From: Chitinophaga pinensis
GTDB lineage: Bacteria; Bacteroidota; Bacteroidia; Chitinophagales; Chitinophagaceae
DNA length: 64,000 bases
NCBI GenBank assembly: GCA_945878115.1
Contig: CAMDVD010000007.1
Location: 1-64,000, forward strand
Reading direction: 5' to 3'
Shown: one piece after another, positions 1-64,000 of the stretch
Layout of the letters: the number at the start of each line of letters is the position of its first letter
Position numbering within the stretch: position 1 is the first letter of the stretch
Notes under the pieces: generated by a model
Databases searched by the model: none
Told to the model about the DNA's origin: nothing
What the model saw: only the letters and a program-made list of their open reading frames with translations
Translations under genes and position numbers: made by a program

Positions 1-388
1 AAAGTGTTCTTAATTTTCCTATGTTCAATGGCGTAGTCGGAAAAACTGGGTGGAGAAGATGTCTTTTGCATATATAACATATATCAAAAATCACGCCAAA
101 CTCAATGATAGCAACACTTTCAGACAAAATTACCTTGCAACGGTCTTGAGATATGCCTAAAGGCATAAAATTAATGTTTTTAAAACGGTACAAAAAAGGA
201 ATAAAAATTAGTTACAAAGAATTTGCAACACATTTCAGGAATTTTAAGAGATGAAATAAGTTTTACTAGCCTTTGGCTCGGAGAGCATATTTTATCTAAG
301 GTTTGAGATGACGTAGGAGCCAAACTTACCACAGAGCCATTAAGAATAATCTTATGCTACGGTTTCATCCCACATTTTTTATAGACCT

Positions 389-697
389 TCAAACAGGCAT
401 ATCCAGCTCATTCGCAGCACTTTCTAAACTCACTCCTTCTTCTTTAGCAACATTAACAAGTTCTGTTAAATCGGTTTTATTCGTCACAACATATTGGTTT
501 TTCGATTGAATAGCACTGTAACTTTTTCTTACATAAAACAAAAAAGAATATCCGAAGACAAACATGAAAAGAGATAAAATGTACATCATTATGAAAGCAC
601 TAAGTATTAATTCAAAATTTTCAAATTTTACAATATAGCAATAAGATAGAAAATAAACAATCCCTCCGAGCATTAATATAATTCCTAGAAACCCCAT
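389..697 (-). CDS. small hypothetical membrane protein
   Basis: ORF with hydrophobic N-terminal half. The open frame continues upstream of the annotated ATG to about nt 917, so the start is uncertain. Confidence 0.45.
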   Translation of the reverse strand: MGFLGIILMLGGIVYFLSYCYIVKFENFELILSAFIMMYILSLFMFVFGYSFLFYVRKSYSAIQSKNQYVVTNKTDLTELVNVAKEEGVSLESAANELDMPV

Positions 698-880
698 AAT
701 GTACCCTGATATTTTCTGAATAATATTTAAAGGTGGGTAAGAAATTAATTCACCTTTTAAAACAAACCTTGTTGAGAATAAATAGTAGGCAGCAATGAAA
801 AAACCTACATATAAATAATAATACTGCCCTTCAATAAGATTTCCTTTTAATACTGATAGAGCGATAAGAAGTAAGAAAAT

Positions 881-957
881 TGACTTTAAAACAGTTTTAT
901 AACCTTTGATTTCTTAAACGACTGACCCCAAAACACCATTACTTTTAGCCTATTTCT
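881..957 (-). pseudogene. decayed copy of the C-terminus of the 4268-4483 small membrane protein
   Basis: Minus strand reads NGVLGSVV*EIKGYKTVLKS versus NGVPGSVIYEIKGKTVLKS in the intact gene, with an internal stop and a 1-nt indel further upstream. Confidence 0.6.
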
Positions 958-984
958 TGTATTTGCTGCTATAGGAAGTTATTC

Positions 985-2379
985 TTACTTTACATAAACT
1001 CCATCTTTCCATTCTCCAACATATTTATCTCCGCTTACAGTTGTAAAAGTTCCTTGACCACTTTTTATGCCATCTTTCCATTCTCCAACATATTTAGCTC
1101 CGTTTGAATATGTAGTAGTTCCTTGACCATTCATATTGTCATCTTTAAATTCTCCTACATATTTATTTCCATTTGAAAATGTAACAGTTCCAAGACCATT
1201 TTTTTTGCCATCTTTATATTCTCCGACATATTTATCTCCGTTTGAATATGTGTAAGTTCCAAGACCATTTTTTTTGCCATCTTTATATTCTCCGACATAT
1301 TTATCTCCATTTGCAGATGTCATAGTTCCTTGACCGTTTTGTTTGCCATCTTTCCATTCTCCTACATATTTATCTCCGTTCGCAGATGTATAAGTTCCTT
1401 GACCATTCATATTGCCATCTTTAAATTCTCCTACATATTTCTCCCCATTTATAATTGTAAAAGTCCCTAAACCATTGAATCTGTTATCTTTAAATTCTCC
1501 TACATATTTATTTCCATTTGAAAATGTCAAAGTTCCTTGACCATTTGATTTGCCATCTTTCACTTCTCCAACATATTTATCTCCGTTTGCAGTTGTCAAA
1601 GTTCCTTGACCATTCATATTGTGATCTTTAAATTCTCCTACATATTTATCTCCATTTGAAGATGTCAAAGTTCCATGACCATTTGATTTGCCATCTTTCC
1701 ATTCTCCAACATATTTAGCTCCGATTACAGTTGTGGTAGTTCCTTGACCATTCATAATTCCATCTTTCCATTCTCCTACATATTTATCTCCATTTGAATA
1801 TGTCATAGTTCCTTGACCATTCATATCGCCATCTTTAAATTCTCCTACATATCTATCTCCGTTTGAAAATGTAAAAGTTCCATATCCTTGAATACAGTTA
1901 CCAATAACACAACCGAAAGAATTTATGTAAGTACTGCCATTACCAATAATTAATGAATTGGTTGAATAATCAAACGAAAATTTACCAAGTTTACTTAGTG
2001 CTGATTGCCCTAATAATATTGGGGCATCATTGTTATGAATTATAGTCGCTTCTACATTCTTTATTACATACCCACCTATGTTTATTGAATCAAGAATAAT
2101 CTTTGTACCTTCTTGGATTTCTCCATTTGCTATTTGATAGTATTCTGTGCCTAAAATATTATCCTTTGATAAATAGTTGTTTTTTAGCATAAATATTGCT
2201 TCAGCTAGAGAAATTGTAACATCACTTGCTCCACTATCAAAGACAAATTTCATATTCAAGCCGTTTACCTGACAAGGAATATAATAAACGCCATTTCTTT
2301 TTTCTAAAATAACTCTGGATTGAGCACTTGCATTTGTAATGAGAATTATTAGAAGAAGAAAAGTGATGATATTTTTCAT
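985..2379 (-). CDS. secreted retropepsin-like aspartic protease fused to about 13 MORN repeats
   Basis: Signal peptide MKNIITFLLLIILITNASAQ; FDSGASDVTIS active-site-like motif (clan AA aspartic protease); 23-aa GQGTxTxxNGDKYVGEFKDGxxN repeats. Confidence 0.8.
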   Translation of the reverse strand: MKNIITFLLLIILITNASAQSRVILEKRNGVYYIPCQVNGLNMKFVFDSGASDVTISLAEAIFMLKNNYLSKDNILGTEYYQIANGEIQEGTKIILDSINIGGYVIKNVEATIIHNNDAPILLGQSALSKLGKFSFDYSTNSLIIGNGSTYINSFGCVIGNCIQGYGTFTFSNGDRYVGEFKDGDMNGQGTMTYSNGDKYVGEWKDGIMNGQGTTTTVIGAKYVGEWKDGKSNGHGTLTSSNGDKYVGEFKDHNMNGQGTLTTANGDKYVGEVKDGKSNGQGTLTFSNGNKYVGEFKDNRFNGLGTFTIINGEKYVGEFKDGNMNGQGTYTSANGDKYVGEWKDGKQNGQGTMTSANGDKYVGEYKDGKKNGLGTYTYSNGDKYVGEYKDGKKNGLGTVTFSNGNKYVGEFKDDNMNGQGTTTYSNGAKYVGEWKDGIKSGQGTFTTVSGDKYVGEWKDGVYVK

Positions 2380-2511
2380 GGTATTTTTTTAATGCTCTAA
2401 AAGGTCGTTCTAAGAAAAAACCACCGTTTGCATCACACAAATCTAAGAAAAACTATCATTCGAATCACTGAACCGCCAATTTCTTGTAGGTGCTGTTATT
2501 GCGCGTTATTC

Positions 2512-3846
2512 TTACTTTACATAAACTCCATCTTTCCATTCTCCAACAAATTTATTTCCATTTAGAGATGTCATAGTTCCTTGACCATTTTGTATGTTAT
2601 CTTTAAATTCTCCAACATATTTATCTCCATTTGAAAATGTATAAGTTCCTTGACCATTTTTTTTGTTATCTTTATATTCTCCGACATATTTAGCTCCGCT
2701 TGAATATGTCAAAGTTCCTTGACCATTCATATTGCCATCTTTAAATTCTCCAACCAACTTATCTCCGTTTGAAAATGTAAAAGTTCCTAGACCATTCATT
2801 TTGTCATCTTTAAATTCTCCAACATATTTATCTCCATTTGAAAATGTATAAGTTCCTTGACCATTTTTTTTGTTATCTTTATATTCTCCGACATATTTAG
2901 CTCCGCTTGAATATGTCAAAGTTGCTTGACCATTCATATTGCCATCTTTAAATTCTCCTACATATTTATCTCCATTTGAAGATGTAAAAGTTCCTTGACC
3001 ATTTTGTTTGTCATCTTTCCATACTCCAACATATTTATTTCCATTTGCAGTTGTCAAAGTTCCTAGACCATTCATTTTGTCATCTTTAAATTCTCCAACC
3101 AACTTATCTCCGTTTGAAAATGTAAAAGTTCCTAGACCATTTTGTTTGCCATCTTTCATTTCTCCAACATATTTATCTCCATTTGAAAATGTAACAGTTC
3201 CTTGACCATTTTGTTCGCCATATTTATATTCTCCTACATATTTATCTCCGTTTGCAATTGTCAAAGTTCCTTGACCATCTGGTTTGCCATCTTTAAATTC
3301 TCCAACATATTTATCTCCGTTTGCTTTTGTCAAAGTTCCTTGACCATTCATATTGCCATCTTTAAATTCTCCTACATATTTCTCTCCATTTATAATTGTA
3401 AAAGTCCCTAAACCATTGAATTTGTTATCTTTAAATTCTCCTACATATTTATCTCCGCTGACAGTTGTCAAAGTTCCTTGACCATTCATATTGTCATCTT
3501 TAAATTCTCCTACATATTTATTTCCATTTATAATTGTAAAAGTCCCTAAACCATTGAATTTGTTATCTATAAATTCTCCTACATAATTATCTCCGTTTGC
3601 AGTTGTAAAAGTTCCTTGACCATTTTGTTTGTCATCTTTCCATACTCCAACATATTTATTTCCATTTGCAGTTGTCAAAGTTCCTTGACCATTTGATTTG
3701 CCATCTTTCATTTCTCCAACATATTTATCTCCGCTTACAGTTGTAAAAGTTCCTTGACCATTTCTTTTTTCTGAAATAACCTTAGTTTGAGCGTTTGCAT
3801 TTATAATTAGAATTATAAGAAGTAGAAAAGTGATTAAATTTTTCAT
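2512..3846 (-). CDS. secreted MORN-repeat protein (about 18 repeats), protease-less paralog
   Basis: Near-identical signal peptide followed directly by 23-aa MORN repeats; C-terminus EWKDGVYVK identical to the neighbour. Confidence 0.8.
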   Translation of the reverse strand: MKNLITFLLLIILIINANAQTKVISEKRNGQGTFTTVSGDKYVGEMKDGKSNGQGTLTTANGNKYVGVWKDDKQNGQGTFTTANGDNYVGEFIDNKFNGLGTFTIINGNKYVGEFKDDNMNGQGTLTTVSGDKYVGEFKDNKFNGLGTFTIINGEKYVGEFKDGNMNGQGTLTKANGDKYVGEFKDGKPDGQGTLTIANGDKYVGEYKYGEQNGQGTVTFSNGDKYVGEMKDGKQNGLGTFTFSNGDKLVGEFKDDKMNGLGTLTTANGNKYVGVWKDDKQNGQGTFTSSNGDKYVGEFKDGNMNGQATLTYSSGAKYVGEYKDNKKNGQGTYTFSNGDKYVGEFKDDKMNGLGTFTFSNGDKLVGEFKDGNMNGQGTLTYSSGAKYVGEYKDNKKNGQGTYTFSNGDKYVGEFKDNIQNGQGTMTSLNGNKFVGEWKDGVYVK

Positions 3847-4028
3847 TTAGATTATTGTTTTAAGGGCAATTATTAGAATAAATAGTACAATGACTATTTG
3901 CATGAAATGGTTGTCTTACGGTTTAACATTTAGTGAATTTACAAAATAATTCTATATCTCAAATAAAATATTCATTTTACAGATTCAGAAACCGTCGAAT
4001 GTTATAAGGCAAACGAATTACGCAAAAT

Positions 4029-4247
4029 TTGCCTAAATACCTTTTGATTTCCTCACATACAGCGCGTAGGAGTTTTGCAACAAATAGCTACCTCAAAGGA
4101 CATATAACGGGCAATATTATGGCAGTTACTGGACACCGTACTGAAAGTAGTTTTAATAAATACATAAGGGTTACACCAATGGAAAAAGCGCGGTCCTTTA
4201 AGTTGCATGAAGATAAACAAAATACAAAATTGAGAATAGCGAAATGA
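4029..4247 (+). pseudogene. tyrosine recombinase/integrase C-terminal remnant
   Basis: SSHTARRSFATNSYLKGHITGNIMAVTGHRTESSFNKYIRV contains the HxxR...GH...Y catalytic box; the N-terminal domains are absent. Confidence 0.75.
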
Positions 4248-4267
4248 TTCCTTGTATCTTATTTAGA

Positions 4268-4483
4268 TTATTGTTTTGACTTTAAAACAGTTTTACCTTT
4301 GATTTCGTAAATTACTGATCCTGGAACACCATTTTTTTCGGCAATCTCTCCCAAAACTAAAGTGTGTTTCTTTAGCTCAACAGTTTGTTCTTTTGACGAT
4401 TTGGCTATTTCATATATCCAACTTAGCAAGAATAAATTAAGAATGACTGCAATTACTGAACTAGCGATAATAATGGTTATCAT
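4268..4483 (-). CDS. small single-TM hypothetical protein
   Basis: 71-aa ORF with an N-terminal TM segment; a degenerate copy of its 3' end lies at 881-957. Confidence 0.5.
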   Translation of the reverse strand: MITIIIASSVIAVILNLFLLSWIYEIAKSSKEQTVELKKHTLVLGEIAEKNGVPGSVIYEIKGKTVLKSKQ

Positions 4484-4686
4484 ACTCCATATTTAATTTT
4501 AATTAATGAAACGGTTTCTTTACTCTTTAACTTTCAGTAAATCTACAAAATAAATAGAATTGCGAAGTAAAATTTATTTATATCTTCATGCTATCAAATT
4601 TCAATTTTCATGCCAGTAGCAAAACAACCAACACCGACCTATTGGACAACTAAAACAAATCGATTTATTAAACCTTAAATAGACTT

Positions 4687-5370
4687 ATGAGTACAGAATT
4701 AACAGAGTGCCCACACTGTAAAACAAACTTAAAGAGCGGATTATTTTCGAGTGTTACCTTGCTAGATAATAATAAGGTAAAAATTATAAATGAATTTATA
4801 GAAAGTCCATTTGATACGTATTGCACAAAATGCGGAAATGAATTATATTCTAAATATTCTAAAATATTAATGGAAGAAAAACAGAATTTGACGCAAGAAT
4901 TTTATAATTTAATTTATTCAATTCCAGTTATTTCTATTCATACACCATACAATTGGGAATATGAAATTCTTGAAATGGTAACGGGGCAATCAACAACTGG
5001 AACTGGCGTACTTTCTGAATTCACTTCATCATTTACCGATTTATTTGGAGTACAATCTAAACGCTATAACCAAAAACTAAAATTTGGAGAAAATATGTGT
5101 TTGGCTCAACTTAGAAAACAAACATTGGACCTTGGCGGAAATGCAGTAATTGGAACAGATATAGATTATTCAGAAGTTGGAGGGCAAAAAGGTATGCTAA
5201 TGGTTTGTATGGGTGGAACTGCTATTAACATAACCAACATTGAAGTTTTAGGAAAAGATAGGGCTGACAATATTGCTAAGATTAAAGAATTAAACAAACG
5301 AATCGACGAATTGAATGAATACGATTTAAATGACGAAAATGAAACCGTAATTATAATCTCACATAAATAA
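4687..5370 (+). CDS. zinc-ribbon plus YbjQ-like (UPF0145) heavy-metal-binding domain protein
   Basis: N-terminal CPHC...CTKC pair; C-terminal LRKQTLDLGGNAVIGTDIDYSEVGG...MVCMGGTAINI resembles YbjQ. Confidence 0.65.
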   Translation: MSTELTECPHCKTNLKSGLFSSVTLLDNNKVKIINEFIESPFDTYCTKCGNELYSKYSKILMEEKQNLTQEFYNLIYSIPVISIHTPYNWEYEILEMVTGQSTTGTGVLSEFTSSFTDLFGVQSKRYNQKLKFGENMCLAQLRKQTLDLGGNAVIGTDIDYSEVGGQKGMLMVCMGGTAINITNIEVLGKDRADNIAKIKELNKRIDELNEYDLNDENETVIIISHK

Positions 5371-5458
5371 ACCAATATTACACGTTTAGTATTGGGCCAG
5401 TTACCAAAAAGAAATAAAATTTACTGGCTACAGATTACCTTAATTAAAGGCCCGCAGC

Positions 5459-8089
5459 TTATGCGAGCAAGCCTTTTACTCTATCCAATACTTCTTGTAA
5501 TCTATTCGCGTTGGTTCCGCCAGCAGTTGCCAAATTTTTATTTCCACCGCCACCGCCTTCAATTAAAGGAGTCACCATTTCTTTAATTAATTTTCCAGCA
5601 TCCAATATAGAATCATTGTGGACAGCAATAGCCACGCAAGCTTTTCCATCCATATTTGCTGTTAGACATACAAGATAATTTCCTTGTAATTCATTTTTCA
5701 AATCAGTACAAATTTTTCGCAAAGCATCCGCATTCGTCACTTCAATATTTTCACCAATAAAAATAGTGTCTCCAATTATCTGTTGTTTTTTGCTTACTAA
5801 CTCTTGGCGAATTCCTACTAATACTTTCGCTTCTATACGCTCCAATTGTTTTTGCAATTGGTTTTTTTCCTCTAGTAAATGATCAATGGACTTTGTAATA
5901 TCTTTTGGATTTTTAAATTGCAAACGTATAGCTTCCAATGTTTTCAATTGCGACTGAATATAAGATTCCGCTTTGCATCCTGCTAAGGCTTCAATACGTC
6001 GTACACCTGCAGCTACAGCAGCTTCCGAAGTAATTTTAAAAATATTTAATTCGCCAGTACTGCCCACATGTGTGCCTCCACATAATTCGATCGAATAATT
6101 TTCATCCATAATAACCACCCTAACAACATCTCCATATTTTTCGCCAAACAATGCCATTGCACCAGTTTTCATGGCTTCTTCTTTTGGCATTTCTTTAATG
6201 ATAACTGGAATATTTTGTCTAATTTTTCGGTTCACGATAGTTTCCACTTGCAAGATTTCTTCTTCTGTCATTTTTGCAAAATGAGAAAAATCAAAACGCA
6301 AATTAAGATCACTAACCATACTTCCTTTTTGCACCACATGCTTCCCTAATACCTCTCGCAAAGCCGCATGCATCAAATGTGTTACACTATGGTGACGTGT
6401 TATTTTTCGACGACGTGAAGCATCAATTTTTACCTCCACTTCAGCACCCAATTCCTCTGGCAAGCTATCTACAAAATGGATGATTAAATCATTTTCCTTT
6501 TTTGTATCATTGATTGGAATTTGGAATTTTGAATTTAAATCTTGGAATGTTATAGTACCTGTATCACCTACTTGTCCGCCACTCTCTGCATAAAAAGGAG
6601 TTTCTTGCAATACAATTTGATATTGGCTTTTCCCTTTCGCACTCACCTTTCGATATTTAATTACTTTCGTTGTAACTTCTGTTTTGGTGTATGCGCTGGA
6701 CATGCATTTCGCCGTTTCATCCAACACTACCCAATCTTCGGTATCAACAACTGCAGCCTTTCGCGACCGATCTTTTTGTTTTTGCAATTCAATCGTAAAA
6801 CCATCCACATCCACTGTCCAGTTTTTTTCAGAAGCGATTAACTGTGTCAAATCCAATGGGAAACCATACGTGTCACTCAACTCAAATGCCTCTGCACCAG
6901 CTATACAGGATGTCTTTACAGCATCATTGTTCATGATTTCATCCATACGTTTCAAGCCATTGTCCAAAGTTCTCAAAAATCCATTTTCCTCCTCTAGTAT
7001 AACTTTCGACACAAACTCTTCTTGTGATTTTAATTCTGGAAAAACACTTGCAAATTGGTTCGCAATGATAGGAAGCAACTGATATAATAATGGTTGCTTA
7101 TAATTTAAGAATGAATAATAATATCGAACAGCTCTACGCAATATTCTTCGTATCACGTAACCTGCACCTGTATTTGAAGGCAATTGGCCATCTGCAATTG
7201 TAAAACTAATTGCTCGAATATGATCGGCTAAAACGCGAAAAGCAATGGCTTGTTTAGAGTCATCATTGTGATATTTGGTATTTGTAATTTCTTCCGTCTT
7301 CTGTATTGTTGGCGTAAATACATCTGTATCATAATTGGAAGTTTTGCCTTGTATCACACGTACCAATCGCTCATAACCCATGCCTGTATCCACATGACGT
7401 GCAGGTAATTCTTCTAATGAGCCATCTTTCTTTCGATTGAATTGTATGAATACATTATTCCAAATTTCTATTACTTGCGGATGGTCAGCATTCACTAATG
7501 TACTGCCAGCTATTTGTTTTCTCTCCTCTTCTGGTCTTGAATCAAAATGAATTTCAGTGCATGGACCACATGGACCCGTATCGCCCATTTCCCAAAAATT
7601 ATCCTTTTTATTCCCTAACAAAATACGCTCTTCAGGTACTATTTTTTTCCATTCGGCAAATGCTTCATCATCTTTAGGAATGCCTTCTTTTTCATCGCCT
7701 TCAAAAATAGTCACATATAATCTGTCTTTATCCAATTGATATACCTCTGTCAGTAATTCCCAACTCCAAGCTATGGCTTCTTTCTTGAAATAATCGCCAA
7801 AACTCCAATTACCAAGCATTTCAAACATGGTATGGTGATAAGTATCAACACCAACTTCTTCCAAATCGTTGTGCTTACCACTTACTCTTAAACATTTTTG
7901 TGTATCCGCAATGCGTAAAGCTTTTGGTATTTCATTACCTAAAAAATAGTCTTTAAATTGATTCATACCCGCATTGGTAAACATTAATGTCGGGTCATTT
8001 TTAACAACGATAGGTGCACTAGGTACTATCGTATGTCCTTTAGTTTGAAAAAAGTCTAAAAATTGTTGGCGTATTTCAGATGAAGTCAT
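5459..8089 (-). CDS. alaS: alanyl-tRNA synthetase
   Basis: 876 aa; MTSSEIRQQFLDFFQTKGHTIVPSAPIV, SLCGGTHV-type motif (ELCGGTHVGSTGE), GGGGGNKNLATAGG C-terminus. Confidence 0.97.
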   Translation of the reverse strand: MTSSEIRQQFLDFFQTKGHTIVPSAPIVVKNDPTLMFTNAGMNQFKDYFLGNEIPKALRIADTQKCLRVSGKHNDLEEVGVDTYHHTMFEMLGNWSFGDYFKKEAIAWSWELLTEVYQLDKDRLYVTIFEGDEKEGIPKDDEAFAEWKKIVPEERILLGNKKDNFWEMGDTGPCGPCTEIHFDSRPEEERKQIAGSTLVNADHPQVIEIWNNVFIQFNRKKDGSLEELPARHVDTGMGYERLVRVIQGKTSNYDTDVFTPTIQKTEEITNTKYHNDDSKQAIAFRVLADHIRAISFTIADGQLPSNTGAGYVIRRILRRAVRYYYSFLNYKQPLLYQLLPIIANQFASVFPELKSQEEFVSKVILEEENGFLRTLDNGLKRMDEIMNNDAVKTSCIAGAEAFELSDTYGFPLDLTQLIASEKNWTVDVDGFTIELQKQKDRSRKAAVVDTEDWVVLDETAKCMSSAYTKTEVTTKVIKYRKVSAKGKSQYQIVLQETPFYAESGGQVGDTGTITFQDLNSKFQIPINDTKKENDLIIHFVDSLPEELGAEVEVKIDASRRRKITRHHSVTHLMHAALREVLGKHVVQKGSMVSDLNLRFDFSHFAKMTEEEILQVETIVNRKIRQNIPVIIKEMPKEEAMKTGAMALFGEKYGDVVRVVIMDENYSIELCGGTHVGSTGELNIFKITSEAAVAAGVRRIEALAGCKAESYIQSQLKTLEAIRLQFKNPKDITKSIDHLLEEKNQLQKQLERIEAKVLVGIRQELVSKKQQIIGDTIFIGENIEVTNADALRKICTDLKNELQGNYLVCLTANMDGKACVAIAVHNDSILDAGKLIKEMVTPLIEGGGGGNKNLATAGGTNANRLQEVLDRVKGLLA

Positions 8090-8106
8090 GTTTTATTTTT
8101 GTGGCG

Positions 8107-8114
8107 CAAAAGTA
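8107..8114 (-). promoter_or_regulatory. Bacteroidota -7 box TACTTTTG upstream of alaS
   Basis: Minus strand TACTTTTG matches TAnnTTTG, 18 nt upstream of the alaS ATG. Confidence 0.4.
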
Positions 8115-8196
8115 TAAAATACATAAGTCAATTGTTTCATAACGCTGTACTATTTCTATTTCGATACCATAATTATTTATTCTACATGGCTTTGCA

Positions 8197-8228
8197 TAAA
8201 AAAAACCGCTTCTTGTGGAAGCGGTTTT
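8197..8228 (-). terminator. Rho-independent terminator downstream of the OmpH/Skp gene
   Basis: Minus strand AAAACCGCTTC-CACAA-GAAGCGGTTTTTTTTT: perfect 11-bp stem followed by a T tract. Confidence 0.85.
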
Positions 8229-8252
8229 CTATATATTGTAAGATTTACATTC

Positions 8253-8804
8253 TTATTTTTTAGGCGTGCCTGTAGACGTTGGCGCAGTAACTGGTGCAGT
8301 TTTAGGTATTCCTAATTTTGTTTTTACATCCTCTATAATGTTATCTGTTGGTGTAGCATATATAATAACGCCATTCACACTAGCATCCAAAATATAAGTA
8401 TATCCTTTTTCTTTAGCCACCGCTTGTATCGCTTTATCTGCTTTTTCGGTGATTGGTTTCAACATGTCTTGTCTTTTTGTTCCAATTTTTTCTTCAGCAG
8501 ATTGTTGTGTAGACTGGATACGATTTTGCAAATCTTGTAATTCTTTTTCCTTCACATCTTTCATAGCCTCCGACATAGTTTTCACACCATCTGTGTATGT
8601 TTTATATTTTGTTTCCAATTCTTTTTGCATAGATGCCAATTGATCTTGGAAAGTTTTTGCATATGCGTTTATTTCTGCATCTGCCTTTTTTGCTTCTGGC
8701 ATAGACATAATCAATTCTTCAGAATTAATATAGCCAATTTTTTGTTGCGCAAAAGAAAGAGATGTAAGCAAAATAAGCGCAAAGCTGATAAATAGTTTTT
8801 TCAT
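8253..8804 (-). CDS. OmpH/Skp family periplasmic chaperone
   Basis: Signal peptide; QQKIGYINSEELIMSMPEAKKA, coiled coil, Skp-like C-terminus. Confidence 0.9.
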   Translation of the reverse strand: MKKLFISFALILLTSLSFAQQKIGYINSEELIMSMPEAKKADAEINAYAKTFQDQLASMQKELETKYKTYTDGVKTMSEAMKDVKEKELQDLQNRIQSTQQSAEEKIGTKRQDMLKPITEKADKAIQAVAKEKGYTYILDASVNGVIIYATPTDNIIEDVKTKLGIPKTAPVTAPTSTGTPKK

Positions 8805-8836
8805 TTTTAATAAGGAGGTTTTTTTTAAATTGTGTG

Positions 8837-8844
8837 CAAATATA
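8837..8844 (-). promoter_or_regulatory. -7 box TATATTTG upstream of OmpH/Skp gene
   Basis: Minus strand TATATTTG matches TAnnTTTG. Confidence 0.4.
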
Positions 8845-8875
8845 GAAAATTAATAAGAAGTACCTATTGGATGAC

Positions 8876-9400
8876 TTACTTTTTTGAAGGGGCCGCAACG
8901 CCCAAATCTCGGAGCACATCATCGCTTTTATCGATCTTAGAATCGGAATAAAAAATACTTAAATCGGCCGATTTATCAAAGATGACATCATAGGCTTTTG
9001 ACGATGCCAATTTTTGAATCGCGTTATATACTTTATCTTGTACGGGTTTTACTAACTCTTGGCGCTTTTTAAATAAATCGCCTTCAAATCCAAAACGTTT
9101 CTTTTGTAATTCTTTCGCCTCTTTTTCTTTCTTCACAATTTCATCTTCTCTCTTTTTTTTCATCTCTTCGGATAGCATCACTTGTTCAGCTTGATAAGCT
9201 TTATACATACGATCTACCTCTTGTAATTTTGCATCTATTTCTTTTTGCCACTGCGCAGATGCTTCATCTAATTTTGTTTGTGCTTGTTTGTAATCTGGCA
9301 AATTCTCTAAAATGTATTTAGAATCTATCACACAATAACGTTGTGCTTGTGTATGGAAAGAAGCCAATACTACGACAGCAATAATGATTATTTTTTTCAT
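8876..9400 (-). CDS. OmpH/Skp family periplasmic chaperone (second copy)
   Basis: MKKIIIIAVVVLASFHTQAQRYCVIDSKYILENLPDYKQA; start moved from 9454 to the signal-peptide Met. Confidence 0.9.
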   Translation of the reverse strand: MKKIIIIAVVVLASFHTQAQRYCVIDSKYILENLPDYKQAQTKLDEASAQWQKEIDAKLQEVDRMYKAYQAEQVMLSEEMKKKREDEIVKKEKEAKELQKKRFGFEGDLFKKRQELVKPVQDKVYNAIQKLASSKAYDVIFDKSADLSIFYSDSKIDKSDDVLRDLGVAAPSKK

Positions 9401-9490
9401 GTTTATAAATTTTTTTTTACAGACTACAAATGAACAACGAAATTTTGAAACCAATCCATGTTTAACTTAGTTTTAGTCTTTTGGATTTCC

Positions 9491-12112
9491 TTATTCAGGC
9501 TCAAATCCGAGCATGAATGAAAATTTAGTAGCTTGACCAAATTTAGTTCCGGGTGTTAAACGGTCAACACCTAAACCATAATCAAGTCCCAATAAACCAA
9601 ACATTGGCAAGAAAATACGAACGCCTAAACCAACAGATCGCTTCAATTGGAAAGGATTAAAACTTTTAAAATTATCCCATGCATTCGCTGCTTCAAAAAA
9701 GCCCAATCCATAAATGGTGGAAGAAGGGTTTAAGGAGAATGGGAATCTAACTTCAGCTACATATTTATTGAAAATAGTAGAGCCTGCAGTAGCCGAATAC
9801 ACTTCATACCCACGTTGTGCAATAATATCTCTACCATAAATAGTAAATCCTGAAAGTCCATCACCACCTACTTGGAAGCGTTCAAATGGGGATTGCAAAT
9901 TTGGATTATAATAACCTAGATAACCATGTTTGGTAGCAAGTTTTAAAATTAAATTACCCTTTACACGTTGATACCATTCTGCCGTAAATCTGTACTTATG
10001 ATATTCTATCCATTTATATTTTTCGGAGGCAGGCATAGAGGTGTAATCTTTATCACTAAATAAAGAATAAGGCGCTGTCAATTGCATACTCAAAGAAATA
10101 TTAGATCCACTTCTAGGGAATAAAGGTTGATCGACAGAGTAGCGGCCCAAATTTATTTTTAGGCTTAAATTATTTGCCATTCCTTTTGTAAAATCTTCAA
10201 AGAATGTATAGTCTTTAATATTGTACAATTGGTAATTCAAACCATAAGAAAGTACAAAATTGTCATCAGGCCAACGAAGACGCTTGCTCAATGTAGCACC
10301 TGCGCCTAAGGTAGTCATATGCCCAGTGGTAGTAGAACCAAAATTACCTGCAAAGAAAGTTCGATATAAATTGATGGATAATGCATTTGGTTTTTTACCG
10401 CCCAACCAAGGTTCTGTAAACCCTGCTGTGATGGAGTTATACCATTTTCCATTTGCTTGTCCACGTATAGATAATTTTTGTCCATCCCCCATCGGAAGCG
10501 GATCCCATTGTTTTAGTTTACCTATATTTTTCAATGCGAAATTATTGAAGGATACACCGACAGTTCCAGTAATACCAAGACCGCCACCAAATCCTGCTTG
10601 TAGCTCCAATTGATCTGCCGATTTTTCTGTCAAGGTATAATTAATATCTACGGTACCATCATTGTGTGGTACTGGTTGTATACCAATTTTCTCTGCATCA
10701 AAAAATCCTAAATTGGCTATCTCTCTTTGCGATCGAATAATATCTGCTCTACTAAATTTATTACCTGGTAAGGTTCGTAACTCTCTACGAATAACATGTT
10801 CGTGGGTTTTATCATTTCCAGAAATATTAATATTTCGTAAAGTGTATTGTTCCCCTTCAATCATTTTAACTTCAAAATTAATCGTATCTCCAGAGATAGA
10901 TTTTTCGGACACTTCTGTATTAAATGCCAAATAACCATCGTCCAAATATAAAGATCCAATATCATCCGCATCTTGCGTAGGCACTTTTCCAACTCTTTTA
11001 TTTAGCAGCTCTTGATTATAAGTATCTCCTTTTTTGATACCTACCATTTGATTTAATTCCGTACTCGTATATTTTGTATTCCCCAACCATTCAATATTCC
11101 CAAAATAATATTGATGTCCTTCATCCACTCTAATATCAATATTCATATTTCCATTAGAGGCTGTATACAATGTATCAGCCAGAATAGCTGCGTCACGGTA
11201 GCCAATAGAATTATAATATTCAATGATATTCAATTTATCTTCCTCATATTTTTTTGCATTGAATTTTGAAGCAGAAAATATACTGTATCTGAAATATGGA
11301 TCTAATGCTTGTATAGTTTTGGATACAGAAAGGAAGCCTTTAGCTTTTATATAGTCTTTTAACGGCGTATTCTTAACTTCACCAAATACACTTTCATTAT
11401 TTGCACTGTACAAAGAAATACGAGACATTTCCTTACTGCCTTTCATGCTCTTTTTTAATTTGGCTGTATTGGCATTATCATTTCCAAAAATATTGACTTG
11501 ATTTATTTTTACTTTCTGTCCCTTATCTACAATAAAGTTTAAAATAACCGTATTTAAAAATGCGGTGTCTTCTCTTTCTATCACTTGTGCAGAAACGCTT
11601 GTATAGCCTTTCTCGCTATAGAATTTTTTTATTTTCTCGAGTGCATTTTGCTTAATGGCTTCTGTAACTACTTTAGATTTTACTAAATTAATTTTTTCTT
11701 TCAACTCCTTGGCATCATTGTCTTTGATACCTTTAAAATTATATTTTGAAAGTCGAGGACGTTCCAAAATATGAATATCCAAGAATATTTTATCCCCTTG
11801 GATTTTATCTATATTAATGTAGATGTTGGCAAATAAATTTTGTTTCCAAAGGTTTTGAATGGCTTTGGCTATTTGTGGATCATTGGGTAATTTGATTTTA
11901 TCACCAAGTGAAAGACCAGAAATAGAGATGAGTAATTCTTCATCTAAATATTTAATTCCACTAACTGAAATACCGCCAATGGTATATTCATTATTTGTCG
12001 CCAAAAACTTTGTCTTTTCCTTCTTTGTTTGCAAACCAATTTGTGCTGAAGCCAAACATGTAGAAAAAGAAAAAAGGGCTATACAAAAAATTCGATAAAT
12101 TGTGCTATTCAT
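9491..12112 (-). CDS. bamA: outer membrane protein assembly factor BamA
   Basis: POTRA repeats and C-terminal beta-barrel (GLGVRIFLPMFGLLGLDYG...FSFMLGFEPE); sits between uppS and ompH-like genes. Confidence 0.95.
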   Translation of the reverse strand: MNSTIYRIFCIALFSFSTCLASAQIGLQTKKEKTKFLATNNEYTIGGISVSGIKYLDEELLISISGLSLGDKIKLPNDPQIAKAIQNLWKQNLFANIYINIDKIQGDKIFLDIHILERPRLSKYNFKGIKDNDAKELKEKINLVKSKVVTEAIKQNALEKIKKFYSEKGYTSVSAQVIEREDTAFLNTVILNFIVDKGQKVKINQVNIFGNDNANTAKLKKSMKGSKEMSRISLYSANNESVFGEVKNTPLKDYIKAKGFLSVSKTIQALDPYFRYSIFSASKFNAKKYEEDKLNIIEYYNSIGYRDAAILADTLYTASNGNMNIDIRVDEGHQYYFGNIEWLGNTKYTSTELNQMVGIKKGDTYNQELLNKRVGKVPTQDADDIGSLYLDDGYLAFNTEVSEKSISGDTINFEVKMIEGEQYTLRNINISGNDKTHEHVIRRELRTLPGNKFSRADIIRSQREIANLGFFDAEKIGIQPVPHNDGTVDINYTLTEKSADQLELQAGFGGGLGITGTVGVSFNNFALKNIGKLKQWDPLPMGDGQKLSIRGQANGKWYNSITAGFTEPWLGGKKPNALSINLYRTFFAGNFGSTTTGHMTTLGAGATLSKRLRWPDDNFVLSYGLNYQLYNIKDYTFFEDFTKGMANNLSLKINLGRYSVDQPLFPRSGSNISLSMQLTAPYSLFSDKDYTSMPASEKYKWIEYHKYRFTAEWYQRVKGNLILKLATKHGYLGYYNPNLQSPFERFQVGGDGLSGFTIYGRDIIAQRGYEVYSATAGSTIFNKYVAEVRFPFSLNPSSTIYGLGFFEAANAWDNFKSFNPFQLKRSVGLGVRIFLPMFGLLGLDYGLGVDRLTPGTKFGQATKFSFMLGFEPE

Positions 12113-12114
12113 GC

Positions 12115-12849
12115 TTACTTAAGTTGTTCGCTTATTTTGCCAAAACGGCGTTCACGATTTTGATAATTTAATAAGGCTTCATACAAATTTTCTTTTCGAA
12201 AATCGGGCCAATGTGTATGGGTGAAATATAGTTCAGCATAAGCCAATTGATACAACAAAAAATTACTAATCCGATGTTCGCCACTAGTTCTAATCATCAA
12301 TTCTGGATCAGGGAAATTGGCAGTTGCTAAATTTTGTTTGATGGTCTCTTCCTTGATATCGTCAATCGCGAGCGTGTTATTTTGCACTTGCTGTGCTATT
12401 TTTTTAACGGCTTCTGTTATTTCCCATTTAGAACTATAACTCAATGCAAGTATTAAATTTAGTTTTGTATTACCAGCAGTAATATTCATGGCTTCTTCTA
12501 ATTCATCTATACAAACTTGTGGTAAACTTGCAAAGTCACCAATGACATATAAACGAACTCCATTTTTATGCAGGGTTTCGGCTTCTTTGCGAATGGTGCT
12601 AATTAATAATTCCATTAATCCTTGCACTTCCGATTCTGGACGATTCCAATTTTCTGTTGAGAAAGCATATAAGGTTAAATACTCTACGCCAATTTCAGCG
12701 CAACCTTCCACCATTTCACGTACACTGATAACACCATGTTGATGTCCAAACAATCTATCGCGTCCACGCTCTTTTGCCCAACGTCCATTACCATCCATAA
12801 TGATGGCGACATGTCGTGGAAGTTTTTTCTTGTCTATTAATTCAATCAT
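12115..12849 (-). CDS. uppS: undecaprenyl diphosphate synthase
   Basis: PRHVAIIMDGNGRWAKERGRDRLFGHQHG; YAFSTENWNRP; LMIRTSGEHRISNFLLYQLAYAELYF. Confidence 0.97.
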   Translation of the reverse strand: MIELIDKKKLPRHVAIIMDGNGRWAKERGRDRLFGHQHGVISVREMVEGCAEIGVEYLTLYAFSTENWNRPESEVQGLMELLISTIRKEAETLHKNGVRLYVIGDFASLPQVCIDELEEAMNITAGNTKLNLILALSYSSKWEITEAVKKIAQQVQNNTLAIDDIKEETIKQNLATANFPDPELMIRTSGEHRISNFLLYQLAYAELYFTHTHWPDFRKENLYEALLNYQNRERRFGKISEQLK

Positions 12850-12869
12850 GTAAATTCTAGTAAAGCGGA

Positions 12870-12877
12870 CAAAAGTA
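12870..12877 (-). promoter_or_regulatory. -7 box TACTTTTG upstream of uppS
   Basis: Minus strand TACTTTTG matches TAnnTTTG, 21 nt upstream of ATG. Confidence 0.4.
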
Positions 12878-13338
12878 CTAAAATGAAAATTGCATACGCT
12901 TTAAATTATTTAGTATTCTTTATTTTAACAGCACTTTCACACTTTTAGGAAATAGTTACAATAGCTGAAACCCTTTATTTTCAAGCTCTTCAGGCTAGTG
13001 ATGAAGGATGAGAAAAAATAATTTTCTTCGATTAAATGGAGAATCCCAAGCTATATTTTAAAGTATTTTAAGTATCCAATTCACATTCTTCAGGTGTTCT
13101 TCGCTCCATGTAATATTATTTTGTTTCAGCAAACTGAATCAGTCAATTGGTTGAAAGTAAAAAAATGAAACTTTGAAACCAAAGATGTTTTGTAGAACTT
13201 CCTAGTTAATGTAGCTGGCAGGAGTAAGGTTTTATTGTCTACACAATGATTCTCTTCATATCCAATTTTAACATAAGCCAAACACATACATTATCCATCT
13301 TGTCTTTTTACAGCAAACAAATACCCTATTTTTGCGGT

Positions 13339-14061
13339 GTGAAAAAAATCTTTATCCTCTTCCTTTGTTTTGTTGGGTTGCAAACACATGCACAGATTAC
13401 CTTGAAAGGAAGAATATTCGATTCCAACACTATACAAATATTGAGTCCAGTTAGCATAGAAAATCTAGCAACGCATACAGGTAGTTTTTCTGACGAGCAA
13501 GGTAACTTTAGCATTACAGGAAAAGCAGGTGATGATATTTTATTTACTTATGTGGGTTATAAAAATAAAATGATACAACTCAGACCAAGCTTTGACAATA
13601 TTCCGCAACAAATTTTACTGACCTTAAAAACCATACAATTAAATAATATTACGATTCGTCGTGGGCTTTCTGTATACCAACAAGATTCAGTCCATCGAGC
13701 CTCCATTTATAAAGATGCTTTTGACTATGAGCAAGCCAAATCCGTTTTTACGCCCATCACTTCGGTCTATCAAAAATTTTCTAAAAAATATAAAAACCTG
13801 CGTAAGTTCCAAAACCAAATCATCCATACAGAACAACAAAAGTTTATTGATTCAAAATATTCCACTGAATTGGTTGGAAAACTCACGCATCTAGAAGGAG
13901 ATAGTTTGGCAAACTTTATGAATGCTTATCCAATGGAGTTTGACTACGCCCGTCAAGCTTCAGAAGTTGAAATAAAAATGTGGGTTAAGTATAATTTTCA
14001 AGATTATGAACAGAAAAAAAATAAGGGTAGTATAAAGCAAAAAAAAATTATCATTCGTTAA
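13339..14061 (+). CDS. carboxypeptidase-regulatory-like domain protein
   Basis: GTG start giving signal peptide VKKIFILFLCFVGLQTHAQ, then ITLKGRIFDSNTIQILSPVSIENLATHTGSFSDEQGNFSITGKAGDDILFTYVGYK. Confidence 0.75.
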   Translation: MKKIFILFLCFVGLQTHAQITLKGRIFDSNTIQILSPVSIENLATHTGSFSDEQGNFSITGKAGDDILFTYVGYKNKMIQLRPSFDNIPQQILLTLKTIQLNNITIRRGLSVYQQDSVHRASIYKDAFDYEQAKSVFTPITSVYQKFSKKYKNLRKFQNQIIHTEQQKFIDSKYSTELVGKLTHLEGDSLANFMNAYPMEFDYARQASEVEIKMWVKYNFQDYEQKKNKGSIKQKKIIIR

Positions 14062-14145
14062 TTGTAGGGTAAGTACACAAGAGCAATTAAGTTTTAGTAT
14101 TTTATTACAAACAGCAATTAACTTTGCCCGAAAATAATTTTTCCT

Positions 14146-15477
14146 ATGTCCAATGCGCTACAAGCAATCTCACCTATTGATGGTCGTTACCAAAAACAGT
14201 TGTCTTCCTTATCTGATTATTTTTCGGAGTACGCACTCATCCGCTATCGTACCTATGTAGAAATAGAATATTTTATTGCGTTGAGTGAAGCAAAATTTTT
14301 TACGCTAACCGTTGCTCAAAAAAAAGCTTTACGAAAAATTCACACAGAATTTTCTGTAGAAGATGCGCAACAAATTAAAGACATTGAAAAAATTACAAAC
14401 CATGATGTAAAAGCAGTCGAATATTTTTTGAAAGAAAAATTGACTGTATTAAAAATGAGTGCTAGCCAAGAATGGATACATTTTGGTTTAACCTCGCAAG
14501 ACATTAATAATACGGCCATTCCACTACTTTGGAAAGATGCACTACAACAAGAATATATACCACAAATTCAATCCATTATCCATACCTTAAAAGGTATGGC
14601 TAAGCAATGGGACAAGCTTCCTTTACTGGCTCGCACACACGGACAAGTTGCATCGCCTACACGCTTGGGTAAAGAAATGATGGTGTTTGTAGAGCGACTT
14701 GAAAATCAACTAAGATTATTAAACGCCATTCCTTTTGCTGCAAAATTTGGTGGTGCTACTGGTAATTTTAATGCACACTATGTAACCTATCCAAAAACAG
14801 ATTGGAAAAAATTTGCCAATCAATTTGTCAATCAAACCCTAGGTTTGAAGCGCATGCAATACACCACACAAATAGAACATTACGATTCATTGGCTGCGCA
14901 ATTCGATGCTTTAAAAAGAATCAATACCATACTCATTGATTATAGTCGCGATATTTGGTCCTACATTTCTATGGATTATTTTAAACAAAAAGTGAACGCC
15001 AATGAAGTAGGTAGTTCGGCCATGCCACATAAAGTAAACCCGATTGATTTTGAAAATGCGGAAGGGAATTTTGGTATCGCCAATGCCTTATTTGAACATT
15101 TATCTGCTAAGCTTCCCATCTCTCGTTTACAACGCGACCTTACCGATTCTACGGTACTTCGAAATATGGGTGTACCATTAGCGCATACCATTTTGGGTTT
15201 TAAATCCCTTACTAAAGGCATGCAAAAATTAATCGTCAATACGGATAAATTACAAAGCGATTTAGAACAAAATTGGGTAGTAATTGCAGAAGCGATTCAA
15301 ACCATTTTACGACGCGAAAATTTTCCAAAACCTTATGAAGCATTGAAAGCATTGACACGAGGTTCTGATAAAATAAATAAAGCAAGTATGCATATATTTA
15401 TTGATTCCTTAAACATAAAAGACGCTGTAAAAAAAGAATTGAAAAAAATTACGCCGCATAATTATACGGGGAAATAG
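14146..15477 (+). CDS. purB: adenylosuccinate lyase
   Basis: SPIDGRYQKQLSSLSDYFSEYALIRYR; GSSAMPHKVNPIDFENAEGN signature. Confidence 0.97.
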   Translation: MSNALQAISPIDGRYQKQLSSLSDYFSEYALIRYRTYVEIEYFIALSEAKFFTLTVAQKKALRKIHTEFSVEDAQQIKDIEKITNHDVKAVEYFLKEKLTVLKMSASQEWIHFGLTSQDINNTAIPLLWKDALQQEYIPQIQSIIHTLKGMAKQWDKLPLLARTHGQVASPTRLGKEMMVFVERLENQLRLLNAIPFAAKFGGATGNFNAHYVTYPKTDWKKFANQFVNQTLGLKRMQYTTQIEHYDSLAAQFDALKRINTILIDYSRDIWSYISMDYFKQKVNANEVGSSAMPHKVNPIDFENAEGNFGIANALFEHLSAKLPISRLQRDLTDSTVLRNMGVPLAHTILGFKSLTKGMQKLIVNTDKLQSDLEQNWVVIAEAIQTILRRENFPKPYEALKALTRGSDKINKASMHIFIDSLNIKDAVKKELKKITPHNYTGK

Positions 15478-15478
15478 T

Positions 15479-15500
15479 TTGTTGGTGATAACACCAACAA
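15479..15500. repeat. solitary family-2 REP palindrome TTGTTGGTGATAACACCAACAA
   Basis: Perfect 9-bp stem with ATAA loop, identical to the palindromes around the RAYT at 49920-50429; immediately 3' of the purB stop. Confidence 0.85.
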
Positions 15501-15540
15501 AGGCCGAATTCTAATGATGGCAGAGACAATTACTGGCGCT

Positions 15541-15950
15541 GGAATGAGGCGTTGCTTTTGTGCGAAGGCTTCCTATGCCTTGTCTATTTTAGGAAACATA
15601 AACAATTAATCTACACATACTGTCGCAGGAATGAGGCGTTGCTGTTGTGCGATGGCTTCCTGTGCCTTGTCCATTTTAAGAAACATAAACAATTAATCTA
15701 CACATACTGGCGCAGGAATGAGGCGTTGCTTTTGTGCGAAGGCTTCCTGTGCCTTGTCTATTTTAGGAAACATAAACGATTAATCTACACATACTGGCGC
15801 AGGAATGAGGCGTTGCCTTTGTGCGATGGCTTCTTGTGTCTTGTCTATTTAAGAAACATAAACAATTAATCTACACATACTGGCGCAGGAATGAGGCGTT
15901 GCCTTTGTGCGATGGCTTCCTGTGCCTTGTCTATTTTAGGAAACATAAAC
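15541..15950 (+). repeat. direct tandem array of 87-bp REP units (family 1), about 4.7 copies
   Basis: GGAATGAGGCGTTGC...GGCTTCCTGTGCCTTGTC... begins at 15541, 15628, 15715, 15802 and 15888 (periods 87, 87, 87, 86). Confidence 0.95.
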
Positions 15951-16499
15951 ATTCAATCTTTTAATCGGCACTTTACCTTCCGTGTCAAAATAATAATCTC
16001 TAGCACTTGAATAAATATATTCTTCAGACTTATCTACAAAACCTGATACCACTGGATTATTGTGAATATAATCTAAACGCTGCCAAGCAATTTCTATTTT
16101 ATCTAAAACAATTGGATGACTATCCTGAATCCAAAATTGAAAATTAGCATTGTCATTATTTGTTTTTCCAGCTTGTTCCATCATAGCTAACATCCATTCC
16201 CTTCTGCTTTCTTGTTTATTATTTCGTATAGCATACTTCAATTTCTCTGATGTATGTTTCTTCATATCTCTAACTATATCTTCTAATTTATTTTTATTGC
16301 TTCCAATTATCATATGCACATGGCTAGTCATGATACACCAACCATAAATTTCCAACCCTTTATTTTTAATACAATATTTCCAACTGTCGATTAATATTTC
16401 TTTATATTCATTTCTAATAAAAACATCTATCCAGTTTATCACTGTAAATGTTACAAAGTAGATTTCATTTTGATCTCTGAATTTATATTTTGTGCTCAT
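15936..16499 (-). mobile_element. REP-associated tyrosine transposase (RAYT, Y1_Tnp/TnpA-REP-like), family 1
   Basis: IYFVTFTVINWIDVF...KGLEIYGWCIMTSHVHMIIGS (HxH motif)...RLDYIHNNPVVSGFV...YSSARDYY; flanked on both sides by REP hairpins. Confidence 0.92.
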
Positions 16500-16534
16500 G
16501 CAATTGCAAGTTAATTGTTTTTCATAATGGGCAG

Positions 16535-16576
16535 GCACAGGAAGCCAACGCTCTTAGCAACGCCTCATTCCTGCGC
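16535..16576 (-). repeat. family-1 REP hairpin upstream of RAYT, inverted relative to the 15541 array
   Basis: GCACAGGAA ... TTCCTGCGC stem. Confidence 0.85.
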
Positions 16577-16593
16577 CAGAATAAGATTTTATT

Positions 16594-16702
16594 TTGATCT
16601 CTGAATTTTGTTTTTGTGTTCATGCACTAGCAAGTTAATTGTTTTTCATAATGGGCAGGCACAGGAAGCCAGCGCTCTTGGCAACACCTCATTCCTGCGC
16701 CA
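16594..16702 (-). repeat. second copy of RAYT 5' end plus REP hairpin
   Basis: TTTTGATCTCTGAATTTT...CATGCACTAGCAAGTTAATTGTTTTTCATAATGGGCAGGCACAGGAAGCC parallels 16467-16576; hairpin at 16659-16700. Confidence 0.85.
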
Positions 16703-16768
16703 GTAAAGAAAGAGAAAGGGAAAGAGAATGAGAAAGAATTTTATAGATATCTAAACTTTCCCTCTTAC

Positions 16769-18172
16769 TCAAAAATAAAACCCCATCGCCAAATTAAAAT
16801 CTGAACCATGTCCTGCTTTGGTGGTGAGCAATGGCAATAAATTATTGGAAGCTAGTCCAATTTTAAAAACACCTAAACGTAAGGAAAGATGCGCACCACC
16901 CATCACTTTATTCAAACCGCCCAAGGTGATATTTGCGCCTGTATTGATTGCATTATGAAAAGAATAATTATAGCCAATGTTTAATGCTGGTCGTTTGGTA
17001 GTAGACAAATAATTTCTAAACCCTTGTACATAAGTTGCAAAAAAGGTATGCACATCATACGACACTTTTTTTCTCACTTTTGGATGTATACCATAGGACG
17101 CACTCCAAATCATTTTTGTTCCAAGTGGCATGGTGTAAGCATTGTAGGTTATATCTGGATGTATCCATCCTTCAATATCCGAAAAGCTTAAAGTTGAATC
17201 TTGCGACTCACCCAAAGTATTTAACTTATATCCTTCATAACGGTATGTCGTATCCTTGGTATAATTAATTGTATTTTTTGTAAAACGTATGCTACCTATA
17301 TCTACCAACGCTACATAAATTTGTATGTTTTTTTTCACAACCAATGTAGCGCCAATATCTGTTCCAAAACCTTTGCCAGCACCCTTCATCATTTGTTGAA
17401 AGTTGAGTGAATTGCCCTCCATCGAGAAATTCTTAAATGTAGGCGTATCAATAACCGTTGACATATTGGCTTCAAAGTTCGACGTGAAATCAATATACTT
17501 ACCTTGTGCTTGCGTAAACATATCTATGTCCGCATGAGGCATATATAAACTAGCAATTCCAGTCAAATAACGCAAACGAATTGCTGGTTTCAAAATCATA
17601 GTTTTTCGCTTGTCTAACTTGTTGTGCAATGTAAATTGTGCTGCTGCCGAAACAAATATTTCATTGTACATCAGAAAATTTATTTCTGGTGAAAGATTGA
17701 CAGTTTGATCCGCAAACTGCTTATTACCTTGATACAATAAAGACAAAATATTTTTATTAAAATTGAAATTAAAATCTGCCTTCTCTCTTATACCAATTCC
17801 AAAAGTTAAAAATGGTTTATGCTTTTTTTTATTGACGTTAAAAAAAATATTCATGACTGGTATATCTGCACCAACCCATAACACATTTTGATTATTTGCC
17901 TTGAGCAACAAATGGTCTATATAGTCATTGCTTAAATTTCCAGATTCGGAAAATTGTTGCAATTGATTGACTGATAAAAAATTATTGCTGATACCACCAT
18001 ACATCGAGAAAAGATCTATTTCTCCTTTGTGCATATCACTACTCAGTAAAGATGGCAAACTAGTTGTTCCCATATTTTTCCAAAGTGGATCATTCAATGT
18101 ACTAAAATTGATTTGTGCATGCACAGCCAAACCAACAAACAATACACCAATGAAGAACACTAGTTTTTTCAT
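16769..18172 (-). CDS. outer membrane protein, DUF5723-like
   Basis: Signal peptide MKKLVFFIGVLFVGLAVHAQ, beta-barrel-like pattern, C-terminal LAMGFYF. Confidence 0.6.
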   Translation of the reverse strand: MKKLVFFIGVLFVGLAVHAQINFSTLNDPLWKNMGTTSLPSLLSSDMHKGEIDLFSMYGGISNNFLSVNQLQQFSESGNLSNDYIDHLLLKANNQNVLWVGADIPVMNIFFNVNKKKHKPFLTFGIGIREKADFNFNFNKNILSLLYQGNKQFADQTVNLSPEINFLMYNEIFVSAAAQFTLHNKLDKRKTMILKPAIRLRYLTGIASLYMPHADIDMFTQAQGKYIDFTSNFEANMSTVIDTPTFKNFSMEGNSLNFQQMMKGAGKGFGTDIGATLVVKKNIQIYVALVDIGSIRFTKNTINYTKDTTYRYEGYKLNTLGESQDSTLSFSDIEGWIHPDITYNAYTMPLGTKMIWSASYGIHPKVRKKVSYDVHTFFATYVQGFRNYLSTTKRPALNIGYNYSFHNAINTGANITLGGLNKVMGGAHLSLRLGVFKIGLASNNLLPLLTTKAGHGSDFNLAMGFYF

Positions 18173-18174
18173 TT

Positions 18175-19233
18175 TTATAAATTTTGAAGATTAAAACTGA
18201 TGTGTAAATCTCCCGTTAGCTGAATGGAAAAATAACTGCTATCATTTGCTGTAACAAAAGGTGGTGCATAGCCATTGGTATCAAATGTAAAATGAATAAC
18301 TGCCTTATTACATCCTTGTATTTTTTTCACCCTTTCATTATCAATAAATACACTTGTCGAATCGGATTTAATATTACTTGGCGTTCCATTCACATCGCTG
18401 CTACAACCCGCAGTATTAAATGGACTCGCAAACAAAGAATCTATAATGGTATTGTTAGTTGCACTCAAAAAATAAAGTTGAAATTTTTGATTCATAGGCA
18501 ATGCATTCTCTACATAGAAATTTACTTTGGCTGTATAACTTGTATCGCTTATGGTATGGTTCAAACTGTCGTTGATGGCAATACCAACTGTATCTTCTAT
18601 CGTCTCTGTTTGGTTAGCATACAGTTCTACTTTCTGAACATCTATCACCGATAAAGTGACGTTTAAAGTAGTTGGTGAAGAATTGAAAACCACATTATTG
18701 CCACCTGGTGTTGAAAATTGTTCGAGGTACATATATACCGTATCGGCAATAAAATTATTGTTCACTACGATATTAAAATTATAATCTTGGTTTGGTAAAA
18801 TATCACTTGGAACGATATGCTCATAAATTAAATTATTCGGGTCGGCGGTATTTGGCGCACGTCGAAAAGAGATATGTGTACCAGCACCAATAGCAATTGG
18901 GAAAATATTTTTTAGTGCCATATTAATTTCCAAAGAATCAAAATAAATGGCTTTGATTAAAGTATTGAAAGACTGTTTGTATGGCCCAACTTCACCAAAG
19001 GTAGTAGCAGGAACATTTACAGTTACACCAGCAGCATAGCCCAAATCAATAGCCGGAATATCAAATGCAATTGTTTTTTTCGTAAACTGTTTTATATCAT
19101 CAAATTTTAAAGTTGCCTTTACAATCGGCAATATCCAATCTGAATTCTAGGAAGGCAGTTGATCTAATTTGATTTTGTTGCAAGCCGCAAACATGGCTAC
19201 ACAACAGCAAGTCATCATCATTAATTTTTTCAT
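18175..19233 (-). pseudogene. putative lipoprotein gene with in-frame amber codon
   Basis: ATG at 19233: MKKLMMMTCCCVAMFAACNKIKLDQLPS*NSDWILPIVKATLKFDD..., with TAG at 19147-19149. The rest of the frame is open and in phase with ORF 18175-19131. Confidence 0.75.
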
Positions 19234-19319
19234 ATGCCTTAGAATTAAAAAGTCAATTTAAAATATTATTTCGCTCAGGTAATATACAGTTCGTGTGTTA
19301 AAACTATGGTCCATGACCT

Positions 19320-20393
19320 TTATACCATTTCCCCAGCCTTCATTTTCTCTGCATTTTCTGCAAATTGCAAAGCATCCAACATCTCTTGAATATCTCCATT
19401 CACGAAAGAATCTAGGTTGTAAATAGTCTTGCCAATCCGATGATCTGTAATCCTTCCTTGCGGCCAATTATAGGTTCTTACTTTCGCTGATCGATCACCA
19501 CTACTTACAATTGACTTACGATGTTTAGAAATTGCTTCTTCATGTTTACGTACTTCTTCTTCATACAATTTAGTCCGCATCATCGTCATTGCCTTGTCGC
19601 GATTACCCAATTGTGAACGTTCGGTTTGACATGTAATAACAGTACCTGTAGGCACATGGGTTAATATTACTTTGGTCTCTACTTTGTTTACATTTTGTCC
19701 GCCGGCACCACCACTTCTTGCTGTCTCCATTTTGACATCCGAATCTTTCAATTCAAAATCTACTTCCTCTGCTTCGGGCATCACAGCCACTGTTGTAGCC
19801 GACGTATGAACTCGTCCACTGGCTTCTGTTTCAGGCACACGTTGTACGCGATGCACACCACTTTCGTATTTCAACACGCCATATACATCATCTCCAACTA
19901 CCTCTAAAACAACTTCTTTATATCCGCCTGCTGTGCCTTCATTTTGATCTAAAAGACTCACCTTCCAACCGCGTGCTTCGCAATAACGAGTATACATACG
20001 CATGAGATCGCCAGCAAATAGACTGGCTTCATCACCACCAGTACCAGCGCGAATTTCAAGCACTACATTTTTTTCATCTTGTGGGTCTTTAGGAATTAGC
20101 ATTTTCCGAATTTCTTCTTCCAATTGCTCCTTTTTTTCTTCCAATATGACGAGATCTGTTTTTGCCATATCGCGCAATTCAACATCACTTTCTTGTTCCA
20201 AAATTTCTTTACAGAAAGATATTTCCTCAATACAGTTTTTGTATTGCAAATATCCTTCCACAATATGTTCCAATTTACGGTATTCTTTACTGAGTTGTGA
20301 AAACCTTTTTTGATCGGATACAACTTCAGGGTTGGAAAGCGAAACACCAATATTATCGAATCGCCCTTTGATGGCTTCTAGCTTATCTAACAT
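19320..20393 (-). CDS. prfA: peptide chain release factor 1
   Basis: GGQ motif in [43 protein letters not shown]. Confidence 0.97.
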
Positions 20394-20398
20394 GCCGG

Positions 20399-20406
20399 CA
20401 AATATA
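20399..20406 (-). promoter_or_regulatory. -7 box TATATTTG upstream of prfA
   Basis: Minus strand TATATTTG, just upstream of the start codon. Confidence 0.35.
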
Positions 20407-20470
20407 CATCAAGATATTTGTTGGAATACGCATTGTGCTAGGTAAAAATTAATGCTTAAGGTTATATACT

Positions 20471-20635
20471 GCCGCATACTTTTTGAAAAAAAATTAATGC
20501 TACAGTGTAATGGTGTAGCGTATTTTTTGAAAAAAAATTAATGCTACACCAGGGCGGCAAACACGCTTTCCGTTCCAATCTTTTTGCTTGCTTCGCCGCA
20601 AAAAGGATTTCCACTACAATCGTTGCCGCAATGCA
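20471..20635 (+). repeat. GGGCGGCA...GTTGCCGCAATGCA dispersed element with TGTAGC...GCTACA palindrome
   Basis: Same termini found at 43024-43107 and 47805-47930; TGTAGCGTATTTTTTGAAAAAAAATTAATGCTACA at 20514-20548 also recurs at 47934-47968. Confidence 0.75.
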
Positions 20636-20696
20636 CCTACTAACGAAGATTATCCCTTTCAACTCTTCTCCATCCACTAAAATATTTCCTTATCGC

Positions 20697-21392
20697 TTAC
20701 AAACCACTCAAGCAAATACCAATTTGGTAAGGTCGTACATTTTCTGGACCAGCATTTACACGAAATAAATTACTGATACTATACGATCCATATACTGAAA
20801 AATTGCCATAACCTAATCTCAATGTTGCTGCATAACGGTAGGTTTCTACATATCTTTTTGTACTTACTTTTTCAATAATTGGTTTGCTATTAAACGTGCG
20901 TTTTCCTTTTGTATGGGACGAAAGTAATGTACCAACCTTCAAACCAATGGCAGCTTTAAATCCTTTATTTCTGTTTTCTTTATTTGAAAAAAAGCGAAGT
21001 TCAAATGGTAGTTCCAAATAGGTAGTTGTCCATTTATATTTTTTATAAGACTCTGCTTCTGGAATAAAACTAACCGTAGAGGTTGTATCGGTCAATACAA
21101 CTGTTTGGTCTTTTAAATAAATATTACTCGTTGCAATACCAGCACCAGCCGCGAAACTAAAGTTTGATTTTGCAATTGGAAAATCGTAACAGAGGTACAT
21201 ATTGAAAGCTCTTCCTAATCCGCCAATCTTAATGCTATCCGGTGCATTCAGCCAATTTTCATAACCAATTTGCAACATCGTATAGTCACGTGAAGGTTTT
21301 GCATAAGATTTTTTTGCGTCATTGGAAGTGCTTTGGCCTTGCGTAGTAGCTACAAATAATAAGGCAACTAGTGTAAAAAAGTATTTTCTCAT
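20697..21392 (-). CDS. PorT-like outer membrane beta-barrel protein
   Basis: MRKYFFTLVALLFVATTQGQ signal peptide; LELPFELRFFSNKENRNKGFKAAIGLKVG. A -7 box at 21408-21415 supports the internal Met. Confidence 0.65.
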   Translation of the reverse strand: MRKYFFTLVALLFVATTQGQSTSNDAKKSYAKPSRDYTMLQIGYENWLNAPDSIKIGGLGRAFNMYLCYDFPIAKSNFSFAAGAGIATSNIYLKDQTVVLTDTTSTVSFIPEAESYKKYKWTTTYLELPFELRFFSNKENRNKGFKAAIGLKVGTLLSSHTKGKRTFNSKPIIEKVSTKRYVETYRYAATLRLGYGNFSVYGSYSISNLFRVNAGPENVRPYQIGICLSGL

Positions 21393-21407
21393 ATTTTTAA
21401 ATTGCGG

Positions 21408-21415
21408 CAAAGATA
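21408..21415 (-). promoter_or_regulatory. -7 box TATCTTTG upstream of porT-like gene
   Basis: Minus strand TATCTTTG matches TAnnTTTG. Confidence 0.4.
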
Positions 21416-21655
21416 TAATTTCATAACTAAAACGACTCGTTAAAATTCAAGGCTAAAATTAAATGTTCATTTTTCATTTAATAATAAAAATAATTCTCTA
21501 TAAACGTTGATGGGTAAGGGTTGTATCATAAAATTAACTATCTGGAATTATTCAAAATTGTTGCTACAAATATTAATTTGTTCTTTTGTCTTGATACAAA
21601 AGAACCAAAAAATCAAGGCTGTGGATAGTTCAGCTAAAAAATGTTCGTGCTCGAC

Positions 21656-21715
21656 ACAAATCGTCCAAACTCACCAGCTGCCTGCGGCTGGCTGGCTCAG
21701 ACAGGGACGATTTGT
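21656..21715. repeat. hairpin ACAAATCGTCC...GGACGATTTGT within intergenic repeat
   Basis: Perfect 11-bp inverted repeat separated by 38 nt. Confidence 0.7.
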
Positions 21716-21864
21716 TCGCCGACCTCTCCATTTTTTTACGCCTCACTATCCAAGGCCATTTGCAATAGCAGACATAATTACATTAGACAATTGAAGAGGC
21801 ACTCCACAAACAAACCTACACAGAAAAAAGCATAGATGAATTTTTCAGCGCTTTTTTAATTGCT

Positions 21865-22869
21865 TTATCCAATTTTTTTCAATGCCAAAATAGAAAAATC
21901 CGTATCTACTTTTTTAATCGTATTTCGCAAATGACCAAGCATATCAATCTTCATTTCTACAACATCATTGGGTTGTAACCATTGCACTTTGTAAGCAGCA
22001 TCTTGTAATAATCCTGTGCCATTCAATTCTAAAAAACAACCCGTGCCCACTGTGCCACTGCCAATTACATCACCAGGTAATATGTCTACACCATAAGCAC
22101 AACGCTCAAGTATTTCAGCGAAAGTCCAATCCATATCAGCCACATTTCCTTTGCTCACTTCTATACCATTTACAGTACATGTCATTTCTAAATTATACGC
22201 ATTTCCTGTATGATTTGGTTTACATGGCACTTTCAAATGTTCCAATTCATCGGTGGTAACCAATATTGGTCCTATCACTGTACTAAAATCTTTTCCTTTT
22301 GCAGGTCCGAGATTAAGCAACATTTCTTCCATTTGCAAAGTCCTTGCGCTCATGTCATTCATAATCATATAACCACCAATATAATTATCTGCTTCAGCAG
22401 CAGTAATATTTCTTCCTTTTTTACAAACAACTATCGCCGCTTCTAATTCAAAATCTAATTTTTGAAAATGATCTGGCATACAATCTATATCGCCAGGACC
22501 TTGTACAGCATTGTGGTTGGTAAAATAAAAAATAGGATATTGATCAAACTCAGGAATCATATCGACCTTGCGATTGCGACGTGCTGCGGCTACATGTTGA
22601 CGAAATGCATAACCATCTCTGCAACTCGTAGGTTCATTTACTGGTGCAATAATGTTCGCATTTTCAAACATCGCATCCGATTGGTATTTGCCTTCTTTAA
22701 TTTCTTGATCTATTTTTTTGAATATACCAATTTGATTTTCCCAATCATTCAACAAACCCTTCATGGTATAAGGAAGTGTGTTGTTTATTTTTTTAATATT
22801 ATACAAACGATTATTGTGCACGATGGCTAATTGCGCTTCTTGCTGCACGATATGGGTTACTAATTTCAT
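21865..22869 (-). CDS. fumarylacetoacetate hydrolase family protein
   Basis: DYIGGYMIMNDMSARTLQMEEM; GPAKGKDFSTVIGPILVT; DILPGDVIGSGTVGTGCFLEL. Confidence 0.9.
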   Translation of the reverse strand: MKLVTHIVQQEAQLAIVHNNRLYNIKKINNTLPYTMKGLLNDWENQIGIFKKIDQEIKEGKYQSDAMFENANIIAPVNEPTSCRDGYAFRQHVAAARRNRKVDMIPEFDQYPIFYFTNHNAVQGPGDIDCMPDHFQKLDFELEAAIVVCKKGRNITAAEADNYIGGYMIMNDMSARTLQMEEMLLNLGPAKGKDFSTVIGPILVTTDELEHLKVPCKPNHTGNAYNLEMTCTVNGIEVSKGNVADMDWTFAEILERCAYGVDILPGDVIGSGTVGTGCFLELNGTGLLQDAAYKVQWLQPNDVVEMKIDMLGHLRNTIKKVDTDFSILALKKIG

Positions 22870-22973
22870 GGCTATTTATTTTTGTGCTGCAAATCTAATG
22901 CATCATGATTGGATAATGAGAATCGCTTAGAAGAAGAGTAAATTTTGTGCATAAAAGCCCTTATTTTTGAAGC

Positions 22974-23867
22974 ATGGTATTACTAATACAATCACCCACC
23001 ATTGATCAAGTTGGTGTGGAAGAAAGAGTTGCGCGATTAATGACTCGAAGCATTAAAAAAGAAAGTGAATTAGAAGGACTCAAACTTGCCTTGAACATGA
23101 TAGACCTTACTACTTTGGAAGGAAAAGATACGGTCGGCAAGGTGAAACAAATGTGTTATAAAGCCCAACATCTTGCGGATGATATAGCAGGTTTACCAAC
23201 GGTTGCTGCGGTTTGTGTGTATGTCAATCATGTAAAAACTGCCAAGCGAGCATTGGTAAATTCAGGAATCAAAATCGCCTCCGTAGCCACTGCATTTCCA
23301 AGTGGCAATTCGAGTAGAAAAGTAAAAATAGAAGAAACAAAAATGGCGGTTGCCAATGGAGCCGACGAAGTAGATATGGTGATTAGTCGCGGTGAATTTT
23401 TACAAGGCAATTACAATTTTGTATTTGACGAAATAGCCGCAATCAAAGAAGCTTGTGGACCTGCCAGATTAAAAGTAATTTTAGAAACTGGTGAATTATC
23501 CACCTTAGATAATGTTCGTAAAGCCAGTGATATAGCCATACATGCAGGAGCAGATTTTATTAAAACATCTACCGGAAAAATTCAACCTGCAGCCACCATG
23601 CCTGTTACCTTGGTGATGTTGCAAGCCATTAAAGATCATTACGATGCTACAGGAATAATGGTTGGGATGAAACCAGCTGGTGGCATTTCAACATCCAAAT
23701 CTGCTTTGAATTATTTAGTAATGCTGTACGAAACATTGGGCGAAAAATGGATGACGAATGAATGGTTTAGATTTGGCGCAAGTAGTTTAGCAAATGATAT
23801 TATTCTGCAGCTAGGCAAGGAGAAATATGGGGCGTATTACAGCAATAACTATATCAGTAAAGATTAA
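22974..23867 (+). CDS. deoC: deoxyribose-phosphate aldolase
   Basis: AFPSGNSSRKVKIEETKMAVANGADEVDMVISRG; KVILETGEL; GADFIKTSTGKIQPAAT; VGMKPAGGIST. Confidence 0.93.
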   Translation: MVLLIQSPTIDQVGVEERVARLMTRSIKKESELEGLKLALNMIDLTTLEGKDTVGKVKQMCYKAQHLADDIAGLPTVAAVCVYVNHVKTAKRALVNSGIKIASVATAFPSGNSSRKVKIEETKMAVANGADEVDMVISRGEFLQGNYNFVFDEIAAIKEACGPARLKVILETGELSTLDNVRKASDIAIHAGADFIKTSTGKIQPAATMPVTLVMLQAIKDHYDATGIMVGMKPAGGISTSKSALNYLVMLYETLGEKWMTNEWFRFGASSLANDIILQLGKEKYGAYYSNNYISKD

Positions 23868-23958
23868 ATTCTATATTCAAAATCCCAAAAGACAAAAACG
23901 AACTCCATCATCTTCAAATATTCAAATTATCGAATCTTCAAATTACCAAATTACCAAA

Positions 23959-25407
23959 ATGTCCAAAATAAAAAAAACCTTTGCAAGCTATGATGCTGCA
24001 CCAGAAAATACTTCGCATATTGATTTGAAAGCACAATACGATTTATTTATCAATGGGAAATTTGTCAAGCCACAAAGCAAACAATATTATGATACCATCA
24101 ATCCTGCAACAGAAAAGAAAATAGCGTCTATTGCAAAAGGCAATGCCAAGGATATAGATTTGGCTGTAAAATCGGCAAAAAAAGCATTCGAATCTTGGTC
24201 CAAAACAGAACCGAAAGAAAGAGCAAAATATATTTACCGTATCGCTCGCATGATACAAGAACGTGCACGGGAATTTGCCGTTATCGAAACCATGAATGGC
24301 GGAAAACCAATTCGAGAAAGTAGAGATATTGATATACCATTGGCTGCGAATCACTTCTTTTATTATGCAGGTTGGGCCGACAAATTAGATTATGCATTTC
24401 CCAATCGAAAACCAAAACCGGTTGGTGTAGTAGGACAAATTATTCCTTGGAATTTTCCTTTGCTGATGGCAGCTTGGAAATTAGCACCTGCATTGGCTAC
24501 TGGAAATACGGTTGTTTTAAAACCAGCAGAAAGTACGCCACTCACGGCTTTGAAGCTTGCAGAGATTATTCAAGAATCTGGTTTGCCCGATGGTGTGGTG
24601 CAAATAGTTACTGGTTTTGGCGATGCTGGTGCTGCGTTAGTGAATCATCCATTGGTGAATAAAATCGCATTTACTGGAAGTACAGAAGTTGGAAAATATA
24701 TTCAGAAAGCTGTTGCAGGAAGCAATAAAAAAGTCACACTAGAATTGGGTGGTAAAGCCGCGAATATCATTTTTGATGACGCGCCAATAGACCAAGCAGT
24801 TGAAGGAATTGTGAATGGTATATTTTTTAATCAAGGACATGTTTGTTGCGCTGGATCACGATTGTTTGTGCAAGAAAATATTGCAGATAAAGTGATACAG
24901 AAATTGAAGGATAGAATGAAGACTTTAATCATTGGTGATCCGATGGATAAGAATACGGACATCGGTGCAATCAATTCGAAAGAGCAACTCTTGAAAATCA
25001 ATAACTATATCAAAATTGGTATAGCTGAAGGCGCTGAAATGTACCAAACAAATTGTGCCTTGCCGAGTCAAGGTTATTTCTGCAAACCTACTTTATTTCT
25101 GCATACTTCACAAAGTCACCGCATCGTGCAAGAGGAAATTTTTGGACCAGTACTCACTATTCAAACTTTTAGAACCATAGAAGAAGTGATTGAAAAAGCG
25201 AACAATATTCCTTATGGTTTAAGTGCTGGCGTGTGGACAGATAAAGGCAGCAAAATATTTAATCTGACTACTAAATTAAGAGCAGGCGTAGTATGGGCAA
25301 ATACCTATAATAAATTTGATCCTACATCGCCATTTGGTGGTTACCAAGAAAGTGGATTTGGCAGAGAAGGCGGTGTACATGGATTATTGCCTTATGTACA
25401 TTTTTAA
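23959..25407 (+). CDS. aldehyde dehydrogenase (catalytic)
   Basis: PWNFPLLMAAWKLAPALATGNTVVLKPAE; VTLELGGKAANIIFDDA; FFNQGHVCCAGSRLFV; start set at MSKIKKTFASYDAAP. Confidence 0.93.
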   Translation: MSKIKKTFASYDAAPENTSHIDLKAQYDLFINGKFVKPQSKQYYDTINPATEKKIASIAKGNAKDIDLAVKSAKKAFESWSKTEPKERAKYIYRIARMIQERAREFAVIETMNGGKPIRESRDIDIPLAANHFFYYAGWADKLDYAFPNRKPKPVGVVGQIIPWNFPLLMAAWKLAPALATGNTVVLKPAESTPLTALKLAEIIQESGLPDGVVQIVTGFGDAGAALVNHPLVNKIAFTGSTEVGKYIQKAVAGSNKKVTLELGGKAANIIFDDAPIDQAVEGIVNGIFFNQGHVCCAGSRLFVQENIADKVIQKLKDRMKTLIIGDPMDKNTDIGAINSKEQLLKINNYIKIGIAEGAEMYQTNCALPSQGYFCKPTLFLHTSQSHRIVQEEIFGPVLTIQTFRTIEEVIEKANNIPYGLSAGVWTDKGSKIFNLTTKLRAGVVWANTYNKFDPTSPFGGYQESGFGREGGVHGLLPYVHF

Positions 25408-25469
25408 TTGGTGATGCAGTGAATGCACTATCGTAAGAACAAAAAGGAATCTGAAGTAAAAATAAAAAA

Positions 25470-26342
25470 ATGGAAATTTTAAAAACATACAAATTATTTA
25501 TCGGTGGTGCATTTCCACGAACAGAAAGTGGTCGATACTATAAACTAGAAAATAAGCAGAAGCAAGTAATTGCGAATATGTGTTTATCGTCTAGAAAAGA
25601 TTTTCGGAATGCGGTAGTTGCAGCACGTAAAGCAGTTGAAGGTTGGAGTGGGCGAGCTGCATTTAATCGCGGACAAATACTCTATCGAATTGCAGAAATA
25701 TTAGAAGGAAGAAAAGCACAATTTGTTGCTGAACTCCTATTGCAAGGTTCTACAAAATCAAGTGCCGAAAAGGAAGTAAGACTTGCTATAGATCGTTGTG
25801 TTTATTACAGTGGTTGGTGCGATAAATACCAACAATTATTTGGATCTGTAAATCCTGTTGCGACATCCCATTTTAATTTTTCTGTACCAGAACCCACGGG
25901 GGTTGTCTGTGTTATTGCAGATGAAAATACGTCTTTGCTTGGCTTGGTTTCTGCAATACTTCCCATCATCGTTGGTGGAAATACCTGCGTGGTTTTAGCA
26001 TCTGAAAGCAAACCTTTATGTAGTATTACCTTCGCTGAAGTGCTTGCTACATCCGACTTAGCAGCAGGTGTTGTAAATATTTTGACAGGAAACAGTAAGG
26101 AATTGCATACGCATTTTGCTTCCCATATGGATGTGAATGCGATTATTTATTGCAGAGAAAATGCAGCCGAAATAAAAGCCATTGCAGAGCTATCTTCCAT
26201 GAATGTAAAACGTAGTTTTGTTTGGAACAAAGATTGGCTTAAAGCAGAAAATGAAAATCCCTATTTGATAATGGATGTACAAGAAATAAAAACAACTTGG
26301 CATCCGATTGAGAATATTGGGGTGAGTGGGGCGAAGTATTGA
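25470..26342 (+). CDS. truncated aldehyde dehydrogenase-like protein lacking the catalytic region
   Basis: YKLFIGGAFPRTESGRYYKLENK...FNRGQILYRIAEILEGRKAQF; ends at 290 aa without the catalytic Cys motif. Confidence 0.8.
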   Translation: MEILKTYKLFIGGAFPRTESGRYYKLENKQKQVIANMCLSSRKDFRNAVVAARKAVEGWSGRAAFNRGQILYRIAEILEGRKAQFVAELLLQGSTKSSAEKEVRLAIDRCVYYSGWCDKYQQLFGSVNPVATSHFNFSVPEPTGVVCVIADENTSLLGLVSAILPIIVGGNTCVVLASESKPLCSITFAEVLATSDLAAGVVNILTGNSKELHTHFASHMDVNAIIYCRENAAEIKAIAELSSMNVKRSFVWNKDWLKAENENPYLIMDVQEIKTTWHPIENIGVSGAKY

Positions 26343-26356
26343 GGAACATTTATTAT

Positions 26357-26901
26357 ATGAGACAATTCTACTATTTAAATTTATTCTTTTTATTTGTGAC
26401 TATAATCTCATGTAAAAATGTGACATCTGATTACGTAATAAATTGGACAAATGAAATCAAAATCAAAATTATTGAAGATGCAAATTGCACCCCTGACAAA
26501 ACCGTAGTAGATACTATGCTAAGCAAAATAACTTTCTATAGAAAAGGGAATAAACTCAAATCCTTTTTTTTAAACCTACATTGGACAAAACAAACAAAAC
26601 TATTTTGAAAGATACTATCGCTTCCAGCTTTTTTAGCACCGATCAGCAATTCGAAGTTATACGAGAAATATGTCCAATTGCAAATCAGAATTTTGAAGGA
26701 CTGATATATCATCATTACTTTATCGGTTTTAGAGAATCAAGATACTGTAATGGCATTATAAAAAGACAAGAGTTTTATTATAATAGTGAGCCAATAGGAA
26801 TATCTAAAGAATATGACTCGATAGGAAACTTTATTAAAGAAAAAGACTATGGCAAAAAAGAGTTATTTAATAAATTCAGAAATATTAAATACTACCGATA
26901 A
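26357..26901 (+). pseudogene. putative lipoprotein gene split by frameshift at a T8 tract
   Basis: Overlapping ORFs 26339-26608 and 26581-26901 join at 26564-26571 (TTTTTTTT); N-terminus MRQFYYLNLFFLFVTIISC has a lipobox-like Cys. Confidence 0.6.
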
Positions 26902-26914
26902 AATGTAATTTTCA

Positions 26915-27600
26915 CTTGCCGAAGAGTCTCCGCTTTATTCCTCGCAGAGTCTCCGCCTCGGGACTCTGCGATTTATTTTTTACGACTACCCATGTTGAAA
27001 TACAAAGCATTCATTTTGAACTGAAAACTAACTTTCTCTAATCAACCCGCAGAGTGCCTCACAAACTTTAAGCCGCATACATGATTTGTACAGAGGACAC
27101 ATCTGCGGAGATGGAAAAACTTACAACTTACAACTTATGCCTTACGACTACTTCGTAACCCGCAGAGTGCCTCACAAACTTTAAGCCGCATACATGATTT
27201 GTGCGGAGGACACATCTTCGGAGATGGAATGGAAGACTTACAACTTATGCCTTACGCCTTACGACTACTTCGAAACCCGCAGAGTGCCTCACAAACATTA
27301 TACTCGCATACATGATTAGTGCATAGAACAAATCTGCGGAGATGGAAAAGACTTATGCCTTACGACTTATAACTTTTATTCCTCGCAGAGTCTCCGCCTC
27401 GAGACTCTGCGATTTATTTTTTACGACTACCCATGTTGAAATACACAGGATTCATTTTGAACTGAAAACTAACTTTCACCAATCAACCCGCAGAGTGCCT
27501 CACAAACATTTAAATCGTATACATAATTAGTGCAGAGGACACATCTGCGGAGATGGAAAAGACTTATGCCTTACGCCTTACAACTTACGCCTAAAATTGA
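26915..27600. repeat. intergenic cluster of hairpin repeats
   Basis: CGCAGAGTC...GACTCTGCG at 26943-26970 and 27384-27411; CCGCAGAGTGCCTC...TCTGCGG units beginning at 27047, 27153, 27277 and 27488. Confidence 0.85.
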
Positions 27601-27709
27601 AAACTCATTTTCGTAGTTAGCAGAATATTTATTTAGCTTTACCACAAAATAATTTTCACAAGAGAAACTAATGTAAAATTATTTTATTCATCCCTTAAAT
27701 TTAAAAACT

Positions 27710-28693
27710 ATGCTATACAGAAATCTCGGAAAATCAGGCTTACAAATTAGTGCATTATCTTTTGGAAGTTGGGTTAGTTTTCATAAACAAATTAATGATA
27801 AACGTGCGGAAGAATTGATGAGTATTGCCTATGATCATGGCATTAATTTTTTTGACAATGCAGAAGTGTATGCTTTGGGCGAAAGTGAAAAAATGATGGG
27901 ACGTGTATTGCACAAGAAAAAATGGGATAGAACAAGCTATATCGTTAGTAGTAAAGTTTTCTTTGGTTGGCGTGGCGAAAAGAATAAACCGAATCAAATG
28001 GGGCTGAGCAGAAAGCATGTGATAGAAGGATGCCATGAAGCATTAAAAAGATTGCAAGTGGATTATTTAGATTTATATTTTTGTCACCGAGCAGATAAAA
28101 ATACACCCATTGAGGAAACGGTATTGGCAATGAATACCTTGATACAACAAGGGAAAATTTTGTATTGGGGTACTAGTGAATGGAGCGGTGTAGAAATCAT
28201 GGAGGCACATCGCATTGCCGAAAAATATCGCATCATTGGTCCAACCATGGAACAACCACAATACAATTTATTTGAACGTGAAAAAATAGAAAATGAATAT
28301 CTGCCCATCTTTCAAAATGTTGGTATGGGTACTACTATTTGGAGTCCTTTAGCAACTGGTTTATTGACAGGTAAATACAATGATGGCATTCCAAAAAATT
28401 CGAGGTTTGATATAAAAGGTATGGGGTTTTTAGTAGATAGATGGTTGCATAAAGACAAGATAGATAAAGTAAAAAAGTTAGCTACATTAGCAAAAGAATT
28501 AGACATCAGTTTGGCGCAATTAAGTCTGGCTTGGTGTGCTACTAATCCAAATGTATCTACCGTTATTTTAGGTGCTACTAAAAAAGAACAACTCATTGAA
28601 AATCTAAAATCATTGGATGCATTGCCTAAATTGACTTCGGCTGTACTTTTGAAAATAGAAAAAATAATGGGCAATAAACCAATTCTAGCTTAG
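27710..28693 (+). CDS. aldo/keto reductase (voltage-gated K+ channel beta-subunit-like family)
   Basis: MLYRNLGKSGLQISALSFGSWV; FFDNAEVYALGESEKMMG; DYLDLYFCHRAD. Confidence 0.92.
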   Translation: MLYRNLGKSGLQISALSFGSWVSFHKQINDKRAEELMSIAYDHGINFFDNAEVYALGESEKMMGRVLHKKKWDRTSYIVSSKVFFGWRGEKNKPNQMGLSRKHVIEGCHEALKRLQVDYLDLYFCHRADKNTPIEETVLAMNTLIQQGKILYWGTSEWSGVEIMEAHRIAEKYRIIGPTMEQPQYNLFEREKIENEYLPIFQNVGMGTTIWSPLATGLLTGKYNDGIPKNSRFDIKGMGFLVDRWLHKDKIDKVKKLATLAKELDISLAQLSLAWCATNPNVSTVILGATKKEQLIENLKSLDALPKLTSAVLLKIEKIMGNKPILA

Positions 28694-29419
28694 TATTTCA
28701 TGCAGAATCTCTACACTTTTTAATTCGCCCATATGCGGTATGTGTAAGTGTATATATTGTAAACAAATAGCCAAAAGTTCTTTTCTTTTTTGTTGATTTA
28801 AATTGGCATTTATTATTTGATTTTCATCCGATAAAAATATTTCCGACAGTAACTTAGCATTGGATTCAAGACAATAATAACCATGTTGAATATCAGCCAT
28901 GGTACAAAACAATCCATTTTGCAAATCCAATACTGGCGTCGATTCTGTGTAATGATTTTGTAATGCAAATCCTAATCTATCCGCCAATTGCAAGGTAAAA
29001 AGAATTGGAAAATTGGCTAATGAAGATGTTGCAGATTTTTCAATATGCATATAACAATTTTCAAAAAAATCAAATAACACAGCACTCTCTTCCGGCTCAG
29101 AAATAGTTTTGGTAATAAGCTCGGTAACAAATATGGCAATGGTATTTTTTACCATTACGCTTTGTAAACTTTGGTATAAAAAATAAATACGCGCCTCTTT
29201 AATTCGTTGTAAATTTTTATTGGGTTGATGATAAACTTCTAGGTCCAGTAAAGTAGTAGGCTGATAAATATTCGCCTTTGCAGATGATTTTTTTTCACTC
29301 CGAACACCATTTACCAAATAACTTTGAACACCAAACAATTCTGTATACATGGTGACTACAATGCTCGTATCGCCATATTTGATCGTACGTAAAACAATGG
29401 CTTTGGTTGTGTGTAACAT
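28685..29419 (-). CDS. recO: DNA repair protein RecO
   Basis: MLHTTKAIVLRTIKYGDTSIVVTMYTELFGVQSYLVNGVRS. Confidence 0.93.
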   Translation of the reverse strand: MLHTTKAIVLRTIKYGDTSIVVTMYTELFGVQSYLVNGVRSEKKSSAKANIYQPTTLLDLEVYHQPNKNLQRIKEARIYFLYQSLQSVMVKNTIAIFVTELITKTISEPEESAVLFDFFENCYMHIEKSATSSLANFPILFTLQLADRLGFALQNHYTESTPVLDLQNGLFCTMADIQHGYYCLESNAKLLSEIFLSDENQIINANLNQQKRKELLAICLQYIHLHIPHMGELKSVEILHEILS

Positions 29420-29424
29420 ATTTG

Positions 29425-31452
29425 TTATTGCATTCCTTGATTGCGAATAGCATTTGCTCTTTGTTGGTAATATACCGCTTGCAAAGTATCTCCAATATTT
29501 TGGTAAGTCATACTTAAATATTGTAATGACACCACATCTAAACTATCGTGTTCACTTGCTTTTTTAAACCAAAATAGTGCACTGTCCAGTCGATTGGCAT
29601 TGCCATAAATACAACCAATATTATTCATGTAATCACTTTCACTGGTATCCTTACTCGTTGCGTTGACAAAATAAGAAAATGCAATGGCATATAGTTTGTT
29701 CGCTTCTTCCAAATTAGATTGCTTTAATGCATTCGCTTTATTCAAATAAACAGTCCCAATATTATTGATAAAAATTGGATTACTTGTATCGCGAATATTT
29801 GCTTCATGATAAAAAGAGTAAGCAGAATCTAATTGCCCTCTATTAAAATAATTTAATCCTATTTCATTATAGCCTTCTGGCGGCATGTATGGATAAATGC
29901 TTAAGGCTTTTGATAAATAGGCAAATGATTTTTGATTTTCAACAGCACTCGAATCCTCAATTTGTTGTTGGCTATAACCCAATGAGATAAGCTCGTTTGC
30001 CAATTCTTGTTTCCTTTCCCCTCCCGATAATTTAATACCCAAGTTATATAATAAATGACAAGAATTTGGACTTGTTTCTATGTCTTTGGATAAGAGTATT
30101 ATATCACTTACCCAATCTTTATTTCTAGTCCATGTTTTAAAAGAATATAAACCAGCAAGTACAAAAACAATAGCAAATAATTGTGGCGCTTTCTGCATGG
30201 TCTCTGCGAAAGAGGTTTCTATTTTTTCCTTATCCAATTTTTCATATAAGGCATATACCAAGGCTAAACAAATACCAAGTGATGGTATAAAAAATAATCG
30301 TTCACCAAATGAAGTACCAATCAAAAAGAAAACATTAGAGGTAATAGACATGCTGATTATAAGCCATAGGAATCCAAAGCCAATGACACTTTTTTGTTGC
30401 CATTGCTTAACTGTATAGAATAGCAAGCTTATACAAATGATCATCACAACTAAAAACCCTACATCAGCAAATCCAACGGGTTGAATGGTTGAGTAAGAAT
30501 AATCACTAGAGAGGGCATACGGTAAGAAAAAAGTTTTGAGGTATAAACCAAATGTACTTACAGCAGAAGCAATTTGGGATGTATTTGCGAAAGCCGCTTC
30601 TTTACATAAAACCAAATAATTGTCTGATGCCATTATTGCTCTAGGCTCAGGATATACATGTAATACATTCCATCTACACCAAAGAAAAAATAAAACACAT
30701 GCAGCACTACTTGCCGTAATCAAGATATTTTTTTTGACAGGGATATCCAATAAAAAATACAAGAATAATGGAACAAGCGCCAGTGCAGTAACTGCAGATT
30801 CTTTCGAAAATAATGCCATCAACAAACTCAGTATTGCAAGAACAAAATAAAACGCCACATCCTTTTTGATATATTGTTGTATACATCGTAGGGCGAGTAA
30901 AATACCGAGTAAGCTCAACAATTCGTCAGCGCATTTGATATTATCCACCACTTCTGTATGTATAGGATGAACGATAAAAAGTAGAGAAACTAAAAAAGCC
31001 ACAACCCATTTTTTGTGGAACGCTTCCAATAAAATAAAAAATAGTAAAACCCCGATACACCCGTACAGTAAGGCTTGTAGAATATGAAACAAATGTGGAT
31101 CGCCATCAAACAAATTCCATTCTATATTAAAAAGGAGTTTGGTGAATGGTCTATAAATTACATTCTCTTGATCATGATAAGCACCACTTAAATGTGGTGT
31201 AGAAAAAATAACTTTCGCATTCTCGAAACCTACACTCGCCTCTGTTATTTTATTTGTTTTAATAATACCAATATCATCCAACACAAATCCATGCTGAAAA
31301 GTATTGCTAAATAATAAAAATGCAATGGCAAAAAGTACAAGTGCCAAGTGCAATGGTTTAGGGGTAGAGTTTATTGTTGGATTCAATGCCTTCTTTTGTT
31401 CAACAGGCATTTCTTCTTTTTCTATAGGCATGTCAGTGATTGAATTACTCAT
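29425..31452 (-). CDS. TMTC-like multi-TM glycosyltransferase/TPR protein
   Basis: FVLDDIGIIKTNKIT...FLLFIVHPIHTEVVDNIKCADELLSLLG, many TM helices, C-terminal TPRs. Confidence 0.75.
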   Translation of the reverse strand: MSNSITDMPIEKEEMPVEQKKALNPTINSTPKPLHLALVLFAIAFLLFSNTFQHGFVLDDIGIIKTNKITEASVGFENAKVIFSTPHLSGAYHDQENVIYRPFTKLLFNIEWNLFDGDPHLFHILQALLYGCIGVLLFFILLEAFHKKWVVAFLVSLLFIVHPIHTEVVDNIKCADELLSLLGILLALRCIQQYIKKDVAFYFVLAILSLLMALFSKESAVTALALVPLFLYFLLDIPVKKNILITASSAACVLFFLWCRWNVLHVYPEPRAIMASDNYLVLCKEAAFANTSQIASAVSTFGLYLKTFFLPYALSSDYSYSTIQPVGFADVGFLVVMIICISLLFYTVKQWQQKSVIGFGFLWLIISMSITSNVFFLIGTSFGERLFFIPSLGICLALVYALYEKLDKEKIETSFAETMQKAPQLFAIVFVLAGLYSFKTWTRNKDWVSDIILLSKDIETSPNSCHLLYNLGIKLSGGERKQELANELISLGYSQQQIEDSSAVENQKSFAYLSKALSIYPYMPPEGYNEIGLNYFNRGQLDSAYSFYHEANIRDTSNPIFINNIGTVYLNKANALKQSNLEEANKLYAIAFSYFVNATSKDTSESDYMNNIGCIYGNANRLDSALFWFKKASEHDSLDVVSLQYLSMTYQNIGDTLQAVYYQQRANAIRNQGMQ

Positions 31453-31485
31453 GATGTGGATTGATTTACCAATTGAAATAAAATA

Positions 31486-33525
31486 CTATTGACGTAAATT
31501 TTCTGTTCTTCTCATGCGAACGTAATCTGCTTTTTGTCTATAATACTGCGCATTCACACTATCTCCTTTATTTCGATAAGTCATATCTAAAAATTGGACA
31601 GAAGTAAGATCTAGTGAATCATGATCACTCGCTTTTTTGAACCAATAAATCGCACTGTCATATCTATTGGTAATACCATATACACAAGCGATATTATTCA
31701 TAAAATCACTTTCCGTTGTATCCTTCAAATTTGCTTTCAGAAAAAATGGAATGGCAGTGGTAAATAATTGCATCGCTTCAACAGGATTTGTTTGTCGCAA
31801 TGCCAATCCCTTATTGTAAAAAACAGTACCAATATTATTTGTAAAAATACTATTGGTGGTATCTTCTTTAAAGGCTCTTGTATAGTACTTGTAGGCAGAA
31901 TCCAATTGACCAATATTAAAATATGCTTTTCCTAATTGGTTATATCCATCAGAAGGCAGGGCTGGATAAATACTCAAAGATTTACTTAAATAATAAATCG
32001 ATTTTGCACTTTCCTTGGCACTAGAATCATTGATCTGTTGTGGCGAATAACCAAGTGCACTCATCTTGTCGGTCAATACTTCTTTTCGTTCTGTACCAGA
32101 TAAGTGATTGCCCATATAAAATAATAAGTGCGTTGAATTTGGATAGCTTTCTATGTCTTTTGAAAACAAACCGAAATCACTTTCCCAATCATTATTTCTA
32201 GAAAAGGTTTTAAACGAATACGCAATAGAAACAATGATTACAATCGCAAAAAGTAATGGTGCTTTTCCAAGCATACTAAAAAAACTGCCTTCTACTTTCT
32301 CTTTGTTTAAAAAAATGGACAAAGCATATACAAGCGATAAACATAATCCAAGGGAAGGCACAAATAATAAACGTTCTCCGAAGGAGGTACCAATCAACAT
32401 AAAAACATTGGAGGTCAACGACATGCTCACAAAGAACCAAAGGAAACCAAAACCGATAACGCTTTTTTCCTTCCATTTCCAAATAGCAAAAACAAACATA
32501 GAGATGAACAAAAGGAAGGATACCAAAAATCCAATATCCGTAAATCCAACCGGTATCATCGTGGAATAAGAATAGTCGCAAGACAATGGATAAGGATAGA
32601 AAAATGTTTGAATATATAAGCCAAGGGTATGCACCGCAGATGGGAATTGATAAGTATTTGGATAAGCTGGGTTTTTGCACAAGACCATATAATTATCCAA
32701 TGCACTCAATGGACTTGGTGCAGGATAAATATGCAATACATTCCATCTACAAATTAAAAAGAAGAAAGCACATGCCGCCATAATAGAGGAAATAATTGCA
32801 TTTTTTTTGATAGAAAAATTGCTGAAGAAATATATAAATAATGGAATGATACCAATGACTACAACCGTAGATTCTTTTGAAAATAAACCCATTAAAAAAC
32901 TAAGTACAGCAAGTACCAGAAAGAGCATTTTTTCTTTTGTGAAATAAAGTTGTAGACAACGCAATGCCATTAAACTCCCCAATAAACTTAATATTTCATC
33001 CGCACTTTTTACATTCGCAACCACCTCTGTATGTATAGGATGAACAATAAAAAGTAAGGTAGCCAAAAATGCAACCACCCACTTTTTTTGTAAAATATCA
33101 TACAAAATAAGAAACATAAAAATGCCAATCAGTGCGTACAGCAAGGTATTGACAATATGGAAAGCATGGGCATTGGCTTGAAACACATTCCACTCGATAT
33201 TAAAAACCAATTTTGTAAATGGACGATACAATGAATTTTCTAAATCCGAAAAATCCCCTTTACGATGTGGCGTAGAGAAAATAAGTTTTGTGTTTTCGAA
33301 GCTGACACCTGCTTTCGTTATTTTATTATTTTTAATGATACCATGATCGTCCAATACAAATCGATGGTGGAAAGTATTGCTATAAATAAGTATGGCAACC
33401 AATGCCAATACAGCAGCAAAAATCCAATGGCTATATTTTGATTTGGGTTTGACTTCCGTTTGCCTTTCCTTCTCTACTACAATCGCATTTTTAGGCAAAG
33501 GTTTTTGTTGTTTAATCTTACTCAT
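31486..33525 (-). CDS. TMTC-like multi-TM glycosyltransferase/TPR protein (tandem paralog)
   Basis: FVLDDHGIIKNNKIT...LLFIVHPIHTEVVANVKSADEILSLLG; collinear with the downstream neighbour. Confidence 0.75.
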   Translation of the reverse strand: MSKIKQQKPLPKNAIVVEKERQTEVKPKSKYSHWIFAAVLALVAILIYSNTFHHRFVLDDHGIIKNNKITKAGVSFENTKLIFSTPHRKGDFSDLENSLYRPFTKLVFNIEWNVFQANAHAFHIVNTLLYALIGIFMFLILYDILQKKWVVAFLATLLFIVHPIHTEVVANVKSADEILSLLGSLMALRCLQLYFTKEKMLFLVLAVLSFLMGLFSKESTVVVIGIIPLFIYFFSNFSIKKNAIISSIMAACAFFFLICRWNVLHIYPAPSPLSALDNYMVLCKNPAYPNTYQFPSAVHTLGLYIQTFFYPYPLSCDYSYSTMIPVGFTDIGFLVSFLLFISMFVFAIWKWKEKSVIGFGFLWFFVSMSLTSNVFMLIGTSFGERLLFVPSLGLCLSLVYALSIFLNKEKVEGSFFSMLGKAPLLFAIVIIVSIAYSFKTFSRNNDWESDFGLFSKDIESYPNSTHLLFYMGNHLSGTERKEVLTDKMSALGYSPQQINDSSAKESAKSIYYLSKSLSIYPALPSDGYNQLGKAYFNIGQLDSAYKYYTRAFKEDTTNSIFTNNIGTVFYNKGLALRQTNPVEAMQLFTTAIPFFLKANLKDTTESDFMNNIACVYGITNRYDSAIYWFKKASDHDSLDLTSVQFLDMTYRNKGDSVNAQYYRQKADYVRMRRTENLRQ

Positions 33526-33530
33526 AGGTC

Positions 33531-33734
33531 TTATTTATTTTCCAATATAATTGGTGCTGTTCTATTCCGCACTGTATCTATAGGTTTGGGTTGAGCAGCT
33601 GGAATGGTAATTGTATTTTTTTTCTTCGCAACCTTTTTCTTGGATGTTGTAGACTGCATATTTTTCGTATGCCTACAAGAAGTAAATAATAAACAAGAAG
33701 CGGTTAGTATTAGAAAGACGAATTTTAGTTTCAT
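33531..33734 (-). CDS. small putative lipoprotein
   Basis: MKLKFVFLILTASCLLFTSCRHTKNMQ; lipobox-like FTSC. Confidence 0.55.
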   Translation of the reverse strand: MKLKFVFLILTASCLLFTSCRHTKNMQSTTSKKKVAKKKNTITIPAAQPKPIDTVRNRTAPIILENK

Positions 33735-33841
33735 ATTTTTTGCATCCGATGGAGCAACAAATATAATATCATTAGCATATATTTTTGATACTACTTAGTT
33801 TCAGTTGGTAAGTCACTATATCGATAGGGAAATTTGCCACG

Positions 33842-34245
33842 CGCTTTGTCTGAACTATGATACTTCGGCTGTGCTCAGTACGGGGTTTTTTGATTGATGT
33901 GATGGCTATGATTTGCTTTTGAAGTTTGTTTTGCTTTTGTTTGCAATTCCTAGGTCTAGCGCGAGAATGAGGCGTAGGTATAAGCGTTGGCTTCTCGTGC
34001 TTTACCCTAAAACAATTTACAGGTTTTCTAATAATGTTTATTAAAATGATTTATCAAACTAAGGCGCAAGAAACCAAGACACAAAAACCGGACTTCATTT
34101 TTGCGCCAAGAGTGAGAATAAACTTTTCCTTTTGTCTGAACTATGATACTTCGGCTACACTCAGTACTGGTTCAGCTCTGCTCAGTTCAGGTTTATTTGA
34201 TTGTTGTGATGGCTATGATTTGCCTTTGAAGTTTGCGTGCTTTTC
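33842..34245. repeat. direct pair of TGTCTGAACTATGATACTTCGGCT... dispersed repeats
   Basis: Two about 100-bp related segments (from 33849 and 34133) that bracket the REP at 33956. Confidence 0.75.
33956..34005. repeat. solitary family-1-like REP hairpin
   Basis: GCGCGAGAATGAGGCG...GCGTTGGCTTCTCGTGC, a covarying relative of GCGCAGGAATGAGGCG...GGCTTCCTGTGC. Confidence 0.75.
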
Positions 34246-34313
34246 GTTTGGATCTCTTGGAACTAGCAATTTACAATTATCAATTTAGCATTTGCAATTT
34301 GCAAAAAAATCAC

Positions 34314-36467
34314 TTAATTCCTCACTGTCATTTCATCCAACAATCTTCTACCATCTAACACCTTATCGACTACCCAAAGTACATAGCGAATATCAGCGCA
34401 AATGGTTCTTTTGTATCTTTTATCAAAAGCAATATCACCACTCATTGCTTCCCAGTTGCCATCAAATGCAGTACCTATCAATTCTCCATCAGCATTGATA
34501 ACAGGGCTTCCAGAGTTGCCCCCAGTTATATCATCTGTCGTGATAAAGCAAGTCACTAATTCGCCCAATTTTTTATCTTGGTAAGGCCCGTAGTTTCTTG
34601 TTTTCAATAATTCAACAACCTTAGGTTGCAAATCAAACTCTTTATCACCTGCTTTATACTTATCTAAAAGTCCATTTGCAGTCGTATAATAATTGAAGGA
34701 AACAGCGTCTTTCGGTGCGTATGCACTCACCTTACCATAAGTTACACGCATGGTAGAATTTGCATCTGGATACATCAATTTATTGTTTGCTTTTTCTAAT
34801 AATGCGCCTTGATACGCTCTGTTTAAATCAAACATTTCGTAGGTGAAATCATTGATTTTTGGTTCGTAATATTCTTTATAATTTTTTACTTCACTCAATG
34901 CATGTTGTACTGCTGGATCAAGCAATAGTATGCGTATAAAATCAGCATGACAAAGGGTAGCAAATTTTGCACTATCTAAAAGTGCCGTATTTTGATACAC
35001 AAAATCGGTATAATCATCGAAGGTCTTTTTCCAATTTTCAGAACCGTATTTTTCAAATACTTCAGATGTGAAAATGTCTGGATGTTGTCCTTTTGGAATA
35101 TCTTGATAGAACATTAAATTAAGCGCAGCAAAAACCTTCTTATCCAATTCGACATTTATATTTTTCAAAATGGATTTGCGAGATGCAACTATTTTCTTAC
35201 ATAAATTTTCAATAGAATCAGCAGATTCATTGGCTTCTACGGCCTTACCAACTTGTTCAAAACTAGCACCTAACTTGGTCAATGCGGAAGCCATAAATGC
35301 TTCTCTGTAATACGTGGCATGCTTGGCATAAGGTCTATAATTGGCGTATGCCTTTTTGAAGTCGGGCATAATTTTTTTCACATCGCTATCATTTTCTTTT
35401 GCCCATTTCACAAATTCGTCTTCTTCATCTTGTTTCAATTCTTCAATATGTAGATTTTTCAATTGCTCTGTTTGACCAATAAAATATTTCCAATAATTTG
35501 CCAATTGTGCATAGGATGAAGCATATTGCAAATCAACTGCTGGATCTTTTTCCATTTCTTCACGCATGATGCTCAAGCGTTTATCTCTTATTTTTACAAC
35601 GGAAGGATTGCTTACATTGATGGCTAAATCTACACCATAAGAAGTGAGGTATCTTGTAGTACGACCAGGATAACCCATGACCATTGCATAATCATTTTCT
35701 TGTACCCCTTTTAATGAAACTGGTAAATGATGTTTAGGAATATATGGTCGGTTGTTGATAGAATAAGGAGCAGGTTTATTGTCGTTATTGGAATACACCC
35801 TGAACATCGAAAAATCACATGTATGTCTTGGCCACATCCAATTGTCGGTATCGCCACCAAATTTTCCCAAACTCTCTGGTGGTGCAGATACTAGACGAAC
35901 ATCTGTAAAACGTTGGTACACGAAAAGGTAATATTTATTGCCTGCATAAAAAGATTTCACATCACTCTCATAGGCTCCATCTTCATTAGACACTTTCGTT
36001 ATTTTCTTAGAAATTTCATCGAATTTTTTTTCAACATCTGCGCCATAAGCATCGCCAATAAATGCAGAAACTTTATCTGTAACATCTTCTATACGAACTA
36101 AAAAACGAACACTTAATCCAGGAGCTGGCAATTCTTGATCCATGCTGTTTGCCATAAAACCATTCATTAAATAATTATTGCTCACCGAGCTTAATGTAGC
36201 AATTGCATCATAACCACAATGATGATTCGTCAATAATAAACCTTTGTCTGAAATAACTTCCGCAGTACAACCACCACCAAAATGTACAATGGCATCTTTC
36301 AAAGAACCGTTATTGATACTATAGATTTGTTCGGCTGTCAATTTCAATCCCATCTTTTGCATGGCATCATAATTTTGCGAAATCAATAGTGGTAGCCACA
36401 TTCCTTCATCCGCGCGAACAATGAATTGAGAAGAAATGAATAAAAAGAAAAGGATAATTTTTTTCAT
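34314..36467 (-). CDS. S46 family serine peptidase (DPP7/DPP11-like)
   Basis: DEGMWLPLLI...GGCTAEVISDKGLLLTNHHCGYDAI; C-terminal ITGGNSGSPVINADGELIG. Confidence 0.93.
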   Translation of the reverse strand: MKKIILFFLFISSQFIVRADEGMWLPLLISQNYDAMQKMGLKLTAEQIYSINNGSLKDAIVHFGGGCTAEVISDKGLLLTNHHCGYDAIATLSSVSNNYLMNGFMANSMDQELPAPGLSVRFLVRIEDVTDKVSAFIGDAYGADVEKKFDEISKKITKVSNEDGAYESDVKSFYAGNKYYLFVYQRFTDVRLVSAPPESLGKFGGDTDNWMWPRHTCDFSMFRVYSNNDNKPAPYSINNRPYIPKHHLPVSLKGVQENDYAMVMGYPGRTTRYLTSYGVDLAINVSNPSVVKIRDKRLSIMREEMEKDPAVDLQYASSYAQLANYWKYFIGQTEQLKNLHIEELKQDEEDEFVKWAKENDSDVKKIMPDFKKAYANYRPYAKHATYYREAFMASALTKLGASFEQVGKAVEANESADSIENLCKKIVASRKSILKNINVELDKKVFAALNLMFYQDIPKGQHPDIFTSEVFEKYGSENWKKTFDDYTDFVYQNTALLDSAKFATLCHADFIRILLLDPAVQHALSEVKNYKEYYEPKINDFTYEMFDLNRAYQGALLEKANNKLMYPDANSTMRVTYGKVSAYAPKDAVSFNYYTTANGLLDKYKAGDKEFDLQPKVVELLKTRNYGPYQDKKLGELVTCFITTDDITGGNSGSPVINADGELIGTAFDGNWEAMSGDIAFDKRYKRTICADIRYVLWVVDKVLDGRRLLDEMTVRN

Positions 36468-36649
36468 GTGTTTTTTTTAAGTTTTTATTTGTCACATGGA
36501 ATTCGGCATTTTATTCTTGTTTACGTGTCAAGAATTGTGATGCCTCATTTCATGTGTTTAGATATTTTTTAAGGCTGTAAATGTAATACTAGAAATTATA
36601 AAATGTTGGTTCGTTATAGAATCTATTTACCGCTTGTAAAATACTTCGG

Positions 36650-36860
36650 TATTTGTCTGAACTATGATTTTTTTGATTCGTATGATTGGTATGATTTTCG
36701 TGTCTATTCATAGTTTTCATTTTATCATTCAAATCATAGTTCTGAATTCTTTTGTCTGAACTATGATTTTTTTGATTTATGTGATTGTTAGGATCTCCTT
36801 TTGAGTTTGCGTCTATTTCCAAAATCATACTAATCCTAAAATCTTATAAATCATGGTTCA
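36650..36860. repeat. copies of the TGTCTGAACTATGATTTTTTTGATT dispersed repeat
   Basis: TTTGTCTGAACTATGATTTTTTTGATT at about 36653 and 36750, inverted ATCATGGTTCAGAC near 36852. Confidence 0.75.
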
Positions 36861-36864
36861 GACT

Positions 36865-37260
36865 TCACCCCTTAAACTCATAATACGGAACCTCATCATG
36901 ACTCACCGTTTCCTTTTGAAACCAATATGCTGCTGTCACAATATGGCCATCTGGTGTTTTTAATGAACGACCATAAATGCCATTGGTTGGATTAAATGTA
37001 TAATCTGTAACACCTACTGTAAATGTTTCTGGAGCTAATGAAGCTGCGGGCGGTGGCACGACATCTGCACCTTCTTCGACTGCTACAACAGTCTTGGCTG
37101 CTGCCTTTGGTGCAGGTGATGGTATAACTACAACCGTAAATTTATTGTACTCTAACAATGTTTTTAAAAATGAAACTCGATCTGGACTTACATTTTTTTC
37201 AACGATACTACACTTCACATTCTCTAACTCTTCAAACTCATGATTTTTATTGATTGCCAT
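36865..37260 (-). CDS. conserved hypothetical protein
   Basis: 131-aa ORF immediately upstream of nuoN in the same direction. Confidence 0.6.
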   Translation of the reverse strand: MAINKNHEFEELENVKCSIVEKNVSPDRVSFLKTLLEYNKFTVVVIPSPAPKAAAKTVVAVEEGADVVPPPAASLAPETFTVGVTDYTFNPTNGIYGRSLKTPDGHIVTAAYWFQKETVSHDEVPYYEFKG

Positions 37261-37277
37261 ATTTTTCGCTTTTATAA

Positions 37278-38678
37278 TTAATTCACTACACTTTCTATAT
37301 AATCATAAACCCAACTCAACAAACCAATGAGCACAATACCTGCACTGCATATATACAAGCCAATTTTCGTATACGGATTAATGCTTATTTTTTCAACAGG
37401 CGTTTCATTTTTATCCATGAATACTGCCCGTATGATTCGCAAATAATAATACAAGGAGATAATCATATTCACCGCTGCAATACCAATGAAAATATAATTG
37501 CCTGTGGTTGCACCTGCACTGAGTAAAAATAATTTACCGAAAAATCCTGCAGTTGGTGGTATGCCCGCTAATGAAAATAAAGACAATGCCAATACCCAAC
37601 TCAACAATGGATTGGTTTGATAAAGCCCTTTATAATCATCGACATTTTCTTTGCCCGTAAAAAAAGAAATCAAATCAGCGACGCCAAAAGCAGCGAGATT
37701 AGAGAAAATATAAATGCAGATAAAATAAATAATAGAAGCCGTTCCTTGTGTAGAATTACTACTCATACCAACCAAAATAAATCCGACTTGCGCAATAGAT
37801 GAAAAGGCTAGAAAACGTTTAATATTTTGTTGACGCAAAGCAAATAAATTACCAATAAGCATGGTCATCACCGATAATACCATGATCATATTATACCAAA
37901 TGTCATGAAGCGGTTGAAACACTTTGAATAATGTAGAAACGAACACAAAGGCAATAGCGCCTTTTGAAATGACCGATAAAAAAGATGTAACTACCACTGG
38001 TGAACCTTCATACACATCGGCTGTCCAGAAGTGAAATGGAACCACAGACATTTTGAAAGCGAAGGCGGTAAACAAACATACAAAAGCCAATATTTGCAAT
38101 GGGCTAGAAGTCAATAATGCTGGCATTTCCGTAAAACTCAATGTGCCAGTTGCACCGTATAAAAGGGATATCCCAAACAATAGTATACCAGAAGAAAATG
38201 CAGAAGACAAAATCATTTTTATCGCCGCTTCGGAAGAAACTTTTTTATCTAAATTAAAATTGCTCATCGCTGCAACTGGAATAGTAGCGAGTTCGAGCGA
38301 CAAATAAAACATCAATAAATTGCCACTGGACATCATATAAAACATACCCAACAAAGCGGATAACATCAACATGAAAAATTCAGAGAGATGCTCGCATTTC
38401 CTAAACCAATCTGTAAACAATAAGGAGATAAAAAACATGCCGAGATTCAAAATATTTTTTTGCAAAACAATCATAGCATTCGTTTGATACATACTGTCAA
38501 ACAATTTTCCTTCGGCATTCAAAAAGAAACCAGCGACAAAATTAATCAACAATAAAACTTGAATAAATTGCAGTAGTTTGTCGTTCGCTAAGCCCTTACT
38601 AATTTTTATGAATAGCAATAAAAAAAGGATTGCCATGATTAGCAATTCGGGTTTCATCAATGTAAAAAACTCATTCAT
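37278..38678 (-). CDS. nuoN: NADH-quinone oxidoreductase subunit N
   Basis: Antiporter-like fold; FSSIAQVGFILVGM; operon position. Confidence 0.93.
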   Translation of the reverse strand: MNEFFTLMKPELLIMAILFLLLFIKISKGLANDKLLQFIQVLLLINFVAGFFLNAEGKLFDSMYQTNAMIVLQKNILNLGMFFISLLFTDWFRKCEHLSEFFMLMLSALLGMFYMMSSGNLLMFYLSLELATIPVAAMSNFNLDKKVSSEAAIKMILSSAFSSGILLFGISLLYGATGTLSFTEMPALLTSSPLQILAFVCLFTAFAFKMSVVPFHFWTADVYEGSPVVVTSFLSVISKGAIAFVFVSTLFKVFQPLHDIWYNMIMVLSVMTMLIGNLFALRQQNIKRFLAFSSIAQVGFILVGMSSNSTQGTASIIYFICIYIFSNLAAFGVADLISFFTGKENVDDYKGLYQTNPLLSWVLALSLFSLAGIPPTAGFFGKLFLLSAGATTGNYIFIGIAAVNMIISLYYYLRIIRAVFMDKNETPVEKISINPYTKIGLYICSAGIVLIGLLSWVYDYIESVVN

Positions 38679-38687
38679 ACTTCGTTT

Positions 38688-40166
38688 TTATTTTGCCATT
38701 TGTATTTTCTGCATGATCAATTCTGCACCCGGACTTACTAAATCGTTTAGCCAAAACGGCGCAACCCCAATGGCGATTATTCCTACTAGTAAAATAATAG
38801 TCGCTAGTTTTTCAGGCCAAGCTGCATCACTTAAGTTATTATATTCTTCCTTCAAAGGACCCATCGCTGTTCTACCAATCGCCCGTAAAATATATACTGC
38901 AGTCACCACTATACTCATGCAACCTGCTACAGTAACTATTCGATGGAAGGTATCTGGGTTTTCCCAAGAACCAACAAAGATGGTCATTTCAGCGACAAAT
39001 CCACTTAGTCCTGGCAAGCCCAATGAACATAATCCAACGATGAATAACAGTGTAATGGTGAATGGCATTACTTTCAACAATCCACCCATTTCATTCACTT
39101 GCCTTGTATGTGTACGTTCGTAGATAATGCCAATGACTGCGAAGAAAAGTGCAGTCATTAAACCATGACTTACCATTTGCATAATGGCGCCAGTGATGGC
39201 AACTTTCGTCAACATACCAATGCCTAATAATACAAAACCACAATGGCTGATGGATGAATATGCATTGATATACTTTAAATCTTTTTGCATCATCGTGGCA
39301 AAGGCTCCATATAAAATAGCAATGGCAGAAAGCAATAGAATAATATTAGCATATTCCTTTGCACCTTCAGGAAGTAAATAAGTAGCTACTCGCAAACAAC
39401 CATAACCACCGAGTTTCATGGATATCCCTGCTAAAAACATTGAACCTGCAGTTGGTGCAGACGAATGTCCATCAGGAACCCAAGTATGAAAAGGAAACAA
39501 AGCAGTGAAAACACCAAAGCCAACAAAAAGCAATGGGAAACAAATGTGTTGTGTCCAAGTAGGAATAGTCGTTTGTGCTAATTGTAGAATATCAAATGAT
39601 TTGCCTCCTCCAAAATACAAAATAAACATGCCGACTAATACAAGCGCAGAGCCAGTCATAAGCATCAATGCCAGTTTGTTCGCACTGTATTCTTTCTTGC
39701 CACTTCCCCAAACACCTATCAATAAATATTTAGGAATAACAGCAATTTCTAAAAAGAAGAATAACACAAATAAATCGAGTGAAATAAAAAAACCGTATGC
39801 GCCCATGCTCAATAAAATGAGAAGAAAATAAAATTCCTTCGTCATCTTTTCCATTTTCCACGACATCAGAACCCCTGCTACGACAACAAATGCGGTAAGC
39901 ATAATCATGGCTACAGATATACCATCCACACCAAGATGTAAATTGATATTCCAACTTTTAAATAAAGGCATGTTTTGCTCAAACAACATCTGTGCTGTGT
40001 CGCCATGGTTGCGTGCGTTAGTATACACTACATATAAGCCGAGTGATAAAATCAATTGTATCGCAGAACCAAAAAATGCAATCCATCGAACCTGATTATT
40101 GTTTTGCATCATGAAGACCGCAACTGCAGTAAGCAAAGGAATCAGTATGAGTAATAATAAATTCAT
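38688..40166 (-). CDS. nuoM: NADH-quinone oxidoreductase subunit M
   Basis: FPFHTWVPDGHSSAPTAGSMFLAGISMKLGGYG; AYSSISHCGFVLLG. Confidence 0.95.
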   Translation of the reverse strand: MNLLLLILIPLLTAVAVFMMQNNNQVRWIAFFGSAIQLILSLGLYVVYTNARNHGDTAQMLFEQNMPLFKSWNINLHLGVDGISVAMIMLTAFVVVAGVLMSWKMEKMTKEFYFLLILLSMGAYGFFISLDLFVLFFFLEIAVIPKYLLIGVWGSGKKEYSANKLALMLMTGSALVLVGMFILYFGGGKSFDILQLAQTTIPTWTQHICFPLLFVGFGVFTALFPFHTWVPDGHSSAPTAGSMFLAGISMKLGGYGCLRVATYLLPEGAKEYANIILLLSAIAILYGAFATMMQKDLKYINAYSSISHCGFVLLGIGMLTKVAITGAIMQMVSHGLMTALFFAVIGIIYERTHTRQVNEMGGLLKVMPFTITLLFIVGLCSLGLPGLSGFVAEMTIFVGSWENPDTFHRIVTVAGCMSIVVTAVYILRAIGRTAMGPLKEEYNNLSDAAWPEKLATIILLVGIIAIGVAPFWLNDLVSPGAELIMQKIQMAK

Positions 40167-40187
40167 TCTTTTGTTTTAAAATATTTT

Positions 40188-42134
40188 TTACTTCCACATA
40201 TAAATAAACACCATCGCCAAACCAAACACACCAACTAAAAAATAAACAGCGTATTCCTGCACTTTTCCAGATTGTATTTTTTTGATTTTTTCAGAAAGGA
40301 CTTGGGTCGTATTACCAGTAGCATTCACTAAACCGTCCACCACATTTTTATCGAACCAAGCTGCTGGTTTCCCTATGCAATTAAATAATATTTTTTGGGT
40401 GATAAATAAATAAATTTCATCGATATAAAATTTATGATACGCTATTTGGTACAAAGCTCGCAAACTAGAAGCCATTTTGTCTGGTTTGTCATTTTCTGTT
40501 TTGTATAAAAATAATGCGGTAAATATGCCAGTTAATCCAAGCGCAACAGGTGCAATGGAAAACTGCAAATGAAATTCACTCACTAAAGCTGTTCCATCTG
40601 AACTTACAAATTTTCCGAAAGGAATAAAACCCGCCAAGCAAGCGCCAACAGACAATAATACCAAAGGCATCATCATTACAAATCCTCCTTCACCATGGTG
40701 CCCATGTTCATCTTGATGATTTGGGTGATAAGATTTGTTCCAGAAAATACTGAAGTATAAACGAAACATATAAAATGCAGTAAGTCCAGAGGTAATGAGT
40801 GCCATCCAATAAATCGTTTGATTGTGTTGGAAAGCAGCTAATAGAATTTCTTCTTTACTAAAAAATCCGGCGAATGGTGGTACACCCGAAATAGCCAAGC
40901 AAGCAATTAAAAAAGTAAAATGCGTGATGGGCAATTGTTTTCTTAAACCGCCCATGTCTTTCATGTTATTACTATGTACAAAATGAATCACTGCGCCAGC
41001 ACCTAGGAATAGCAAGGCTTTGAACAAGGCATGTGTAAATAAATGAAACATAGAAGCAGTATAACCAAGTCCTTCTTCGCCACCATATTTGGATACGCCC
41101 AAAGCAAACATCATAAATCCAATTTGTGACATGGTAGAAAATGCAAGTACTCTTTTAATGTCGGTTTGTGTACATGCAATGATGGCTGCAAACAATGCAG
41201 ATATAGCACCAACATAAGCTACTATTTCTAAGGCATCGGGAGCGGATATGGCAAAGATTGGGAATAAACGAGCTACTAAAAAAACGCCCGCAACTACCAT
41301 CGTTGCTGCATGTATCAAAGCAGAAACTGGTGTTGGACCTTCCATCGCATCTGGCAACCAAATGTGTAAAGGGAACATGGCACTTTTTCCTGCACCACCA
41401 ACAAACACTAAAATCATTCCCCAAGTTAAGGCGGATATGCCTAGGAAGGAAGCGGCAAGGGCTGACTTTAATTCATTGGATTCGGGTGAAGTCAAACGTT
41501 GAATCAATGTATTGAAATCTAAAGTACCTGCATAAAAGGAAAGAACTAAAATGCCAATCAAAAATCCTAAGTCTGCAAATCTTGTCACAATAAATGCTTT
41601 TTTGCAAGCCGCAACAGCACTTGGTTTTTCGTAATAATAACCGATGAGTAAGAAGGAAGAAACGCCTACCAATTCCCAGAAAATATAAATTTGAAATATA
41701 TTGGATGCTACGACCAAGCCCAACATAGAGAAAGTAAACAATCCTAAAAATGCATAATAAGTTGGAAATCTTTCTTCACCTTTCAAATAACCCAAACTAT
41801 AAATATGTACCATCAATGAAATGAGCGTAACAACAACCAACATCATGGCTGTAATTGGATCTAATAAAATTCCCATATTGATAGACAATCCTTCGGAAAA
41901 GGCTAACCACAAATAGTTGAAAGGAATTAGTTTTTGATAAACGCCATTTATTTTGCCATATTCAAAGAAGTATCCATAAGCAGTATAAAAGGCAAGACAG
42001 GTTGAAATGAAAGAAAGACAAGTACTAATAATACCAGCCGTATTTTTTAAATAGGTTCTGCCAAATAAACCCATGATGAGAAAACTCAGCAAAGGCAAAA
42101 GGACAATAAGCATTATATAGGTTGCGTTCGGCAT
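40188..42134 (-). CDS. nuoL: NADH-quinone oxidoreductase subunit L
   Basis: GGAGKSAMFPLHIWLPDAMEGPTPVSALIHAATMVVAGVFL. Confidence 0.96.
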   Translation of the reverse strand: MPNATYIMLIVLLPLLSFLIMGLFGRTYLKNTAGIISTCLSFISTCLAFYTAYGYFFEYGKINGVYQKLIPFNYLWLAFSEGLSINMGILLDPITAMMLVVVTLISLMVHIYSLGYLKGEERFPTYYAFLGLFTFSMLGLVVASNIFQIYIFWELVGVSSFLLIGYYYEKPSAVAACKKAFIVTRFADLGFLIGILVLSFYAGTLDFNTLIQRLTSPESNELKSALAASFLGISALTWGMILVFVGGAGKSAMFPLHIWLPDAMEGPTPVSALIHAATMVVAGVFLVARLFPIFAISAPDALEIVAYVGAISALFAAIIACTQTDIKRVLAFSTMSQIGFMMFALGVSKYGGEEGLGYTASMFHLFTHALFKALLFLGAGAVIHFVHSNNMKDMGGLRKQLPITHFTFLIACLAISGVPPFAGFFSKEEILLAAFQHNQTIYWMALITSGLTAFYMFRLYFSIFWNKSYHPNHQDEHGHHGEGGFVMMMPLVLLSVGACLAGFIPFGKFVSSDGTALVSEFHLQFSIAPVALGLTGIFTALFLYKTENDKPDKMASSLRALYQIAYHKFYIDEIYLFITQKILFNCIGKPAAWFDKNVVDGLVNATGNTTQVLSEKIKKIQSGKVQEYAVYFLVGVFGLAMVFIYMWK

Positions 42135-42140
42135 AGTCGT

Positions 42141-42455
42141 TTAATATTTCATTTCTTCTGTTTCCTCCACATCTATGGATTGAAAATTTTTGGTCAAATT
42201 AATAATGATAGCAATGGCAACGGCTGCTTCTGCTGCTGCAATGGCAATCACAAAAATGGTAAAGAATAAACCGTCGAGTTTATCCGCCCAAACATATTTA
42301 TTGAATGCAATAAAATTTAGATTCACACTGTTCAGAATTAATTCGATACTCATCAACATCGCAATCAAATTTCGTCGGGTCAAGAAACCGTACACACCAA
42401 TAAAAAAAAGTGCGGCACTAATAAATAGCAAGTGATATAATCCAGGTTCCATCAT
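42141..42455 (-). CDS. nuoK: NADH-quinone oxidoreductase subunit K
   Basis: GVYGFLTRRNLIAMLMSIELILNSVNLNFIAF. Confidence 0.95.
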   Translation of the reverse strand: MMEPGLYHLLFISAALFFIGVYGFLTRRNLIAMLMSIELILNSVNLNFIAFNKYVWADKLDGLFFTIFVIAIAAAEAAVAIAIIINLTKNFQSIDVEETEEMKY

Positions 42456-42970
42456 GATGTTTGGGTTGGGGTTCGTAAAGCAATGACAATAGAGCCAATC
42501 AACGCAGCCAACAAAAGAATACTCACTACTTCAAAAGGCAAGGCATAACCACCTTTATCTACACCCAACATTTGATTACCGATATTGGTGACAGAAGGAG
42601 ATAGGCTCAGATTTTTTGTAGCGGTAAAATTGTTTTGTACAATTTGTATCATCACCAATGCAAAGCCACAAAATGCAGCAATTGCAGCAAATATTTGTTG
42701 ACCTGTTTTTTTGACTAACATCTTTTCGCCAGCTTGTTGGGTCAGAAAAATAGAAAAGATAATGAGTACTGTAATGCCACCAACATACACAACAACTTGT
42801 ACCGCAGCAATGAACTCATATTGAAGCCAGAAATACATACCAGCCATACCGATCAAAGAAAACAATAAATAAATAGCTGCTCTAAATAACTGGCGAGTAG
42901 TTACAGCAAGCAAACCGCTACCAAGTATCATGGCAGCCAGTAAATAAAAAAGTATGTTCGCTCCGTTCAT
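42452..42970 (-). CDS. nuoJ: NADH-quinone oxidoreductase subunit J
   Basis: QYEFIAAVQVVVYVGGITVLIIFSIFLT. Confidence 0.93.
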   Translation of the reverse strand: MNGANILFYLLAAMILGSGLLAVTTRQLFRAAIYLLFSLIGMAGMYFWLQYEFIAAVQVVVYVGGITVLIIFSIFLTQQAGEKMLVKKTGQQIFAAIAAFCGFALVMIQIVQNNFTATKNLSLSPSVTNIGNQMLGVDKGGYALPFEVVSILLLAALIGSIVIALRTPTQTS

Positions 42971-43023
42971 TATCTATGCTTGTTATTTATTTTATTATAG
43001 TCCGTTTTTAATGAAAAAAATTT

Positions 43024-43107
43024 GGGCGGCACACACGCTTTTCGCTGCAAGTCCTCCCATGCGAAGGGCATGGTGTGGGCTTTCCGCTACAATCGTTGCC
43101 GCAATAC
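43024..43107 (+). repeat. GGGCGGCA...GTTGCCGCAATACA dispersed element
   Basis: Same termini as 20552-20635; located in the nuoJ-nuoI gap. Confidence 0.75.
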
Positions 43108-43295
43108 ATCGACATTTAAATTTCATTTTTCTCATTTCATTTTCAATTCACCGTTTTACATTTTTATCCAGGGACTTTACCCCTCGCTATCCTATGTCGC
43201 CCTTTCAGGGCTTTTCCTCTTTTCACTTTCCTCTTTTCACATCCCACTACTCACTTCTCACATCTCACATCTCACTACTCACATCTCACATCTCA

Positions 43296-43772
43296 CTACT
43301 CAACCCCATCCATTATTTTAGATCCTTCAAAATTTAGTACTTTGGTTAATTGGCTTCTATCGTAAACACTATGTTCAAAGGTCTGTGCCATTTTAATCGC
43401 ATCCGAAGGACATGCTGTGATACATAAATTGCACATTGTACAAAGTTCCAAATGGTAAACCAGTTTGTCGATTGCTTTTTTCTTTTTCCCTTCTGGTGTA
43501 AGATCAAATTTAGTTATCACTTTGATAGTCCCATTCGGACAAGCCAATTCACATGCCGTGCAACCGGTACAACGATGTTCATTATTTTCATCGTGAGGCA
43601 TAACCACTTCTCCCTTAAATCGTTGCGCCAAATTTAATGTAGCCCGGTTATCAGGATATTGCTCAGTAATAATTTCTTTATGATGTGTAAAATAAAAGAG
43701 TGTCCGCCTAAGGCCAACAACAAGTGATTTTAATCCACTATAAATTTCTTTGATATAGTTTATTATAAACAT
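43296..43772 (-). CDS. nuoI: NADH-quinone oxidoreductase subunit I
   Basis: Two 4Fe-4S motifs CTGCTACELACP and CTMCNLCITACP. Confidence 0.93.
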   Translation of the reverse strand: MFIINYIKEIYSGLKSLVVGLRRTLFYFTHHKEIITEQYPDNRATLNLAQRFKGEVVMPHDENNEHRCTGCTACELACPNGTIKVITKFDLTPEGKKKKAIDKLVYHLELCTMCNLCITACPSDAIKMAQTFEHSVYDRSQLTKVLNFEGSKIMDGVE

Positions 43773-43826
43773 GTGTTTCGTTTAAGGTTAGCCTGTTTTT
43801 GGTTTTGATTCATCACACTTTTCATT

Positions 43827-44909
43827 TTAAAAATACCATCCCAATATGGCCATCGCCGTTACCAATAAAAGATTGAACATACTGATGGGCAATAAATATT
43901 TCCATTCCAAATTTAATAATTGATCTATTCTTAATCGTGGGAAAGTCCATCGGAACCACATGATTAAAAATATCAGAAAAAATATTTTGCCAAAGAACCA
44001 CAAGCTAGAAGGAATAAAATCCATGATATGATTAAATGCTTCCCAATGTCCAATATGCAATGGCATCCATCCGCCAAAAAATAAAGTAGCACCAATGGCA
44101 CACACGATAAACACATTGACATATTCTGCTAAAAAAAACAAAGCGAACTTCATACCAGAATACTCCGTATGAAACCCAGCCGTTAATTCCGATTCAGCTT
44201 CTGCCAAATCAAATGGTGCACGATTGGTTTCGGCGGTTGCAGCAATTAAGAAAATAATAAAAGCAATGAATACTGGAATATGTCCCTTGAAAATCCACCA
44301 GCCATTGGATTGTGAAGCAATGATATCATTCAAATTCAAACTACCAACCAGTACGACAATACATAATATGGATAGACCTGCCGACAATTCATAACTCACA
44401 ATTTGCGCACCGCTTCGCATGGCACCAAGTAAAGAATATTTATTGTTACTTGCCCATCCAGCCATTAATATACTGATGACCGAAACCGAAGAAATTGCAG
44501 AAACATATAGTACGCCTATATTCAAATTCCACATGGTCAAATCCTTCGCAAAAGCAATTGGCGCCATGAGCAACATGGATACAATAATGGCAATATAAGG
44601 TGCTAAATTGAATAAAAATTTATCGGCACCTGTTGGGGTCATGCCTTCTTTTACCAATAATTTTACGGTATCAGCCATGGATTGAAACATACCTTTTGGT
44701 CCAACTCGATTTGGTCCCAAACGGATTTGAATCCATGCAGAAACTTTTCTTTCCATCATCACCAGTACAAGGCCTAAAATAGCAAATAAGCTAATGACAC
44801 AAACACCTACTATTACCATTTCGACAACGGTAACTACAGTAGATGGAAAAGTTTTACTCAACCATTCGTGTATTCCACTTGCTATATTTGATAAACTCCA
44901 CATCTGCAT
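43827..44909 (-). CDS. nuoH: NADH-quinone oxidoreductase subunit H
   Basis: MERKVSAWIQIRLGPNRVGPKGMFQSMADTVKLLVKE; NRAPFDLAEAESELTAGFHTEYSGMKFALFFLAEY. Confidence 0.96.
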   Translation of the reverse strand: MQMWSLSNIASGIHEWLSKTFPSTVVTVVEMVIVGVCVISLFAILGLVLVMMERKVSAWIQIRLGPNRVGPKGMFQSMADTVKLLVKEGMTPTGADKFLFNLAPYIAIIVSMLLMAPIAFAKDLTMWNLNIGVLYVSAISSVSVISILMAGWASNNKYSLLGAMRSGAQIVSYELSAGLSILCIVVLVGSLNLNDIIASQSNGWWIFKGHIPVFIAFIIFLIAATAETNRAPFDLAEAESELTAGFHTEYSGMKFALFFLAEYVNVFIVCAIGATLFFGGWMPLHIGHWEAFNHIMDFIPSSLWFFGKIFFLIFLIMWFRWTFPRLRIDQLLNLEWKYLLPISMFNLLLVTAMAILGWYF

Positions 44910-44913
44910 TTTT

Positions 44914-46029
44914 TTATCTGTCTATATCTGGTATTACTAAATCTAAGGATCCCATCATTGCCACCAAGTCGCCTATTTTACCGCCTCTTGCCATATGGTC
45001 GAGAGCGGATAAATTAGAAAATCCTGGTGAACGAAACTTTATTCGGTAAGGTGTTGTTCCACCTTCACTCACTATATAAATACCAAATTCGCCACGTGCA
45101 GTTTCTACTCTTTGGTAAAATTCTCCTTTCGGTAATTTCAAAACCGCTTTCGTTTTCGCTTGAAATTCTCCTTCAGGAATATTATCAATTAATTGTTCAA
45201 TGATACGAATAGACTCATTCATTTCTCGAATCCGAATCATATAACGAGCAAAGGAATCGCCAGCCGTTTCTAAGGCTTCATTGAATTCTAGTTTATTATA
45301 AATTTCGTAAGGATAAATTTTTCGAACATCACAACTTACACCACTTCCTCTTAATGTTGGTCCACTGCAGCCAAAGGATATTGCATCCGCAGCAGATAAT
45401 ACACCCACATTTTTCATTCTGTTCTGGAAAATAATATTGCCAGTAACCATTTCGTCATACTCCGCAATTTTTCTTTTATAGAGAACGATAAAATCCTTCA
45501 CCTTTTTTTGAAAACTCGGATGCAAATCTTCTAATACACCACCCGGTAAAATATAATTCATGGTGAGTCGAGCACCACAGGTATCCTCCATGATTTCGTT
45601 GATCACTTCTCTTTCTCTGAACGCATGAAAGAAAGGCGTGAAGGCACCGAGATCCATTGCCATTGCACCCCACCACAATTCATGGGAAGCAATTCTGGTA
45701 AGTTCGTCCATCAATACCCTAATAACTTGTGCTCGTTCAGGCACTTCTATTTGCATCCCTTTTTCTACGCATAAAGCACATGCATGGTTATTGATATGGG
45801 AAGATAAATAATCCATGCGACTCGTCACATAAATGAATTGACGATACGTAAGACTCTCACACATTTTTTCTATGGAGCGATGGATATATCCTAAATGGGG
45901 TTCCACTTTTTGGATAGTTTCTCCGTGCAATGTTATCACCAAGTGCAATACACCATGCGTTGCAGGATGTTGTGGACCTACATTGATAATAATATTACCT
46001 TCTTCCGTTCTACTTAATTCTTCAACCAT
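44914..46029 (-). CDS. nuoD: NADH-quinone oxidoreductase subunit D
   Basis: NVGPQHPATHGVLHLVITLHGETI...LGYIHRSIEKMCESLTYRQFI. Confidence 0.96.
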   Translation of the reverse strand: MVEELSRTEEGNIIINVGPQHPATHGVLHLVITLHGETIQKVEPHLGYIHRSIEKMCESLTYRQFIYVTSRMDYLSSHINNHACALCVEKGMQIEVPERAQVIRVLMDELTRIASHELWWGAMAMDLGAFTPFFHAFREREVINEIMEDTCGARLTMNYILPGGVLEDLHPSFQKKVKDFIVLYKRKIAEYDEMVTGNIIFQNRMKNVGVLSAADAISFGCSGPTLRGSGVSCDVRKIYPYEIYNKLEFNEALETAGDSFARYMIRIREMNESIRIIEQLIDNIPEGEFQAKTKAVLKLPKGEFYQRVETARGEFGIYIVSEGGTTPYRIKFRSPGFSNLSALDHMARGGKIGDLVAMMGSLDLVIPDIDR

Positions 46030-46079
46030 TTTTTTATGTGCGATTTTTTAATCGCGAGTTATATCATTTTTTTTCATTT

Positions 46080-46262
46080 TTACCGAGGGGTTTAATCCCT
46101 CGCTATTTTTTGCACATGGGGTTTCACCCCATGCTATTCATATATCGCCCCTTCATTTTTTACCGAGGGGTTTCACCCCCCGCTATTCATATATTGCCCC
46201 TTCATTTTTACCGAGGGGTTTCACCCCCCGCTATTCATATATCGCCCCTTCAGGGCTTTTAC
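46080..46262. repeat. tandem GAGGGGTTTCACCCC...CGCTATTCATATATCGCCCCTTC repeats between nuoD and nuoC
   Basis: TACCGAGGGGTTT..CCC.CGCTATT repeated three times plus a CATGGGGTTTCACCCCATG variant. Confidence 0.85.
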
Positions 46263-46311
46263 TCACTACTTTTTTCTTACACCTTACGACTTATACCTTA
46301 CACCTTAAATC

Positions 46312-46770
46312 TTACAATTTTATCATATTTATCGGATCTTCAAAATCTTTTAGCAGTGGATTTTTTCCTTCCCATCCATCTGGCAAAATAAGTAAGCGCA
46401 AGTCGGGATGATGAAGAAAATGTACGCCAAACATTTCATACACTTCTCTTTCATGAAACTCTGCTGTGCGCCATATAGATGATACTGATTCGATTTCTGC
46501 TTTGCTTCTATTCAATTTGGATTTGATGACTATATTATGTCTAAAAATTGTAGAAGACAAATGATACACCATGGTAAGATGTGTCTTCCAGTCAACGCAA
46601 GTTAAACAAAATAAATAATCAAATTGTAGGCTTGCATCTTGACGTAATGTTTGTGCCATAGGCAACCAATCACTCGGTTCTATTTGCATTTGAATCCATT
46701 CAGCTCCTTCTTCGAAAGTGGCTTTAGGAAACAGTTCCGCCAATTTTATTTTCAATTCATCATTCCCCAT
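46312..46770 (-). CDS. nuoC: NADH-quinone oxidoreductase subunit C
   Basis: SVSSIWRTAEFHEREVYEMFGVHFLHHPDLRLLILPDGWEG. Confidence 0.95.
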   Translation of the reverse strand: MGNDELKIKLAELFPKATFEEGAEWIQMQIEPSDWLPMAQTLRQDASLQFDYLFCLTCVDWKTHLTMVYHLSSTIFRHNIVIKSKLNRSKAEIESVSSIWRTAEFHEREVYEMFGVHFLHHPDLRLLILPDGWEGKNPLLKDFEDPINMIKL

Positions 46771-46772
46771 AT

Positions 46773-47312
46773 CTACACTTTAGCTGTCTTTATTTGTTCT
46801 CGAGTTAATCCACTTTTTATTTTTTCTTGTAAACTAATCAAGGCATGTAGTAAAGCCTCTGGTCTTGGTGGGCATCCTGCCACATACACATCTACAGGTA
46901 TTACATGATCTGCTCCTTTTACGACAGAGTAGGTATTATAAAAAAATGGCCCACCGCTAATAGCGCAAGCACCCATGGCAATCACGTATTTTGGATCACC
47001 CATTTGATCGTATAATCGTTTTAATACTGGTGCCATTTTATTGACAATAGTGCCAGCAATTATAATTACATCCGCTTGACGAGGGGAGGCTCTTGCTACT
47101 TCAAAACCAAATCGGGAGAAGTCATATTTGGCACCTGCCACTGACATATATTCTATACCGCAACAACTCGTTGCAAAGGTCAATGGCCAAAGAGAATTAG
47201 AACGAGCCCAATTGATGATATCATCCAATTTACTTAATACAATACCACCGCTTGGTAATTCATGTATTTGTCCTGGAAAACTTTGTTGCTCTGTGTTTGT
47301 CATCATACCCAT
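46773..47312 (-). CDS. nuoB: NADH-quinone oxidoreductase subunit B
   Basis: [65 protein letters not shown]. Confidence 0.97.
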
Positions 47313-47653
47313 TTTAAAGCACCTTTTTTATGCGCATATAAAAATCCCATAAATAATATGGTAAAGAAAATAATTATTTCACCGAATGCCATCCAACCTA
47401 CTTTTTTCGCCACTACAGCCCAAGGATATAGAAAAACAAGCTCTACATCGAATATGAGAAAAATTAAAGCAAATAAATAATAGCCTACATTTAGTTGCAC
47501 CCAGGTCTTACCAGTAGTGGCAATACCACATTCATACGGTTCTCCTTTTTGTGGATTGGTAGTAGATTTTGTAACCAATTTTGCAACAAGAATAGCGAAG
47601 CCAGAAAAGGCTAGTGCTGCAAGAATTAATACAATCATGGAGGATGCTCCCAT
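47303..47653 (-). CDS. nuoA: NADH-quinone oxidoreductase subunit A
   Basis: [41 protein letters not shown]. Confidence 0.95.
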
Positions 47654-47804
47654 TCCTAAATATGCTTAAATGAATTGAAAATATCGGAAGCACAATATAA
47701 TAAAAAAATGATACTTAGCACATTTTCACTAGAATATTTTGATTAAAAAAGGAAGTCTTAAGAGCTAAACAAAATATAATGAGCACATGATTTTTTTGGT
47801 GGAT

Positions 47805-47970
47805 GTATTGCGGCAACGATGGAGTGGAAATCCTCTGCAGCAAAAAAAGATTGGAAGGAATAGTCCCCATGCCGTTGCTTTGAGCGGAAATGAATCCTGA
47901 CATTTATCGTCAGGACGTGCCTGCCGCCCATACTGTAGCATTAATTTTTTTTCAAAAAATACGCTACAGT
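47805..47970 (-). repeat. GGGCGGCA...GTTGCCGCAATACA element plus TGTAGC...GCTACA palindrome
   Basis: Reverse-complement relative of 20471-20635, longer internal segment; palindrome 47934-47968. Confidence 0.75.
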
Positions 47971-48002
47971 AGAACTCTCAAGCCATTTTTAGTATTTCCG
48001 TC

Positions 48003-48686
48003 CTATTTTATTTCTCGCAAATATTTTTGCAATGTTACTAATCCTTCCGTTGCTGGTTTTTCAATATAGGTTACATTGTTCCGATTTACTTTTGGTACTT
48101 TTTTATCGACTACATAAATAGGCATATAAGGCGGCAAATATTGTAAGATAGATGCTGCAGGATAGACCACCAAACTTGTTCCAACCACGACAAATATATC
48201 TGCCATGTAAGCAAGACGAATTGCTTCATCCATCATGGATACTGCCTCCTCAAACCATACAATATGTGGTCGAAGTTGGGCGCCATCTTCTGCTGTATCA
48301 CCCAGTTTTATGTCTTGTTGTATTGGGTAAATGCGTGTTTCATCCTCTTCACTTCGCATTTTAAAAATTTCACCATGCAAATGCAGAACCTGTTTAGAAC
48401 CCGCTCTCTCATGTAAGTCATCAATATTTTGTGTAATGATTTGGACATCAAATTCTTGTTCCAATTGCGCCAATGTATGATGTGCTTTGTTGGGCAATGC
48501 TTCCAGAATATTTTTTCGACGTTCATTATAAAATTGAAGTACCAAAGCCGGATCTTTTTGCCAAGCTCTTGGTGTGGCTACATCTTGCACATTATATCCT
48601 TCCCATAATCCATTACTATCTCTGAAGGTTTGTAAGCCGCTTTCAGCACTGATTCCAGCACCAGTGAATACTACTAATTTTTTCAT
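48003..48686 (-). CDS. sirtuin, NAD-dependent protein deacylase
   Basis: MKKLVVFTGAGISAESGLQTFRDSNGLW; ITQNIDDLHERAG; LHLHGEIF; VVGTSLVVYPAAS. Confidence 0.95.
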   Translation of the reverse strand: MKKLVVFTGAGISAESGLQTFRDSNGLWEGYNVQDVATPRAWQKDPALVLQFYNERRKNILEALPNKAHHTLAQLEQEFDVQIITQNIDDLHERAGSKQVLHLHGEIFKMRSEEDETRIYPIQQDIKLGDTAEDGAQLRPHIVWFEEAVSMMDEAIRLAYMADIFVVVGTSLVVYPAASILQYLPPYMPIYVVDKKVPKVNRNNVTYIEKPATEGLVTLQKYLREIK

Positions 48687-48782
48687 GTGTGGTTTTGTTT
48701 TCTTTTTGATAAAACTACAAACTAAAACCAACAAAGCACGTTGCTTTAGAATATATTTGCGCGCTCAATACTAATTTAATTC

Positions 48783-49556
48783 ATGAAGCAATATCTGATT
48801 TGTTTTTTATTCGCCTTTACTGCAACAAGCTTGTATGCCCAACCTCCTTTGGAAACTAAATTTCCAGACTATGCCTTTTTAAATTATCAAATGACTTTTG
48901 AAAAAGTAAAAACAGCGGCTGCAAAAAGTGATACCGTAGTCAAAAAATTATTTGCTGCTAAAGGAATTAAATATCCATGTAAAAATATTTTATGGCGTGC
49001 TTTTAAAGGTCCTAGTGAAATGGAATTGTGGGCACGTAATTCAATCAATGATACTTTTGTCCTCATTAAAAATTATCAAATTTGTGCCTTGTCTGGCATA
49101 CTCGGACCCAAGCGTTGGGAAGGCGACAAGCAAGTACCAGAAGGCTTTTATTTCCTATCTGATTTCAAACCCAATAGTGCGTATTATCTTTCTATGTTGG
49201 TTGGCTATCCGAATTATTCCGATTTAATACAAGGCAACAAAGAAAAACCTGGTGGGGATATTTATATTCATGGTGCTTGTATGACCATTGGTTGTATGCC
49301 CATGACAGATGAACTTATTGGCGAATTGTATATCATCAGTATGAATGCAAGAGCTTATGGACAATTGAATATTCCAGTGCAGATTTACCCAATTCGCTAT
49401 ACCCAAAAATCAATAGATTTTTTAGGTCGTGAATATAAAAATGAAGCTGAAAAACAAAAGTTTTGGGTCAATATCAAACGAGCTTATGATTACTTTGAAG
49501 CTACCCACAGAACCTTACCTGTGATGTATGATAGCAAGGGGAATTATGCGTTTTAG
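48783..49556 (+). CDS. L,D-transpeptidase (YkuD-type catalytic domain)
   Basis: Signal peptide; GGDIYIHGACMTIGCMPMTDELIGELY (HG...S/TxGC-type motif). Confidence 0.88.
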   Translation: MKQYLICFLFAFTATSLYAQPPLETKFPDYAFLNYQMTFEKVKTAAAKSDTVVKKLFAAKGIKYPCKNILWRAFKGPSEMELWARNSINDTFVLIKNYQICALSGILGPKRWEGDKQVPEGFYFLSDFKPNSAYYLSMLVGYPNYSDLIQGNKEKPGGDIYIHGACMTIGCMPMTDELIGELYIISMNARAYGQLNIPVQIYPIRYTQKSIDFLGREYKNEAEKQKFWVNIKRAYDYFEATHRTLPVMYDSKGNYAF

Positions 49557-49577
49557 GGAATCTTTTGGTGATATATA

Positions 49578-49599
49578 TTGTTGGTGATAACACCAACAA
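49578..49599 (+). repeat. family-2 REP palindrome TTGTTGGTGATAACACCAACAA
   Basis: Perfect 9-bp stem, followed by TGGCG. Confidence 0.9.
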
Positions 49600-49791
49600 T
49601 GGCGTGATGCGTTTTAAAAAGCCTTTTGGTGGAATGTATAAGTGAATAACAATGGATTAAATTATAAACTTATAATTGTAGTAAATAAAATACTGTAACC
49701 TTATTTTAGGACGATACATACTTTTGTAAACCAAGAATAGAACTAAAACTTATTTTAGGCTTAAATTAAAAACTGTAAACTTATTTTAGGA

Positions 49792-49830
49792 CGCTACCGG
49801 TAGCGCCATTGTTGGTGTTATCACCAACAA
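49792..49830 (-). repeat. family-2 REP in reverse orientation, abutting CGCTACCGGTAGCG
   Basis: TTGTTGGTGTTATCACCAACAA at 49809-49830, preceded by CGCCA (reverse of TGGCG) and a perfect 14-bp palindrome at 49792-49805. Confidence 0.85.
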
Positions 49831-49846
49831 TTTATATTTTTCACCA

Positions 49847-49902
49847 TTGATGTTATCACCAACAATTCTTTTATTTTTAAACTTTAGTGTTATCGTCAAC
49901 AA
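49847..49902 (-). repeat. two degenerate family-2 REP copies
   Basis: TTGATGTTATCACCAACAA (49847-49865) and TTTAGTGTTATCGTCAACAA (about 49884-49902). Confidence 0.6.
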
Positions 49903-49919
49903 TTTTAATATTTTTTCTA

Positions 49920-50429
49920 ATGAATTTCAGTACAACTTACGCCGAGTTTTTAACGATCACAATTTTGCAATGGAAAAATCTTTTGAAACCAGAAAAGTAT
50001 AAAGAGATATTGGTAAATTCATTGTCTTATTTTGTAAAAGAAGAAAGAGCAAAAATATTTTCTTTTTGTATTATGGATAATCATATTCACTTGATTTGGC
50101 AAGCTGAACAAGATTATACATCGCGCGACAATCAACATAGTTTTACAAAATTTACTGCTCAACAAATAAAATTCGATCTGCAAAAAAATCATCCTAAAGT
50201 TTTAGAAATATTCCGAGTAAATGCCGCAGACCGGCTCTATCAATTTTGGGAACGAAACCCATTGCCAATTATATTATATAACGAAAATGTTTTTTTACAA
50301 AAGCTTGAATACATACATAGCAATCCAGTGAAAGCAGGTTTATGTTTGTTACCAGAAGATTATTACTATTCATCCGCATCCTTTTATTTGAATGGCGATA
50401 ATAGGTTTGACTTCTTGACTCATTATTAA
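49920..50429 (+). mobile_element. REP-associated tyrosine transposase (RAYT, Y1_Tnp-like), family 2
   Basis: YAEFLTITILQWKNLL...AKIFSFCIMDNHIHLIWQ (HxH)...KLEYIHSNPVKAGLC...YYYSSASFY; start moved to the ATG at 49920; flanked by family-2 REPs. Confidence 0.9.
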
Positions 50430-50730
50430 TCTTTGGTGATATAAATTGTTGGTGATAACACCAACAATGGCGGAATACGCTATACCCAAAAAGCAATAGA
50501 TTTTTTAGGTCGTGAATATAAAAATGAAGCGGAAAAACAAAAGTTTTGGGTCAATATCAAACGAGCTTATGATTACTTTGAAGCTACACACAGGACCTTA
50601 CCTGTGATGTATGATAGCAAAGGGAATTATGCGTTTTAAGGAAATCTTTGGTGATATAAGTTTGACTTCTTGACTCATTATTAATCTTTGGTGATATATA
50701 TTGTTGGTGATAACACCAACAATGGCGGAA
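50405..50730 (+). repeat. 255-bp-period duplication: RAYT 3' tail plus REP plus L,D-transpeptidase 3' end copy
   Basis: GTTTGACTTCTTGACTCATTATTAATCTTTGGTGATATA...TTGTTGGTGATAACACCAACAATGGCGGAA at 50405 and 50660; REPs 50446-50467 and 50701-50722. Confidence 0.9.
50473..50653 (+). pseudogene. duplicated 3' end of the L,D-transpeptidase gene
   Basis: CGCTATACCCAAAAAGCAATAGATTTTTTAGG...GGGAATTATGCGTTTTAAGGAAATCTTTGGTGATATA nearly identical to 49392-49573. Confidence 0.92.
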
Positions 50731-51243
50731 AAGAATAACGTAAAGGAAAGAATATTATTTGATTTTGACAAATTTTAATCCATATTCAGGCTGTTCGATA
50801 TGTTAGGCTCTGCGCATGTCGAACGGATGATAATGAAGGTTCTGTGAACCTTATCCTAAATCTTTCATAGTGTCTTATTCTAAAATCGGGTTACGTGATT
50901 TGCTATTTTTACCAACATTTTTTATTTCTTTCTGTTGGTTCGGAGAACCAAATTTATTTGTCGTTCGACATGCCGCTAAGTGAATGTGGCGAACAGCGTG
51001 GAGATGGTTTATATTACAGGCAAAGCCTGCGAAGAACATAGCGCTTGCGAAGGCAAAGCCTTCGAAGAGTGAAGTTAAGAAAGTCTTGTAAATCACCGAC
51101 ACTATCCGGCATTCGGCATAACAGTTTGTGTCGAATGCCGCATTATGTCGCACATTGTGAAGAGTTTCTTGATTTGAGAAGTATTTTGTGTGATGAGGTT
51201 GGTTAAACTGTTTGTTTAGTATAATCAAGAAAATATATAACTT

Positions 51244-53433
51244 TTAAAAAGCCCGAACCGCTCGAACATAGTAAGTGGTGCTCTTGTTGTAGAGGGACTG
51301 ATAGCCACCGTTGAAGTCCTGATACCAGGCGCTATTTATATTGTACTCACTAGAACTCCAATAGTAGTCACCGACAAAACCCCCAATGGCTGTTCGATTC
51401 ATATAAAGTTTATTGAGTTCATCCCTACTGGGCAGAAACCAATCACTATAACCATTTAATACCAAATCACCACAGATTCTGGCAGCTATACCAGCAGTGC
51501 TGCACCCATTCATAATGTCAATCGTATTTTGGTTTCCTGTTCCAATAGCGGTTCCATCAGCACCTGATATTGTGGTTCCATGACATCCCCATGAAGCACC
51601 TGGACTTTGGTCGAATGGAGCTACAATTAACCCATGTTGCACATTGGCATCATAACCAGGATCGCCAAATTGTAAAATGTAAGCAATAACGCCTCCTTGA
51701 TAATTCATACCAAGCGTTAGTGTGTTTTGCCAGGTTGGTGCTCCATTATGAAATTTAAGAAACTGCCCTTCTGCACCTGGCGCAACACTCACCCAAGCAG
51801 TTCCATTCCAATACATCATTTCACCTGCTGTTGTGCCATTAGGTAATCCACCACTCAACTTCCCAGCATTCAATGTCTGACTATTAGATAAACTCAAATA
51901 CAATGAATCATTGGTTATAGTAGCAGAGGTAACAGATACACCATCAGCTCCATTCACACCATTCTGTCCATTAGTTCCATCCACTCCATTCACACCATTA
52001 CTGCCATTCACACCATCAACTCCATTATCCCCCTTAGGGGCATTCAATGCATTACCTGCTGTTTCTGCATATAAGGCATAGGGTACAGCCATTAATTGTT
52101 GTGTACCTAAATCAATGTATGAAACACCTTGTGCTGTGGTATCAAATTCTACTTGTAAATACTTTTTGTATAATGCCCAATGTATGCTGTCTATATTTCC
52201 TATAGAAGCATTGCCTGTGCCTATATGAAGTGTGAATAATCCCAGATTATTGGTTGTGATAGTGTGTGTCTCTTGATAGATGCTTGTACCTGATGCTGTA
52301 TTATCATGTAAGGTGCATCTGACGGTGAGTGGATGATTAATGAGTGGATTGCCTGCTCCATCTCTCACCACTGCTTGATAAGGAATAGCATGTGTAACAG
52401 CAGATAGAGTAGTATTGCCTGTGTTTACAACACTTAATGTGGCAGTTTGTGTAGTGTCTGCACTGTTGCCATTTTGTATCAAACACCTGAAGAGTTGATT
52501 GGTGTTTGTTGAACCTACATTACTCACATGTAATGTACTTGTGTTTACACCTGCATACTGACCAGCATTCTGTAATGTTTGCCAACCAAACCCTGTGTTT
52601 GTTTGCCATTGATAGTTGGTAGGATTATTGCAATTAGTAGCTGTTACACCTACATTGAAACTTGTATTACTACCTGTGGTGGTTGATTGATTTGTTGGTT
52701 GTGAGGAGATGCTTAATGAACAAGGAGGTGTAGATGTATACAATGCAGTGATTTCTTGTTGGGTAAGTGCACGGTTATAAATTGCTATGTCATCAAGTTT
52801 ACCTGAAAAGGCTTCTGAGCAGACTGACGGATCACAATGCCCAAAAACAAGTTGTGTAATAATAGATCCTGGTTGAGATAATGCTAGATAGGAATTAGTT
52901 AAGGTGCCATTTTCGTAAAAACTCCATGTGTAGTTATTTTTAACAACCATGTGGTAGACCCAATTATTTAAAGATGGTGTCTGATTTGAGAAATAATAAG
53001 ATGAATTTACCCACACGGTTCCTGTTCCATATACAAACCCAATTTTCCCCACTCCTGCCCACCAAGGATTAATACCATATATCAATATATGATGTGGCTC
53101 AGTATTAACTATTGTTTGCATAGTTGCATTGCTATTTGATTGAACCCAGCAAGAAAAACTAAAATCTGTGCTTGCGTTGAAAAAGTTATTAGTGACAATG
53201 TAATCATCCACCCCATCAAAATTATAAGCACTATTCACATTCCCATTTCTATCAGTTGTCAATGTAGCACCATTCACAATCCCATTATTCCCATTCCCAC
53301 TTTCATCATTGGCATTTCCATTAAAAGGCCACCATCCCACTAATCCATTGGTGGGCACATAAGCAGGAATTGTTTGTGCTTGTGTTATGAAATGAATCAA
53401 ACAAAAGCTGAGGAGGATATAAATCTTTTTCAT
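51244..53433 (-). CDS. secreted LamG-like / collagen-like / DUF1566-like modular protein
   Basis: Signal peptide; LVGWWPFNGNANDESGNGNNG...YNFDGVDDYI LamG-like; GVDGVNGSNGVNGVDGTNGQNGVNGADG; C-terminal GYSDWFLPSRDELNKLY...YYWSSSEYN...YVRAVRAF. Confidence 0.85.
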   Translation of the reverse strand: MKKIYILLSFCLIHFITQAQTIPAYVPTNGLVGWWPFNGNANDESGNGNNGIVNGATLTTDRNGNVNSAYNFDGVDDYIVTNNFFNASTDFSFSCWVQSNSNATMQTIVNTEPHHILIYGINPWWAGVGKIGFVYGTGTVWVNSSYYFSNQTPSLNNWVYHMVVKNNYTWSFYENGTLTNSYLALSQPGSIITQLVFGHCDPSVCSEAFSGKLDDIAIYNRALTQQEITALYTSTPPCSLSISSQPTNQSTTTGSNTSFNVGVTATNCNNPTNYQWQTNTGFGWQTLQNAGQYAGVNTSTLHVSNVGSTNTNQLFRCLIQNGNSADTTQTATLSVVNTGNTTLSAVTHAIPYQAVVRDGAGNPLINHPLTVRCTLHDNTASGTSIYQETHTITTNNLGLFTLHIGTGNASIGNIDSIHWALYKKYLQVEFDTTAQGVSYIDLGTQQLMAVPYALYAETAGNALNAPKGDNGVDGVNGSNGVNGVDGTNGQNGVNGADGVSVTSATITNDSLYLSLSNSQTLNAGKLSGGLPNGTTAGEMMYWNGTAWVSVAPGAEGQFLKFHNGAPTWQNTLTLGMNYQGGVIAYILQFGDPGYDANVQHGLIVAPFDQSPGASWGCHGTTISGADGTAIGTGNQNTIDIMNGCSTAGIAARICGDLVLNGYSDWFLPSRDELNKLYMNRTAIGGFVGDYYWSSSEYNINSAWYQDFNGGYQSLYNKSTTYYVRAVRAF

Positions 53434-53592
53434 AGTATATGTGTTGTTTACGTTATTCTATGCATGAAATGAAAAATATTTCATGTACGTAATTTTAACG
53501 AAGGTACATAAACATACATATTTTACACCATCTGTTCAGGATTTGCAATCCTTACACAATCACTTTTTATCGACACTCACACCTTTACGCCA

Positions 53593-53614
53593 TTGTTGGT
53601 GTTATCACCAACAA
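53593..53614 (-). repeat. solitary family-2 REP palindrome
   Basis: TTGTTGGTGTTATCACCAACAA preceded by CGCCA, 3' of bshB1. Confidence 0.88.
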
Positions 53615-53639
53615 TTTTATTTCAGTTTTCACCCACCCA

Positions 53640-54374
53640 TCACACCAAATTCGGTAAAATCATATTGCTAAAATCTTTCAAGCCTATTTGATTGTGTATG
53701 GCTAAAAAACCTTCACCATACTTAACGCCAATTCGTTTGCCCATCATGACATTTCTATATTTCACGGTATTCAAAAATTCTTCAGAAGAAATATAAGTTT
53801 GAGGACCATCCAAATCGGTAGAATAAAATTGTGATTTATAGGCTTGTATGCAAGACATCTTTTGATCAAAAACATGTGTAATATCAATGATGAAATCAGG
53901 TTCTATATATTGGTCTTGGATATAATTAAATATTTTCTTTGGACGCCATGGTGCTTGTGCTTTGCCATTCTTTTCGGTTTCTATTTTTAACAAGCCAGAT
54001 AAGAAACAAGCATCTTTAATGATGGTACTACTTCTGCCATGATCTGGATGTCGATCTTGTGGCGCAGTTGCTAATACGATATCTGGTTGATAGGTTCGTA
54101 AAGCTTGTATTAATGCCATCACATGTTCTTCATCATTTTTAAAAAAACCATCACGGAATCCTAAATTTTCTCGAGCATCTAATTGTAATATCTGTGCCGA
54201 ATGATCACTTTCTTGTTGTCGTGTTTCTATACTTCCTCTACTTCCTAGCTCGCCCCTTGTCATATCAATAATGCCTGTCGTATAACCTAATTTTTTATGA
54301 ACCAATAAGGTTCCGCTACAAGATAATTCAGCATCATCGGGGTGTGCTGCAATCGCCAATATGTTAATTTTCAT
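53640..54374 (-). CDS. bshB1: bacillithiol biosynthesis deacetylase BshB1 (PIG-L family)
   Basis: MKINILAIAAHPDDAELSCSGTLLVHKKLGYTTGIIDMTRGELGSRGS; DRHPDHGRSS. Confidence 0.88.
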   Translation of the reverse strand: MKINILAIAAHPDDAELSCSGTLLVHKKLGYTTGIIDMTRGELGSRGSIETRQQESDHSAQILQLDARENLGFRDGFFKNDEEHVMALIQALRTYQPDIVLATAPQDRHPDHGRSSTIIKDACFLSGLLKIETEKNGKAQAPWRPKKIFNYIQDQYIEPDFIIDITHVFDQKMSCIQAYKSQFYSTDLDGPQTYISSEEFLNTVKYRNVMMGKRIGVKYGEGFLAIHNQIGLKDFSNMILPNLV

Positions 54375-54425
54375 CAGTACGTGTTGAAACACAAATATAA
54401 AAATAAATGTAGTATTACCTATGTA

Positions 54426-55079
54426 TTAATACTTCATCTCAAAATGACCGCTGCTTTCAATCTCCAATACCAAGGACTCTATAACTGCATCTTCGCCTTG
54501 CGCATCATAGGTATTTCTTAGATTATTATTAAACAATAAGGCGACTGCTTGCCAAATACCTGCATTAAAACCACCTTTCAATTCTTTTACAATTTGATAG
54601 CAAGGTTTACCAGTTTGTCGGGCTATGAGTTTGATTAATATCTGACCTTGCGTAATGGTTAAGTCCTCCAATTCATGTTTAAATTTTCGGTTTAATTCAT
54701 CTTCTTTGCGTTGTTTGAATTGTTGCTTTGCTTCTTTACTATACAAAGATGCCAACACAGAATCTACATCTTTTAATATAAGTGAAGCTGCCACTGCATA
54801 AGGATATACTAAATAGACATTATACCTCAGCCTTGCATATTCATCTTGATTTCTTTGCCATTCCCTTCTTTGTTTCACCAACCACTTGGGAGCTTGGGCT
54901 TTGATATACACTTCATTCAACCACAAATGTGGCATGGTATCCTTGCCTATAATATATGCGCCTACTTGTATGGTATCATTCTTACTTCTTTGGGCTTGCA
55001 TAGTAAAAGCATGCAACAGCAAAAAAATAATAATCACGAATCGATAAGCCAATACAATACGCATATTCATCCTATTCAA
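54426..55079 (-). CDS. DUF4294-like protein
   Basis: 217-aa ORF; IGKDTMPHLWLNEVYI...RLRYNVYLVYPYAVAASLIL. Confidence 0.6.
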   Translation of the reverse strand: MNRMNMRIVLAYRFVIIIFLLLHAFTMQAQRSKNDTIQVGAYIIGKDTMPHLWLNEVYIKAQAPKWLVKQRREWQRNQDEYARLRYNVYLVYPYAVAASLILKDVDSVLASLYSKEAKQQFKQRKEDELNRKFKHELEDLTITQGQILIKLIARQTGKPCYQIVKELKGGFNAGIWQAVALLFNNNLRNTYDAQGEDAVIESLVLEIESSGHFEMKY

Positions 55080-55129
55080 TTATAAAATTCACATGGCACA
55101 TAACTCATTTTTTGCAAGTTTATTTTATT

Positions 55130-56404
55130 TTAGTCAAATTCCCATCCAATATCTTTCCGATAATATTTCCCTTCATATTGAATAGTAGCAGCATTTTTAG
55201 CTGAACAAGCAAGTGCCTCAGACAAACTATTTGCCAAAGAAGTAACTGCGATGACACGTCCACCATTGGTATACAATTGATTATCTTTTAATACTGTGCC
55301 TGCATGAAAAACAAGGCTGTCCGTAATGTCATTGGTATGTGTAATCAACTTTCCTTTTTCATAATCTTCAGGATAGCCTTTGCTTACCAACATCATGGTA
55401 GCAGCATGTAAGGGCGAATGAACACAATCTAGATCCTTTAATTTTCCATTATGTAATGCGGCAAATAATTCCACCAAATCACTTTCCAAACGAGGCAGTA
55501 TCACTTCCGTTTCAGGATCACCCAAACGACAATTATATTCGATTACGAATGGATCATTATTCACTTTGATTAAGCCAATAAAAATGAAACCCTTGTAGAT
55601 AATATTGTCTTGTTCTATTCCTTTCATGGTTGGCAAAATAATTTGTTGCTTTACTTTTTCCAGAAAGGTTTCATCCATAAAAGGCACTGGCGAAATAGCA
55701 CCCATTCCACCCGTATTTAATCCTGTATCGCCTTCGCCTATTCGTTTATAATCTTTTGCGGAAGGTAATAAGCAATAATTTTTTCCATCGGTAAGTACAA
55801 ATACAGAACATTCGATACCCGTCAAAAATGCTTCTATCACAACTGTTGCGCTTGCCTCACCAAATTTCTTATCTTGTATCATTTCTGTAAAATGAAACAA
55901 AGCATCTTCATGCGTTTCCGAAATGACGACGCCTTTACCAGCGGCCAATCCATCGGCTTTTAAAACAATAGGAAGCGCGTGTTGACGTATATATGCCAGG
56001 CCTTCTTCGAAATTATCTTGATTAAATTCTCGATACGAAGCGGTAGGAATATTATTTTTTTGCATGAACTCTTTCGCAAATGCTTTACTTCCTTCTAGCT
56101 GAGCACCTTTTTGTGAAGGGCCAATAACTTGTATATCTTGCAATGCAGTATCCTGTTGAAAAAAATCATAAATCCCACGAACTAAAGGCTCTTCGGGACC
56201 AACTACTACCATCTGAATTTCTTCTTGTAGGCAAAGTTTTTTAATCCCTTCAAAATCATTCACGGATAGGGACACATTACTTCCAAATAGCGCTGTTCCC
56301 GGATTTCCTGGGGCAATAAACAATGTAGTGCAAAGCGGACTTTGTGTTATTTTCCAAGCTAATGCATGTTCTCTGCCGCCACTTCCCAATAGGAGTATCT
56401 TCAT
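55130..56404 (-). CDS. purD: phosphoribosylamine-glycine ligase
   Basis: MKILLLGSGGREHALAWKI; VVVGPEEPLVRGI; LKADGLAAGKGVVI; GGMGAISP. Confidence 0.97.
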   Translation of the reverse strand: MKILLLGSGGREHALAWKITQSPLCTTLFIAPGNPGTALFGSNVSLSVNDFEGIKKLCLQEEIQMVVVGPEEPLVRGIYDFFQQDTALQDIQVIGPSQKGAQLEGSKAFAKEFMQKNNIPTASYREFNQDNFEEGLAYIRQHALPIVLKADGLAAGKGVVISETHEDALFHFTEMIQDKKFGEASATVVIEAFLTGIECSVFVLTDGKNYCLLPSAKDYKRIGEGDTGLNTGGMGAISPVPFMDETFLEKVKQQIILPTMKGIEQDNIIYKGFIFIGLIKVNNDPFVIEYNCRLGDPETEVILPRLESDLVELFAALHNGKLKDLDCVHSPLHAATMMLVSKGYPEDYEKGKLITHTNDITDSLVFHAGTVLKDNQLYTNGGRVIAVTSLANSLSEALACSAKNAATIQYEGKYYRKDIGWEFD

Positions 56405-56427
56405 ATTATCTAACCATTTTATTGCGA

Positions 56428-56435
56428 CAAAAATA
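56428..56435 (-). promoter_or_regulatory. -7 box TATTTTTG upstream of purD
   Basis: Minus strand TATTTTTG matches TAnnTTTG, 24 nt upstream of ATG. Confidence 0.35.
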
Positions 56436-56601
56436 GGGTGAAAAATTTTGTGAATGGGTATTGAACTCGTTCTTTGTGTGAAGCCTTGTTACATTGACTA
56501 CGCTCAGTACAGGTTTTTGATTGGCGCAATTTGTCTAAATCTTTTTTGAGTTTATTTTTTCAAATCAAATGAATCATTAAAATCATATAAATCAAATTAC
56601 T

Positions 56602-56664
56602 TGTACTGAGCGCAGTCGAACCTGTACTGAGCGCAGTCGAACCTGTACTGAGCGCAGTCGAAGT
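56602..56664. repeat. three tandem 21-bp copies of TGTACTGAGCGCAGTCGAACC
   Basis: Copies begin at 56602, 56623 and 56644; inverted partial copy GACTACGCTCAGTACAGG near 56498. Confidence 0.92.
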
Positions 56665-56676
56665 ATGATGCAGACC

Positions 56677-57768
56677 TTATTCTTGCCCCATCCACAATGC
56701 ACCGCCTACACTATTTCTGCTCGCACCAGTTACTGAGGAAAGCACATTATTCTCTTCTCTCCATCGAAGTATACCTATCAATCCCATGGCAACTGCTTCC
56801 TTATATTGTATCATGTCATCGCTAGGAATTACCACTTCTATATGCAAAGGTGACAATGCTTTGCTGAGTTCTTCTATCAAAAAAGTATGATAAGCACCAC
56901 CTCCTGTAACCCATATTTTTTGCGTTGTGGTAGGTACTTCAATACGGGAAATAGCATTTGCTATTTGCGTTGCAATCAACACACACATCGTATTCAATTT
57001 ATCTTGTACAGGGATACTATATTTTTGGATGATCCCATACACTTCATTCACCCCGAATGCATTGGACAAAGATTTTGGATGTGGCAAATTAAAATAAGGC
57101 AATTGATTTAATTCATACAATAAATCAGTATTCAAATTTCCTTTCCGGGCCTCTTCACCGCTGGCATCATAAGCCATTCCTATTTCATTCGACAATAAAT
57201 TTAAAACGCGATTAGCAGGACAAACATCAAATGCAATGGTATTGGCATTCGCATCATGTATGGTGATGTTTGCAATACCACCTATATTTAAAAAATAAGC
57301 AAATTCCTTCCACAATAATTTCTCTGCAATAGGCACTATTGGCGCACCTTGTCCACCGAGTGCAATGTCCATGCAACGCAAATCACTCACAACTGGCAGT
57401 CGTGTATGTGCAGCTATAGTAGCACCACAACCCATTTGAAATGTCATGCCTTGTTGGGGTTCATGAAAAACAGTATGACCATGACTTGCTATCAAATGCA
57501 CCTGATGTTCTACATCATATTTGTCTATGAAAGTCTGTATTTCTTTTGCCATCCAAAGTCCGAATGCCTTATGTGCTACGAATAAATCTTTGGCCGATAA
57601 GGAGGTGATATTTGGCAATAATTGTGACCAATAAGCATCAAAAGGAATACACTCAGCATGTCGAATATCAACAGACCAATTTCCACCAATTTCTTCGAAA
57701 CGACAAAGTGCAAGATCAAGTCCATCCATCGAACTACCACTCATTGTTCCTATTACTTGATATACCAT
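56677..57768 (-). CDS. anmK: anhydro-N-acetylmuramic acid kinase
   Basis: MVYQVIGTMSGSSMDGLDLALCRF; SHGHTVFHEP; VTGGGAYHTFLIEEL. Confidence 0.95.
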   Translation of the reverse strand: MVYQVIGTMSGSSMDGLDLALCRFEEIGGNWSVDIRHAECIPFDAYWSQLLPNITSLSAKDLFVAHKAFGLWMAKEIQTFIDKYDVEHQVHLIASHGHTVFHEPQQGMTFQMGCGATIAAHTRLPVVSDLRCMDIALGGQGAPIVPIAEKLLWKEFAYFLNIGGIANITIHDANANTIAFDVCPANRVLNLLSNEIGMAYDASGEEARKGNLNTDLLYELNQLPYFNLPHPKSLSNAFGVNEVYGIIQKYSIPVQDKLNTMCVLIATQIANAISRIEVPTTTQKIWVTGGGAYHTFLIEELSKALSPLHIEVVIPSDDMIQYKEAVAMGLIGILRWREENNVLSSVTGASRNSVGGALWMGQE

Positions 57769-57863
57769 TTTCTAATACTTTTCTCTTGGGGTAAAATAAA
57801 AATCTGCGTGTAAAAATAGCGCATCAAAAAAGGTATTACAAAAAACTTTTCTATCTTTCGCTC

Positions 57864-58514
57864 ATGGTACATCATCTAGCAAAAGCAAATTCTCTTATTA
57901 ACGACTGGGTCAACGAATTACGAGATACATCTGTACAACAAGACAGGATGCGCTTTAGACGCAATATGGAAAGAATTGGCGAAGTTGCGGCTTATGAAAT
58001 TAGTAAGCAATTGCCTTACGTAGCCAAAGAAATCACAACGCCTTTGGGCATTTATATGGGGCGCGAATTAGAGAGTCAACCTGTCATTGCTACTATACTT
58101 CGTGCTGGTGTTCCTTTGTATCAAGGCATGCTCCATTATTTTGATAAAGCAGATAGTTCGTTCATTGCTGCCTATCGAAAACATAAGGATGATGATAGTT
58201 TTGAAATCAACCAAGAGTATGTAACCTGCCCTAACTTAGAAGGACGAATTTTAATTATTGCAGATCCGATGTTAGCAACAGGCGCATCTTTAATTATGGC
58301 ATTGGATGAATTGCATGATTATGGTAGACCCAAAGAAGTGCATGTTGTAGTGGCGATTGCCTGTACAGAAGGCATAGATGCTATACGACATAAATATCCA
58401 AGCTTTCATATTTGGGCCGCCGACATCGACGACGAACTAACTGCTAAAGGTTATATAGTACCTGGCTTAGGCGATGCTGGTGATTTAGCATTTGGACAAA
58501 AAATGCAATTTTAG
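57864..58514 (+). CDS. upp: uracil phosphoribosyltransferase
   Basis: MERIGEVAAYEISKQL; ILRAGVPLYQGML; IADPMLATGASLIMALDEL; PGLGDAGDLAFG. Confidence 0.93.
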   Translation: MVHHLAKANSLINDWVNELRDTSVQQDRMRFRRNMERIGEVAAYEISKQLPYVAKEITTPLGIYMGRELESQPVIATILRAGVPLYQGMLHYFDKADSSFIAAYRKHKDDDSFEINQEYVTCPNLEGRILIIADPMLATGASLIMALDELHDYGRPKEVHVVVAIACTEGIDAIRHKYPSFHIWAADIDDELTAKGYIVPGLGDAGDLAFGQKMQF

Positions 58515-58689
58515 AATTGGGTCACTTCCTGATTACCTACGATTAATTACATCCATCTTTTTGTACTATTCAGAAATGAATCTGAAAGCACAAATTAATT
58601 GGAATAATAAATACTTACTTTTAACGTCTGTAGTATTCGATTCCATTGCGACAGTTCACGAACTTTGACATACGAAGAAAAAAGATAAA

Positions 58690-59415
58690 ATGTTTAGACA
58701 TCAAGGTAAGACGCGAACTTTAATCCATAACCTTAGGATTGCTTCTTTGTTATCCTTTGTTGCAGGTATAGTAAACGTAACAGGATTTTTTGCTGTGCAA
58801 CGATTAACAACCAATGTCACTGGGCATTTTGCTTTTTTTCTAGACGAAATATTTAAACTCAACTTTTGGCAAGCATTTGTTTATTTTCTCTACATATTTT
58901 TCTTCTTCTTAGGTTCTTTTGTCTCCAATTTTCTGATAGAAATTACATCCCGAAAAAACGACCTTTATATTTTTGTAGTTCCAGCTTTCATCGAATGTTT
59001 AATTCTTTTTGCTATCGGTTTTTGGGGACAATCCCTCCCAATGAACAACGCCAATACTATTGCATGTAGTTTACTTTTTGCCATGGGTTTACAAAACTCT
59101 TTGGTGACTTCCATTTCAAATGCAAGTGTTAGAACAACACATTTAACAGGGCTATTTACCGACTTAGGCATTGAATTATCCCAGTTGTTTTTTTACAAAG
59201 AAAAAGAACAAAATGACAAACTCATTTCATCTATCAAATTGCGGTTGACCATAATAAGTTTCTTCTTTATTGGCGGAATCGTTGGTGGAATTTTATACGC
59301 AAAGTTTAAACTTCATTCCTTATTTTTTGCTGCCTCCGCATTGGTTTTAGGTTTGATCTATGACAACCTAAAATTCAAATTCATTTTATTAAAACGAAAA
59401 CTTAAAAATGGCTGA
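58690..59415 (+). CDS. YoaK/DUF1275 family membrane protein
   Basis: LLSFVAGIVNVTGFFAVQRLTTNVTGHFA; AMGLQNSLVTSISNASVRTTHLTGLFTDLGIEL. Confidence 0.85.
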   Translation: MFRHQGKTRTLIHNLRIASLLSFVAGIVNVTGFFAVQRLTTNVTGHFAFFLDEIFKLNFWQAFVYFLYIFFFFLGSFVSNFLIEITSRKNDLYIFVVPAFIECLILFAIGFWGQSLPMNNANTIACSLLFAMGLQNSLVTSISNASVRTTHLTGLFTDLGIELSQLFFYKEKEQNDKLISSIKLRLTIISFFFIGGIVGGILYAKFKLHSLFFAASALVLGLIYDNLKFKFILLKRKLKNG

Positions 59416-59512
59416 TGAAAAGGGCAGTATACATGTTCACTGATTTTCGATAAACCGTTGACCTCTCTTCTTCATAGCAAATGCCATTCAAAAAAATAGA
59501 CTTCTTCACCCC

Positions 59513-60094
59513 CTACTTACTATAATACCCACTCGCTTGTATCTCTTCCAATACTTCATCGGTAACGAGGTAACGAATGGATTTTTTTTCTTTAATCAAT
59601 TGACGAATATAGGTGGACGAAATATCCAAAAGTGGAGCTTTAACCACCTCGATATTTTTACTCAATGTTAAATCAATAGGATAACCAGGTCTTTCGTAAA
59701 TAAGGATAGGATATTGCTTGAGTAGTTGCTGATAATTTTTCCATTTCTTGATATTTTGTAAACTATCGCTACCCATGATGACCGAGAAGATATATTGTGG
59801 ATATTTTTCACTAAGATGCGTAAGCGTATCAATGGTATAAGAAGGACGAGGTAAGGAAAACTCTATATTACTGGCTTTGAATTTAAGCTCTTTATCTACC
59901 GCTTTATGTACCAAAAAGAAACGACTGTTTTCATTGAGCAAACTTGCAGTTTCTTTTAGTGGGTTTTGTGGCGAAACAATAAACCAAATTCTATCTACCG
60001 CACAATGACTCAACATATGATTGGCAATAATTAAATGACCTACATGAATAGGGTTGAAGCTTCCAAAATAAAGTCCGATACGCATACTTGGCAT
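59513..60094 (-). CDS. nadD: nicotinate-nucleotide adenylyltransferase
   Basis: MRIGLYFGSFNPIHVGHLIIANHML; SVIMGSDSLQNIKKWKNYQQLL; ISSTYIRQLIKEKKSIRYLV. Confidence 0.95.
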   Translation of the reverse strand: MPSMRIGLYFGSFNPIHVGHLIIANHMLSHCAVDRIWFIVSPQNPLKETASLLNENSRFFLVHKAVDKELKFKASNIEFSLPRPSYTIDTLTHLSEKYPQYIFSVIMGSDSLQNIKKWKNYQQLLKQYPILIYERPGYPIDLTLSKNIEVVKAPLLDISSTYIRQLIKEKKSIRYLVTDEVLEEIQASGYYSK

Positions 60095-60302
60095 TACTTT
60101 TGTTTAATAAAAAAAAGAATTTGAATATTCATGCTGTTCACTAAGAATGGAAAGCATTGATTTTACTCACTTCATTGAAATTTGTAACAATATTAACAAA
60201 TAGTATTAGACAATATGAAACTAATTTTTAAACTTTGACAAATGATTAGATAATTACAATCTTAATTTATTTGGTCCGCGAAGTTGGGAGTATATACTTA
60301 CT

Positions 60303-61163
60303 TTAATTTTCAGGAAATACGTGTTTCCACCTTCGATGTGACCAAACCCAATTCTCAGGCTGGCGTTTGATACTGTCCTCTAAATGACGAACATAGGCTT
60401 CTGTAATGTCGCCTTCCTTCGTTTCACAAGGATGCTCAAATGCCAGCTTCATTTTTATTTCATAGTAACCTCTTCTTAGTTTTATCATCTCTCCAAAATA
60501 GACAATGTTATTATATCGTCTTGCCACAAACTCTGGCCCTTTAAAAAATGCAGTTTGACGATGCATAAAATAATTCCAAGAAACCCGCTTTGGATCACTT
60601 GGATTTTGATCCGCAATAAATCCCCAGAAGGTCTTATTTTGTTGTATAGCTGGCAGTTCTTTTTGCATGTCTTGCACGCGAATAAGAAGGGTTCCACTTC
60701 GTGAACGAATGCGTTGAAATAATCTATTAAAAATCGGGTTATTGATGGGCATATACAAACCTGTAAATCGTCGAGGTGCATACCAATTGCATAATACAGT
60801 TGCCATTTCCCAATTAAATTGATGCGACATAAAAGCTTGTCCATTCCTGTCTTGTGTCGTCATCAAATCAAAAATTTCCCAATTGCATTGGATGCGACGA
60901 TGCAATTCTTCTTTAGAAATAGAAATAAGTTTAATTGTTTCTACAATGCTATCACATAAGTTGCGGTAATACTTTCGTTTGATATCCTCAATTTCTGCTA
61001 TAGATTTTTCTGGAAAGGAAATGCTAAGGTTGGAGATAATAATAGTGTTACGATAATGAAAACAATGATGAATGATGACATACAAGAAATCAGATAATCC
61101 ATACAACACCCAAAATGGCAATAAAGAAAAGAGATAAAGAAATGCGTACAATAAATAATACAT
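60303..61163 (-). CDS. lipid A biosynthesis (LpxL/HtrB-like) acyltransferase
   Basis: SHQFNWEMATVLCNW; ADQNPSDPKRVSWNYFMHRQTAFFKGPEFVARRYN; ENWVWSHRRWKH. Confidence 0.88.
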   Translation of the reverse strand: MYYLLYAFLYLFSLLPFWVLYGLSDFLYVIIHHCFHYRNTIIISNLSISFPEKSIAEIEDIKRKYYRNLCDSIVETIKLISISKEELHRRIQCNWEIFDLMTTQDRNGQAFMSHQFNWEMATVLCNWYAPRRFTGLYMPINNPIFNRLFQRIRSRSGTLLIRVQDMQKELPAIQQNKTFWGFIADQNPSDPKRVSWNYFMHRQTAFFKGPEFVARRYNNIVYFGEMIKLRRGYYEIKMKLAFEHPCETKEGDITEAYVRHLEDSIKRQPENWVWSHRRWKHVFPEN

Positions 61164-61249
61164 AAATTATTTGCGAAATGAATTCAACCGTGTAAATTTA
61201 ATGCATCATTATTATTCCTTTTCAAAATAGATTCTTTAAACTTATTAGT

Positions 61250-64000
61250 ATGACAAAAGCAGTTGTGGTTTTTTTTATCGCATTTTCCTTTTTTTCTAGA
61301 AGTGTAGCGCAAGACAAAATCTTTACCATAAATTCTGGAGATCTCCTGAAACAAGGTTTAGAATATCATGATAAGGATGAATTTAAAAAGGCAATCAAGG
61401 AATATGAACAGATTCCGGAAAATGATACCAATTATCATTGGGCATTATATGAGTTGGCATTATCGGCAAGAGCGGATAGCCAGTATGCACTTTGCAAACA
61501 AACATTATTACATGCATTAACCTTACTCCCTAGCGAATATGAACATGATGATTATATTTTGTTATGCAGTGTTCTAGATGATGAAAACAAATTTGATTCA
61601 GCTGCAGTGGTTGTTCGCAAAGGCATACAACGTTTTCCTAATTCATTCAGGATGTTACATACCAGTGCAGTGAATTGCTATTTAGCAGGAAAAATGGATT
61701 CGGCAGTTGCCATTTTTGAACGGGTATTATTAATGAATCCCTATGCATACAATACCCATTATATGATGGGTTACATTGCAGAACATAAAGGCTATCCTAT
61801 ACAAGCCATGTTGAGTTATACCATGAGTTTACTTTTGAGCCCCACTGGAACACGCTCTCAGCAAGCCTTAAACGGATTGTATCAATTGTCCAATTTATCA
61901 GATGCGGTAGTGGATAGCTTTACGAATAGAAAAGCACAAAACTATTTTAAAGAAGACTACACAGATTTAGAAGTCTATTTCAAATCCAAAATTGCATTAG
62001 AAAAAAAATATAAAATTCAAACTAGCCTTGACGAAACCTTATTCCGACAACTCAATTTAGTGTGTGATAAAATTACAGAATCTCAAAACCTCAATGAATT
62101 TTGGGGTTCTTATTATGTACCTATTTATCGCTATTTATTTACGCATAATCAATTTGAAGCCTTGACGGTTCGCATGGTTGCTGGCGTGCAATCGGCAGAT
62201 GTGCAAAAGCTGGTTAAGTCGCATGATAAAGAGATAGGCAACATGGGTACTAAAGTTGCTGATTATCTCAATGAAATTGGCTATCAACATACTTTAGACA
62301 AAACAAAAAGAACAGATGACATTGGTACTATATTCGAAGACAATGTGCCAGTAGCGAAAGGTAAATTGGTCAACAATGATAAAAAAAATCTGCAGGGCGA
62401 ATGGACTTTCTTTAATGGTTTTGGCGACCCATTACATATTAATAATTACCGAAATGGTGCTCTGCAAGGCATCACCAAATCCTACTATTACACAGGCGTA
62501 TTAAAAGAAGAAGGTTTTTGGGAAAATGGGAAATTAAATGGACATGCGAGTGAATATTATTCGAATGGATTGATGAAAACGAATGGCGTTTATGTCAATA
62601 GCAAAAAAGAAAATAGCTATACAGAATATTATAATAATGGGAGCAAGGCACTAGAAGAAACCTATAAAAATGGAGATAGAATTGGACCTTCTACTATTTA
62701 TTATGAGTCTGGTTCACCGCATTACCAAATCAATTATGTCGATAATGAAGTAGATGGTTTGGTAAAAGAATTTTATAAAGATGGACATGTATACAGCACC
62801 GTGATGTTGAAAAAAGGAAAGTCAAATGGTGAAATGACGATCTATCATCGCAATGGAAATGTAGCTACAAAAGGACAAATGGTGAATGGTGAAAGAGATG
62901 GTGATTTTATGAATTATGATGACAATAATAAATTGAGCTCTAAGGAAAAATATAGTAAAGGTAAACTCGATGGTAGTCAAATTTATTATTACCCCAATGG
63001 TCTAGAAAGTAGTGTTACCAACTATGACAAAGGCGACAAAGAAGGTATATCTACAGATAAAGATGAAGAGGGTAGAATAGAATGCATCACTGAATATAAG
63101 AAAGGGCATATCAAAAAAATTAATTTCTACAATGTACTCACCAACCAAATTGTAAGCAGCAGTGAGATGGATGATAAACAAAAAAATTTACTGAAATTAT
63201 ACAATACCACCGGCAATTTGACCAAAGAAGTAGTATGCGATCGAGATGGTATTTTTAATGGAGAATATAAATCGTATTACTACAATGGGAAATTGAAAAA
63301 TGTTGTAGAATATGTCAAAGGAGATCAAGAAGGGAAAATGATTTCTTATTTTAGCAATGGCAAAGTGAACACCGATTATAATTATGAAGCAGGTGAAATG
63401 GATGGTCGATACAAACGATTTTTTTCCAATGGAATATTGGCAGAAGAAGGAGAATATACCAATGGCAAGAGACAAGGTTTTTGGTACACCTATAACAATA
63501 TTGGAAATTTAATTGACAAAGAATACTATCTAAATGATGAAATGCATGGACCACAATATTATTATTGGGGCAATGGTAAAATAAATAAAAAAGAAGTATT
63601 TGACAAAGGACTCGAAACCCAAATCATACAATTTGATACAAATGGAAATATCACTTTAGACCATAAAATAAAATTGGGTGAACCTAATACCATAACTGAG
63701 AAAAATCCAATTGGTAAAATTGCCCGAACCTATACATTTACTCGAAATTATTTACAAGGTAAACACACGAATTTTTATCCCAATAATTCAACAATGGCCA
63801 TAAGCTATTTTAAAAATGGTTTGCGAGATAGTGCTTACATGAGTTACCATGCCAATGGGAAAATTAAAACAAATGGACAGTATGCCATGAATGAAAAAAC
63901 GGGCACTTGGAAAAATGAAAATAGAGCAGGTGAAACAGAAAGTATCAATCATTATAAAATGGATGAGAGTGAAGGCACAGATACATTGTTCACCCAACAT
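61250..64000 (+). CDS. large secreted TPR plus MORN_2 (YwqK-like) repeat protein, 3'-truncated by window end
   Basis: Codon-by-codon trace from ATG 61250 shows an uninterrupted frame to 64000: MTKAVVVFFIAFSFFSRSVAQDKIFTINSGDLLKQGLEYHDKDEFKKAIKEYEQIPEND..., then repeated xYYxNGxxxxxxxYxxGxxxG motifs. Confidence 0.88.
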   Translation, partial: MTKAVVVFFIAFSFFSRSVAQDKIFTINSGDLLKQGLEYHDKDEFKKAIKEYEQIPENDTNYHWALYELALSARADSQYALCKQTLLHALTLLPSEYEHDDYILLCSVLDDENKFDSAAVVVRKGIQRFPNSFRMLHTSAVNCYLAGKMDSAVAIFERVLLMNPYAYNTHYMMGYIAEHKGYPIQAMLSYTMSLLLSPTGTRSQQALNGLYQLSNLSDAVVDSFTNRKAQNYFKEDYTDLEVYFKSKIALEKKYKIQTSLDETLFRQLNLVCDKITESQNLNEFWGSYYVPIYRYLFTHNQFEALTVRMVAGVQSADVQKLVKSHDKEIGNMGTKVADYLNEIGYQHTLDKTKRTDDIGTIFEDNVPVAKGKLVNNDKKNLQGEWTFFNGFGDPLHINNYRNGALQGITKSYYYTGVLKEEGFWENGKLNGHASEYYSNGLMKTNGVYVNSKKENSYTEYYNNGSKALEETYKNGDRIGPSTIYYESGSPHYQINYVDNEVDGLVKEFYKDGHVYSTVMLKKGKSNGEMTIYHRNGNVATKGQMVNGERDGDFMNYDDNNKLSSKEKYSKGKLDGSQIYYYPNGLESSVTNYDKGDKEGISTDKDEEGRIECITEYKKGHIKKINFYNVLTNQIVSSSEMDDKQKNLLKLYNTTGNLTKEVVCDRDGIFNGEYKSYYYNGKLKNVVEYVKGDQEGKMISYFSNGKVNTDYNYEAGEMDGRYKRFFSNGILAEEGEYTNGKRQGFWYTYNNIGNLIDKEYYLNDEMHGPQYYYWGNGKINKKEVFDKGLETQIIQFDTNGNITLDHKIKLGEPNTITEKNPIGKIARTYTFTRNYLQGKHTNFYPNNSTMAISYFKNGLRDSAYMSYHANGKIKTNGQYAMNEKTGTWKNENRAGETESINHYKMDESEGTDTLFTQH

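Follow-up and report, generated by a model that had tools for sequence, protein, structure and literature searches.

The window, by which we mean the whole 64,000-nucleotide stretch of DNA analysed here, belongs to a draft genome of 3.58 Mb in 101 contigs (G000) and carries a RAYT gene surrounded by REP hairpins, with purB (14146-15477; ASL_C domain) as its neighbor on one side and a DUF5723 gene on the other. The features of this locus (locus 1) are listed below; G013 is the draft genome of a sister species.

15478-15501, no strand assigned: palindrome belonging to the REP family of locus 2 (below), the other such family in G000, between purB and the array
15502-15530, no strand assigned: 29-bp filler from this palindrome to the array
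15531-15959, plus strand: 3'-side array with five REP hairpins; each of its 87- or 86-bp units includes some 25 nt from the 3' end of the RAYT gene
15534-15580, plus strand: outermost 3'-side REP hairpin (CTGGCGC...), the putative left terminus of the mobile unit
15936-16499, minus strand: RAYT / TnpA_REP gene, 187 aa, ATG at 16499, with HUH (H-V-H) and the Y1 motif WQ..YIHNNP
16460-16579, minus strand: inner 5'-side module, the first RAYT codons plus a REP in opposite orientation
16584-16703, minus strand: outer 5'-side module, a second RAYT 5' end (MNTKTKFRDQNK..) plus a REP; the putative right terminus of the mobile unit
15531-16706, no strand assigned: inferred mobile unit, which aligns end to end with G013:C58:14208-15380 (beside iscU) and is missing at purB of G013

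An earlier note on this DNA had described a Y1 transposase bracketed by hairpins of opposite orientation, and the open reading frame that it named is confirmed. The direct 87-bp array that it placed at 15541-15950 with about 4.7 copies is also present, although its start had to be moved to 15531; Tandem Repeats Finder gives a period of 87, 4.9 copies and a 92% match, with one unit of 86 bp. Read on the gene strand, each unit runs from some 25 nt of gene 3' end, stop codon included (AGATTRATTGTTTATGTTTCYTAA), through the hairpin to a short tail, and the innermost unit overlaps the RAYT's own stop codon. The two inverted hairpins on the other side (16533-16579 and 16657-16703) and the second RAYT 5' end are likewise as the note had them: the two modules are 120 bp each and 92% identical to one another, and the outer copy, ATG AAC ACA AAA ACA AAA TTC AGA GAT CAA AAT AAA, is translated as MNTKTKFRDQNK. 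A 21-mer core of the hairpin has 7 matches in the window and none in 100 dinucleotide shuffles, which excludes chance, and the hairpin folds as single-stranded DNA with z = -3.5; no Rfam match to a structured RNA was found at the locus. A 22-mer is found 22 times in G000 at up to 3 mismatches, more than half of the matches lying inside two array loci, as compared to 0 for the reversed control. The genome search proposed in the note turned up further copies, the absence of which would have counted against its reading, among them the C45 array, C66, C13, C6, C1 and others. Elsewhere in the window, positions 27044-27370 hold a 113-bp unit that is repeated in tandem (2.8 copies, 85% match) and contains CCCGCAGAGTGCC.

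The protein scores 87.6 bits against the NCBIfam model NF047646 (REP_Tyr_transpos; cutoff 80) and 25.8 bits against transpos_IS200 (cutoff 55), and on these scores we rejected the IS200/IS605 TnpA identity that the earlier note had set against its own reading of the gene as a RAYT. The NF047646 cutoff is exceeded by 7 of 8 further RAYTs tested, and a profile of 20 relatives, among which H60, H62, Y144 and N148 are invariant (HVH and YIHNNP, which fit the HUH and Y-x-x-x-N-P motifs of RAYTs), has TnpA_REP 4ER8 as its sole PDB match (E <= 0.01). The nearest named relative, at 93% amino acid identity, is encoded by the metagenome-assembled genome Bacteroidetes bacterium RH-23may17-290. Subclass 2.6 of the RAYTs, which is group 5 of Bertels, is reported to be found mainly in Bacteroidetes and to have atypical flanking structures (PMC6006769); the window protein, with WQRLDYIHNNP, carries the WQ and YIH[QN]NP pattern of this group, and the Bacteroidota setting that the note had considered unusual is therefore that of a described subclass. 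Inverted REP flanks, an arrangement already established for RAYTs (PMC2817692), were detectable at 51 of the 70 RAYT segments examined. The REPs have no GTAG-type 5' head, the hairpins starting TACTGGCGC / TTCTGGCGC, which does not exclude a RAYT because atypical structures are reported for subclass 2.6. Between the window RAYT and its G013 counterpart dN is 0.029 and dS 0.385, and the resulting dN/dS of about 0.07 indicates strong purifying selection, i.e., a protein that has been maintained.

Gene ends and REPs in tandem

The counterpart of the window unit in G013 also has five hairpins on the 3' side and two modules on the 5' side, and this permits the repeats to be compared between the two lineages. 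Each of the five spacers of G000 contains GTTTATGTTTC, as does the G000 gene end, and those of G013 contain the G013-type GTATC; the second G013 unit, moreover, is nearly a duplicate of the gene-adjacent one in spacer and hairpin alike. Since the spacers are matched to the resident gene in each lineage, the array has been renewed from, or homogenized with, its own gene end, and on this comparison the renewal or homogenization of the 3' array postdates the species split. The junction of the 5' duplication is identical in both genomes, and that duplication is the older. Similar tandem modules occur at other RAYTs (G000:C8, 157 bp; G012:C245, on both sides; G055:C7, 152 bp), and the comparison shows gene-end and REP modules that have been duplicated in tandem at both element ends. 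The repeated copying that the note had suggested draws support from spacers that follow the resident gene end in both species and from the near-duplicate unit in G013.

Hairpins favor slippage, and it is possible, though less likely than not, that slippage during replication or unequal exchange at the hairpins produced the arrays with no need of the transposase, the abutting gene ends being carried along. The units are head-to-tail and of constant length, as slippage would leave them, and one array of 107-bp REP units in G000 (C66; L033 1583-1966) lies in an examined stretch of 4 kb that contains no RAYT. On the other hand, tandem gene-end and REP modules recur at both ends of the element and at independent RAYTs, long host duplications are found at sequence other than REPs, and slippage, which may well explain an expansion from two units to five, gives no first duplication of DNA that is not yet repeated. 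We picture instead an insertion-type event at or beside a resident REP that would duplicate the adjacent gene end together with the REP and so seed an array, to be extended afterwards by slippage or unequal exchange.

Host duplications beside the elements

Direct repeats of host DNA border a number of the elements. One in G000 (C28) lies between copies of a 228-bp repeat from the 5' region of an aspartokinase-type gene, a segment that is single in G013 (C32), where the element is absent and the site is empty. At G042:C160, 134 bp of the neighboring gene's 3' end are duplicated, and the C8 element of G000 has a host duplication of 53 bp. A second RAYT in the window (locus 2) is similarly placed:

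49391-49575, no strand assigned: left copy in a 185-bp duplication of host DNA (from the 3' end of a YkuD-like gene)
49887-50429, plus strand: second RAYT, 79.4 bits against NF047646, just below the cutoff of 80
50474-50658, no strand assigned: right copy in this duplication, 94.6% identical to the left

The right copy is followed by another RAYT 3' end and REP (50649-50731). The palindrome family of locus 2 (49391-50731; TTGTTGGTGATAACACCAACAA) is present at about 30 places in each of G000 and G013.

A same-strand repeat between the two flanks was found for 8 of the 51 elements with detectable inverted ends, as compared to 1 of 385 mismatched flank pairs, 1 of 43 distant pairs from the same locus and 12 of 358 positions chosen arbitrarily in the window, the majority of the 12 lying in or beside the window's 69-bp repeat region at 1001-3763. 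The latter consists of long 69-bp arrays with a 207-bp higher order and probably encodes a repeat protein. Three of the eight repeats (G008:C17, G027:C39 and G037:C216) are situated among REPs or RAYT fragments, and for this reason we rejected the view that all eight are target duplications; as C8 and its G013 orthologue C93 represent one site, four independent sites with host sequence remain. The majority of the 51 elements have no flank duplication, and no long host duplication was found for the purB insertion at locus 1. The comparison shows that several insertions have direct host duplications of 53-228 bp at their borders; long target duplications may be a regular feature of the group.

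The duplicated host segments could have a different origin, as earlier tandem duplications with the element at their junction or as the product of later template switching at the hairpins. Locus 2, with REP and RAYT 3'-end copies between and beside its duplicated host segments, is complex in a way that suits such an account. The right copy, in contrast, begins within 0-14 bp of the element end in 7 of the 8 cases and the left copy ends 4-5 bp away in 3 of the 8, and the C28 segment is single where the element is absent. Taken together, we find this origin rather unlikely, with template switching at stalled forks a serious alternative as the source of the duplications.

Different sites of the unit in related genomes

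The genomes compared are drafts, mostly metagenomic or of no stated origin, and empty sites among them are few. The purB site is filled in G000 and empty in G013, where 4 bp separate the matched flanks and GGGGAAATAG runs directly into the downstream flank. The G013 counterpart, arrays included, lies instead beside iscU; it is 93% identical to the window element and aligns with it from outer hairpin to outer hairpin over 1179 columns (88.7%). What G000 has at iscU is no more than a relic, in which the 5' end of a RAYT is fused to four hairpins, and the orthologous relic with the identical deletion junction is also present in G013, which makes the relic older and iscU an old site. A single simple jump linking the purB element to the iscU relic was dropped for the same reason. 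The RAYT dS is slightly above that of the neighboring genes (mostly 0.11-0.32), so that the copies at purB and at iscU may be older than the separation of the two species; the values fit a divergence of the two copies at or somewhat before that separation. The insertion at purB was not a simple one, given the palindrome of a foreign family and the 29-bp filler beside it, the filler having no second copy in G000 or G013. The different sites of the unit in the two species are a well-supported sign of movement, which may have run in either direction. Near iscU in G013 (C58; L068 4579-6092), two ORFs of 236 and 178 aa with no Pfam match stand beside REP relics and are absent at the corresponding place in G000; they are possible genes carried between REPs.

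Other genomes of the order contain dispersed, near-identical copies in which exactly REP-RAYT-REP is shared and the flanks are unrelated. Such copies are found within G008 (C47/C48; 781 bp, 94.5%), within G056 (C44/C6; 680 bp, 86.5%) and within G060 (about 690 bp, 92%), as well as between G007 and G012 (681 bp, 86.8%), and the number of search matches per genome ranges from 0 to 14, fragments counted. The C8 element of G000 (L031 1574-2499) and C93 of G013 are 100% identical over 926 bp comprising a REP module, the RAYT and a REP, as compared to flanks that differ by about 6%, with mismatches restarting just beyond the outer hairpins; these alignments probably reflect a recent transfer or conversion confined to the element, cross-assembly being the other candidate. 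An empty site in G000 for the G013:C19 element was sought, and the left flank proved not to be colinear. G002 has a non-autonomous, REPIN-like derivative (L224, G002:C10:53107-53262), a 157-bp inverted REP pair that encloses a RAYT 5' end. A RAYT with in-frame stops, still flanked by inverted repeats, is found in both G000 (C24, L037) and G013 (C77, L070).

It is well supported, from these different sites in sister species and the dispersed near-identical copies elsewhere, that the REP-RAYT-REP unit, arrays included, is still mobile, and we consider it probable that locus 1 is a REPtron of Bacteroidota subclass 2.6 / group 5 that acts as an autonomous transposable element with its outermost REPs as ends. 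An ordinary domesticated REPtron, in which the RAYT is static, only REPs are mobilized, and gene loss together with homologous recombination among REP arrays accounts for what differs between the species, would agree with the published view of RAYTs (PMC6006769, PMC8266576, PMC8049555), with the strong purifying selection and with an iscU relic old enough to have its junction in both species. We think it improbable, as the purB site of G013 has no REP through which recombination could act, the flanks of paired copies within a genome are unrelated outside the REPs, and the empty C28 site disfavors it again; a domesticated, non-transposing REPtron is immobile as a unit and single-copy, and the elements described here are neither. 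It is more improbable still that the differences are artefacts of assembly or binning at repeats, for all that the genomes are drafts, several RAYTs lie at contig ends and the identical C8/C93 block could be cross-assembled, since in G000 and G013 alike the purB and iscU contigs run on into orthologous genes to either side and the same architecture is repeated in many unrelated assemblies.

Proposed strand mechanism and relation to known systems

Known Y1 enzymes cut one strand beside a hairpin, and TnpA_REP of E. coli leaves an inverted REP alone unprocessed (PMC8266576). In the strand mechanism of movement that we infer, at each end the enzyme would recognize the REP on one of the strands and, because the ends are inverted, each end would be its substrate on a different strand. 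With one REP exposed per strand, cleavage and joining would involve both strands at spaced positions in the target; one nick in each target strand followed by fill-in would yield a direct duplication of the DNA between the nicks, the length of which would equal the distance between them, in keeping with the variable 53-228 bp. Internal deletion would leave non-autonomous short REP pairs such as that of G002. Tentatively, and with less confidence than in the mobility of the unit, we suggest that the group-5 RAYTs of Bacteroidota may constitute a family of Y1 transposons with palindromic terminal inverted repeats, two-strand transposition, variable target duplications of about 50-230 bp, and gene-end and REP arrays that result from action on their own ends. 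No HUH Y1 element of that description was found in the literature surveyed.

Several known systems resemble the window element in part. RAYTs of subclass 2.6 / group 5 share with it the HUH/Y1 protein of about 180 aa, the WQ and YIH[QN]NP motifs, atypical hairpins and copies elsewhere in the genome; they are described as low-copy and immobile as a unit (PMC6006769), whereas the unit of the window type moves and borders long host duplications. TIRtrons, with their TIRYT genes (Rocco et al. 2013, PMC3733652), likewise have a RAYT-like gene inside long terminal inverted repeats, some of them self-complementary; movement of the unit and target duplications are unreported in the part of that paper drawn on here, and the window ends differ from what it describes in being palindromic and tandemly multiplied together with gene ends. 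The RAYTs of P. fluorescens SBW25 (PMC3116915) also stand beside REPIN clusters, in which REP units and their flanking sequence are repeated in ordered tandem; in the window, however, what is repeated as flank is, on either side, the end of the transposase gene itself, and the array has no REPIN doublets. IS200/IS605 elements (IS608, ISDra2) belong to the same Y1 HUH chemistry family and have hairpin ends, but they are without terminal inverted repeats and larger target duplications (PMC2817692), in which the RAYT elements fail to conform to them, and the window protein scores under the IS200 cutoff. The E. coli REPtron, whose TnpA_REP (4ER8) is of the same protein superfamily as the window RAYT, has GTAG-headed REPs, BIMEs and no evidence of gene mobility (PMC8266576), in contrast to window REPs without the GTAG head.

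REPtrons have been described as not transposing as a unit (PMC6006769), and no report of a mobile RAYT was found in the recent literature, in a search covering few subscription journals and preprints. For this Bacteroidota group the published immobility of RAYTs is contradicted by the genome comparisons; the earlier note, supported as to the copying of gene ends, had understated the case in that whole-unit mobility and the long host duplications were missed. The RAYTs are put forward as the first case of bacterial transposases that became domesticated, present in single copy, inherited vertically and with REPs that move instead of the gene. A group in which the unit is still mobile would, if true, stand as the missing intermediate on the way from IS elements to domesticated RAYTs, and long target duplications made by a Y1 enzyme would, if true, be mechanistically unexpected. 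The group offers insertions, empty sites, relics and short derivatives alike, so that the mechanism of dissemination could be studied directly, and the tandem gene-end and REP modules provide a concrete record of how REP arrays begin.

What the first reader, a model, noticed from the sequence alone, without database searches (positions are those of the whole stretch)
49392..50653. RAYT2 is embedded in a duplication of the host gene 3' end
The last ~165 bp of the L,D-transpeptidase gene plus its downstream TCTTTGGTGATATA (49392-49573) recurs nearly verbatim at 50473-50653, on the far side of the REP-RAYT-REP block. This is far longer than a target-site duplication. It suggests a copying mechanism that mobilised adjacent host DNA, or a tandem duplication later split by the RAYT.
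Basis: partly seen in the sequence, partly recalled or inferred. Interest (0 to 1): 0.7.

Follow-up and report, generated by a model that had tools for sequence, protein, structure and literature searches.

The report
REP-anchored duplication of host gene end
A piece of a cell-wall enzyme gene has been copied to the far side of a small transposase gene, with the copy starting exactly at the edge of a short hairpin repeat (REP); the same REP-edge duplications recur around this genome and its sister species, which suggests that these supposedly quiet transposases and their REPs insert or rearrange while duplicating tens to hundreds of bases of neighbouring host DNA.

Summary
The repeat is real: 49391-49575 and 50474-50658 are 95% identical. 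Copy 2 therefore looks like a 1083-bp unit (LDT end, REPs, whole RAYT) duplicated in tandem, minus 829 bp. A sister species (G013) has the RAYT at the same junction but no gene-end copy. So the RAYT did not split a pre-existing duplication, and this is probably not its original target duplication.

The pattern is general. In G000 and G013, 10 of 59 REP clusters lie between direct duplications of their flanks, versus 8 of 738 gene-end controls (p=6e-8). At nine loci, LDT included, the second copy starts 0-3 bp outside the REP's GGCG tag. REPs are mostly followed by GGCG-N-A-A. Clean empty sites in the other species exist for a single REP (~100-bp duplication), an in-frame REP doublet (~30 bp) and another whole REP-RAYT-REP unit (228 bp).

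I infer one-ended, RAYT-dependent joining at the REP tag, with the other end closed imprecisely. Plain template switching at REP hairpins, documented in E. coli, is the main rival. New variant of a known kind.

The parts
48783..49556 (+). host gene: L,D-transpeptidase (YkuD-type), 257 aa, intact
   Evidence: ORF; Pfam YkuD E=4.9e-4, just below the cut-off; matches in 32 of 41 genomes searched
49389..49575 (+). copy 1 of the duplicated gene end: last ~55 codons + TCTTTTGGTGATATA
   Evidence: direct repeat D2, 95%
49577..49604 (+). REP1: palindrome GTTGGTGATAACACCAAC + GGCG tag
49607..49639 (+). older, diverged partial copy of the LDT end (76% to 49546-49578), starting 2 bp outside the REP1 tag; also in the sister species
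   Evidence: (D5)
49804..49831 (-). inverted REP 5' of the RAYT (34-nt perfect inverted repeat with REP2 over 49804-49837); two decayed REPs follow at 49846-49867 and 49884-49905
   Evidence: (I2)
49920..50429 (+). RAYT (REP-associated Y1 transposase), 169 aa, H-I-H motif (MDNHIHLIW) and YIHSNPV motif
   Evidence: Pfam Y1_Tnp E=1.1e-4; matches in 11 of 14 genus genomes
50393..50475 (+). RAYT 3' end + TCTTTGGTGATATA + REP2, copy 1 of the second duplicated tract
   Evidence: 95% to 50649-50730; 97% over 50401-50475
50445..50472 (+). REP2; GGCG tag ends at 50472, copy 2 of the LDT end starts 1 bp further on, at AA
   Evidence: single-strand fold -12.9 kcal/mol, z -6.6
50474..50658 (+). copy 2 of the LDT gene end (extra copy without the rest of the gene)
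   Evidence: 95% to 49391-49575; no equivalent found in sister G013
50649..50730 (+). copy 2 of the RAYT 3' end + REP3 (tag ends at 50727)
50731..51200 (.). cluster of other palindromic repeats between REP3 and the lectin-like gene, absent from the sister species at this place
   Evidence: sister REP joins directly to the equivalent of 51202

Best explanation
The locus shows a REP-anchored local duplication that arose after the RAYT was already resident. The REP2 end of the REP-RAYT-REP unit was joined, at the outer edge of its GGCG tag, to an AA site in the L,D-transpeptidase gene 1083 bp upstream on another copy of the chromosome. This duplicated the stretch from the LDT end through the RAYT to REP2. 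About 829 bp of the second copy (nearly all of the RAYT block) is missing, joined at the 3-base match ATA, either in the same event or later. Shown: the two duplicated tracts, the tag-flush junction, the sister with RAYT but no gene-end copy, and recurrence of the tag-flush junction at eight further loci. Inferred: that the RAYT (an HUH single-strand nuclease) makes the joint at the tag, as in one-ended single-strand transposition, and that the other end is closed imprecisely by replication or repair, which gives the variable 20-230-bp duplications. The same scheme covers true insertions of REPs, REP doublets and a whole REP-RAYT-REP unit with long target duplications.
For: Two linked duplicated tracts that fit one 1083-bp unit with one internal deletion: 243 of 255 bases match. 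Sister G013 has LDT-REP1-RAYT-REP2 in the same arrangement, but only one LDT end and one RAYT end. Flanking direct duplication at 10 of 59 REP clusters vs 8 of 738 gene-end controls, Fisher p=6e-8. Nine loci have copy 2 starting 0-3 bp outside GGCG; shifted anchors give 2 of 315. GGCG is mostly followed by N-A-A: +3 is A in 50 of 52, +2 in 42 of 52, and sequences diverge beyond. Where copy 1 shows the target, the AA is its own at 6 of 9 loci. Clean empty sites: aspartokinase/polA, 731-bp insert + 228-bp duplication around a RAYT; single REP + ~100 bp; in-frame REP doublet + ~30 bp. TnpA-REP enzymes cut next to REPs at the 5' or 3' side in vitro (PMC8266576).
Against: No biochemical evidence for this RAYT, and its Y1_Tnp score is just under Pfam's cut-off. 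Insertions without REPs also carry long direct duplications here (a toxin-antitoxin-like pair, 65 bp; two other cargoes, 93 and 153 bp), so long duplications are not exclusive to REPs. Template switching at REP hairpins is documented in E. coli without appeal to a RAYT (PMC3161906). Only one close sister species was available, and its assembly breaks inside the RAYT.
Confidence: 0.5

Rival explanations
1. Microhomology-mediated template switching (or fork collapse and repair) at REP hairpins, with no part for the RAYT protein: the polymerase jumps back from REP2 to the LDT end, copies ~182 bp up to the REP1 hairpin, jumps to the RAYT 3' end and goes on. The result is a direct duplication with an embedded deletion.
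For: Junction matches of 2-3 bases (AA; ATA); both switch points abut REP hairpins. In E. coli 22 of 90 sequenced novel junctions lie at REPs, and a direct duplication with an embedded deletion from two direct switches is described (PMC3161906). Ku was not found in any of the 14 genomes, so end joining is unlikely.
Against: Does not by itself explain why the junction is at one side of the REP (0-3 bp outside GGCG at nine loci), the N-A-A motif, or the arrival of new REPs and a new RAYT at empty sites.
Confidence: 0.33
2. The LDT-end repeat is the long target-site duplication made when this RAYT unit first inserted; the sister species later lost the second copy, for example by recombination between REP2 and REP3 or by the deletion that removed the right flank of its REP.
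For: Another RAYT (C28) sits in exactly such a duplication, with an empty site in the sister. The sister's right flank looks deleted right up to the REP tag and lacks the usual N-A-A, so a loss is possible.
Against: The second RAYT end + REP3 to the right of copy 2 needs the RAYT to be present already. Copy 1 and copy 2 differ at 7 of about 165 coding sites, fewer than copy 1 and the sister (12), and copy 2 has the shortest branch, whereas an older duplication should give copy 2 the longest. A different, ~33-bp tag-flush duplication around REP1 is the better candidate for the original insertion.
Confidence: 0.1
3. Imported duplication: a DNA fragment from a related strain, carrying a diverged LDT end, was joined in by homology at one side and illegitimately at the other.
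For: Copy divergence (5%) is close to the between-species divergence (5-7%), and copy 2 shares five alleles with the sister that copy 1 lacks.
Against: With three sequences these counts are only branch lengths; distant relatives do not polarise the sites. It does not predict a junction at the REP tag.
Confidence: 0.05
4. Assembly artefact of a draft genome.
For: G000 is a 101-contig draft, and only the assembly could be examined, not reads.
Against: The copies differ at several sites, and many loci in two independent assemblies show the same architecture.
Confidence: 0.02

Closest known systems
REPtrons: RAYT / TnpA-REP with flanking inverted REPs (Nunvar 2010 PMC2817692; Corneloup 2021 PMC8266576)
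   Same: Y1/HUH transposase gene between inverted REPs that are scattered through the genome; palindrome with a fixed 4-base tag at one foot; a single representative of each RAYT subfamily per genome
   Different: Tag is CGCC (GGCG on the other strand) rather than GTAG; REPs and even a whole REP-RAYT-REP unit show presence/absence between sister species with long direct duplications, whereas PMC8266576 states that there is no evidence of tnpA-REP mobility
Tandem REPIN clusters with flanks f1/f2 in Pseudomonas fluorescens SBW25 (Bertels & Rainey 2011 PMC3116915)
   Same: REP units duplicated together with flanking DNA; clusters beside RAYTs; the authors suggest a second mechanism for cluster formation
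   Different: Here the duplicated flank is often a host gene end, the copy starts at the tag edge, and empty sites in a sister species separate insertion from tandem duplication
Template-switch duplications at REP sequences in starving E. coli (Lin 2011 PMC3161906)
   Same: Microhomology junctions at REPs; a direct duplication with an embedded deletion
   Different: Much larger amplicons; no tag-edge preference or target motif is described in the passages read
IS200/IS605 single-strand transposition
   Same: HUH Y1 enzyme, subterminal hairpins, insertion next to a short target motif
CGTC-tagged REPs (PMC3733652)
   Same: Four-base CG-rich tag at the foot of the palindrome; occur in Bacteroidetes among other phyla; intragenic cases known
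   Different: CGTC repeats lack a RAYT flanked by them; here the CGCC-tagged REPs do flank a RAYT

Membership tests
RAYT / REPtron | Y1 (IS200-like) transposase domain with HUH motif | tested here: inconclusive
   Pfam Y1_Tnp E=1.1e-4, 22.7 bits against a cut-off of 23.0; H-I-H and YIHSNPV motifs read in the sequence; relatives at 50% in the genus
[quoted passage not shown]
   49804-49837 and 50439-50472 are a perfect 34-nt inverted pair
RAYT / REPtron | the same REPs scattered through the host genome | tested here: met
   about 30 places in G000, a similar number in G013
RAYT / REPtron | single copy of this RAYT per genome | tested here: met
   next best protein match in G000 is 38% identical
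RAYT / REPtron | cleavage of single-stranded REP next to the tag | not testable with these tools
   needs purified protein
Target-site duplication of the RAYT insertion at LDT | both copies directly flank the element and the site is single without the element | tested here: not met
   sister has the element and a single LDT end, and a RAYT end lies outside copy 2
Target-site duplication, C28 RAYT (comparison locus) | empty site with a single copy in a relative | tested here: met
   228 bp single in G013:C32, double around the RAYT in G000; loss in G013 by recombination not excluded
IS200/IS605 element | no larger target-site duplication on insertion | tested here: not met
   ~30, ~100 and 228 bp at three empty-site comparisons
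Microhomology-mediated template switching at REPs | junctions with a few matching bases at or beside REP hairpins | tested here: met
   AA and ATA at the two junctions; REP hairpins fold at -10 to -13 kcal/mol

The most novel reading that the evidence does not exclude
In this Bacteroidota genus RAYTs act as working one-ended transposases. They join the tag end of a REP, a REP doublet or their own REP-RAYT-REP unit precisely to an NAA site, while the other end is closed imprecisely upstream. This leaves direct duplications of about 20-230 bp of host DNA and, when the target is the same locus on a sister chromosome, tandem copies of host gene ends. It would be evidence for RAYT mobility and a route by which REPs spread.
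Probability: 0.45. Interest if true: 0.78.

Novelty: new variant of a known kind. Interest (0 to 1): 0.6.

Why it matters
How REPs spread, and whether RAYTs ever move, is described in the literature as unresolved (PMC8266576). A genome pair with REP, REP-doublet and RAYT insertions beside matching empty sites, with a fixed junction at the tag and a fixed target motif, makes the question testable: it fixes which REP end is joined, names the target motif, and predicts the product structure. It also explains duplicated 3' and 5' gene ends near REPs, which can mislead annotation, and one case of new in-frame protein sequence (L201).

Tried and rejected
Polarising the LDT-end differences with 69-77% relatives failed because third codon positions are too variable. 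Unequal crossing-over between two REPs was rejected for the tag-flush cases: no REP precedes copy 1 except at one of the L195 anchors. End joining by Ku: no Ku in 14 genomes. The C19 RAYT of the sister was examined as a further empty-site case, but the orthologous region in G000 is replaced rather than empty. The 303-bp repeat on G000:C4 lies between variable cassettes, not around a RAYT. A search for more copies of a related REP type in G004 gave only four sites; one of them shows a ~17-bp tag-side repeat with a low score, too little to count. Two polymorphic REP sites (L155; L166 vs L199) are not clean presence/absence. A first version of the indel scan failed on gap parameters and was rerun.

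Full report
OBSERVATION. The window holds a direct repeat of 185 bp at 95% (49391-49575 and 50474-50658, spacing 1083 bp). Between the copies lie REP1, an inverted REP (49804-49837) with two decayed ones, a 169-aa Y1 transposase (RAYT, 49920-50429) and REP2. Order: LDT end 1 - REP1 - inverted REPs - RAYT - REP2 - LDT end 2 - RAYT end 2 - REP3. A unit running from the LDT end to REP2, repeated once with 829 bp deleted inside copy 2, reproduces copy 2 at 243 of 255 bases. The joints share two bases (AA) and three bases (ATA).

SISTER SPECIES. G000 is a draft genome of 3.58 Mb. Its nearest held relative, G013 (titled as a Bacteroidetes MAG, RH-23may17-290), has an LDT protein 99% identical. In G013 the same LDT end, REP1, inverted REPs and RAYT start lie on one contig (C170) and the RAYT end with REP2 on another (C138); about 100 bp inside the RAYT is missing between them. 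There is one LDT end and one RAYT end; REP2 is followed at once by sequence equivalent to window 51202. So the RAYT was at this site before the two species split, and it can sit there without the gene-end copy. Seven differences separate the two copies over about 165 coding sites, against 12 and 8 to the sister. This favours a duplication after the split, but weakly: distant relatives do not polarise the sites, and the sister's right flank may itself have been deleted. None of the LDT loci of 11 other same-genus genomes shows a RAYT in the flanks fetched, some of them cut short by contig ends.

A SECOND, CLEANER CASE. A different RAYT in G000 (C28) lies between two copies of a 228-bp tract that is the 5' end and upstream region of an aspartokinase gene. 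G013 has the site empty, with a single copy: 731 bp of REP-RAYT-REP plus a 228-bp duplication. The C28-type RAYT has 76-77% relatives on contigs of two other species; in G007 that contig is not the one with the aspartokinase relative, so this lineage appears to change position. A third RAYT (C8) lies between 53-bp copies of a host gene 3' end in both species.

REP INSERTIONS. About 205 kb of orthologous G000-G013 DNA was compared for indels. In G013 a single ~29-bp REP lies between two ~100-bp copies of the 3' end of a gene; G000 has the gene with neither. In G013 a REP doublet lies in frame inside a methyltransferase-like gene with a ~30-bp duplication; G000 is empty. Insertions without REPs also had long duplications: a toxin-antitoxin-like pair (65 bp) and two other cargoes (93 and 153 bp). 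Long duplication is thus not by itself a mark of the RAYT.

STATISTICS. Ten of 59 REP clusters in G000+G013 lie between direct duplications of their flanks above the 99.5th percentile of mispaired flanks, against 8 of 738 gene 3' ends away from REPs (Fisher p=6e-8). Some loci are orthologous or counted twice; distinct loci are nine. Of 52 oriented REPs (palindrome + GGCG), 15 have a direct duplication with its right copy within 350 bp. At nine loci the right copy starts 0-3 bp outside GGCG; anchors shifted 600-2000 bp away gave 2 such starts in 315 trials. REPs at unrelated sites are followed by N-A-A (A at +3 in 50 of 52, at +2 in 42 of 52) and then diverge. At six of nine loci the AA belongs to the duplicated target. 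These tests were devised after the pattern was seen and should be repeated on fresh genomes; the regions were chosen around REPs.

MECHANISM. REP-type hairpins form at REP1-3. In vitro, TnpA-REP enzymes cut single-stranded REPs next to the hairpin (PMC8266576). A precise joint at the tag with an imprecise other end would give: at a new site, a REP, REP doublet or REP-RAYT-REP bounded by direct copies of the target; at its own locus on a sister chromosome, a tandem copy of [gene end - REP], as at L209 and, with an internal deletion, at LDT. The joint at LDT is REP2-GGCG-G|AATACGC, the AA being the LDT gene's own. The rival is template switching at hairpins, which in E. coli puts about a quarter of junctions at REPs and produces duplications with embedded deletions (PMC3161906). 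It explains the LDT structure almost as well, but not the one-sidedness, the target motif or the new arrivals. Ku was not found, so end joining of staggered breaks is unlikely.

NOVELTY. Tandem REPIN units with flanks were described in P. fluorescens (PMC3116915), and no evidence of RAYT mobility was known in 2021 (PMC8266576). In the open-access papers searched no report of tag-flush long duplications or of a RAYT with an empty orthologous site was found; subscription papers were not searchable. I therefore class this as a new variant of a known kind.

Noticed in passing
L201 7263-8612 (G013:C94): A REP doublet inserted in frame in a methyltransferase-like gene adds about 32 residues (FAVIGVITNNLVAVGDNTNNG plus a duplicated EDVLQKWHKP-type stretch); G000 has the gene without it.
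   Followed up: yes
L170 3203-4078 (G000:C5): A toxin-antitoxin-like pair (XRE-type 100 aa and RelE-like 113 aa, named by eye) inserted between 65-bp direct copies; G013 has a single copy and no pair.
   Followed up: partly
L197 8778-10018 (G013:C13): A uvrC-like gene 3' end duplicated (153 bp) around about 935 bp of unidentified sequence; a REP lies just 3' of the second copy.
   Followed up: partly
L207 2844-3711 (G013:C152): 95-bp direct duplication around a 679-bp insert with unidentified short genes.
   Followed up: no
L153 5196-5788 (G000:C20): RAYT pseudogene whose 3' end plus a different REP type (CCGCAGAGTC...CTCTGCGG) is duplicated, 235 bp at 94%, the second copy again starting beside a REP.
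   Followed up: partly
L155 7363 / L156 8606-9083: Identity between the two species jumps from 94.5% to 98.5% beside a RAYT, at a 478-bp insertion in G013: possible recombination boundary.
   Followed up: no
window 15531-15959 and 16460-16703: Tandem arrays (87-bp and ~120-bp units) on both sides of the other RAYT of the window (15990-16460).
   Followed up: no
window 948-3771: Long arrays with a period of about 69 bp, 80-94% alike.
   Followed up: no
L254 (G004:C1:1706123-1706313): A solitary RAYT 3' end with its REP, about 44 kb from the intact RAYT of G004, like the RAYT ends left at LDT and C20.
   Followed up: no
G000:C4 (L149 3962-4262 and 7210-7511): 303-bp promoter-region repeat between variable cassettes; the sister carries a RAYT at the same breakpoint.
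   Followed up: partly
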